Virus record (IMG/VR): IMGVR_UViG_3300042471_001107
Coordinates: 1 to 34,176 of that record
Origin: a virus
Reading direction: 5' to 3' (one strand)
Length of the DNA: 34,176 bases
In this document: one piece after another, positions 1-34,176 of the stretch
How the letters are laid out: each line of letters opens with the position of its first letter
Position numbering within the stretch: position 1 is the stretch's first letter
Made by a program: the position numbers and the translations under genes
The notes under the pieces: generated by a model
Seen by the model: only the letters and a program-made list of their open reading frames with translations
The model's database searches: none
What the model was told of the DNA's origin: nothing

Positions 1-15
1 AGAAAGGAAAGTATC

Positions 16-213
16 GTGAAGATTGAAAAGGGGCGGCCCATACCGCGCAACTATCCGTTTGACAAGATGGAGGTCGGGGACAGCTTCCTGATTCCTGAGT
101 ACATGCGGCATGAGTCGGTATACATGGCTGCGATGAGGTATAGGAAGAAGACGGGGAAGAAGTTTGCTGTTCGCAGGACTGCGGACGGGTATTGCTGCTG
201 GAGGCTGGAATGA
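16..213 (+). CDS. Conserved small phage protein, function unknown
   Basis: A 65-residue protein starting at GTG, with an A/G-rich ribosome binding site (AGAAAGGAAA) at 1-10. It is mixed alpha/beta in character and basic in the middle (YRKKTGKKFAVRR), ending in YCCWRLE. The pattern of a central motif with paired basic residues followed by F-x-V-R-R resembles a small protein common in the early accessory regions of phage genomes, sometimes suspected of binding nucleic acid. That idea rests on charge only. It is the first gene of a chain of overlapping small genes; the next start codon overlaps its stop. The promoter must lie left of the window. I do not recognise a defined function. Confidence 0.75.
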   Translation: MKIEKGRPIPRNYPFDKMEVGDSFLIPEYMRHESVYMAAMRYRKKTGKKFAVRRTADGYCCWRLE

Positions 214-392
214 CTGCAAAGAGAACTGATCCGTGGATTCCCGTTGGGCATCCTGATTTTGTATGGACATCGGGCGCTGATGTACAGAAAACATGGCGCA
301 AGTATGGGTGGGTGCCGCCGAGCGAACAACGGCCACCGGTTGTGGTGGAAGCCAAGGAGCCCGAGTGGGTGGCTGTGAGGAGGGTCAAATGA
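210..392 (+). CDS. Small phage hypothetical protein
   Basis: A 60-residue protein. I chose ATG at 210 over the upstream ATG at 192 because it forms an ATGA overlap with the preceding stop and has GGAGG at 200-204, five bases upstream. It contains a Trp/Pro-rich core (DPWIPVGHPDFVW, then RKYGWVPPSE) and no membrane segment or catalytic signature. Proteins with this look occur in uncultured phage accessory regions. It overlaps the next gene by ATGA, so translation of the run is probably coupled. Function unknown. Confidence 0.72.
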   Translation: MTAKRTDPWIPVGHPDFVWTSGADVQKTWRKYGWVPPSEQRPPVVVEAKEPEWVAVRRVK

Positions 393-607
393 GCAGTAAA
401 TCCGTGGCGCACGTTTATCGGATGGAGGCAAACGGTCGGCCTGTGATTGCATGGGACGATGCGAGGGGGATCGAGATCGGCACAAAGCTCTACACCGCTC
501 CGCGCCCGTGGGTCAATCTGACCGATGAGCAGATCAATCAGTACGACTATGAGTATCGCGACATTCTCTATGACGTAGAGAAAATGCTCAGGGAGAACAA
601 CACATGA
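389..607 (+). CDS. Small phage protein with C-terminal WxxLTxEQI module
   Basis: A 72-residue protein. The start at 389 is set by the ATGA overlap with the previous stop and AGGAGGG at 378-384. The N-terminal half (HVYRMEANGRPVIAWD, then KLYTAP) is a recurring small-phage-protein segment. The C-terminal half begins RPWVNLTDEQI and ends with an amphipathic helix (VEKMLRENN). The same W-[VI]-x-L-T-[DE] opening and lysine-rich helical end recur in the proteins at 696-1061 and 1054-1317, so this appears to be a modular family with exchanged N-termini. Function unknown; no enzymatic motif is visible. Confidence 0.72.
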   Translation: MSSKSVAHVYRMEANGRPVIAWDDARGIEIGTKLYTAPRPWVNLTDEQINQYDYEYRDILYDVEKMLRENNT

Positions 608-699
608 GCGAAGAATGTAAACACCGCTGGGAACCCGGCACGAACGAAAAGCGTCCAGCGTACCGATGCACCCGTTGTGGGCAGTGGAGGTTTGTATGA
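604..699 (+). CDS. Tiny zinc-knuckle protein (31 aa)
   Basis: A 31-residue reading frame, easily missed by length cut-offs. It starts at an ATG overlapping the previous stop (ATGA) and its own stop overlaps the next start (ATGA at 696). It has three Cys and one His, in the pattern Cys5, His7 then YRCTRCGQWR, which could bind one zinc ion. The chained overlaps on both sides argue that it is translated. Miniature Cys-x2-Cys proteins of this sort are frequent in phage early regions and are usually assumed to bind nucleic acid or protein. The specific role is unknown. Confidence 0.65.
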   Translation: MSEECKHRWEPGTNEKRPAYRCTRCGQWRFV

Positions 700-1061
700 G
701 CATCACCGCAATGAAGCAGGCGCTGGAGGCGCTGGAAGCAGCAGCCAGAACTCGTAGGCCAGAACTTATTAAACAAGCCATCACCGCCCTTCGCACCGCC
801 ATCGAGGCCGCTGAGTCTTCCAACTGCGACAGCCCTTCATGGTGCAATCAGTACCGCAAATGCCACCGCAATGTGGTCGGTGCTCCACAGCTTGCTAACT
901 GTATTGACACCACCCCACCCGCAGCACCGCGCCAATGGATCGGGCTAACAGAGATAGAAATTTGCGACATTGAAGTAGACGAATTGCCATCAGCCAGCAG
1001 TGAAACTTTTTCGTTCGCCCGCGCCATCGAAGCCAAGCTCAAGGAGAAGAACAGTGGCTGA
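696..1061 (+). CDS. Phage protein with C-terminal WIGLT...KLKEKN module
   Basis: A 121-residue protein starting at ATG 696 (ATGA overlap, GGAGG at 687-691). The N-terminus is helical (MKQALEALEAA, then AITALRTAIEAAE), followed by a four-Cys segment (about residues 44-69: CDSPSWC, RKC, NC) that could form a small metal site. The C-terminal module QWIGLTEIEI...FARAIEAKLKEKN is closely similar to that of the next gene, also at the DNA level. I infer that the gene arose by joining a variable N-terminus to a common C-terminus. Function unknown. Confidence 0.75.
   Translation: MSITAMKQALEALEAAARTRRPELIKQAITALRTAIEAAESSNCDSPSWCNQYRKCHRNVVGAPQLANCIDTTPPAAPRQWIGLTEIEICDIEVDELPSASSETFSFARAIEAKLKEKNSG
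1023..1051 (+). repeat. 29-base direct repeat, copy 1 (codes IEAKLKEKN and carries a ribosome binding site)
   Basis: This stretch matches 1279-1307 at 28 of 29 positions. In both places it encodes the end of the upstream protein and supplies AAGGAGAAG, the ribosome binding site of the next gene. A second conserved block lies about 90 and 80 bases upstream of each copy (930-952 and 1201-1223), encoding QW[IV]GLTE. Confidence 0.85.
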
Positions 1062-1317
1062 CTATGACAATGTCTTACGGGCCATCAAAGAAATGCGCGT
1101 CGCAGCGGCAGTGGTAAAGGGCAAGTCTGCATCATGGTGGCTGGATCGGTTTGAAGAGGCCGTCAAAGAGCTCAAGGCTAACAAAGAGCGAAACGCCAAG
1201 CGCCAGTGGGTCGGGCTGACGGAAGTTGACCTGCGAGAAATAATTGTTGATTTGAAGCGCCCCGCAGATTTGTACAAGGCCATCGAAGCCAAACTCAAGG
1301 AGAAGAATCATGGCTAA
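1054..1317 (+). CDS. Paralogue of the preceding gene's C-terminal module
   Basis: An 87-residue protein. The GTG at 1054 is chosen because AAGGAGAAG lies at 1041-1049 and it overlaps the previous stop; the upstream ATG at 1000 has no such support. The N-terminus is helical (DNVLRAIKEMR, then WWLDRFEEAVKELKANKE) and predicted soluble. Residues from about 49 onward (RQWVGLTEVDLREI to AIEAKLKEKN) repeat the C-terminus of the previous protein. Two adjacent genes thus share a C-terminus but have unrelated N-termini. Function unknown. Confidence 0.75.
   Translation: MADYDNVLRAIKEMRVAAAVVKGKSASWWLDRFEEAVKELKANKERNAKRQWVGLTEVDLREIIVDLKRPADLYKAIEAKLKEKNHG
1279..1307 (+). repeat. 29-base direct repeat, copy 2
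   Basis: Second copy of the repeat at 1023-1051, with one mismatch (A for G within the AAG codon). It encodes IEAKLKEKN of the 1054-1317 protein and provides the ribosome binding site for the ATG at 1310. Confidence 0.85.
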
Positions 1318-1528
1318 AGACACAGGCGGCTACGCCTTCCCACACACCATCGAGCATCTGCACCAGCCGGTGACGGCGGGCATGACCCTGCGCGATTACT
1401 TTGCTGCAAGGGTGATGCAGGGGTTGTTAGCCACTGACATCGACTGCGGCCCGAAGTATGCCCAGATCATTGCTGACAACGCATACGGACTGGCAGACGC
1501 CATGCTCAAGGCAAGGGGGCAAGCATGA
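1310..1528 (+). CDS. Conserved small phage protein with GMTLRDYFAA motif
   Basis: A 72-residue protein starting at ATG 1310, preceded by AAGGAGAAG at 1298-1306 and overlapping the previous gene by 8 bases. It contains the pattern GGYAFP ... GMTLRDYFAARVMQGLL ... ADAMLKAR. I recognise this as a very widespread small phage and prophage protein without an assigned function. It is soluble and mostly helical after residue 25. Its position inside the early small-gene run agrees with an accessory role. Confidence 0.8.
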   Translation: MAKDTGGYAFPHTIEHLHQPVTAGMTLRDYFAARVMQGLLATDIDCGPKYAQIIADNAYGLADAMLKARGQA

Positions 1529-1716
1529 AAGAAGACATCATCCGCATGGCGCGGGAGGCTGGGCTGGGCTTTTTATTTGAGGATCACTTGCTAGTGCATG
1601 ATGAACTTGAACGCTTCGCCGCACTTGTCGCGGAACGTTGCGCTGAGATTGCCAATCAAGCCGAGCCGTTCCATTCTGCGGACCTGATCCGCAAAGCGTT
1701 TGGAGTGGAGAAATGA
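1525..1716 (+). CDS. Conserved small helical phage protein
   Basis: A 63-residue protein whose start overlaps the previous stop (ATGA at 1525). The pattern DIIRMAREAG ... LERFAALVAERCAEIA is typical of a widespread small phage protein, usually found next to GMTLRDYFAA proteins as here. It is predicted to be helical, with no transmembrane segment. The adjacency suggests the two are inherited as a pair. Function unknown. Confidence 0.75.
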   Translation: MKEDIIRMAREAGLGFLFEDHLLVHDELERFAALVAERCAEIANQAEPFHSADLIRKAFGVEK

Positions 1717-1913
1717 TTGACAAAGGAACCACGCTCAATCTTTTGCGCCGCGCATGGGACGCATTGGATTCGTTCAAGCAGGCATACCCAGAGAATTGGC
1801 ACGAAGAAGATCAGGCAGTTTTGGATGACTTAATCAAAGCCGACAACGCGATTGCAAGTTCGCAAGACCCCATGCCTTTGTTTGACGACTGGCCAGGAGG
1901 GTGGAAGAAATGA
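1713..1913 (+). CDS. Small acidic helical hypothetical protein
   Basis: A 66-residue protein with a start that overlaps the previous stop (ATGA) and GGAGTGGAG just upstream. The sequence is helical (LLRRAWDALDSFK, then AVLDDLIKADNAIA) with a Pro/Trp-rich acidic tail (PLFDDWPGGWKK). It resembles the short helical proteins elsewhere in this cluster but lacks the WxxLT module. I do not recognise it. Confidence 0.65.
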   Translation: MIDKGTTLNLLRRAWDALDSFKQAYPENWHEEDQAVLDDLIKADNAIASSQDPMPLFDDWPGGWKK

Positions 1914-2104
1914 TCGATGTGAAGAAACTGCAGTACTTGACGATGGCAGAAAGATTGCGTGGCTATGCCGACGGCCTCGAAGATGAGTATGCAGCCAAGT
2001 ACGAAACGCTCATCCATACTCTGAACAAGGCAGCGGACCTGCTTGAGGCGGTGTGGGACGAGCACCTGGAAGAAACGGACGAGAAGGTCGGAGGTACCCA
2101 ATGA
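1910..2104 (+). CDS. Small helical hypothetical protein
   Basis: A 64-residue protein. ATG at 1910 (ATGA overlap, GGAGGG at 1896-1901) is preferred to GTG at 1901, which would sit on the ribosome binding site itself. The protein is almost entirely helical (LTMAERLRGYADGLEDEYAAKYETLIHT is one long amphipathic stretch, about residues 10-37) and acidic at its C-terminus. Coiled-coil or small dimerising roles are possible but unproven. Confidence 0.65.
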   Translation: MIDVKKLQYLTMAERLRGYADGLEDEYAAKYETLIHTLNKAADLLEAVWDEHLEETDEKVGGTQ

Positions 2105-2736
2105 GCTACCTTGTAGCAAGCCTGCCGCCGCTCAAATGCTTTGTGCGGCGCGAATTTCTGTACAACTTTGAAAAGGGGCACGGGGAGCTTGAGCCGGCAA
2201 TCTGGGTCAGCCTCAAGGCTCTCAGGGGGCAGGTATTTCGCATCGAAAGCCTGCTGCCAAACTACGGCGCTCTCTATGACAAGCTGCCCCTGCATGCCTA
2301 CGTGTGGAGGAGAGAAGCGGGGGACTTGCCGATTGACACCCTGCAGCTATGGGACTGCATGAGCTACCGATTCACGGTGGTTGAGAAGATCAACCTGAGG
2401 AACCTGAGCGTGAAGTTTCTTGGCAAGGACAAGCAGTGGCACTTTGGCAAGTACATGTTCACCGTGGACTTCTGCGCCGACGAGATGAGCCTTGACACCA
2501 CGTTCGTTGAGACGGCCGAGGAGCACAAGAGTTTTAACTTCATCCGCCTGGATAACGGTCAGTTTGCCACGCAGCCCAACAATCGCTGCCTCTGGTACGA
2601 CCAGAGCCTGATCCCACTGGATGTCAAATTCCCAGACTTCCAGGCAGCCAAGTACGTCTGGACCGTTGACGGCTCGCGCAAATGGGCCGCTGGCGACGAT
2701 TGGTTTTATGAGATCAATGAAAGAGGAGCCGACTGA
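2101..2736 (+). CDS. Conserved 211-aa phage protein of unknown function
   Basis: A 211-residue protein starting at ATG 2101, preceded by GGAGG and overlapping the previous stop. It is the largest gene of the left cluster. Visible landmarks are LKCFVRREFLYNFEKGHGE near the N-terminus, LQLWDCMSY in the middle, and a C-terminal half with EEHKSFNFIRLDNGQFATQPN, rich in aromatic residues. I recognise the overall pattern as a protein recurring in phages, with no established function. The high conservation of such patterns argues against a junk ORF. It looks soluble, without signal peptide or membrane segment. Confidence 0.78.
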   Translation: MSYLVASLPPLKCFVRREFLYNFEKGHGELEPAIWVSLKALRGQVFRIESLLPNYGALYDKLPLHAYVWRREAGDLPIDTLQLWDCMSYRFTVVEKINLRNLSVKFLGKDKQWHFGKYMFTVDFCADEMSLDTTFVETAEEHKSFNFIRLDNGQFATQPNNRCLWYDQSLIPLDVKFPDFQAAKYVWTVDGSRKWAAGDDWFYEINERGAD

Positions 2737-3101
2737 TGATTGACTTTGTCTCAACCCACCCTGGCGCAGAGCCGCAAACCGTGGCCTGTGCCCGCCTGCT
2801 CGCGGCAGTCATTGCCCAGGCAGTTGATGATGCCTCCAACAGCAATGCAAGCGCAGGTGATGCGTTGGCCGCGATCAATTGGCTGTTCAACAAGGACACA
2901 TCGTTTGAGCAGTACGCCACCTTGATCGGCGCAAACCCACAGTCCATGCGAGACGCTTTGCTTCGGTCGATTGATCCGCTCGAGGTAGCGCCAAAGCTAG
3001 ACCGCTTCGACGAGAACAGACGCCGCAGGCTTCGCTATAACTACACGCAGTGGCTTCGCCGTAGACAAGAACTGATCGAACGAGGGATCATAAAAAAATG
3101 A
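2736..3101 (+). CDS. Hypothetical helical protein with basic C-terminus
   Basis: A 121-residue protein with ATG 2736 overlapping the previous TGA by one base. The first 75 residues are Ala-rich helices (VACARLLAAVIAQAVDDA); the last 40 are strongly basic (NRRRRLRYNYTQWLRRRQELIERG). A basic tail of this kind could contact nucleic acid, but no known DNA-binding fold is evident. It is followed immediately by a Zn-ribbon gene with an ATGA overlap, so the two may be coupled. Confidence 0.65.
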   Translation: MIDFVSTHPGAEPQTVACARLLAAVIAQAVDDASNSNASAGDALAAINWLFNKDTSFEQYATLIGANPQSMRDALLRSIDPLEVAPKLDRFDENRRRRLRYNYTQWLRRRQELIERGIIKK

Positions 3102-3268
3102 AATGCCCCCTGTGTGGAGCACCAACAGAAGTCAAACACACCAAGTCTATTGATGGGGTCCCCATTAGACGGAGGATTTGTTTTAACGAGCACAGCTTCC
3201 AAACCAAGGAAGTTGCAACCACGCAGCCAAGACCCAAAAGGGTTCGACGCCAAGGAGAAGTGAAATGA
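3098..3268 (+). CDS. NrdR-like zinc-ribbon protein (56 aa)
   Basis: A 56-residue protein, short enough to be overlooked. It begins MKCPLCG, followed by VPIRRRICFNEHSFQTKE. This copies the zinc-ribbon half of NrdR (CPxCG ... RRRRxC ... F-T-x-E) but lacks the ATP-cone that makes NrdR a regulator of ribonucleotide reductase. The second Cys-x2-Cys knuckle is replaced by C-x3-H. Short NrdR-like ribbons are common in phages and are expected to bind DNA or RNA. Start and stop both overlap neighbours (ATGA at 3098 and 3265). Confidence 0.72.
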   Translation: MKCPLCGAPTEVKHTKSIDGVPIRRRICFNEHSFQTKEVATTQPRPKRVRRQGEVK

Positions 3269-3447
3269 AGTGGAGAACCTGGAACACCGACTATTGGATT
3301 TTGGAGTCGCCCAAAGGCGAGGTCCTTGATGAAATCACCAGGGACCATGAGCAGCTATTCTTTCTCAAGAGCAGCCAGAAGCGGTACACATCGCTCAAGG
3401 CAGCCCAGGCAGAGGGGAAAAAGAATCAGGAAAATGCCCCCTCTTGA
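3265..3447 (+). CDS. Small hypothetical protein, last gene before an internal promoter
   Basis: A 60-residue protein with start ATG 3265 (ATGA overlap, AAGGAG at 3252-3257). It has an N-terminal beta-like half (WNTDYWILESPKGEVLDEI) and a lysine-rich helical C-terminus. Its stop codon overlaps the -35 element of the promoter at 3444, which marks a transcription-unit boundary. I do not recognise the family. Confidence 0.65.
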   Translation: MKWRTWNTDYWILESPKGEVLDEITRDHEQLFFLKSSQKRYTSLKAAQAEGKKNQENAPS

Positions 3448-3471
3448 CATGTGTTTCAAGTAGCGTACACT
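3444..3471 (+). promoter_or_regulatory. Strong sigma70-type promoter, same architecture as 11340-11367
   Basis: A perfect -35 hexamer TTGACA (3444-3449), a 16-base spacer and a -10 hexamer TACACT (3466-3471). The spacer carries AAGTAG directly before the -10 region. Transcription would begin near 3478, about 18 bases before the ATG at 3496. The reverse-strand promoter at 11340-11367 shows the same TTGACATG, AAGTAG and TACACT blocks at the same spacing. Confidence 0.82.
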
Positions 3472-3480
3472 ATGCGTACA
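3463..3480. promoter_or_regulatory. Possible operator: two GCGTACA direct repeats
   Basis: GCGTACA occurs at 3463-3469 and again at 3474-3480, 11 bases apart (one helical turn), covering the -10 element and the likely start site. That geometry suits a dimeric repressor or regulator. No binding protein is identified; the downstream HTH-DUF6378 protein is one candidate. Confidence 0.4.
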
Positions 3481-3495
3481 GCAGAAAGGAGAACT

Positions 3496-3642
3496 ATGGC
3501 TGAACAACCTAAGCAACGATTGACAGAGGAAGAACTCAAGCGGTGGTGGCCGTTTGATCGCTTGGACCCCAAGCTGATGCCCAAACCACCGAAGAAGCAA
3601 AACCCACAACCTGAAGAACCTATAGAGGAAGCATGGCTATGA
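3496..3642 (+). CDS. Small proline-rich hypothetical protein
   Basis: A 48-residue protein. The start at ATG 3496 follows AAAGGAGAA and lies just after the promoter at 3444-3471; the upstream in-frame ATG at 3451 would be inside the promoter. The sequence has a short helical start (LTEEELKRWWPF) and a Pro/Lys-rich tail (MPKPPKKQNPQPEEP). It is the first gene of the transcript leading to the HTH-DUF6378 gene, with which it overlaps by 10 bases. Function unknown. Confidence 0.65.
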   Translation: MAEQPKQRLTEEELKRWWPFDRLDPKLMPKPPKKQNPQPEEPIEEAWL

Positions 3643-4121
3643 AAAAGTTTTCTGCAAAATCCAGAAGTGTGATTGACCACTTTAAAAACGATCCTGCCGC
3701 CAACGTAGCGGAGGCGGCTAAGAAATTCAAAATGGGCGTCCCATACGTCTACAAGCTGCGCCAGCGGGCCCGGATAGAGGACAAGCCAGCGAAGAAGACT
3801 ACGCAGAAGGAATTTACGATCACGCTGCCTAAAGAGGCCAAGAACACCATCTCTGTCGATGGCATCCTCGATGCGCGGGCCGTGGACTACGGTGCGTTCA
3901 AAGACGGCGCATCGCTCATGCAGGGCATCAAGCGCCTGATGGCAGAGCATGCCCAGCGGCACAACAAAACCTTTGCTGACGACCAGTGGGAAGCCCTGGA
4001 GATGATCGTCCACAAGATGGGCCGCATCGTCAACGGCGACCCCGATAAGGTCGATCACTGGGCCGACATCGCCGGCTACGCCAAGCTGGTCGCAGATCGC
4101 TTGGAGGGGAGGGTGCGATGA
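3633..4121 (+). CDS. HTH-DUF6378 fusion protein
   Basis: A 162-residue protein (an alternative ATG lies two codons downstream at 3639). Residues about 8-46 look like a homeodomain-like helix-turn-helix (VIDHFKNDP, AEAAKKFKMGVPYVYKLRQR). A basic linker (KPAKKTTQK) follows. Residues about 82-160 match the phage domain DUF6378: a DYG-containing start, KMGRIVNGDPDKVDHWADIAGYAKL near the end. DUF6378 is a helical phage domain of unknown function. The combination with a DNA-binding head suggests a regulator or a DNA-tethered enzyme. It is the main candidate for control of the nearby promoter, which is inference only. Confidence 0.75.
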   Translation: MAMKKFSAKSRSVIDHFKNDPAANVAEAAKKFKMGVPYVYKLRQRARIEDKPAKKTTQKEFTITLPKEAKNTISVDGILDARAVDYGAFKDGASLMQGIKRLMAEHAQRHNKTFADDQWEALEMIVHKMGRIVNGDPDKVDHWADIAGYAKLVADRLEGRVR

Positions 4122-4285
4122 GCGAGCTCTTCCCGTTTGCAGTTGCAATCTGGGTTGTTTTGGCTTGGTTCACCCATGTCATCGTCTGCCTCAAGACAGC
4201 CTCTTGGGGCTTCTTGTTGGCAGGAGCCTTGTTCTTCCCCGTGGGCTGTATCCACGGCACGGGAATTTGGTTCGGGTGGTTCTGA
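4118..4285 (+). CDS. Small membrane protein, two hydrophobic segments (55 aa)
   Basis: A 55-residue frame starting at ATG 4118 (ATGA overlap; GGAGGG upstream). It has two hydrophobic stretches, about residues 5-26 (FAVAIWVVLAWFTHVIVCL) and 29-54 (SWGFLLAGALFFPVGCI), so it should be an inner-membrane hairpin. It is too short for many gene callers, but its overlap with the preceding gene and clean ribosome binding site support it. A role in superinfection exclusion or host-membrane takeover would suit its early position, but nothing in the sequence proves that. Confidence 0.68.
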   Translation: MSELFPFAVAIWVVLAWFTHVIVCLKTASWGFLLAGALFFPVGCIHGTGIWFGWF

Positions 4286-4302
4286 TACCAGGGAAGGACA
4301 AG

Positions 4303-4653
4303 ATGACTACATCTAAGCCAGTCCGAATGTCCTCGGAGGAAGTGCAGACGGCCATCCTGGCCTTTCTGCGCCAATCCAACTACGTCCCGCAGCGCACCAG
4401 CGAGATATCCAAGGCCCTGGGTTTCCAGCCCTCCTGCGTCCGCAGGGCGGGGCTGGCCTTGGTTTCTCGCGGCGTGTTGCAGGCTGATCTGGTCAAGGGC
4501 CGGGGCCGTGGAGAGTATCTCTTCATCCTGCAGCAACTGGACCTGTTCTACGACCAGAAACCCGCCCCAAGCCTGTCTTTGAACAGAATCCTTGAAGCGT
4601 TGGCCGAGGTCAAGACTAAGCTCTTGATGCTCACCCTGCGGCGCAAGATTTGA
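4303..4653 (+). CDS. Winged-helix DNA-binding protein
   Basis: A 116-residue protein. The start ATG 4303 is preferred because AAGGA lies just upstream and it avoids overlapping the membrane-protein gene. Residues about 10-75 form a typical winged helix: a helix (EEVQTAILAFLRQ), a recognition unit (RTSEISKALGFQPSCVRRAGLALVSRGVL) and a Gly/Arg-rich wing (VKGRGRGEYLFIL). The C-terminal helix (LNRILEALAEVKTKLLML) may dimerise. It is probably a transcription regulator. Its stop abuts the stop of the convergent polymerase gene with no gap. Confidence 0.72.
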   Translation: MTTSKPVRMSSEEVQTAILAFLRQSNYVPQRTSEISKALGFQPSCVRRAGLALVSRGVLQADLVKGRGRGEYLFILQQLDLFYDQKPAPSLSLNRILEALAEVKTKLLMLTLRRKI

Positions 4654-6519
4654 CTACTTTGCCTCTCCCCAGCTTGGTCCGATCTCCACATCGCACCGGC
4701 TGGGGACTTCCAGGCGCACCGCCTCGGCCATGATCCTGGCCCCTTCCTCGGCCTCTTCCCGATTCTTGACCGACAGCGCCACCTCATCGTGAACCTGCAG
4801 GATGGGCGTCAAGCCGGCCTTGGTCAGGGCCACCATGGCGGCCTTGGTTTGATCGGCGGCTGACCCCTGAATCAGGCGATTGAGGCCCTTGTAGGTGCCC
4901 GCCCGCTTGATCCGTTGGCCGTATTCAATGACGGCCTGCTCACGCGGCAGCGCCTTGTTCACGCCCCACTCCATGGGTTCCCACAGTGGGAAGCGGCATT
5001 TGCGGCCCAGCAGGGTGCGGATCGACCCGCCCGAGGCTGCGTGGTCAATCCTGGCCATCACCGCGTTGACGGTGCCCTTGAGAAAGGGGACGTTGCGGTG
5101 GAAATTGTCGATCAATTCGCTCGCCTCATCCAGGGACAGGTCCAGGCTGTTGGCCAGCTTGTTCTTGCCCATGCCGTACATCAGTCCCAGGCCGATGGTC
5201 TTGGCCGCCTTGCGTTTGATGCCGGCCATGTCCGCAACCATCTGGTGGAAATCGGTGGTGGGGTCCTCCCGATAGGCATCGACCAGATTGTCGGCCCCAG
5301 GCAAGGACAGCAGGCTGGCGTAGTGAACCAGCAGGCGGGGCTCCTGGGAAGAGAAATCGTTAGAGGCCCACAGTTCGCCGTCCTCGGGCAGAAAAAGGCT
5401 CCTGACCATCGGTCCGATCACCTCATGGCGGGCGGGAACCTGCTGCAGGTTGGGGTTGGCCATGGACAGGCGGCCCGTGACGGTGCCCCCATCATCGGAG
5501 CGCATCTGGTTGACATGCGGATGCACACGGCCGGTCTTGGCGCTGAAGTCCATGTAGGGCTGTAGGAACGTGCTGTGCGTCTTGTTGGTCTCGCGCACCT
5601 CTACGATCATCTTGGCCAGCGGATGCTCACAGCTGTCCAGGAATCCCTTGGTAAAGCTCGGCAGCCCCGTGGCGGTCTTGGCGTACGGAATGCCGAGGCG
5701 GTCAAAAGCTTGGGCGATGGATTGCGCGGCCCAAACGTCCACTTGCTGGCCGACCTGGGTCTTGATTTCCTGCAGCAGTTCCTTCTCGCGCTTTCGCATC
5801 TGGCTGATCAACTGCTCGCATTTCTCACGATCAAACCGAATGCCGCGCCGGGTCATCTCCATCAGCACGGGGAACACATCGGTCTCGAGGTTGAAGATCG
5901 ATTCGACCTCCTCCTGCCGCATCTTGATCTTAAAGTGTTGCCAGAGCTTGAGGGTCAGCGCAGCGTCTTGCTCGGCGTACTCACCAACATACATGGCCGG
6001 GAGCTTCCAAAGCTCCTTTTTGGGGTGGACGCCAAAGTCCCCTGCCGCCTGCTTGAGGGCTTGCTCACTCTTGACCTCTTTAAGGTAATCGAAGCCAAGC
6101 GCATTGAGGCTGTACGAGAAGCGGTTTTCATCGAGGAGCGGGGCAGCAAGCATGGTGTCATAGATTCGACCGTTGATGGTGAATCCACTTGCACCCAGCC
6201 ACCCGGCGTCATAGGCTGCGTTGTGCATGATCTTGTCCGCTGGGGTGTTGAGGACATCGCGTACCCAACGCTCCACAAGCCGCCGATCCAGGTTGCCGCC
6301 ACCGCCGTGGCCAACAGGAAAATACCCAGCCCAGCCGTCGACTGCGACTGCGTAACCAACAATACTCCCGTCACCGCGAGGCCAACCGGGACCCATAGAC
6401 TCCATGTTCGGGTCGCATGTTTCGAGGTCAATTGCAATCTCCTTGGCTGTGGATAGATCGGGGAAGGCCTGTGGAGGAACCCACTCGGTGAGGGTCGGAA
6501 ACAGGGGCATCGTTTTCAC
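4654..6519 (-). CDS. polA: Family A DNA polymerase with 3'-5' exonuclease (Leu762 type)
   Basis: A replicative polymerase of 621 residues. The start is GTG 6519 (GTGA overlap with the helicase stop), with ATG 6510 as an alternative. The N-terminal proofreading domain has Exo I D31-x-E33 (DLETC), Exo II NAAYD (D104) and Exo III YAEQD (181-185). The polymerase domain has TGRLS (348-352), motif A NDFSSQEPR (D388, E393), motif B KTIGLGLMYG (K440, Y448) and motif C VHDE (576-579). The 5'-3' exonuclease domain of bacterial Pol I is absent, as in phage enzymes. L444 aligns with E. coli Phe762 (lysine plus four). It is the last gene of the replication operon. Confidence 0.96.
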   Translation of the reverse strand: MKTMPLFPTLTEWVPPQAFPDLSTAKEIAIDLETCDPNMESMGPGWPRGDGSIVGYAVAVDGWAGYFPVGHGGGGNLDRRLVERWVRDVLNTPADKIMHNAAYDAGWLGASGFTINGRIYDTMLAAPLLDENRFSYSLNALGFDYLKEVKSEQALKQAAGDFGVHPKKELWKLPAMYVGEYAEQDAALTLKLWQHFKIKMRQEEVESIFNLETDVFPVLMEMTRRGIRFDREKCEQLISQMRKREKELLQEIKTQVGQQVDVWAAQSIAQAFDRLGIPYAKTATGLPSFTKGFLDSCEHPLAKMIVEVRETNKTHSTFLQPYMDFSAKTGRVHPHVNQMRSDDGGTVTGRLSMANPNLQQVPARHEVIGPMVRSLFLPEDGELWASNDFSSQEPRLLVHYASLLSLPGADNLVDAYREDPTTDFHQMVADMAGIKRKAAKTIGLGLMYGMGKNKLANSLDLSLDEASELIDNFHRNVPFLKGTVNAVMARIDHAASGGSIRTLLGRKCRFPLWEPMEWGVNKALPREQAVIEYGQRIKRAGTYKGLNRLIQGSAADQTKAAMVALTKAGLTPILQVHDEVALSVKNREEAEEGARIMAEAVRLEVPSRCDVEIGPSWGEAK

Positions 6520-8018
6520 AGAACAAATCCTTTTTCTCGTTGCTTGGGCAAGATCAAGTGAAGCGATTTCTTGGCTCGGGTTACGCCTACGTAGAAGAGG
6601 CGGTTGATGTTGTCGCTCTGGGCCGCGTATTCCTTGGCCGACTTGGGCGAGAGGTCCATGAACAGCAGGACGTTATCCGCCTCCCCGCCCTTGGCTCCGT
6701 GGATTGTGGACAACTTGATCCGGCTGGCTGTGGACAACTTGGTGCCCCGGCGCAGAACGGCGATTAGGTACTCACGCTTTTCCTCTGCGATGCGCTCCAG
6801 GGCTTCGTGCCAGATGGCCTCGGTCCGTAGGCCATGATCCTTGGTCAGCGACGCAAGGGTGTACATCGCGGTCGGGTCCCCGCCCTTGAAGGTCCGGTGG
6901 CCTCGGGCAACGAACTCTCCACCCAGGTACTTGTAGATGTCCGCTACGTGCGCCCCGACAACCTCCTCGCCCCGGCGCAGGGCCTCCCAATGCACCACCG
7001 CCTCGATCATCTTGACCGGCAGGCTCGGCACCCCGCCGCGCTCAAACAGGATGCCGCTTGAGCGCAGCCATTCATGCACCGGGTTGAGCATGTAGTTGGT
7101 CGAGGCCATGATGAGCCAGGGCTCGTCGTTGAGCGGCACATCCTCAAACCGGTAGTAAGTCTTGACCGATCCTTCAAAGTCCCGGGCCTTCCACTTCTTG
7201 GGCTGCCGCTCCCTGATCCGATGGACGATGTGGTTGGCCAGGGCGTGGACGGTGCTGGGGACCCGATAGGACTGCTCGAGCACGGTGATATGCCCTTGGA
7301 AGGACAGGAAGCTCTTGACATCAGCGCCGGCCCAGGTGAATACTGCCTGATCGTCGTCTCCGGCGAGGAAGGCCCGTTTCGCCTTGGAAACCAGTAGCTC
7401 GACCATTTGCCATTGCAATCGGCTCAGGTCCTGCGCTTCGTCGATGATCACCACCTCCAGGGCCGGGATCAGCGATGCATCGAGCACCACCATCTCCAGC
7501 AGGTCCGTGAAGTCCAGCAGGTTGCGCGAGCGCCGGTAGTGGCGGTAGGACCGCTCTACGAACTCGAAGTGATACCATTCGATATCCAGGCCGCTTTGGT
7601 CGTAGTGCTGGCGCAGGTCGATGCCTTTGATGCGGGCCAGATTGATCTCGTTGAGGATTGGATTGTCGGCCTTGGCAAGGTTCACATCCTCCTCGGTGCC
7701 CAGGGCGATCTCAATGCCTACCTCGGCGGCGAACTCCCGGTAGTGCTCGGGCTTCATCATCATGTCTGCCTTGATGGCAAGGCAGTGGAAAGCCAGGGAG
7801 TGCAGCGTCCGGAAGAACGGGAAGTCGGTCTTGGGGTGGAGAAACGGGAACTTGGCCACGGCCCGGTCCCGCGCTTCGTTGGCTGCCTTGCGCGTGAAGG
7901 AGAAGTAGCCGATCCGGGACGAGTGAACGCCGGCCTCCAATTCCTGCTCGACGCGGTTGAGCAAGTAGGTGGTCTTGCCTGCCCCGGGCGGCCCGAAGAT
8001 TTTGTGAATCTCGACCAT
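6516..8018 (-). CDS. UvrD/PcrA-like SF1 DNA helicase
   Basis: A 500-residue ATP-dependent helicase expected to unwind DNA 3'-5' ahead of, or in repair with, the phage polymerase. Motifs in order: Walker A GPPGAGKTT (9-17), motif Ia FSFTRKAANEARDRA (39-53), motif II IIDEAQD (191-197), motif III LAGDDDQAVFTWAGAD (218-233), motif IV LEQSYRVP (247-254), motif V LSTIHGAKGGEADNV (436-450) and motif VI NRLFYVGVTRAKK (472-484). It is shorter than cellular UvrD (about 720 residues), with compact 1B/2B domains. The gene overlaps the polymerase gene by four bases, so translation is probably coupled. Confidence 0.94.
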   Translation of the reverse strand: MVEIHKIFGPPGAGKTTYLLNRVEQELEAGVHSSRIGYFSFTRKAANEARDRAVAKFPFLHPKTDFPFFRTLHSLAFHCLAIKADMMMKPEHYREFAAEVGIEIALGTEEDVNLAKADNPILNEINLARIKGIDLRQHYDQSGLDIEWYHFEFVERSYRHYRRSRNLLDFTDLLEMVVLDASLIPALEVVIIDEAQDLSRLQWQMVELLVSKAKRAFLAGDDDQAVFTWAGADVKSFLSFQGHITVLEQSYRVPSTVHALANHIVHRIRERQPKKWKARDFEGSVKTYYRFEDVPLNDEPWLIMASTNYMLNPVHEWLRSSGILFERGGVPSLPVKMIEAVVHWEALRRGEEVVGAHVADIYKYLGGEFVARGHRTFKGGDPTAMYTLASLTKDHGLRTEAIWHEALERIAEEKREYLIAVLRRGTKLSTASRIKLSTIHGAKGGEADNVLLFMDLSPKSAKEYAAQSDNINRLFYVGVTRAKKSLHLILPKQREKGFVL

Positions 8019-8020
8019 GG

Positions 8021-9553
8021 CTAGAACGGGCTCCCTTCTGTGCGCTGGGTGTGCGTGTCAAATGGCGCATCCTGCTTTTGGAAGCGGGGGATACGCCAGC
8101 AGCGCACCGTCCTATTCTTGAGGAACAGGCTGATGGGCTCACCGCCCATATCGCGCAGGCGCTGCGCCATCTTGGGCGCGGACAGGGAAGCGAAGTTGTT
8201 GCGCTTGAGATGAGCCTCCAGGTCCTTCATCCTGAAGTACGTGCGGGCCTCCTCATCATCCGTCCAAGGGCGGCCCATGATGACCTCATCGCGCACAAGC
8301 GCCTGCTGCATGTGGGTGGTGAACTCCTCCAGCAGGTCCATGAAGCGGCCGGTCACACTGGTGTCCTCGCTGGCTTCAGTGATCTGCTCGGTCTCAATCA
8401 TTTCCTTGAGCAGGGCGTTGAGCAGGTTTTCCCAATCCTGTTTGCGCAGGGTCGGGGGTAGGACATTGAGCTTTTCCAGGCAAGCCTTTTGGAACGCGCC
8501 TTGTAGGAATAGGCTGTCAGTGTCTAGCTCGATGCGCCGTCCGTTGACATCCAAGAACCACAGGGGCGGTTCACTGGCGTATTTCGACAAGCTTGCGATC
8601 TGCGGCGCGTCAGGCGAGTTGGCCCCGATGCCAAACTTGCGGGTGCGGCACAGGCCTGAGTGGCAGAAGGAATTTAGCGGTGCATCCTTGCACTTGTAGT
8701 GATACTCTTTCTTGCCAACCTGTTTGACCAATATCTGGACTTCGTTGTTGGGCAGAGGGGGAGCCACGTATTTGTAGTTGTATTCAACCAGCTTGTCTTC
8801 CCAGCCGGCCGGGTGTGCCCGCTTAAGATAGATGCCAATGTTGAATAGGCCATTATTGCGCGTGCCCTCCGGGAAGCCTTGGGCGCATAGTGCTTGTAGG
8901 CATGGCGGGCCATCCTTGATGGGGCTCTCTGCTTGCTTAGGCGGTTCAGGAAAACTGAGCGGCAACTCTTGAACCGCTGCATCGTACAGACCGTAGAACT
9001 CTTCCAAAGTCGCCGCAGACCCATCCGGGTTGATTGCGTAACGAAGGCCGGCGTCTCCACCGAAGTACGGCAGGTTGAGAAAGTTGCCGGTGTCTCCTCG
9101 ATCAACAAGGATTTCGGCTTGCTTCGGAAAGATTTCTCGACCCGCTTCACCAAGCAGTGCAGCCGCATTCTTGAGATACGTTTGAAAGTCTCTGGCTGGA
9201 ACAGGCGTTTTTGTGAATAAAAAGACATGGGCACCCCCTGATTTGCTTCTGCATACGACCAATGGCAGCTTTAGCTGCGCAATGCGCTCTACGAGGCCTT
9301 TGTGGTCCAGAGGGTACTGGTCAATGTCAATACAGCCCCAGATGCAGGTGTTATCCGCCCTGATCGGGATAATTCCAAGACTCGGTTCAACCCCCTCGAG
9401 GTGTGCAATCCACAAGTCATCCGTTGGGGGCTTGCGCACGACTGTGGCTTGCCCAGCTTGTTTTCCGTCTCCACGTTCTGCCTTTATTCGGTACGTACCG
9501 TAAGCGATGTCCAGCCCACTGAAGATCGCTTTGAACCTTGTTATGTCTGTCAT
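8021..9553 (-). CDS. Archaeo-eukaryotic primase-like protein (TOTE-type primase domain)
   Basis: A 510-residue primase-polymerase, expected to make primers for the phage polymerase. The AEP core shows the metal-binding pair D76-x-D78 (CIDIDQY), the SxSGGxH nucleotide motif (SKSGGAHVFLF, 103-113), IFPKQ (141-145) and GNFLNLPYF (156-164). A PriCT-like helical segment follows (PCLQAL to GTRNNGLFNIGIYLKRAHP, about 217-248), then three Cys (288, 297, 302) in YKCKD...FCHSGLCRTRKFG, which could hold a metal or cluster. The C-terminal 180 residues are helical. The ribosome binding site is weak (AGAGAG). A hairpin-forming gap lies upstream. Confidence 0.88.
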   Translation of the reverse strand: MTDITRFKAIFSGLDIAYGTYRIKAERGDGKQAGQATVVRKPPTDDLWIAHLEGVEPSLGIIPIRADNTCIWGCIDIDQYPLDHKGLVERIAQLKLPLVVCRSKSGGAHVFLFTKTPVPARDFQTYLKNAAALLGEAGREIFPKQAEILVDRGDTGNFLNLPYFGGDAGLRYAINPDGSAATLEEFYGLYDAAVQELPLSFPEPPKQAESPIKDGPPCLQALCAQGFPEGTRNNGLFNIGIYLKRAHPAGWEDKLVEYNYKYVAPPLPNNEVQILVKQVGKKEYHYKCKDAPLNSFCHSGLCRTRKFGIGANSPDAPQIASLSKYASEPPLWFLDVNGRRIELDTDSLFLQGAFQKACLEKLNVLPPTLRKQDWENLLNALLKEMIETEQITEASEDTSVTGRFMDLLEEFTTHMQQALVRDEVIMGRPWTDDEEARTYFRMKDLEAHLKRNNFASLSAPKMAQRLRDMGGEPISLFLKNRTVRCWRIPRFQKQDAPFDTHTQRTEGSPF

Positions 9554-9572
9554 TGCACTCTCTATAAAAGGT

Positions 9573-9639
9573 GGGGCCTACTCGCCGATTCTGCGTACAG
9601 GAATTGCAGTAACGACACGCAGAATCCGCTTTCGGCCCC
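9573..9639 (-). other. Compound stem-loop between the ssDNA-binding and primase genes
   Basis: A perfect 10-base inverted repeat (GATTCTGCGT at 9587-9596, ACGCAGAATC at 9617-9626) with a 20-base loop is nested inside a second 6-base stem (GGGGCC at 9573-9578, GGCCCC at 9634-9639). On the transcribed strand it lies just before the primase start and is followed by ACCTTTTATAG. It may be a processing site, an attenuator or a protein-binding hairpin. It is not a canonical terminator. Confidence 0.55.
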
Positions 9640-9643
9640 GAAA

Positions 9644-10411
9644 TCAGAATGGGGCTGGTCCGTTGTCCACGACACCTTCGCCTTCATGCTTGACCTTGAC
9701 TTCGCCTGCACTGATCTGTGAGGCGAAGGACTTGGCGGCCTGATACTGATTCATATCCTGGATCGGGCCGATCTTCTCGATCTCCCATCCATACCACTTG
9801 CCCTTGTCGTTGGACTCGGCCTGAGTGGTCAGTCGGTACACATGGCTGTACATCGGGGGCGTGTACGGGCCGTTCTTGCCCATGAGCTTGGTGCTCATCA
9901 TCATGCTGTTCCACTTGCGCGACTTCTTCAGTTGCGTGGACTTCATGACGATCAGCGCAGGCTCAGGGATGCCCGCATCGTTGACGATCATCACGTAGTG
10001 ATTGGCCGTGTTCTCGATGTAGTTGCCACTGTCCAGATAGTCCTTGTTGTCCCCCGGCTCCCGGTGGGTGCGGGTGAGGATGTCGGACGTTGCCGGATAG
10101 ATTGCAATCGGTGCGCCGCTGCCCGAGCCGCGAGGGGCCCATTCAATGTACTGGCGCACATAGGCCACCGGGATGACGGTGATGCCTTTCTTGCCATCGT
10201 AGATTTCGCCAGTGACGCTGTTCATCACGCAGCCGGGCATCGCACCTTCGACCTCGCCCACTTCAGGACTGGTGCTGGTGAGCAGCTTGAGGAACGGGAG
10301 AGCAAAGTCCTCCTGCCCCATGCCGTCAAAGCCGCTGTTCGCGTCCTGCTCAAAGTCACCGCCCAAAGCGACGGCATATTCTTTTTTCTCGACTACTTCA
10401 TTCTTAGCCAT
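9644..10411 (-). CDS. Putative phage single-stranded DNA-binding protein
   Basis: A 255-residue protein. ATG at 10411 is chosen because AAGGAAA lies just upstream and an earlier start would overlap the neighbour. The pattern EDFALPFLKLLTSTSPEVGE, then MNSVTGEIYDGKKGITVIPV and YIEWAPRGSG, recurs in phages beside primase and polymerase genes, where such proteins are taken to be ssDNA-binding proteins. The fold looks beta-rich. The C-terminus ends in Pro-Phe (NGPAPF), like the tip of bacterial SSB, although it is not strongly acidic. Assignment rests on this pattern and on position, so it is moderate. Confidence 0.6.
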   Translation of the reverse strand: MAKNEVVEKKEYAVALGGDFEQDANSGFDGMGQEDFALPFLKLLTSTSPEVGEVEGAMPGCVMNSVTGEIYDGKKGITVIPVAYVRQYIEWAPRGSGSGAPIAIYPATSDILTRTHREPGDNKDYLDSGNYIENTANHYVMIVNDAGIPEPALIVMKSTQLKKSRKWNSMMMSTKLMGKNGPYTPPMYSHVYRLTTQAESNDKGKWYGWEIEKIGPIQDMNQYQAAKSFASQISAGEVKVKHEGEGVVDNGPAPF

Positions 10412-10427
10412 GATTAATTTCCTTGTT

Positions 10428-10985
10428 TCACGCTGATTTGATGGTTGCTCTTTGGCCAACGTAGACACCAAAGAGTTCTGTGGGGAACTCGCTTCCGCGT
10501 TCCACCTGCTCGCGAACCCAGGCCTTGAGGGTCTGGGGTTCGATCTTCTGCGCCTGCTCCACAGGGTAGTTTTGCTCGCGCAGTTGATTCAAAAGTGACT
10601 CGCACAGCTTGTCCTCATTGCGGCCAAACCGTACTGACACAGTGTTCTTGATGATGTCGTCGTACCCGTGCTCACGCAGCCACTCATACGCCTGCGCCCG
10701 CTTCTCCTCGGGGATGCTGGCGCTGTAGAACGGTTTGACAACGATTTCGCTGCCATCGGTCATGGTGAACTTAGACATGCCCAGTTCTTGCAGCATCGCG
10801 GGGATCGCCTCCTCCATCATCTTGCGCTGCTGCTCTTTGCGCTCCTTGAGCACCGACTCCATGTCGAGGATTTCCTTCTCAAGCTCTTTGGCCCGCTTGG
10901 CCAAAGCGCCGACAGAAGACAGGTCCTCGTTCTTGATGGTCAGGGCGTCTGCGTCCTGCTCAAATATGCTGTTGATGTCAGTCAT
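10428..10985 (-). CDS. Coiled-coil phage replication-region protein
   Basis: A 185-residue protein. ATG 10985 is chosen because GGAGAAAGAG sits directly upstream. Residues about 20-62 form a charged coiled coil (LAKRAKELEKEILDMESVLKE, then KEQQRKMMEEAI). A beta-rich middle follows (MSKFTMTDGSEIVVKPFYSASIP) and then a helical C-terminus ending FPTELFGVYVGQRATIK. Proteins of this outline are repeatedly found next to the ssDNA-binding-like gene in phages. Gam-type nuclease inhibition is one thought, but no diagnostic motif supports it. It overlaps the next upstream gene by 8 bases. Confidence 0.7.
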   Translation of the reverse strand: MTDINSIFEQDADALTIKNEDLSSVGALAKRAKELEKEILDMESVLKERKEQQRKMMEEAIPAMLQELGMSKFTMTDGSEIVVKPFYSASIPEEKRAQAYEWLREHGYDDIIKNTVSVRFGRNEDKLCESLLNQLREQNYPVEQAQKIEPQTLKAWVREQVERGSEFPTELFGVYVGQRATIKSA

Positions 10986-11307
10986 CTCTTTCTCCATTCT
11001 CGGTAACATCGATCTTGACGGGGATGTACAGCTTCTCACGCCGGTCCCACTTCAAGGCTGTGTATCGGCCAGAGTTATAGAAAGCAGCTATCGAGCAGGC
11101 CAAGCCGATAGCCACGGGGTCGCCTGTGAGCAACAGGGCATCCCCTTCCTTGTAGTCCCGCAGCTTGCGCCTCAAGGTGCGAACAGTAGGGACCGTGCTG
11201 AAAGCAATTTGCGTGTTGGAGGGCAGCAAAACCTTGATCTCCCCAAAGCGCATGGCGGCGGAAATATCATGGTTGGGCATCTCTTGCACAACGTATACGG
11301 TAGGCAT
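10978..11307 (-). CDS. First gene of the replication operon, conserved unknown protein
   Basis: A 109-residue protein. The ATG at 11307 is preceded by AAGGAGAATG; a TTG start at 11328 lacks a ribosome binding site. It starts TVYVVQEMPNHDISAAMRFGEI and has a beta/alpha pattern with LLTGDPVAIGLACSIAAFYN, which resembles a small Rossmann-like or nucleotide-binding outline but lacks a P-loop. The family recurs at the head of phage replication operons with no known function. The promoter at 11340-11367 lies about 25 bases upstream of its likely transcript start region. Confidence 0.75.
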   Translation of the reverse strand: MPTVYVVQEMPNHDISAAMRFGEIKVLLPSNTQIAFSTVPTVRTLRRKLRDYKEGDALLLTGDPVAIGLACSIAAFYNSGRYTALKWDRREKLYIPVKIDVTENGERDD

Positions 11308-11339
11308 GTTTACATTCTCCTTTCTCAAACCGTGCGCTC

Positions 11340-11349
11340 AGTGTACACT
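11340..11349. promoter_or_regulatory. Perfect palindrome AGTGTACACT over the -10 element
   Basis: This 10-base palindrome contains TACACT on both strands. On the + strand a weak -35 (TTCTCA, 11322-11327) lies 16 bases upstream, so a divergent promoter for the helicase gene may share the same core. It is also a natural site for a dimeric repressor. Both roles are inferred. Confidence 0.45.
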
Positions 11350-11367
11350 ACTTCCCGGGCATGTCAA
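11340..11367 (-). promoter_or_regulatory. Strong sigma70-type promoter of the replication operon
   Basis: On the reverse strand: TTGACA (complement of 11362-11367), a 16-base spacer ending in AAGTAGTG, and TACACT (complement of 11340-11345). TTGACATG, AAGTAG and TACACT match the promoter at 3444-3471 block for block with equal spacing. It drives the leftward genes 10978 to 4654 and overlaps the 5' region of the rightward helicase gene. Confidence 0.82.
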
Positions 11368-11396
11368 GCCCCGCAACCACAGAAAGGAAGAGAGCC

Positions 11397-12848
11397 GTGG
11401 ACTACTTTTTGGAAAAGTACCCGTTTAAGAACAAGCCGTACCTTCATCAGGCCGCGTACCTGCAACGATTCTGGGAAGACCCAGCGGTTGCTCTGTTCGC
11501 AGACATGGGCACTGGCAAGAGCTTCATGCTCATCAACAACGCCGCCATGCTCTACGACAAGGGCAAGATCAACGCCATGCTGGTCGTGGCCCCGAAGGGC
11601 GTCTATCGTAACTGGTATACCGGGCAAATACCAGAGCACATGCCCGAGCATGTGTCCTACACGATGGCGTGCTGGTCTCCTACGCCGAAGAAAGCCGAGC
11701 GGGCGGAGATGGACAAGATGCTCAACGCCACCGATACGCTGCGAATCCTGGTCATGAACGTCGAGGCATTTAGCACGGAGAAGGGCGCGGCATTCGCTCG
11801 CACCTTCCTGCGGGTGACGACAGCCTACATGGCCATCGACGAGAGCACCACCATCAAAACGCCTCAGTCCAAGCGCAGCAAGAACCTCGTCAAGATTGGC
11901 CGTGATGCGCGGTACAGGAGGATTGCAACGGGCTCCCCGGTGACCAAGAGCCCGCTGGACCTCTTCAGCCAGTGCTTCTTCCTCTCCCCCGACTACCTGG
12001 GCTACGACAGCTTCTACGCCTTCCAGGCCCGGTACGCCATGATGATTGAGCGCAAGCTGGCGACCCACACCTTCCGCCAGATTGTGGGCTACCGGCACTT
12101 GGATGAGTTGCACCAGAAGCTGGGCACCTTCAGCTTCCGGGTGACCAAGGACGAGTGCCTGGACCTGCCCGACAAGGTATTCACGCGGCGCGAGATTGAA
12201 TTGACCGAGGAGCAGCGCAAGGCCTATGACCAGATGAAGCTGATGGCGCTCACGCTGATCGACGGCAACCTCATGTCGACCAACAATGCTCTGACCCAGA
12301 TCATGCGGCTGCACCAAATCGTTTGCGGGCACGTAAAGTTCGACGATGGTCGGCAGGAGGACCTGCCCAACAACCGGGTTAAGGAACTGCTGGCAACCGT
12401 CGAGGAGTGCAACGGCAAAGTCATCATCTGGGCCAACTACCGCCGGGACATCGAGAACATCAAGAATGCCCTGGCCGAGGAGCACGGCATGACCACCGTG
12501 GCGACCTACTATGGCGACACGGAGGCAGAGGACCGGCAGGAAATCGTCACACGCTTCCAGGACCCCAACAGCGGCCTGCGCTTTTTTGTCGGCAACCCCC
12601 GCACGGGCGGCTACGGCCTGACGCTGACAGCGGCGCACACCGTGATCTACTACAGCAACAACTTTGACTTGGAAGTGCGGCTGCAGAGTGAGGACCGGGC
12701 CCACCGGATTGGCCAGACCAACAAGGTGACCTACATCGACTTCATCAGCCCGGGCACCGTCGACGAACACATCGTCAAGGCCCTGCGCAGCAAGATCAAC
12801 ATCGCCTCGCAAGTGCTGGGCGAAGAACTCAAGGAGTGGATTAAATGA
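11397..12848 (+). CDS. SNF2-type SF2 helicase/translocase
   Basis: A 483-residue DEAD/SNF2-class ATPase. GTG 11397 with AAGGAAGAG at 11384-11392 is preferred; ATG 11361 lies inside the opposing promoter. Motif I is DMGTGKS (36-42), motif Ia VVAPKGVYRNW (63-73), motif II is DEST (148-151) rather than the usual DEAH, and motif III is GSPVTKSP (179-186). The helicase C domain has VIIWANYRRD, NPRTGGYGLTLTAAHTVIYYS (motif V) and QSEDRAHRIGQ (motif VI). It probably remodels DNA during replication or recombination. It overlaps the nuclease gene by ATGA, so the two should work together. Confidence 0.93.
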   Translation: MDYFLEKYPFKNKPYLHQAAYLQRFWEDPAVALFADMGTGKSFMLINNAAMLYDKGKINAMLVVAPKGVYRNWYTGQIPEHMPEHVSYTMACWSPTPKKAERAEMDKMLNATDTLRILVMNVEAFSTEKGAAFARTFLRVTTAYMAIDESTTIKTPQSKRSKNLVKIGRDARYRRIATGSPVTKSPLDLFSQCFFLSPDYLGYDSFYAFQARYAMMIERKLATHTFRQIVGYRHLDELHQKLGTFSFRVTKDECLDLPDKVFTRREIELTEEQRKAYDQMKLMALTLIDGNLMSTNNALTQIMRLHQIVCGHVKFDDGRQEDLPNNRVKELLATVEECNGKVIIWANYRRDIENIKNALAEEHGMTTVATYYGDTEAEDRQEIVTRFQDPNSGLRFFVGNPRTGGYGLTLTAAHTVIYYSNNFDLEVRLQSEDRAHRIGQTNKVTYIDFISPGTVDEHIVKALRSKINIASQVLGEELKEWIK

Positions 12849-13561
12849 TGCTGGTGCCCGTCCGCCGCAAGTACGTCTACAAGCGCCTCGAGCGCCTCGA
12901 CAGGTCCTCGGGCCGCGTTTATCGCATCGATGGCGAGGACATCCCGATGCCCAGCGTCACGACCATCCTCAATGAGACCAAGGACCGCAGCAGCCTTAAA
13001 GCCTGGGAAGAGCAGGTGGGCAAGGAAGCGGCCGAGCGCATCAGGAACGAGGCGGCCACCATCGGCACCCACATGCACGGCGTCATCGAGCGCCTGCTGC
13101 TGGAGCGCCCGCTGGACATCCCCAGAACGTGGCAGCAGGTCAGGGGCTACTGGATGGGCTACAAGCTCATCGAGCACTTCTTTCCGCATGTCAACGAAGT
13201 GTGGGGCGCGGAGGTGTCGCTGTATGTGCCAAGCACATACGCCGGCACTTCTGACTGCGTGGGCGTCTACAAGGACAAGCCCAGCATCATAGACTTCAAG
13301 CAGACCAACAAGCCCAAGAAGCGCGAGTGGATTGAGGACTACTTCCTACAGCTTGCCGCGTATGCGGTTGCACACGACAAGGTGCATGGCACCAAGATCG
13401 ATCAGGGCGTGGTGATGATGATGAGTCAGGCCGGAGAGCCGCAGGAGTTTGTCACCGCCGGCCGCGAATTCGACGAGTACAAGGACAAGTGGTGGCGGCG
13501 CGTGGAGCAGTACCAAAAAATAGGCCGGGAGGGCCAGCCTCCCGGCCAAAGTGCCATCTAG
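12845..13561 (+). CDS. PD-(D/E)XK nuclease, Cas4/RecB-like exonuclease
   Basis: A 238-residue nuclease with the RecB-family signature: GTHMH (H78), E123, GTSD (D137), IIDFK (D150-x-K152) and QLAAY (169-173). These residues bind the metal ions that cut DNA. The PSVTTIL segment near residue 36 and the trailing helical C-terminus are usual for phage members. It may resect ends for recombination or degrade host DNA. ATG 12845 overlaps the helicase stop; a second ATG follows directly. The last 16 codons (IGREGQPPGQSAI region) contain an inverted repeat that serves as a terminator on the other strand. Confidence 0.88.
   Translation: MMLVPVRRKYVYKRLERLDRSSGRVYRIDGEDIPMPSVTTILNETKDRSSLKAWEEQVGKEAAERIRNEAATIGTHMHGVIERLLLERPLDIPRTWQQVRGYWMGYKLIEHFFPHVNEVWGAEVSLYVPSTYAGTSDCVGVYKDKPSIIDFKQTNKPKKREWIEDYFLQLAAYAVAHDKVHGTKIDQGVVMMMSQAGEPQEFVTAGREFDEYKDKWWRRVEQYQKIGREGQPPGQSAI
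13514..13547 (-). terminator. Intrinsic terminator of the late operon, inside the nuclease gene
   Basis: A perfect 10-base GC-rich stem (GGCCGGGAGG at 13523-13532, CCTCCCGGCC at 13538-13547) with a 5-base loop. Read on the reverse strand it is followed by TATTTTTT (complement of 13515-13522), the standard rho-independent layout. On the + strand no T-run follows, so it is one-directional. It sits about 70 bases past the last leftward late gene. Confidence 0.85.
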
Positions 13562-13615
13562 GGGTGGAGACGCCCCGAGGAAGTGAAGATGGCAACTGCA
13601 ATCAATGGGGGGAGT

Positions 13616-13885
13616 TTACTTCTTCCCCAGCTTCTCGCGTTCTTCCAGCAGCCGGACCTTGACCTGAAGCTCGTTGATGTGCTGCATCATCTGCTCTTTC
13701 AGCACGGCCCTGCGCTCGGCGCTGATCGGACTGTCGGTGGGGATGCCCTCTTTGGTAATGAGAGCAGGCATCTGCCCCTCGATCTTTGTCAGACGCTCTG
13801 AGAAGGACGCGACCTGTCCCAGCAGCCAAGCCAAAGCGGCCACCACAATTGGGATGACGGCCTTGAGTACGTCTGACCAAGCCAT
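13616..13885 (-). CDS. Membrane-anchored coiled-coil phage protein
   Basis: An 89-residue protein with one N-terminal transmembrane segment (VIPIVVAALAWLLGQVASF, about 9-28) and a soluble tail with EGIPTDSPISAERR, then a coiled coil (HINELQVKVRLLEEREK). The pattern is that of a common phage protein (I recall DUF7365-type) of unknown function. Single-pass topology and a location at the end of the late operon would suit an accessory lysis or ejection protein, but this is inference. The start has AAGGAAG upstream and a TAATG overlap with its neighbour. Confidence 0.75.
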   Translation of the reverse strand: MAWSDVLKAVIPIVVAALAWLLGQVASFSERLTKIEGQMPALITKEGIPTDSPISAERRAVLKEQMMQHINELQVKVRLLEEREKLGKK

Positions 13886-14046
13886 TACTTCTTCCTTGCC
13901 GCCCGCATGTTGTCCACCAGATTGGGGTAGGGCCGGCCGGCTTTTTTGGCCATGGCCTTCGCCTCGCTCTTCTTAGCAGGGCTCATCTTCTTGGGCTTGC
14001 CGATGTCCGTGGGCCGTGGTTTGTCCCACACAGGTTTTTTCATCAT
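13885..14046 (-). CDS. Small basic lysine-rich phage protein
   Basis: A 53-residue protein starting at ATG 14046, with GAGGT upstream (a second ATG follows). It is very basic: KKPVWDKPRPTDIGKPKK, then SPAKKSEAKAMAKKAGRPYP, ending NMRAARKK. A longer frame to 14199 would run into the DUF5856 gene and is discarded. Small Lys-rich proteins with this pattern recur in phage late regions. They could neutralise packaged DNA or act as scaffolding, but no evidence here decides. Confidence 0.72.
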   Translation of the reverse strand: MMKKPVWDKPRPTDIGKPKKMSPAKKSEAKAMAKKAGRPYPNLVDNMRAARKK

Positions 14047-14048
14047 GA

Positions 14049-14423
14049 TTACCTCAACTTCCTGAGTTTGTACAACGTGCTTAAAAACGTCTCGATGGCC
14101 CCATCGATGAGATTTTGAATCGGGCTGTCTTTCTTGTCCACCGCATCGTAGCGAAGCTTCTCGATGTCGTCGAGCATCTTCTCCAGGGCTTTGATGCAAT
14201 CCGGCTCATCGGGCATGTTTAGGTACGGGATGTCCAAGATCACATCATGCCGACCCTGGTACGCCTCGGTGATTGTGTCGGCGTGGTCAATGATGGCTTC
14301 GTAGAACTCGCCCAGGGCGGAGTGCTTGGCAAAGCTACCGGGTCCGGTGACGCTCAAGTGAGCCCGGTGCGCGTACTCCCGAGCCAAGAACATAGTTCCA
14401 ACCAGACGGCCAATCATTTCCAT
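14049..14423 (-). CDS. DUF5856 (ferritin/Dps-like helical) phage protein
   Basis: A 124-residue helical protein. It carries the pattern GTMFLAREYAHRAHLSV, FAKHSALGEFYEAIIDHADTITEAYQGRHD and, at the end, SPIQNLIDGAIETFLSTLYKLRKL, which I recognise as phage family DUF5856. The His/Glu/Asp layout in the first two helices resembles ferritin-like four-helix bundles, so metal binding is possible. Role in the virus is unknown. It has GGAGTAG before its ATG. Confidence 0.8.
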   Translation of the reverse strand: MEMIGRLVGTMFLAREYAHRAHLSVTGPGSFAKHSALGEFYEAIIDHADTITEAYQGRHDVILDIPYLNMPDEPDCIKALEKMLDDIEKLRYDAVDKKDSPIQNLIDGAIETFLSTLYKLRKLR

Positions 14424-14434
14424 AAACTACTCCA

Positions 14435-17400
14435 TCACTGTTGCGGCTGTGCGGGCTGCATCGCCGCTTGGCGCTGCATCAGAAGTCCGCTTATAGGGTC
14501 GTTGGGGAACATCGCAGGATACATCAACGGAATCTGTTTCTGCGCTGGTGCAGCAGGCTTTGTCGTAGGCAGGCGGAAGTTGGGCTCGTAACCGCGAGTT
14601 GGTGGAGCGGGCGGTAGCGTGCGCAGCATCTGGCTTGCAGAAGCGCTGGGCACCACGGGCTGGCCCTCCATGCCTTGCAAGGGGGTGGTCTGCCCTTCGC
14701 GCTCAAGATCGGTAATCTCGCGAGGAATTGCTCGAGTAGTGGCTGCAACTGCGGGCCTGCCAAAAATCATTTCCTTGCTGATGCCGATGTCCTGCAACTG
14801 CCTGAGGACCTTCTCCCCGTCCTTGGGCGTGGCGATGTTGGTAATGCCGCGAGCGAACTCAGGGCTCTCCAAGGCCTTGGTGAAGATGCGTTTGTAGAGC
14901 TCGTTCTCCAGGCTGCCGGTCATACGGACCATCAGTGCAAGAGCGCCGGTCTCAGGAGCAATCCTGCCCACCATCGCCTCACGCATGGTGGTCGTCAGGA
15001 ACTGAATACCCGTTCCAAACGTGCGGCGCAGAGCCTGATCCAGCGATTCAAACGCAGGAATCTGCCCGGTTACGCTGGCAAATGCATTGACGCGGCGCTG
15101 CAGATCAGCAAGCTTCTTGAGGTCATCGAGGTGTCCGGTGCCACCAAAAAGAACCCGCAAGGATTTCTCGTTGGTATCGAGGAACGATTTAAGCCCCCCA
15201 CCGCCTTGTGCCCCCTGTGCTGCGAGTTCATAGACGGAGCGGCGAAGCGAGGCAATCTTCTCGGGGTCGGTGCCCATCGTATCAACCAGCTTCTTCATGA
15301 TCGCCGGGTCACGAATGGCATCCACAAGAACCTGCTTTGGATCAGCCTCGGGCCGTGATGCGCGGGCAAAGACCCGATCAAGCTCGTTGTCCTGCGCGGC
15401 AACCATGCGGCGGTCAATTTCACCCAGCCGGGCAACGTAGTCGTTGGCCAGATTGAGTTCATCCTTCAGCCGTGCCTGGATGGGCTGCGGCAACGCCTCG
15501 ACAATGTTGCGGTTCTTGTCGAGCACACTGCGCATGAGCTTGGGGTCGATCAAGCCTTCCTTGTTCACCACGCCCTTGCTGCGCAGCCAATCAATCGTGC
15601 CATTCATCATCAGGCGCTGGGCCTGCTCATCATTGCCAAGGATGGTGGTTACGCTGCGCAGGTTTTCAACATTCTTAAATGCGTTGCGCATCAGGTCTTC
15701 GTTGGGCAGCAGATACTCCATGCCACCGCGCTTAGCCTGCGTCATCAGCAAAGGCAGCGTCCGGTCGTAGGTGCTCTTGTAGTCATCAACCATGACCTTC
15801 AAGGCTTCGTACTCGCTCTTGAGCCGTGGTGCGCGGTCCAAGACAAGCTTCTCCACATCCTTGAACACAGCGTTGCCTGTGTCGAGAATTCGCTGCGCAT
15901 CGGTCTGGCGCACACGGCCCTTCAGCATCGCTGCGTTGTAGTCGTTGAGCGCATCGTTGCGGAACCGCTGAGCCGCCGTCAAGTAGTCCAGGGCTTCCGG
16001 GATGTTGATGTCGATCTTCGTGCTGTCTGCAGCAACCCGAGCAGCGTCCTGGCGAATCTGCTGTGGATTGATCACGATCTTGCGGCCAGGAATAACCGTG
16101 GGGATGGCGACATTGCCCTGGGCATCCGGAGTAGCAAGTTCCGTGAGCCCTGGAGTGCGGCGGCCGCCCTTGGGCTTATCCCCACGGACAAGAGATTGCA
16201 CGGAGGCACGGATTGCCTTCATGATCTCAGGATCATCAAAGGCTTTGCTCATGCCAGCAATCTGGCTGTCAATGGCCTCGTTGGTGAGGTCATTGAGCAT
16301 CTGCGCTTCGAGCCTTTCGCGATTGCGAATCTGACTCTGCACAAAGTTGTCGAGCAGTCGGATAGGCTCAGGCACTGCCTGACGCATAGACGGGCGCTCG
16401 ATCTTGTACTTGCTGATCAGCGCCAGCACCTGCTCTTCCATGTCCCTTGCATCGAAGAGCGACTTGCCCTGGTCGCGGGTGGGCAGCGGCGTTCCGTCCG
16501 GGGCCGTAGCCTGCTTGAGGCCAATGCGGGACAGGACGCTCTGACGCATCCGGTTGTCAGCTTCCATAGAGGCCTGAATGACACCACGTAGCTCGTTGTT
16601 GAGCATGTTGATGTTCTGCGGGCCCAGGCGCTCGGAGATCGCCAAGATTTCTGCTTCGGTCAGGTCTTTCTTCTGCCGCATCAGATTCTCAAAGAAGGCC
16701 TGCCGGTCAGCCTGGGCAGCCTTGAATGCATCCATCACCGGAGTACGCGCCTCGGGGGACAGGTTGGCAAACAGGCGGTCCAGCGCAGCTTGGTTCTGGC
16801 TGATGCGGGTCTTGACTCCCTCGAGGTCCTTCGGGCCCAGTTGCTGCAGCAGCCGAAGCTTTTCCTGCACCAGTGGCGTGTACATCGTAGTCTCGGCCGC
16901 GTCGAAGACAAACCCCGCCTCTGCAAAGCGCGGATCATTCATTGCAGCGCGAAGCGCGGTCAGCGCCTCCTGTGCGTCCTTGCTCTCTGCAATGGGCCCG
17001 AACACCTGCTCGAGCTTGCGCTCGGCGTTTTGCATCAGCTTCTTGGGCACGATGCGGACAATCGGGGCCTGCCAGAACTTCGGGGCGCTCTCCAGAACTT
17101 CTCGCTCAACATCCGTGAGCCGTGATCCGGGCCCGGTAAGCTGATCTCTTGCAAACCCGACCGCCTTGCCAGTGGGCGTCATCTGCGCCAGTTTCCCAGC
17201 GGCAGAAAAACCGCCGGACAGGGCCAAGGGCAGTCCTACAAACGCAGCAGCAGGCAGCAGTTCCTTGAGCAGAGCTTTGGAGGGCTGGTCGTCGGAGACG
17301 TTTTCTTCCACCGCCTGACGCATGGTCTCGTAGCCCGCGCCAAACGCCATGTCCAGAGCAAGCGCCTTCTTCGGGCTCTTTGCAATCATGTCCATCGCGT

Positions 17401-17848
17401 CCTTGGCCACGGCCCGCATTACAGTGGGGGCAGGAGTAGCAACAGCCAGTGGGGTGCGCATGGCCGCAGCCGCGCCAAGAACACCCGTGAAGGGCAGGCC
17501 CGCCCCCACCCCTTCGCCGGCGGCCCGGGAGTACCGCTCCAAAGAGTTACGGGGCGATACCTCGCCCCGGTTGAAGAACTTTGCAAACTGGAAGACTTGC
17601 TTGTCGTCCAGGCCCAGGCCTCGGCCGATGACTCGCTGCGCGGCATCAGGCAGTGCAAACAGGGCCGTGTTGAAGCCCCAGGAGGCTTGGTTGATCAGGC
17701 CCTTGACCTTGTCTGCGCCTTCCGTTACTTGGTCCGGGGCCCCTGCTTTGCGGGGCTCGGTTGCAACAGGAGCGCCTTCTGCACGGCCGACGATCTCGCC
17801 CGTGTCGGCATCAACTACTTGGCCCTGGGTGTTGATGAAGGTTGGCAT
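14435..17848 (-). CDS. Very large helical virion protein (probable internal/ejection protein)
   Basis: A 1137-residue protein, the largest gene in the window. Two Ala/Gly-rich hydrophobic segments (about 112-138 and 196-216) could enter membranes. The rest, about 220-1050, is almost wholly helical with charged coiled-coil stretches. The C-terminus is Pro/Gln-rich (PTRGYEPNF, QRQAAMQPAQPQQ). Size, composition and place at the end of a string of large late genes fit a DNA-ejection (internal virion) protein such as those in podoviruses. No lysozyme or transglycosylase motif is visible. Its start overlaps the preceding gene's stop (TAATG). Confidence 0.68.
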   Translation of the reverse strand: MPTFINTQGQVVDADTGEIVGRAEGAPVATEPRKAGAPDQVTEGADKVKGLINQASWGFNTALFALPDAAQRVIGRGLGLDDKQVFQFAKFFNRGEVSPRNSLERYSRAAGEGVGAGLPFTGVLGAAAAMRTPLAVATPAPTVMRAVAKDAMDMIAKSPKKALALDMAFGAGYETMRQAVEENVSDDQPSKALLKELLPAAAFVGLPLALSGGFSAAGKLAQMTPTGKAVGFARDQLTGPGSRLTDVEREVLESAPKFWQAPIVRIVPKKLMQNAERKLEQVFGPIAESKDAQEALTALRAAMNDPRFAEAGFVFDAAETTMYTPLVQEKLRLLQQLGPKDLEGVKTRISQNQAALDRLFANLSPEARTPVMDAFKAAQADRQAFFENLMRQKKDLTEAEILAISERLGPQNINMLNNELRGVIQASMEADNRMRQSVLSRIGLKQATAPDGTPLPTRDQGKSLFDARDMEEQVLALISKYKIERPSMRQAVPEPIRLLDNFVQSQIRNRERLEAQMLNDLTNEAIDSQIAGMSKAFDDPEIMKAIRASVQSLVRGDKPKGGRRTPGLTELATPDAQGNVAIPTVIPGRKIVINPQQIRQDAARVAADSTKIDINIPEALDYLTAAQRFRNDALNDYNAAMLKGRVRQTDAQRILDTGNAVFKDVEKLVLDRAPRLKSEYEALKVMVDDYKSTYDRTLPLLMTQAKRGGMEYLLPNEDLMRNAFKNVENLRSVTTILGNDEQAQRLMMNGTIDWLRSKGVVNKEGLIDPKLMRSVLDKNRNIVEALPQPIQARLKDELNLANDYVARLGEIDRRMVAAQDNELDRVFARASRPEADPKQVLVDAIRDPAIMKKLVDTMGTDPEKIASLRRSVYELAAQGAQGGGGLKSFLDTNEKSLRVLFGGTGHLDDLKKLADLQRRVNAFASVTGQIPAFESLDQALRRTFGTGIQFLTTTMREAMVGRIAPETGALALMVRMTGSLENELYKRIFTKALESPEFARGITNIATPKDGEKVLRQLQDIGISKEMIFGRPAVAATTRAIPREITDLEREGQTTPLQGMEGQPVVPSASASQMLRTLPPAPPTRGYEPNFRLPTTKPAAPAQKQIPLMYPAMFPNDPISGLLMQRQAAMQPAQPQQ

Positions 17849-20772
17849 TACTGCATCAGTCCTATAAGCTGGGTTGGCGTTGCGCTTTGGATGGCTCCGT
17901 TGGGCATCCGCAGATAGACCGTGGCCCGTGGGTCTTGAATCCTGCCAATTGTGCCGCCGAGGAAGGTGTACATGCGCTTCCTTGCATCAGCATCGGAGGG
18001 GATCACAAACGGATCAGACTGTGTGCCCGTGTTGGGCGTGGACATGACAAAGTCGTTCTTCTCATAGCCCAACTGCGTAAGCACCTGCTGCCGAGCATTT
18101 CGAAGCATTGCTTCCATGCTGTTGAACTGCTTAGCCGCTACTTCCTTGTCCGCAAAGAACTTGGCGGGGTCACTGACGCCCCTAGCGGTCTCACGCGCCC
18201 ATTCTTGCTCTTGCACGGCAACCCGTCCACCATCATTGGCAGAGGCGATGTTTTTCAAGATGGAGTTCATGCCGGTGCTGATGCGGGTCGAGGCGTCAGT
18301 CAGGTCGAGGTTTGGTCTCAGGGTTGCAGTGGGCAGAACAGGGACTAACAGGTTGTTGACCTTGTCCGAGAACCACGCACCGGGGCCGTAGGCCTGCGTG
18401 TAGACGCCCTTGAGGCTGTCTAGCGTTGCCAAGCTGTTGTCCAAGGAGCGCAGCGTCGAGGTGAGCTTAACGCGCTCGCCTTTGTCCGTTTCCACCGAAG
18501 TCGGGGCCTCGCCGCGATTGGTGACAAATGGATTGTCAGTAGGCCGCAGCGAAAAGCGACTTGAGATAGCCGTCTTAACGGTCGGATTGTTGGGGTCAAC
18601 AGAAAACCCGAGGAAGCTGCCGCTTTTGTCCTTAGAAACCAAAAGGCCTGCGCCGCCGTCTTCGGTAACCACGCCGCCCTTCTTGGCCTGTTCCCTAAGC
18701 AAGTCGTAGTCGCCCTTGATCACAAGCTCTTTGATACGCTGCGCAAACTTGTCCTGCTCCTGGACATCGCTGACTGCTTGAGACAGCGCGGCGGTATCGA
18801 CTTTGATCTGGCGATCTTTAGCTTGAGCAAGAAGCGCCATGAAGCCCTGCGGCAAGCCCTGCGAAGCCTGAGCAAGCAGAGATATCGGGGTCGTGCCCGA
18901 CTTGGCCGGCAGCGATGCGTACTTGAACCCGGCATCGGCCAGCATCAGCATGGCGTTGACATACATGTCATCCTTGGTGTCGCCAAGAAGTTCTTTGTAC
19001 AGAGGTGCATACTCTTTCTGCGCCTCGCGGATTCTTTCTATCCGGCTCTTGTCGGCTACAACCCGTGGTGCGGCCACATTGGGCCCGACTTCTGCTGCTT
19101 CTGCAGCGGCAGCCGGGGCACGCGCAGCGGTGCCGGCCGAATCGCCGCCTTCGATGACTTGACGAATGAAATCAGCGTTGTCCATGTCCACTGCAGCCGG
19201 GCGGGCGGCCGAACGTGTGGCGTCAGGCACTTGTACGGGCGGAACTGCCTTGGCCCGCATACCTGCAACGAACTGCGCCAACTCTTCGTTGCTTACATTC
19301 GACAGAGAGGGCATCGGAATGCTTCTGTCGGTGACCCTGTAGTAGGCGTCCTCGTAATCTTTCAAGAGTTGCTGTCGCGCCGGGTCTTCGCCCGAATTCA
19401 TTGCGCCCCTGTATCCAGCCACAATAGAACCAACGCCTAGGGCACCAAAAGCTGCTGGGGGAGAAGGAGTAAGCAGATTGCCGGCCCGTCTTACGGTGCC
19501 CATGACCCGTGGCCCAGCTATGTTGGCCATGTGTTGGGTGAGCGTCGGGTACGTCAGGAACTGCTCGGCCGTATACTTTCCGCTTGGGCCCCGCACGTTC
19601 TCAAACACCGGCCGGAAAGTTTGCGGGAACCCTTGCGACATCAAGCGGCCAGCAGCGGCATTGCCCGAGGCCATAAAGCGGCTGGCAGCGGCAGCGGCCG
19701 CCGCCGTCTTATCCGCGCCGGCTTGAGCAAAGCGCGTGAGCGGAGTGATGAACGCGCCTCCCGCCGCTTGCATCGGAGGCAGGCCATCAGGGGTGGGCGG
19801 AGCGACCTCGCCGCCGTCAGCAAAATTCCTAAGGTACGGAAGCCCCTGCATGGTCATCTGGAAATTCTGACCAGTTCCCGTATTTCTTGGAGCGCCCGCT
19901 TGGGCGTCATACTCCGCTTGAGATATGTTTGCAAACCGGTCAGCAATTCCGCCAATCATTCCCGTGCCCCCTCTGGGCATGCCGCCAATTGGAGCGTTCG
20001 TTAAATTTTCACGATACGGCTGAAGCTGCTGTTGAAATTGCTGTTGAAATTGCCGGTTTCTTTCCATGTCGTCCGCAGGCCCTGCCGGCATGCCGCCCAG
20101 TCCTCCGGGCATGCCGCCAATCCCCCTGGGCATGCCGCCCATTCCAACATTTCCCACACCCATGAAGGACCCGGCCTGCCCAAGTGGGCCTCCGGCGGAG
20201 CCTCCAACGCTGATGGGAACCTGAAGGTTGAGCATGCCACTGCCGCCTACCTCCCCTCCCATTGCAAAACCGGGCGGAGCCTGCTCAGGCCCGCCCTGGG
20301 AAAAAGGGGGAGCACCCGCCATGCCTTCAGGCATGGGAATTCCTGCTCCTTGGTCCATGGGCATCGCACCCATCTCCGGCATCATGGGCGGCGGGGGCAT
20401 GCCTTCAGGAGCCATCCCTTGAGGAGCCATTGCCTGTGCCTGGGGCAGTCCACCGATGCCACCCTGCTGCGCAAATTGGGACTGCAGCATGGCCAGCACT
20501 TCCGGCGGAGTCTCCATGGCCGCTTCTTCGCCGACCATTTGAGCAAGCTCCATGTACCGAGCGTCCACCGAGCGCATATCCCCGCGCAGGTTGTTCATCA
20601 GGATTTCAGGGTTCTGGGGATTGCGGGCCATCTGGGGCATTTCCTCAGAAGGCTCGGGCATTTCATCCATGTCCTCCATCTCTTCCTCAAACCCGGAGAG
20701 GATGCCTGAATTGCGAGCCTCTTTAGACAGAGGCATTGCAAACATCGCCCGCTTCAGTACTTCTTCTTTCAT
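17848..20772 (-). CDS. Large Met/Pro/Gly-rich virion protein with GG[E/I] motifs
   Basis: A 974-residue protein with AAGGAAGCG before its ATG. It has an acidic Met-rich N-terminus (EEEMEDMDEMPEPSEEM), a low-complexity Met/Pro/Gly region (about 104-235, with GGMP repeats), a Gln-rich patch (QFQQQFQQQLQ), FAMGGEV (169-175) and FADGGEV (317-323). After about residue 345 it becomes Ala-rich and helical. The same A-x-GG-[EI] motif occurs in the adjacent 810-residue protein. It is probably an internal virion protein. Composition alone does not define function. Confidence 0.65.
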   Translation of the reverse strand: MKEEVLKRAMFAMPLSKEARNSGILSGFEEEMEDMDEMPEPSEEMPQMARNPQNPEILMNNLRGDMRSVDARYMELAQMVGEEAAMETPPEVLAMLQSQFAQQGGIGGLPQAQAMAPQGMAPEGMPPPPMMPEMGAMPMDQGAGIPMPEGMAGAPPFSQGGPEQAPPGFAMGGEVGGSGMLNLQVPISVGGSAGGPLGQAGSFMGVGNVGMGGMPRGIGGMPGGLGGMPAGPADDMERNRQFQQQFQQQLQPYRENLTNAPIGGMPRGGTGMIGGIADRFANISQAEYDAQAGAPRNTGTGQNFQMTMQGLPYLRNFADGGEVAPPTPDGLPPMQAAGGAFITPLTRFAQAGADKTAAAAAAASRFMASGNAAAGRLMSQGFPQTFRPVFENVRGPSGKYTAEQFLTYPTLTQHMANIAGPRVMGTVRRAGNLLTPSPPAAFGALGVGSIVAGYRGAMNSGEDPARQQLLKDYEDAYYRVTDRSIPMPSLSNVSNEELAQFVAGMRAKAVPPVQVPDATRSAARPAAVDMDNADFIRQVIEGGDSAGTAARAPAAAAEAAEVGPNVAAPRVVADKSRIERIREAQKEYAPLYKELLGDTKDDMYVNAMLMLADAGFKYASLPAKSGTTPISLLAQASQGLPQGFMALLAQAKDRQIKVDTAALSQAVSDVQEQDKFAQRIKELVIKGDYDLLREQAKKGGVVTEDGGAGLLVSKDKSGSFLGFSVDPNNPTVKTAISSRFSLRPTDNPFVTNRGEAPTSVETDKGERVKLTSTLRSLDNSLATLDSLKGVYTQAYGPGAWFSDKVNNLLVPVLPTATLRPNLDLTDASTRISTGMNSILKNIASANDGGRVAVQEQEWARETARGVSDPAKFFADKEVAAKQFNSMEAMLRNARQQVLTQLGYEKNDFVMSTPNTGTQSDPFVIPSDADARKRMYTFLGGTIGRIQDPRATVYLRMPNGAIQSATPTQLIGLMQ
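20068..20463 (-). repeat. Met/Pro/Gly low-complexity repeat region
   Basis: This part of the 974-residue virion gene encodes residues about 104-235, with recurring GMAPEGMP, PMPEGM and GGMPxG units (several GGMP copies at 212-230). At the DNA level the unit GGGCATGCCGCC recurs with small changes near 20085-20150. Such tracts expand and shrink by slippage. Confidence 0.75.
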
Positions 20773-20781
20773 AACGCTTCC

Positions 20782-21864
20782 TTAGAAGAGCTTGCTTGCG
20801 GCATTTGCTGCCGCTGCGGTGCCCAAGATTCCGGTGCCCACGCCAGCAATTTGCTGGAAGGGGCTGGGCGCGGCCTGTTGCTGCTGCGTAATCGCCATCT
20901 GTGTAGACGGTGCGCCTTTGTAAATGTCGGACTGGAATGCCAACCGCTGCATGGGAGCCAGCACTTCCTGCGTTTGGGTAGCCCGAAGCGCATCGAGTTC
21001 TGCTTGCTTCTGCCGCTGTTGCTGCGACCCGAGGTTGTACAGGAAGTTGACATCCTGCTGGCCCAACTGCTGAGCGGTCTGGCCCAGGGCAGCCTGTTGA
21101 ATGCCCAAATTGGCCGCTTGGCTTCCCAATGTGCCCAAGCCCTGAGCCATAGATTGGCCCACGCCAAACTGCTGGGCTGCCAAGTTCCCAATGCCCTGAC
21201 CAATGCTGGCCAGATTCTGGCCTTGAGCCATTTGCCTTTGCTGCTGCTGCTCAAAAGCCAGCTGCGCTTGTTGCTGCGCCGAGCCGTAACCCTGCTGCAG
21301 TGCATTGATAATCGCCTGATTGCGAGTCTGGGACAGCCCACGCTCTAGTTCCGCCCGCTGGATGCCCTCGCGGCTGCCGCCAAAAGCGCCCGACCGAACC
21401 GCCTGCGCTTGCAGGTTTTGCCGAGCCATATCACCCTGACGGTTGATTTCATTTAACGACTGCTCGATGACCGCCTGGGTGTACGGGTTCATGAAGGCCT
21501 GCGCAGAATACGGGTTGAACCCTTGCGCTGATCCCATCAAAGAACCAATTCCAAGATTGGAGGCCTGCTGCGCTGCAGCAAACTGCCCACGGGTATCGGC
21601 CCCACGAAGAAGGTTGGCGGCCTCCCCCAAAGTCGAAGTGCCGGACCTCAGGGCTTCCGTGCCCTGCTGCAAATAGGGGGCATACGCACCAATACCTGCC
21701 GCGCCCATCTGGAGAGCAGAAACCTGCTCAGGGGACATGCCCGCGACTTGATACGCGGGCATTTGAACACCGGGCAAGGCCTGTGCGGCCTTCATGAGGC
21801 CTAGTTTATAGGCCTCAATTTCCGGTGCTTCGCGAACTATTTGTTCTGTACTTTCAGATGCCAT
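20782..21864 (-). CDS. Gln/Ala-rich virion protein (probable internal/ejection protein)
   Basis: A 360-residue protein. The middle has NPYTQAVIEQSLNEINRQGDMARQNLQAQAVRSGAFGGSRE (quoted in parts: NPYTQAVIEQSL; AVRSGAFGGSRE), a pattern seen in many podovirus-like genomes in a virion gene near the internal proteins. Long Gln/Ala-rich helices follow (GSAQQQAQLAFEQQQQRQ). A Gly/Ala hydrophobic tail (AGVGTGILGTAAAANAA) ends the protein. It lies between two other large virion proteins with small gaps. A role in DNA ejection is inferred from family resemblance and position. Confidence 0.68.
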   Translation of the reverse strand: MASESTEQIVREAPEIEAYKLGLMKAAQALPGVQMPAYQVAGMSPEQVSALQMGAAGIGAYAPYLQQGTEALRSGTSTLGEAANLLRGADTRGQFAAAQQASNLGIGSLMGSAQGFNPYSAQAFMNPYTQAVIEQSLNEINRQGDMARQNLQAQAVRSGAFGGSREGIQRAELERGLSQTRNQAIINALQQGYGSAQQQAQLAFEQQQQRQMAQGQNLASIGQGIGNLAAQQFGVGQSMAQGLGTLGSQAANLGIQQAALGQTAQQLGQQDVNFLYNLGSQQQRQKQAELDALRATQTQEVLAPMQRLAFQSDIYKGAPSTQMAITQQQQAAPSPFQQIAGVGTGILGTAAAANAASKLF

Positions 21865-21867
21865 TTC

Positions 21868-24300
21868 TTATCCCCGTGAAGCATTGCGCTCGAGTTGATG
21901 CATAAGGGCGTACATCTTCTTCGCCCCGGCTCTGCGGTTGCCTTTACCTGCGCCGCGAACAGCCTTCGCGGTCATGACAAACTCGCCGTCAGAGAGCATC
22001 GCAGGGATGGAATCCGAAGTCTCGGTTCCAGGGCCACTGATCTGTCCAGTGCGACGAGGATACCCGCCCTTCTCCAAAGAAGCAATACCGCCATCCGCTG
22101 CCCGCATTGGCATTCCTAGATAGGGGTTAAAAAACGGGTTGGAGTACATGGCCGAAGTGTTGTACGGTTGCGGAACCATCTGGCCTGCGCCCATTGCGTA
22201 TTGGGGGGCCTGATACATTGGGCCGCCCATGCCTTGGGGCATGATTCCTGGGGTAGATACCCGTACATCTTCCATCGTGCGTGGGGAGTAGTATGGGGAA
22301 GAGCCGATGATCTCCCCCGACGGGCCGTATTGAATTCCAGGGAGGCCCTGGGGAATGTACTGGGAGGGCCGAGCCGCAATCAGGTCTTCGCCAGGAGTGC
22401 CTCTAAGTTGCTGGGCAAGCTCAGACTCTGGCAGCTGTTTTGGCGTAAACCCGCCGCTCATCCCCATAATACCTAGGCCCGCTGCAAGCCCAGGGCCGTA
22501 GCTTCTGATGATACTGGGGTTGTAAGTCTTCCCTGCTTCGGCCAAGGCCGCTGCATCAGTGGCTCCTCTGGCAACTGCAGAGGTGTACTCCGATGTTCCA
22601 CGAAGCTCGGCAGGCGTAGAACTACCGGGCAAGAACAGGTCTTTTGACCCGCTCGCGAGTTCTCCAAAGCCCTGCCGGACATTACCTTGCAGTATGTTAG
22701 AAATGCCCCCGCCCATCCGGCCGAGAGAGCTCATGACACCGGGCACCGGGCGGGGGCCGCCAGGAGTGCCGGGGGTACCAGGAGCAGGAGCACCAGGGGC
22801 AGCAACTGCGCCAGGAGCTCCCCTCTGGGCAATATCGCCGTAAATTTGGTCCAGGGCGGTTTGGGAGGCACCAGGAGCAGCGACTGCCGCCGGGGCCCCG
22901 GGCGTGGTGGCCCCAGCGCCGGGAATGTACCGGCCCGTAATCCTGTCGCCATACGTCTCCTGCAGCCGTGCAACGCGACTAAAATCCCCCTCCTGCGCCG
23001 CTCGATACGCCATGACTTGAGGATAGTTAGCTATTCCTTCAGGTCTATCGGGCATAAATAGGTTCGCCGGGGGAGTGCCGCCAAAATCGAGCGACTCCAC
23101 TGGAGACATGAGACCTGTAGGCGAGGTTCCTGGTGCTTGCCCCGCCGGAGAACCGCCCAAAGGCATTGGAACGGTCATGGGCTTGGGAACTTGCGCCCCG
23201 AATCCCTGTTGGAAGCCCGTCACGCTTCCCGAGATTGCTCCGGAAACCAAACCGCTCTTGACAGCATCGGCCAAATTTTGGCCCGACAACAGGCCTACGC
23301 CAGTGCTGACAAGTCCTGCATTGATCGCCGAAGCCGCCGCCGCGTTTGTAACGCCCATGGCACCTGCGCCGATGGTTCTGCCCACATAGTTGGCCACTGG
23401 GCCGCCAGGGGCACCAAGGAACCCCACAGCTGCGCTGCGCAAGATGTCTTTGGCGTTCCCTCCACCAATCGCAGTCACCGTACCAGAAGCAATCGCGGCC
23501 GAGGCTCCAGCACTAAGGCCCGCTCCTGCGAAACCAAAGGCCCCTGGTCCGAGGAACGCGGCCAGTGCAACAGTGGCCACGATCCGTCCAATTGGAGACT
23601 TGACAATCTTCTTGGCTACGTTGACAACGCCCTTAACCGTGTTTGAAATTGCCTTGCCAATACCCTTGGCTGTGCCAGTAATTACATTGCCGATCTTCTT
23701 GACCAGTTTTTTAAGAAACTCTGGCTGGCCAGTCTCAGGGTTGATAGTGCCTGAACCGCCCCGCGATTTTAAAAGTCGAGCCTCCTCGGGCGTAATATGC
23801 GCCAGCATAGTGTCGCCATAACGGCCTTTGGAAGCCACCAAACGAGCCGCTTCTGCAATCCCGCCTCGAGCCATCTGGGCCGGGGGCATCGGCACTTCAG
23901 CTACGGCCGCCCGTTGGTTGCCCATCTGCCGTTGCCGGCGGGCTTCCACAAACACCACCAAGATCGCGGAAAGAATTTCGGGGTCGTACTCGTCCGGCAG
24001 CATTCCCGGGTCGATGAGATCGCTTTCAGCCAGTTGTTTAACATTTTCAGCGTACTCGTCCGGGCGATCCAGGATGTACTGGAAAACCTCAATGAGCATG
24101 TCCAACTGATCATCCTCAAGCTCATCGAGCATCGGCATGATCTCGTTGAGGGCCCCTTGCATGTCAGTTGCGACCTCAGGGGACACATCTTCAAGGCCTC
24201 CACGGATGGCACCGTAGGCATCGTCCAAGGAAATTTGAGGGGCGGCGGCGCTTTCATTGCCCTGTGGCAGGGACATGATGCCTTCGTTTTCAGCGGCCAT
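21868..24300 (-). CDS. 810-aa virion protein with membrane-active segment and SDSIPAMLSDGEFV motif
   Basis: An 810-residue protein (AAAGGAACC before ATG). The N-terminus is acidic and helical (1-125). ARGGIAEAA (144-152) and MLAHITPEEARLLKSRGGSG (165-184) are motifs that recur in phage virion proteins. A lysine-rich amphipathic part (196-237) leads to a hydrophobic Gly/Ala stretch (238-275), suited to inserting in a membrane. The middle is Pro/Gly-rich. The C-terminus has AADGGIA (734-740), then SDSIPAMLSDGEFV (762-775) and a basic end. Probably an internal or tail-tip protein; I cannot name it further. Confidence 0.68.
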   Translation of the reverse strand: MAAENEGIMSLPQGNESAAAPQISLDDAYGAIRGGLEDVSPEVATDMQGALNEIMPMLDELEDDQLDMLIEVFQYILDRPDEYAENVKQLAESDLIDPGMLPDEYDPEILSAILVVFVEARRQRQMGNQRAAVAEVPMPPAQMARGGIAEAARLVASKGRYGDTMLAHITPEEARLLKSRGGSGTINPETGQPEFLKKLVKKIGNVITGTAKGIGKAISNTVKGVVNVAKKIVKSPIGRIVATVALAAFLGPGAFGFAGAGLSAGASAAIASGTVTAIGGGNAKDILRSAAVGFLGAPGGPVANYVGRTIGAGAMGVTNAAAASAINAGLVSTGVGLLSGQNLADAVKSGLVSGAISGSVTGFQQGFGAQVPKPMTVPMPLGGSPAGQAPGTSPTGLMSPVESLDFGGTPPANLFMPDRPEGIANYPQVMAYRAAQEGDFSRVARLQETYGDRITGRYIPGAGATTPGAPAAVAAPGASQTALDQIYGDIAQRGAPGAVAAPGAPAPGTPGTPGGPRPVPGVMSSLGRMGGGISNILQGNVRQGFGELASGSKDLFLPGSSTPAELRGTSEYTSAVARGATDAAALAEAGKTYNPSIIRSYGPGLAAGLGIMGMSGGFTPKQLPESELAQQLRGTPGEDLIAARPSQYIPQGLPGIQYGPSGEIIGSSPYYSPRTMEDVRVSTPGIMPQGMGGPMYQAPQYAMGAGQMVPQPYNTSAMYSNPFFNPYLGMPMRAADGGIASLEKGGYPRRTGQISGPGTETSDSIPAMLSDGEFVMTAKAVRGAGKGNRRAGAKKMYALMHQLERNASRG

Positions 24301-24336
24301 TTTGGTTCCTTTGCTGGGCAGAAAGGGGATTAATTA

Positions 24337-24365
24337 AGTCTATCATGGAGGGTTTATTTGCTCAA
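24337..24365 (-). promoter_or_regulatory. Possible promoter before the large virion genes
   Basis: On the reverse strand: TTGAGC (complement of 24360-24365), a 17-base spacer and an extended -10 TGaTAGACT (hexamer is the complement of 24337-24342). Each hexamer matches four of six consensus bases. It would start transcripts for the virion genes from 24300 leftward. It is weaker than the two TTGACA promoters. Confidence 0.35.
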
Positions 24366-24373
24366 TTGCTGTG

Positions 24374-24499
24374 TCAGGTGCCGGTGTTGGTCACACGCAG
24401 AGACCGCACGACAGCCGAGTTGGCTGACGGGACGGTGTACAAGGCCGTAGGCGTTGCTGCCGTAGGGATCGAGTATTTGCGAAAATATTTATTTGCCAT
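24374..24499 (-). pseudogene. Truncated 41-aa remnant of a tail-type protein (MANKYxRKYSIPTAATPTALYTVP...)
   Basis: A 41-residue frame starting ATG 24499, seven bases after the previous stop, reading MANKYFRKYSIPTAATPTA, then LYTVPSANSAVVRSLRVTNTGT and a TGA stop. Phage proteins that start this way normally run on for about 100 residues with a beta-sandwich pattern. Here the frame stops at the point where a next strand would be expected, and none of the following 70 bases restores it. It may be a decayed gene or a short real product. The ribosome binding site is weak. Confidence 0.55.
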
Positions 24500-24506
24500 C
24501 TGTGTC

Positions 24507-25892
24507 TCACTGAGTCAAATCGTAAAAAGAGATGGAACCTATACCGCCCCCGCTGCCTGCACCGCCTGTCGTTACAACACGCGCTGCCAGCGTAAATGTG
24601 TCACTAACACTTGCTAAAGATGCTCCAAGCTGCAGGTCCCAGTTATAGGCACCCCCTGCGTTTAATGGCACTGGCCCCGATTTACCAGTGGTAAACGTGT
24701 TAATGCAGATTGTTCCACCTGTCATAGCGGAAGCCGTGATGTCGTATTCTGCGTTGGCGTCAGAGGGCACTGCGGTCCATGATGGACTAGTCAAGGTTGC
24801 ATTTTTAATCAGCGCAATTTCGTAATTGTCTGAGGTTGTCGGAAGAAAATTTATTGCTGATGGTATGACAACGGCACCTAAGGCGGTGGATGCCAAGCGG
24901 ATAGAGGCAATAGGATAAAAAGAAGTTGTGATCGTTGAAGCAGAGGTCGCATTAACCCGTCTTGCAACGTGTTCAATTGACGTCTGTTCAAACCCGCCCT
25001 CAGACATCACAGAGCAACATATCTGAGTCAGCGACGCTGCAACTGCTACAGTGGTGGTCGTGATCTCATATCGCACTGGCAAGATGGCAGTCGTCATGTA
25101 GACGGTCGTGCCGTATTCGTTTGCGGTGTCAAAGGTGTGGCAAACAACGTATTGGCCATTGATGACAAAGCCGCAGCGCACCGATCCAACACCCAGCCAC
25201 TCAAAGTCCATCCACATAATCTGCGGGTGGGTCAAATCTAGGGTAAAGCCAGAAGCGCCGGTGCCATCCAGCTTGTCGCCATTCCAGTTTGCTTGCGTAA
25301 CCGCCCTTGAGTCATCCACCGAACCGCTGGTGTAGGACCGCACCACAAACGAGTTGGTGCCAGATGTGCGCTGGAAAAACACGCCGTTTTGCGTGTTGAA
25401 GTACCCAACCTTCTGGTTCAGGTTGGCCGATGTTCCGTTGTCCATGAGGAAGGTTGCAAGTACCAACAGGCCTTTGCCAGGCTGGTACGGGAACGAGCGG
25501 AACGTCTGACGGACCACGGACCCCACACCACCAGCGGTAACAGCCAAGGTGTTACTTGCCTGGTTGGTGTTGAAGGTTACAGAGCCGGTGCCTGATACTG
25601 AGCTATCAAACTGGTTGTCTGATGCGTATCTGTTTTGGCTGTCAAACAGCGTGTAGGGCTGGCTGACGCGCAGACGGCCAAACGCATCCGTGTTGGTGCC
25701 GCCAATTGATACCGGGATTGTTTCCATAGAAGCCACCAATTGACCCAGGATGTTGTCGAGTCGGTTGAAGTACAGACGCAGGACATCAGCAAACTGATCT
25801 TGATACTGCTTCTCATACTCCGTGGGCGCGGTCGGCAGACGAGGCGCAACGACTCGGTTGAGTTCAAACTCTGATGTGACAATTAAGGTCAT
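24507..25892 (-). CDS. Beta-rich tail/virion protein
   Basis: A 461-residue protein whose ATG abuts the TAA of the upstream nozzle-like gene. A helical N-terminus (PTEYEKQYQDQFADVLRLYF, about 23-42; FNRLDNILGQL) is followed by beta-strands: AFGRLRVSQPYTLFDSQNRY, SVTFNTNQASN, RQTFRSFPYQPGKGLLVLAT. This N-terminal helix plus FGRLRVSQPYTLFDS recurs in many phages in the tail region. The rest is Ser/Thr-rich with short strands. Cys-Cys (ICCSV) occurs once. I call it a minor tail protein; no receptor-binding domain is evident. Confidence 0.72.
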   Translation of the reverse strand: MTLIVTSEFELNRVVAPRLPTAPTEYEKQYQDQFADVLRLYFNRLDNILGQLVASMETIPVSIGGTNTDAFGRLRVSQPYTLFDSQNRYASDNQFDSSVSGTGSVTFNTNQASNTLAVTAGGVGSVVRQTFRSFPYQPGKGLLVLATFLMDNGTSANLNQKVGYFNTQNGVFFQRTSGTNSFVVRSYTSGSVDDSRAVTQANWNGDKLDGTGASGFTLDLTHPQIMWMDFEWLGVGSVRCGFVINGQYVVCHTFDTANEYGTTVYMTTAILPVRYEITTTTVAVAASLTQICCSVMSEGGFEQTSIEHVARRVNATSASTITTSFYPIASIRLASTALGAVVIPSAINFLPTTSDNYEIALIKNATLTSPSWTAVPSDANAEYDITASAMTGGTICINTFTTGKSGPVPLNAGGAYNWDLQLGASLASVSDTFTLAARVVTTGGAGSGGGIGSISFYDLTQ

Positions 25893-27824
25893 TTACCGCC
25901 TGCCGTCTGGTTTGACATCAAGTGCAGGAACACCTAACTGCCAGTTGACTCCAAGCCCATCGGAACTGACCTTAAATGCCATCTGTCGACCTCTGAGACG
26001 GGTATACACGATCTGCGTAAATTGCTGCACTGTGTAGTTGCGCTGGCCCGTGTAGTCCTGCGTGCTGGTCACTGTTGGCGTATCGGAAGCACTGTAATCA
26101 GAGCCTGGGTTTTGCCTAGGGCGAAGCGTAAACGTGACCTGAGGGTTGTTGACATACGACCCGTCAAACGTGATGTCAGGGAGCATGCGCCATGCAAAGC
26201 CGTAGTTGTGGCCATCCCCGATGTTGAAGTCGGCAGACTGAATGTAGGACTCAATTGCGCTTGGCGGGTTGGTGCTGCCGTCATCCACGCCACTTTCGTG
26301 ATAGACCAACTGCCCACCGTATCCTGTAGCGGTCGGGTGATTTCTCAATGGCGTATCCAGCCACGCTGTGCGCGACAAATTGCCATACGACCACACGCGC
26401 TCCAAGTGGTTGTAGATGACGTACCTGTCAACCACCGTTGAGTTCGCCGAGCAATAGAACCACCAGACCTCGTTGTAACCCTCATTGGTACTGGCAAAGA
26501 ACTGATACTGCTGAGACAGATTAATATTTCCAAAAATGTATTGCCGCAAGGGGCAGTACAAGGTCTCGACCCGACCAGAGTACATGTAGAACTTATCCAG
26601 CCCCATCCAGTACGTGATGTTGGCAGCGGTGGTAGTGACGTTGGGGCCAGCGATGGAGATGTTGTAGCCCAGAACCTGAAAGCCCCAGATGTACGGTGGG
26701 CCAAGGTACTGCATGGAGTAGATGGCTGCGTCAGTCCAGACCAAAATCTCCTGCCGGGTCTGCTGGTGGGCGACGATGCTCGACCCCGTGGATAGGCGAT
26801 AGCTACCCGCCTGATTGGTTGCAGCGGGGGTCCATGTGGCGTAGTCCTCTTGGTCAGACCAGCGGATCAGCAGAGGGTCCAACTCCACGGCCCCGTAATC
26901 ATTGCATCCAAAAGAAATCACGAATCGCGAGGCATCCGACACCGTGACGGCGTTGGAGACTGTCGGGCAGCCAGAGTCCGTCGTGTAAGGGGGCGAGCTG
27001 GTTGGCGAGAGCAGGACTGCGCGGTCGTAGATCAACGGGTTGGCGTTGACCTTCCAAAGATAAAGCGCGCCGCCACGAGGATTGATGACGAGGTCTTGGC
27101 CGTAATTGGACTGACTCCAAAGCCGAAGCTGTGCCAATGCAGCAGACTGCCCCCAGCCCGTTGAAGCATACCCTGGCGTAGTCCCGCCCCAACCACCAGC
27201 GCCCCAACCAACAACTACTGTGTCGATCTCTTCGCCGGGGTCGATTTGATAGGCAAACGTGGCCGCGCCTGTGGTGCCAGAAGAAGTAGCGGCGGTGGCA
27301 ACCGTGATGCTGTAGGTGTTGGCTGTCAGGTATGTAATGCGGAACTCTTTGTTCAAGTCCGCTGCCGGGATGCCGTTTACCGGCCCCGACACACCAGAGA
27401 TGGTCACGAAGTCGTTCGTAATTGCGCCGTGGGCGGTGTCGTTGATGACGACAGTGGTCAGGCCATTGGTCGTGGTGAAGGCATTGGACGCGATGGTGAC
27501 GGTCTCGCGCAGCGGTGTGATGTCGTGAAACGCCCCGTCAGTGCCGTTTTGAATATAGTATTTGAGGTTGGTCCCCAGACCAAGCAGGTTGTAGCCAGAT
27601 AGGGTGATCCAGTTCCACAGCGCACGGCACACGCCCCAGAAAGAACCAGTGGGCGGCATCAAGCCGCTCGATTGCGCTCCGTTGTCGCGCTCCCAGCCGC
27701 CAAGCTTCTCGGGGTAGCCCGAGCGAAACCGCACCTTGTCCATCTCAAACCAAGTGCCCTCATTGGCGAGGGTGGTTGACTCTCGATTGACGCCTGGGCG
27801 TAGTTGCAGTTTCTGAAGTGGCAT
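25893..27824 (-). CDS. Tail nozzle/hub-like protein (P22 gp10-like outline)
   Basis: A 643-residue protein. ATG 27824 is chosen because it has AGGACG upstream and begins PLQKLQLRPGVNRESTTLAN; a longer frame to 27899 overlaps the endolysin. The start (LRPGVNRESTTLANEGTWFE, then DKVRFRSGYPEKLGGWERD, CRALWNWITL, LGLGTNLKYYI) is typical of beta-propeller-like tail nozzle proteins of podoviruses (family around P22 gp10). Aromatic, Gly-rich beta repeats fill the middle. It should sit below the portal, closing the short tail. Identification is from the N-terminal pattern and from context. Confidence 0.72.
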   Translation of the reverse strand: MPLQKLQLRPGVNRESTTLANEGTWFEMDKVRFRSGYPEKLGGWERDNGAQSSGLMPPTGSFWGVCRALWNWITLSGYNLLGLGTNLKYYIQNGTDGAFHDITPLRETVTIASNAFTTTNGLTTVVINDTAHGAITNDFVTISGVSGPVNGIPAADLNKEFRITYLTANTYSITVATAATSSGTTGAATFAYQIDPGEEIDTVVVGWGAGGWGGTTPGYASTGWGQSAALAQLRLWSQSNYGQDLVINPRGGALYLWKVNANPLIYDRAVLLSPTSSPPYTTDSGCPTVSNAVTVSDASRFVISFGCNDYGAVELDPLLIRWSDQEDYATWTPAATNQAGSYRLSTGSSIVAHQQTRQEILVWTDAAIYSMQYLGPPYIWGFQVLGYNISIAGPNVTTTAANITYWMGLDKFYMYSGRVETLYCPLRQYIFGNINLSQQYQFFASTNEGYNEVWWFYCSANSTVVDRYVIYNHLERVWSYGNLSRTAWLDTPLRNHPTATGYGGQLVYHESGVDDGSTNPPSAIESYIQSADFNIGDGHNYGFAWRMLPDITFDGSYVNNPQVTFTLRPRQNPGSDYSASDTPTVTSTQDYTGQRNYTVQQFTQIVYTRLRGRQMAFKVSSDGLGVNWQLGVPALDVKPDGRR

Positions 27825-27831
27825 GGTCGTC

Positions 27832-28347
27832 CTACGACAAAAAGAGGGCGCGTTCGTCTTTGCGGCGTTTATCCAGCCCTGCCAGCACTTTACCCCCACC
27901 CTTGTTCCAAAGCAAGAAAGCGTCTGCTGCGCCTTCCCAATCGCCCCGGTTTGCTTTCATGCGGATGCTGCTGCGCTGGAGGTTGCCTAACCCGAAATTA
28001 AAGGAAATACTGACCAGAGCGTCAAAGCGGCCTTGACTGCCAACACTGCCGGGCACAAGTCGAAGAACACCACGTTCAAAACTTGCGACATCCGCGTCGA
28101 AGAGATCATTAATTTCCTGCTTGGACCAGACACGGTTGTCCTCCGGTTTCAATGGGTACTCCCTGCGGATCATGGGAATGTCGGCCTGGGTCTTGCCTTC
28201 TGGCCGCATCATCGGCAGGCGAATCTGCTCTTGGTACAGCACATGGCCATAACCAATTGTCCAGATGTGCGCCGGACACAGGTACGGGCGGTTTCTAAAC
28301 CCCTCGTACTTATGCATCAAGTCAGCGCCGACCTTACTCAGTTTCAC
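27832..28347 (-). CDS. Endolysin, GH24 lysozyme (E-x8-C-x5-T type)
   Basis: A 171-residue muramidase that cuts the glycan chains of peptidoglycan at lysis. GTG 28347 overlaps the holin stop (GTGA), which fixes the start; the ATG at 28377 lies inside the holin gene. The T4/P22-type catalytic set is visible: E15 (HKYEGFR), C24 and T30 (WTIGYGH), spaced E-x8-C-x5-T. FDALVSISFNFGLGNLQ (about 108-124) and the basic C-terminus are also family features. An extra segment after GYGH (LPMM, KTQADIP, RREYPLK) is longer than in T4. No signal or SAR anchor is present, so it needs the holin. Confidence 0.9.
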   Translation of the reverse strand: MKLSKVGADLMHKYEGFRNRPYLCPAHIWTIGYGHVLYQEQIRLPMMRPEGKTQADIPMIRREYPLKPEDNRVWSKQEINDLFDADVASFERGVLRLVPGSVGSQGRFDALVSISFNFGLGNLQRSSIRMKANRGDWEGAADAFLLWNKGGGKVLAGLDKRRKDERALFLS

Positions 28348-28847
28348 TTTTTGCCCCAGGTGCGAGTACCAAACCAAAATCCAATAATCCCACCCAACAT
28401 GGCCATTTCGTCGGGACTAAAAATAATGTCCGAGTACCGCAGCACATCATCCATGCTTTTAATCATCCCTGGGTTTGTGTACAGGTAGTAACACAAAAAC
28501 AAATTGATCAGCACCAACTCCAGCACGAAGATATACGTCACGGTTGGGCGCACGGTGCCGACGTAGTTGGCCACCCACTGGCTGGCCCTGTCCAACACCT
28601 TTTCATCGTGCTTGAGCGCAGCTTCTGTCATCTGCGCCTCGGTCTGCATCATCACTTGGTCGGTGCGGATTTCTTCAATCTTCTGCTGGGCGGCGTACCC
28701 TTGAGCAGCCAGAGCCAACTCACGCTCATTTTGCATCCGCGCCAGCGCCAACTCGTGCTTCTGGTCGGCCTTGTTCTGGAAGTATTCAAGCAGCTTGGGC
28801 AGACCGCTGATGAGCAGACCGCCGAGTGTGGAGATAAGTGACAACAT
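28344..28847 (-). CDS. Holin-like membrane protein (GTA holin 3TM type outline)
   Basis: A 167-residue protein with AAGGAAAAT before ATG. An N-terminal hydrophobic helix (SLISTLGGLLISGLPKLLEYF) is followed by a long charged coiled coil (about 25-85), then TVRPTVTYIFVLELVLINLFLCYYLYT (split: TVRPTVTYIFVLELV, LINLFLCYYL) as a strong transmembrane segment, and a C-terminal segment MAMLGGIIGFWFGTR. This outline and the overlap with the endolysin fit a holin that releases the lysozyme; the pattern recalls the GTA_holin_3TM family. Function is inferred from topology and context. Confidence 0.75.
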   Translation of the reverse strand: MLSLISTLGGLLISGLPKLLEYFQNKADQKHELALARMQNERELALAAQGYAAQQKIEEIRTDQVMMQTEAQMTEAALKHDEKVLDRASQWVANYVGTVRPTVTYIFVLELVLINLFLCYYLYTNPGMIKSMDDVLRYSDIIFSPDEMAMLGGIIGFWFGTRTWGKK

Positions 28848-28848
28848 A

Positions 28849-29328
28849 CTATTTTCCTTGTGCCGTGGCTTCCACGATGAACCAAACAGTTGCGCCGATA
28901 ACGACGAGCACCACCAACGCGCCGATCAAAATAATGAACAACTCATCCAACTCCTGCTGCCGTTTCTTTGCGGCTTCTTTTTTACGCCTCGCTGCATGTG
29001 CTGCATCTGCTTCCATCCGCTGCGCCCGAGCCGCAATCCTCATCCAGACATCCATCTTGTTTGCCTGGAAAAACAGCATCTTGATCTGCTCTTCAAACTG
29101 TTTGGCCTGCTCAATGGCCATTTCCAGTTCAAGCGCCTTACCTAACGCGGACCCCTTAAAACCACCCTCTTGCGACTTTTGGACAACCTCGATGGCGTCG
29201 GCTTTGGCATCAAAATATTTACCCAGCACCGGCCCGAGCGAAGTGACATCATCAACCGTTGCGGCAACTTTTTTAACAAGTTCGACCGCTGACGATATAG
29301 CAGCAAGGGCGGTGATCGGGTCGATCAT
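28849..29328 (-). CDS. Lysis-region coiled-coil protein with C-terminal membrane anchor
   Basis: A 159-residue protein starting MIDPITALAAISSAVELVKK. A long charged helical region (about 60-128, with MRIAARAQRMEADAAHAARR) precedes one C-terminal transmembrane segment (IILIGALVVLVVIGATVWFIV, about 131-151). Proteins of this shape are found next to endolysin genes in marine and freshwater phages. It may be a spanin-like or holin-controlling factor, but it has no lipobox or secretion signal. It lies one base before the holin gene. Confidence 0.68.
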   Translation of the reverse strand: MIDPITALAAISSAVELVKKVAATVDDVTSLGPVLGKYFDAKADAIEVVQKSQEGGFKGSALGKALELEMAIEQAKQFEEQIKMLFFQANKMDVWMRIAARAQRMEADAAHAARRKKEAAKKRQQELDELFIILIGALVVLVVIGATVWFIVEATAQGK

Positions 29329-29348
29329 GATTCATGCTGGAGTGTGTT

Positions 29349-30260
29349 TTACGGGGGCTGCTCATTGTTGATATTTTGCCAGTTGGAGTTCTGGCTGTCA
29401 TCTATCCCGGCCCACCCAGGGTTCTGGCTGCTGATGATGTTGACCCAATCGGCGTTTTGTTCATTGACAATCGTCACCCAGCCCCCCACCCTAAAGCTTT
29501 CGGCCAGGACGGCGTTCTCAACAACGGCCACATTAAACGCTGCCGCCACGGTTTGGATGTCGTTGCTGTTGAGATTCTCAACCACGCTGCCCAAGAAGCT
29601 GACAGTGAAAGCCTCAACCGACTCGACCCCAAAATTCTCAATGACGGTGTCAAAAAACGCATTAGCGATTGTGACAATGTCCGCAGCCGTCATCCCCTCC
29701 GTTACAGCAGTGGCAAACTGCGCCGCGATGGCCTGGAAGTCGCTCATCGTCACCGCCTCAGATACAGACTGAGCAAACTGAGCGGTGATTGTGGGTATGT
29801 CGTCTAGGGTGCTGGGCTCTGTGATGGTCTGCACAAATGCCGACTGCTGGGTGCTGGCGTCAGCCACCTCTAAAATGTTTTCTGTGCGAGTCTGGCCAAA
29901 GGCAAAAAATACGTTCTGGGCGTCGGCAAGGTTTGCGTTCTCAGATACCGATTGGGCAAACTGAGCAGAGATGGCTATGGCATCTGCCGGGTTGGAGTTC
30001 TCACTGATAGATTGCAAGAACGTCGAGGCTTGGGCGCTGGCGTCGTTTAGTGTGATGGGTTCGTTGATCGTGGCAATGAACAGTGCGTTGCCCGTGATCT
30101 CAATGTCGCTCTCGGTGATCGGCTCGGTAATGGATTGCAGGAAGGCGTAGGCCTGATTGCTGGCGTCGGCCAACACAATATCTTCCGACATCGAGACGAC
30201 AAAAAGCTGCCCTGCCAGTGAAGCAAAGGGTGTTTGAGCAAAACTGGCAATCCCAAACAT
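29349..30260 (-). CDS. Repeat protein with 12 x 20-residue and 4 x 11-residue repeats
   Basis: A 303-residue protein with an N-terminus MFGIASFAQTPFASLAG. Phe occurs at 20, 40, 61, 81, 101, 121, 142, 162, 182, 202, 222 and 242, each followed six residues later by Glu; the unit reads F-x-x-[ST]-[VI]-x-E with a D about seven to nine residues on. From 261 a Trp repeat takes over (W261, W272, W283, W294; W-x-x-I-x-x-x-Q-N). The regularity suggests an elongated or solenoid fold, as in fibre or adhesin-type proteins. It sits between tail fibres and the lysis cassette. No ribosome binding site is clear; translation may be coupled to the gene before. Confidence 0.72.
   Translation of the reverse strand: MFGIASFAQTPFASLAGQLFVVSMSEDIVLADASNQAYAFLQSITEPITESDIEITGNALFIATINEPITLNDASAQASTFLQSISENSNPADAIAISAQFAQSVSENANLADAQNVFFAFGQTRTENILEVADASTQQSAFVQTITEPSTLDDIPTITAQFAQSVSEAVTMSDFQAIAAQFATAVTEGMTAADIVTIANAFFDTVIENFGVESVEAFTVSFLGSVVENLNSNDIQTVAAAFNVAVVENAVLAESFRVGGWVTIVNEQNADWVNIISSQNPGWAGIDDSQNSNWQNINNEQPP
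29361..30203 (-). repeat. Protein-coded tandem repeats (20-residue, then 11-residue)
   Basis: Positions 29481-30203 encode twelve 20- to 21-residue units with Phe and Glu in fixed register. Positions 29361-29480 encode four 11-residue units led by Trp. The DNA copies have diverged, so unit number is not likely to change by simple slippage. Confidence 0.85.
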
Positions 30261-30266
30261 GGAGCA

Positions 30267-30425
30267 TCAGGTCGGTTCGTCAGCAGGAATGGGTTGGTTG
30301 CCCTCTTCCAGCCATTTCAGGTATTCCTGATAATCGGTGTTGGCGGGGTCAAAGGGGATGAATGCGTTGTCACGCAAACGAATCACAAACTTCATCCCAG
30401 TACCTGAAGTGAATAATTTATACAT
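30267..30425 (-). CDS. Small phage protein (52 aa) between fibre genes
   Basis: A 52-residue frame with GGAG six bases before ATG 30425; the start abuts the fibre gene's TAA. It contains VIRLRDNAFIPFDPANTDY followed by QEYLKWLEEGNQPIPAD. The FIPFDPxNxDYxEYLxWLxxGN pattern is widespread in phage tail regions, at the N-terminus of tail-fibre assembly (DUF4376-type) proteins, here without the C-terminal part. It may aid fibre assembly. It is short but well supported by pattern and spacing. Confidence 0.75.
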   Translation of the reverse strand: MYKLFTSGTGMKFVIRLRDNAFIPFDPANTDYQEYLKWLEEGNQPIPADEPT

Positions 30426-31610
30426 TTATAACTCCGCGCTCATTGATTCTGTTTGGTTATTACATTGAACAAGACCAGCCGCCGCCGATTCGATAGAGGC
30501 ACTTGCAAAGGTTGCGTTTAAACCCAGCAAACCAAGCCCTGCATAAGCGCTTGAGTTGGCCCTGACGTTGGTGTAACTGCCTGTAGTAATTACCGTTCTT
30601 GTAGGTGTTGCTCGCATTGTCACTGGAAAATTTACAGGAATGGTGACAGCACGGATTGTTGCGGCGTTTGCATAGCCTTCAATGGTAAAGTTGGACATCA
30701 CATAGTAGTACCGCTGACACAGAGCAAACTCAGTACCGTAACTACGGAAGTCAAACGATGTGGCAGTAGAGCCGCGCTCCAGTTGGACTCCGGTGATGTA
30801 GAAGGTGGCTCCGGAGTTTGCAATTAAAGAAACAGACCCGCTGGTGCGGTAGTATGTGCCAGCCGTCCACGCACCTGCTGCGGCGTTAAAGTTTGAGCCA
30901 CTACCCGTGTCAAAAAACACATACATTCCAACACCATTGTCAGTCAGCCATGTGCCAGTTGTATCACCAGTTATGGTAACAGTCTTGTACTCAAACGTAT
31001 TTGCGGCATTAACTGTGTATGTAGCAACGTAAGATCGGTTTTGCGCTGAGTTTTGAAAAGCAACTGAATACGTCCCAGTGACTGAGGCCCGGACCCAAAA
31101 CGATAAAGTAAAGGTTACAGCAGATGCGGTGCCCATGCCGAAATCGGACATATTCAGGCCTTCAACAGCCTGATAAAACCAAAACTGTTCTGAAACAGCC
31201 GGACTTTTTGAAGTCGTAACAGTTGTCAGTTTTGAGTTTGTAAATCCAGTTGGTGCAGTCGTTGAACGCTGCACAGTCATTACCGCACTTCCAGCACCGC
31301 CAACGCAGCGGTCATACCAACGATCTAATGTGTAGACCGCTGTATTATTTATCGTTACACTCGCCCCAGCGTTCCTCTGGTCGATCACCATCGCGCCGTT
31401 GATGATGCGGTTCTTGAAGCCAAAGGTATTGGGCAGGTTGGCGGGCTGGGCAAACGTAACAGACTGATCCGTGCCAATCGTTACTGCGGTCGTGGCAGTG
31501 CCACCAGCCGTTGTGGTTTGCAGGGCAAGGATGCCATCATTGGCCCCAGAGGTCTTCAACCCAGCCGATCCGCTGGATACCCCGTTGTCTGAAAGAATCG
31601 TTGCGGGCAT
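30426..31610 (-). CDS. Tail fibre with carbohydrate-binding-like jelly-roll domain
   Basis: A 394-residue fibre protein (GGAG before ATG). The N-terminus (ILSDNGVSSGSAGLKTSG, then GILALQT) is a repeat-type shaft start. FGFKNRIINGAMVIDQRN (64-80) and YTLDRWYD (93-100) open a jelly-roll domain of about 180 residues (FTLSFWVRASVTGTYSVAFQN, then KTVTITGDTTGTW) that ends with FYITGVQLERGSTATSFDFR and CQRYYYV. This is the known outline of receptor-binding fibres of many proteobacterial phages. The last 90 residues could be the tip. It is expected to recognise a cell-surface glycan. Confidence 0.83.
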   Translation of the reverse strand: MPATILSDNGVSSGSAGLKTSGANDGILALQTTTAGGTATTAVTIGTDQSVTFAQPANLPNTFGFKNRIINGAMVIDQRNAGASVTINNTAVYTLDRWYDRCVGGAGSAVMTVQRSTTAPTGFTNSKLTTVTTSKSPAVSEQFWFYQAVEGLNMSDFGMGTASAVTFTLSFWVRASVTGTYSVAFQNSAQNRSYVATYTVNAANTFEYKTVTITGDTTGTWLTDNGVGMYVFFDTGSGSNFNAAAGAWTAGTYYRTSGSVSLIANSGATFYITGVQLERGSTATSFDFRSYGTEFALCQRYYYVMSNFTIEGYANAATIRAVTIPVNFPVTMRATPTRTVITTGSYTNVRANSSAYAGLGLLGLNATFASASIESAAAGLVQCNNQTESMSAEL

Positions 31611-31613
31611 TTT

Positions 31614-31847
31614 TTACTCCTTGGGCATCAAGGCTTTGAGTTGCTCGGGTGTCTGGGCTGCGTCCATCTGAGCTTGGATGGCCGTGTACTTGTCACGAAT
31701 CTTCTGGCGCTCGGCTTCTGCACCGTCTACCTGACCGGGAATTTGTTTGGCAATGGCGTTGTCGAACGGCTCAAACTCAGCGGAACGAGCAGCACGGCGC
31801 TTGTCATGCGCGATGGCCTTGGCTTTGTCGATGTTGATGATAATCAT
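31614..31847 (-). CDS. Small tail-fibre-region protein
   Basis: A 77-residue protein. ATG 31847 is chosen for its ATGA overlap with the upstream stop. Helical, with IINIDKAKAIAHDKRRAARSAEFEPFD in the N-terminal part (IDKAKAIAHDKRRA, FEPFD) and a coiled-coil C-terminus (IRDKYTAIQAQMDAA, LKALMP). The IxxDKR[RA]xR...FxPxD pattern is typical of small proteins coded beside tail fibres, perhaps chaperones. I cannot assign more. Confidence 0.72.
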   Translation of the reverse strand: MIIINIDKAKAIAHDKRRAARSAEFEPFDNAIAKQIPGQVDGAEAERQKIRDKYTAIQAQMDAAQTPEQLKALMPKE

Positions 31848-32035
31848 GCCGCATACTCCCAAGCTGCACGGAATGTGCGGTCAGACGGAATATCTGCCAC
31901 ATCCACGATTTTGTACGGTTTGCCTGCCGGAACGTCTTTGGCTGCTATTTCTTCGACGCTCAAACCGCATTCGGGCGCAGGCACGATGACGGACACGCCG
32001 CCTTCGTCGTTGGGGTAGATGATGCGTTGGTTCAT
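31844..32035 (-). CDS. Small tail-fibre-region protein, GGVSVIVP type
   Basis: A 63-residue protein with AAGGACCAACC before ATG. The pattern RIIYPNDEGGVSVIVPAP, EEIAAKDVPAGKPYKIVD and DIPSDRTFRAAWE is widely repeated in phage tail-fibre clusters (the PxxRTFRxAWE ending is characteristic). Function unknown; probable fibre assembly or virion decoration partner. It overlaps the next gene by ATGA. Confidence 0.78.
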   Translation of the reverse strand: MNQRIIYPNDEGGVSVIVPAPECGLSVEEIAAKDVPAGKPYKIVDVADIPSDRTFRAAWEYAA

Positions 32036-32044
32036 GGTTGGTCC

Positions 32045-32563
32045 TTAACGGAAGATGGCAATAAATACTTGGCTTGTGTCTTCAAGCGTATAGGTGTTAC
32101 CTGTTGTACCGTTATAGCCAGTAATTACGGAAACTGCTGATGTTGATGTAATGCTTGTTGAAATACTTGCATCAGCAGTACTTCCAACACCCACTCGTGT
32201 TCCTGTGACTGCATAATTTGCATCAGGCATTGCAGTCGTAAGGTTTACCGTATAAGTGCCAACACCCCCATCCGTGATGCTCGTCACGTTGCCAGACGCA
32301 CGAATCGCTACAGTGCCGGTGCCGTTGAAGTTGACCCATGCACGGCAACCGTAGGCTGTGGCGACAGAGCCATAGCCCGAGTTGAACTGAAAGTTGCCAG
32401 AGGCATCGAACTCACCAACCTGTACACCGCCTTCTGCAAAGCCAATCCTGTCGGCTCCCGGAAAGTAAATACCAGTGTTGGCGTCAGTCCCCCTGATGGC
32501 AGGAGTAGACGCAGAGCCGTCTACATCAGACAGGCCCGTGTCACCATTAAGAATCAGTGTCAT
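32045..32563 (-). CDS. Short tail fibre protein
   Basis: A 172-residue beta-rich protein (GAGGAGCAACC before ATG). The N-terminal part (GDTGLSDVDGSASTPAIRG, then GIYFPGADRIGFAEGG) is a repeated phage fibre shaft motif. The C-terminal domain starts with CRAWVNFNGTGTVAIRASGN and TYTVNLTTAMPDANYAV, a compact beta domain common in phage fibre tips. It lacks the HxH metal sites of the collar-type gene at 33462. Confidence 0.82.
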   Translation of the reverse strand: MTLILNGDTGLSDVDGSASTPAIRGTDANTGIYFPGADRIGFAEGGVQVGEFDASGNFQFNSGYGSVATAYGCRAWVNFNGTGTVAIRASGNVTSITDGGVGTYTVNLTTAMPDANYAVTGTRVGVGSTADASISTSITSTSAVSVITGYNGTTGNTYTLEDTSQVFIAIFR

Positions 32564-32572
32564 GGTTGCTCC

Positions 32573-32851
32573 TCAATACTTTCCTTCAGAAAACACGTTC
32601 ACGAAAACTGTGCCGTCTTCCAATGCTTCAATCTCGTGCCACTCACTGCCGATCAGATTGACCGGCTGTGTGCCTTTTGTCATCACCAACTCTTTGCCTT
32701 CTTTGCGCACGATACACGATCCTGCGTGGCACATGGTCAAGTGAGAATGCATGTGCTCGTGACGCGGCAAGCCCTCGCCCTTGTCGGCGTGGTACACGTT
32801 CAGTACCGCACCGTCGTAGGTCACATTGAAGCGAGGGGCAACCGTGTTCAC
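32573..32851 (-). CDS. Cupin-like small protein in the fibre cluster
   Basis: A 92-residue protein. GTG 32851 overlaps the upstream stop (GTGA); longer starts would lie inside the neighbouring gene. The cupin-like part has LPRHEHMHSHLTMCHAGS (His cluster at about residues 27-32), IVRKEGKELVMT, and SEWHEIEALEDGTVFVNVF. Cupins bind metals or sugars through such His residues. In a tail-fibre context it might modify or bind a sugar, or simply be a carried gene. No virion signal is visible. Confidence 0.7.
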   Translation of the reverse strand: MNTVAPRFNVTYDGAVLNVYHADKGEGLPRHEHMHSHLTMCHAGSCIVRKEGKELVMTKGTQPVNLIGSEWHEIEALEDGTVFVNVFSEGKY

Positions 32852-33162
32852 AGCGTCTGTGCTCCGGTGGTCGTTGGTTGATCCTCGGGCGGTGGGGGAG
32901 GCGGCGCTGGAACCCATGCATCCCACACAGCAACACAATTGAAGGCCCACTGCGGCAGTGCAGTGATGGATTCATTGGGCGGCTTGGGCTGCCCCGGCTG
33001 GGCGGGGTCAAACTCAATTTCCCCGTAGGTGTCGTACCACTGCAAGGCATGGCAATTTGCGGGGATGCCGCAGCCAGACAAGTCCAATTCTGGTGCGGTC
33101 CACGCTTTCATTACCCCGTCTTTGTAAACGGCCTTGTCTTCAGGAATGATGGTCAATCTCAT
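32848..33162 (-). CDS. Tail-fibre-region protein with proline tract
   Basis: A 104-residue protein (GGAG before ATG, ATGA overlap). The N-terminus RLTIIPEDKAVYKDGV and HALQWYDTYGEIEF are a common pattern of phage tail-region proteins, followed by PNESITALPQWAFNCVAVWDAW and a Pro run (PAPPPPPPED). I recognise the family by pattern, without a known role; chaperone or fibre-assembly function is usually assumed. Overlaps the cupin gene by GTGA. Confidence 0.75.
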   Translation of the reverse strand: MRLTIIPEDKAVYKDGVMKAWTAPELDLSGCGIPANCHALQWYDTYGEIEFDPAQPGQPKPPNESITALPQWAFNCVAVWDAWVPAPPPPPPEDQPTTTGAQTL

Positions 33163-33458
33163 TGCTTGTTCTCCAAAACCATGTTTGCGTTTGCCGCCCG
33201 CAACAAAACCTGCTGGCTGACCTCGTTGGACTTCACCATCTCGTTGCGGAATGATTCAACTGCTGCGCCGGTTTGACGCTGCTGTTGGCTGTTTTCTATC
33301 GTCAGGATTGGGAGCCATGCGATAGCGCAACCCCACTCGTTGATGTCTTGCCCGGTGTTTGGGTTCGTGCCTTGGATTTGAAGAAACCACGCGCACTCAA
33401 GCTGCTTGCATGGATTAAATCCATTCAAGGGACAATTGGATTTGGTTTCGAGCTTCAT
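33159..33458 (-). CDS. Conserved four-Cys phage protein
   Basis: A 99-residue protein with AAAGGA before ATG. It has CPLNGFNPCKQLECAWF and EWGCAIAWLP: four conserved Cys (9, 17, 22, 44) that could hold a zinc ion or iron-sulphur centre. The second half is helical and polar (ENSQQQRQTGAAVESFRNEM). This pattern is frequent in phage tail-fibre regions, with no assigned function. It overlaps the next gene by ATGA. Confidence 0.8.
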   Translation of the reverse strand: MKLETKSNCPLNGFNPCKQLECAWFLQIQGTNPNTGQDINEWGCAIAWLPILTIENSQQQRQTGAAVESFRNEMVKSNEVSQQVLLRAANANMVLENKQ

Positions 33459-33461
33459 GCA

Positions 33462-33995
33462 TCAGTCCTTTGTTGCACGAATCACATCCACATACTTGAC
33501 CGCAAGGTTGATTGCCGTGCCAGTAAAGGTATGGTTGTGGGAACCGCCGCCTCCGGTTGCACTAGTACTGGTACTACCACCGCCACCACACGAGAAACCT
33601 AAAAAACTACCACCGCCACCACTACCTCCAGTAAAAGTATGCGTATGGCTCGGAATCTGCGTGGTTGTTAGCGTTGTTGATCCAATCGTACCAGCAGGGG
33701 TCTGTGATGCGAAGGCAGTGGTGAAGTCAACCGAGCCGCCGGTTGAGGCAGAACCCGTCACAACCCTCAAAGCAGAGTTGTTGTAGTTGGTTGCGTCTTT
33801 TGTCCATCCAGTCGGGGCGGAAGTCTGCCCAAAGAGCATGACCGTGCCAGACGGAAAAGAAGAAACATCCGACGTAAGAGCAATTGTTCCGGTGGTCGTA
33901 GGCAGCGTCAGCGTGTAATTGCTGTTTGAGTTTGGCGAAGCAATGGTGAACGTGCCCGTCCCACTTGCGTTGCCTTCAATAGCGATCTTGCTCAT
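33462..33995 (-). CDS. Tail collar/short fibre protein with HxH metal sites
   Basis: A 177-residue protein (AGGAG before ATG). The shaft (GNASGTGTFTIASPNSNSNY, LPTTTGTIALTSD) leads to the phage collar domain: FPSGTVMLFGQTSAPTGWTK, then the tip with IPSHTHTFTG and SHNHTFTGT separated by Gly/Ser-rich loops and ending AVKYVDVIRATKD. HxH pairs in this kind of fibre bind metal ions inside the trimer, as in T4 gp12. It probably forms a receptor-binding tip. Confidence 0.85.
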   Translation of the reverse strand: MSKIAIEGNASGTGTFTIASPNSNSNYTLTLPTTTGTIALTSDVSSFPSGTVMLFGQTSAPTGWTKDATNYNNSALRVVTGSASTGGSVDFTTAFASQTPAGTIGSTTLTTTQIPSHTHTFTGGSGGGGSFLGFSCGGGGSTSTSATGGGGSHNHTFTGTAINLAVKYVDVIRATKD

Positions 33996-34004
33996 TTTTG
34001 CTCC

Positions 34005-34176
34005 TTACAGGATCAGCCAACGCTGATTGGTTTCAACCGTGATTGTCACACCTGAGTCGATAGTGATCGGACCCACGCTCAAGCCGTTCTCGCCGCTGGC
34101 GATGGTGTAACTCACCGATGCCGTCGATTTGTTGGTCATGATTGCGCCGCCAGCCTGCGCTCCACCAATCCCGCCC
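34005..34176 (-). CDS. Tail fibre C-terminus (partial; start beyond the right edge)
   Basis: The last 56 codons and stop of a gene that enters from the right. The readable end is GGIGGAQAGGAIMTNKSTAS, then VSYTIASGENGLSVGPITID, and SGVTITVETNQRWLIL, a fibre C-terminal domain often seen on phage tails. It stops ten bases before the collar gene, whose AGGAG ribosome binding site lies in the gap. Confidence 0.75.
   Translation of the reverse strand, partial: GGIGGAQAGGAIMTNKSTASVSYTIASGENGLSVGPITIDSGVTITVETNQRWLIL

Follow-up and report, generated by a model that had tools for sequence, protein, structure and literature searches.

In the triple β-spiral of the adenovirus fibre and of reovirus σ1, a 15-residue repeat with hydrophobic residues at positions c, e, g, k and m and Pro or Gly at position j builds a repetitive β-structured shaft that bears the binding part of the protein and varies in its number of repeats (PMC3150272). 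The β-bracelet fibre of Orsay virus CP-δ is a pentamer with 8-residue repeats (PMC7565637). Relatives of the protein described here are found in three phage records under differing annotations: gp51 of Venkman (QLF88126.1, Methylophilales phage EXVC282S) as 'putative E3 ubiquitin-protein ligase HERC6', UOF77505.1 of Podoviridae sp. ctXG6705 (MW202481.1) as 'serine-rich adhesin', and WJZ48131.1 of phage DSL-LC04 as hypothetical. Venkman, an isolated phage, infects Methylophilales H5P1 (OM43), and its tail looks short in TEM (PMC8163748).

The protein studied here is encoded in the window, the whole 34,176-nucleotide stretch of IMG/VR virus record IMGVR_UViG_3300042471_001107 that was analysed. 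It is probably a thread-like tail protein, built of a 20- and then an 11-residue unit, in a virus of aquatic bacteria. Venkman gp51 shares with it a cap (MYGLSAFSQSPYSALG), about nine 20-residue β-rich units, a Trp tail and the same place upstream of a stabilisation protein, but the body consensus of gp51 (SISGTATLTADGLRIRFGNA) is without the F/E/D positions, and the two are related through cap, period and tail only. UOF77505.1 has an N-terminus 49% identical over 39 aa, a Trp tail, and a fibre gene and a small protein next to it that are 40 and 78% identical to those of the window, but a different body, with SITATATVTA units (type C). WJZ48131.1 combines about 20-residue β-like repeats with a subsequent W..V.DSQ tail in an adhesin gene block, but carries a GWG-rich N-terminus in place of the MFG cap and a body of the type VNVTGVQGTGQVGTATV. 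The triple β-spiral differs in that the unit of the window protein is 20 residues long with no conserved Pro/Gly (combined Pro and Gly frequency at most 0.20 at any position), and the Orsay virus fibre, with which no sequence relation is shown, resembles it in the regular β repeats of an oligomeric viral fibre but not in repeat length.

Results

The initial annotation had singled out positions 29361-30203 as coding for a protein in which Phe and Glu recur twelve times at a spacing of 20-21 residues and Trp four times at a spacing of 11. The range lies inside the repeat-protein ORF (Table 1), where it corresponds to residues ~20-300, and both registers were borne out. Phe occupies residues 20, 40, 61, 81, 101, 121, 142, 162, 182, 202, 222 and 242, at intervals of 20 (nine times) or 21 residues (twice), with Glu six residues past every one of them (unit positions 1 and 7), and the body follows the consensus F-x-Q-S-[IV]-T-E-N-x-T-x-A-D-x-x-T-x-x-A-x. 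Autocorrelation of the body gave 55 matches at lag 20 against 18.7 expected (z = 8.8), and was also raised at lags 40 and 41. Trp stands at residues 261, 272, 283 and 294, exactly 11 apart. The body repeats are diverged at the DNA level, and TRF detected no DNA tandem repeat at the locus. A dN/dS of 0.12-0.27 among close relatives (about 0.16) indicates purifying selection on the protein and, together with a reading frame kept in well over 100 contigs, identifies the ORF as a real gene.

Sequence and profile searches with the window protein gave no Pfam match above cut-off, no NCBIfam match and no PDB match, and in PHROGs only matches at E 0.14 or weaker (scattered values of 1e-4 to 1e-2 for its relatives); the protein thus matched no described tail-fibre family. 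A tblastn search of INPHARED yielded no match at 1e-5, two weak matches there being supported by architecture, and no relative was found in the bacterial genomes searched. The initial annotation had made its proposal depend on the existence of relatives, and more than 130 distinct complete ones were found: scans of IMG/VR gave more than 300 loci, many overlapping, from which 179 distinct complete viral-metagenome proteins with both the cap and the Trp tail were obtained (132 after clustering at 75% identity). We define this MFG-cap family by a cap, a 20-residue array and an 11-residue Trp array in a single chain, all of which the window protein has. Its two repeat types are real, and the architecture, earlier described as unusual, is the defining trait of a widespread family and hence not unusual within it.

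The family unit consensus is F-[LA]-Q-S-[IV]-T-E-N-x-T-x-A-D-x-x-T-[IQ]-x-A-x, with F conserved in 85%, E in 99% and D in 85% of 611 distinct units. Among 79 relatives, mean pairwise identity is 0.65 in the cap versus 0.35-0.47 in the units, and the first two Trp of the tail are invariant (79/79). The cap probably serves as an anchor or assembly peptide. Two types of members have other units with the same cap, 20-residue period and Trp tail, namely ETATxxD-type units (L082, L097, L099 and L102) and type C units (L083, L085, L087 and Venkman gp51). The family is modular, with one cap and Trp tail around differing 20-residue bodies. The gene is single copy per contig in nearly all cases; one 66-kb contig (G004) carries two differing repeat genes (L013 and L019) and two phrog_3287 genes, one set per end, and reflects either a duplication or the assembly of two phages into one contig.

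Table 1. Features of the window discussed in the text, with positions in the 34,176-nucleotide stretch.
Feature	Position	Strand	Basis or remark
Ferredoxin-like protein	2053..2736	+	phrog_3704, E 9e-76
phrog_1645 protein	24507..25892	-	downstream of the phrog_3287 gene
Virion structural protein	25893..27899	-	phrog_3287, family of the ctXG6705 'phage stabilization protein' (P22 gp10-like)
Endolysin	27832..28377	-	Phage_lysozyme PF00959
Holin-like membrane protein	28344..28847	-	phrog_6637; putative lysis role, from position and hydrophobic segments
Membrane-type protein of the lysis region	28849..29328	-	phrog_32327; often conserved downstream of the repeat gene
Repeat-protein gene, 303 aa	29349..30260	-	only family copy in the window contig
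Trp tail, four 11-residue units, residues 261-303	29352..29480	-	W-x-x-I-x-x-x-Q-x-x-x
Body, twelve 20-21-residue units	29481..30203	-	autocorrelation and Phe/Glu register; β-type coevolution
N-terminal cap, residues 1-19	30204..30260	-	MFGIASFAQTPFASLAGQL (starts MFGIASFAQTPFASLAG); best-conserved region
52-aa protein directly upstream of the repeat gene	30267..30425	-	ends IPFDPANTDYQEYLKWLEEGNQPIPADEPT; 78% identical over 37 aa to the ctXG6705 protein adjoining the tail-fibre gene
Tail-fibre protein	30426..31610	-	phrog_4492; 40% identical to a ctXG6705 tail fibre
Tail-fibre-type protein	32045..32563	-	phrog_11355

In the window, tail-fibre genes stand upstream of the repeat gene, and a lysis cassette and then the phrog_3287 gene lie downstream; Pfam and PHROGs matches agree with the earlier report that lysis genes adjoin it. 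The order fibre, repeat gene, lysis, phrog_3287 recurs among relatives, where additional genes for fibres, lectin-like proteins or glycine-rich adhesins are often interposed, and in many of them 1-5 kb of other fibre/adhesin genes separate the repeat gene from the lysis genes. The repeat gene is accompanied by a phrog_3287 gene in each of the 25 larger contigs tested, always on the same strand (25/25) and mostly within about 10 kb. The ctXG6705 relative sits between lectin-like and gp38-adhesin-like genes and Venkman gp51 between tail-fibre and tail-collar genes, and a location in the tail-fibre module was found for the window and for every annotated relative examined.

The 52-aa protein is highly conserved beside fibre genes and is possibly a fibre-assembly factor. 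Of the phrog_1645 protein, most of the 11 relatives tested (G001-G011) retain the first 55-60 residues downstream of phrog_3287, often without conservation of the remainder, so that it looks like an anchor domain with exchangeable bodies; in one contig (G006, carrying L034) the N-terminus and the middle of this protein have their matches in two genes 18 kb apart, as though the body had been transferred to a different carrier. The ferredoxin-like protein is a possible auxiliary metabolic gene.

The body arrays are quantised in length across relatives, which was unexpected. The number of units, read from the position of the first tail Trp, is a multiple of four in 107 of 132 non-redundant members, with 4 units in one member, 8 in eight, 12 in 80, 16 in twelve, 20 in five and 28 in one; after 50% clustering with twelve-unit members excluded, 18/31 are multiples of four. 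On a maximum-likelihood tree of 124 members, built from array flanks that are short and repetitive, unit number changed at least 33 times, but only 9 times modulo 4, compared with 30 modulo 3 and 29 modulo 5, and a second tree gave 32, 9, 26 and 29 changes, respectively. The 33 reconstructed steps comprise 18.9 of four units, 2.5 of eight and 3.0 of one. Seven nearest-relative pairs differ by single clean gaps of 80-81 residues at differing sites (residues 154, 150, 184, 131, 66, 245 and 81). When repeat numbers were assigned to four classes at random, about 8 of 300 draws needed no more than 9 changes; as few repeat numbers dominate, this null is a weak test, and modulo 3, modulo 5 and the step sizes are therefore the better controls.

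The step of four is kept in a 9/13-unit clade whose counts are not multiples of four, and pairs with 6/10 and 11/15 units likewise hold their own phase. Exceptions have 11, 14, 17 and 23 units, and the type C proteins L083 and L087 differ by three units; given these exceptions (L330, L270, L158, L170, L180/L182 and type C), the four-unit rule is a strong tendency and not absolute. Trp tails have 2, 3, 4, 6 or 12 units, never 5, and the number of Trp units changed 38 times on the tree but 9 times modulo 2, with 27.3 steps of two, a pair rule that could reflect paired strands. The largest Trp tail, of twelve units, belongs to L330 (G019), whose 23-unit body is the one clear large exception to fours. 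No report of quantised fibre repeats was found in the open-access literature.

Coevolution was pooled over 1,493 unit-pair windows (effective number 1,161). Mean coupling z at separations 1, 2, 3 and 4 was 1.62, 2.45, 0.70 and 0.46, the strongest couplings chain unit positions 13-15-17-19-1-3-5-7, and the pattern was seen again in six-unit windows. The peak at i,i+2 is the alternation of β strands and points to a β-structured unit; in an α helix, separations 3 and 4 should lead. A multi-chain β fibre would be the natural reading of this signature. Units k and k+4 gave no coevolution signal, leaving the four-unit step without contact-level support and direct contact between them unsupported; weak same-position couplings at all lags are probably due to homogenisation of copies. 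Pentapeptide-repeat β-helices have 20 residues per coil and an A(D/N)LXX-type motif at every fifth residue, and this fold was rejected as the conserved F1, E7 and D13 lack a five-residue period. Whole-chain structure prediction, proposed in the initial annotation as a check, was run twice with AlphaFold2 on the monomer and produced no confident fold: a shallow alignment gave a helical model (pLDDT 34), and a deeper one removed nearly all helix (pLDDT 46). Such low-confidence models could equally mean disorder or poor alignments, and failure of the monomer to fold, as expected of an obligate oligomer, is weak evidence for one.

Discussion

The repeat protein is probably a β-structured, oligomeric component of a tail fibre or adhesin. 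More specifically, and with moderate confidence, we regard it as a minor, single-copy tail-fibre or adhesin part of a short-tailed phage with a P22-type tail, with a cap anchor, a β shaft, a distal Trp tail and a length that changes in steps. As part of the virion, it would be anchored, or its assembly started, by the cap; the 20-residue units would make up a long β shaft whose folding takes several chains, probably three identical ones in a homotrimer; and the distal end, in contact with the host surface, would be the Trp tail. The length of the shaft is constrained, in that its units are gained or lost mostly four at a time (80 residues) and those of the Trp tail mostly two at a time (22 residues). 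As the simplest cause, the orientation of a helical shaft would recur every four units, e.g. in a three-fold fibre with each unit turned by 30 degrees.

Among the roles first suggested, a fibre or adhesive filament fits best, in view of the tail-fibre/adhesin island in the window and annotated relatives and the β-type coevolution, and nothing points to a decoration protein. A head decoration or head-fibre protein, whose cap would bind the capsid with the repeats projecting, is improbable: the gene is late and of structural type, and its single copy is compatible with a head or a tail part, but the tail-fibre block encloses it in ctXG6705 and Venkman, with several genes between it and the capsid gene, and its constant proximity to the phrog_3287 gene again favours the tail block. 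Slightly less probable still is a non-virion protein of late infection acting, e.g. in superinfection exclusion or lysis timing. The membrane and lysis genes immediately downstream would suit such a role, but inspection of the sequence by eye shows neither a signal peptide nor a transmembrane segment, many relatives have fibre/adhesin genes in between, and the annotated holin of Venkman is about 9 kb from gp51.

For the tail-fibre reading, the cause of the four-unit step is a further matter. We tentatively suggest, as one possible explanation, that units are gained and lost almost only in fours, and Trp units in twos, under a phase rule set by a fixed rotational relation between the ends of a twisted oligomeric shaft; a rotational-phase constraint of this kind would explain the body rule. 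That the steps are instead a by-product of DNA duplication mechanics, and not of selection on the protein, appears unlikely. Of 78 twelve-unit genes, 8 do have exact 14-base repeats at the four-unit lag and 4 more have them at a near-lag, and in the L196 protein the inserted 80 residues look like a tandem duplicate of the adjoining stretch, but exact one-unit repeats are at least as common (12/78), yet net one-unit changes are rare. Protein identity at lag 80 is not above that at lags 20-60, nor is DNA identity at lag 240 (0.422) above that at lag 60 (0.438); a general 80-residue super-repeat as the cause of the step is not supported by these values, and simple copy misalignment should therefore favour smaller steps. 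The quantum would also follow if the repeats were α-helical, with one helix per 20 residues and four units forming a four-helix bundle. The helical shallow-alignment model and the hydrophobic moment of the averaged unit, which favours 100 degrees in part of the unit, agree with this, but the reading is improbable in view of the i,i+2 coupling peak of two analyses, the loss of helix with the deeper alignment, and the type C bodies, whose Thr/Val/Ile-alternating sequence is β-like within the same cap and tail.

Conclusions

Host range is influenced by fibre length and receptor reach, yet the lengthening of a shaft is rarely visible. In the MFG-cap family, natural length variants are numerous and fall on a discrete ladder; most come from uncultured phages and one relative is cultured, and shaft twist and the cause of the step are therefore directly testable. 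Proteins that now bear the annotation 'E3 ubiquitin ligase' or 'serine-rich adhesin' also acquire a probable role through this family. The changes of four units at a time, and of two in the tail, suggest a hidden structural rule for fibre length; if true, the phase rule would allow fibre twist to be read from sequence and would define a discrete ladder of allowed fibre lengths.
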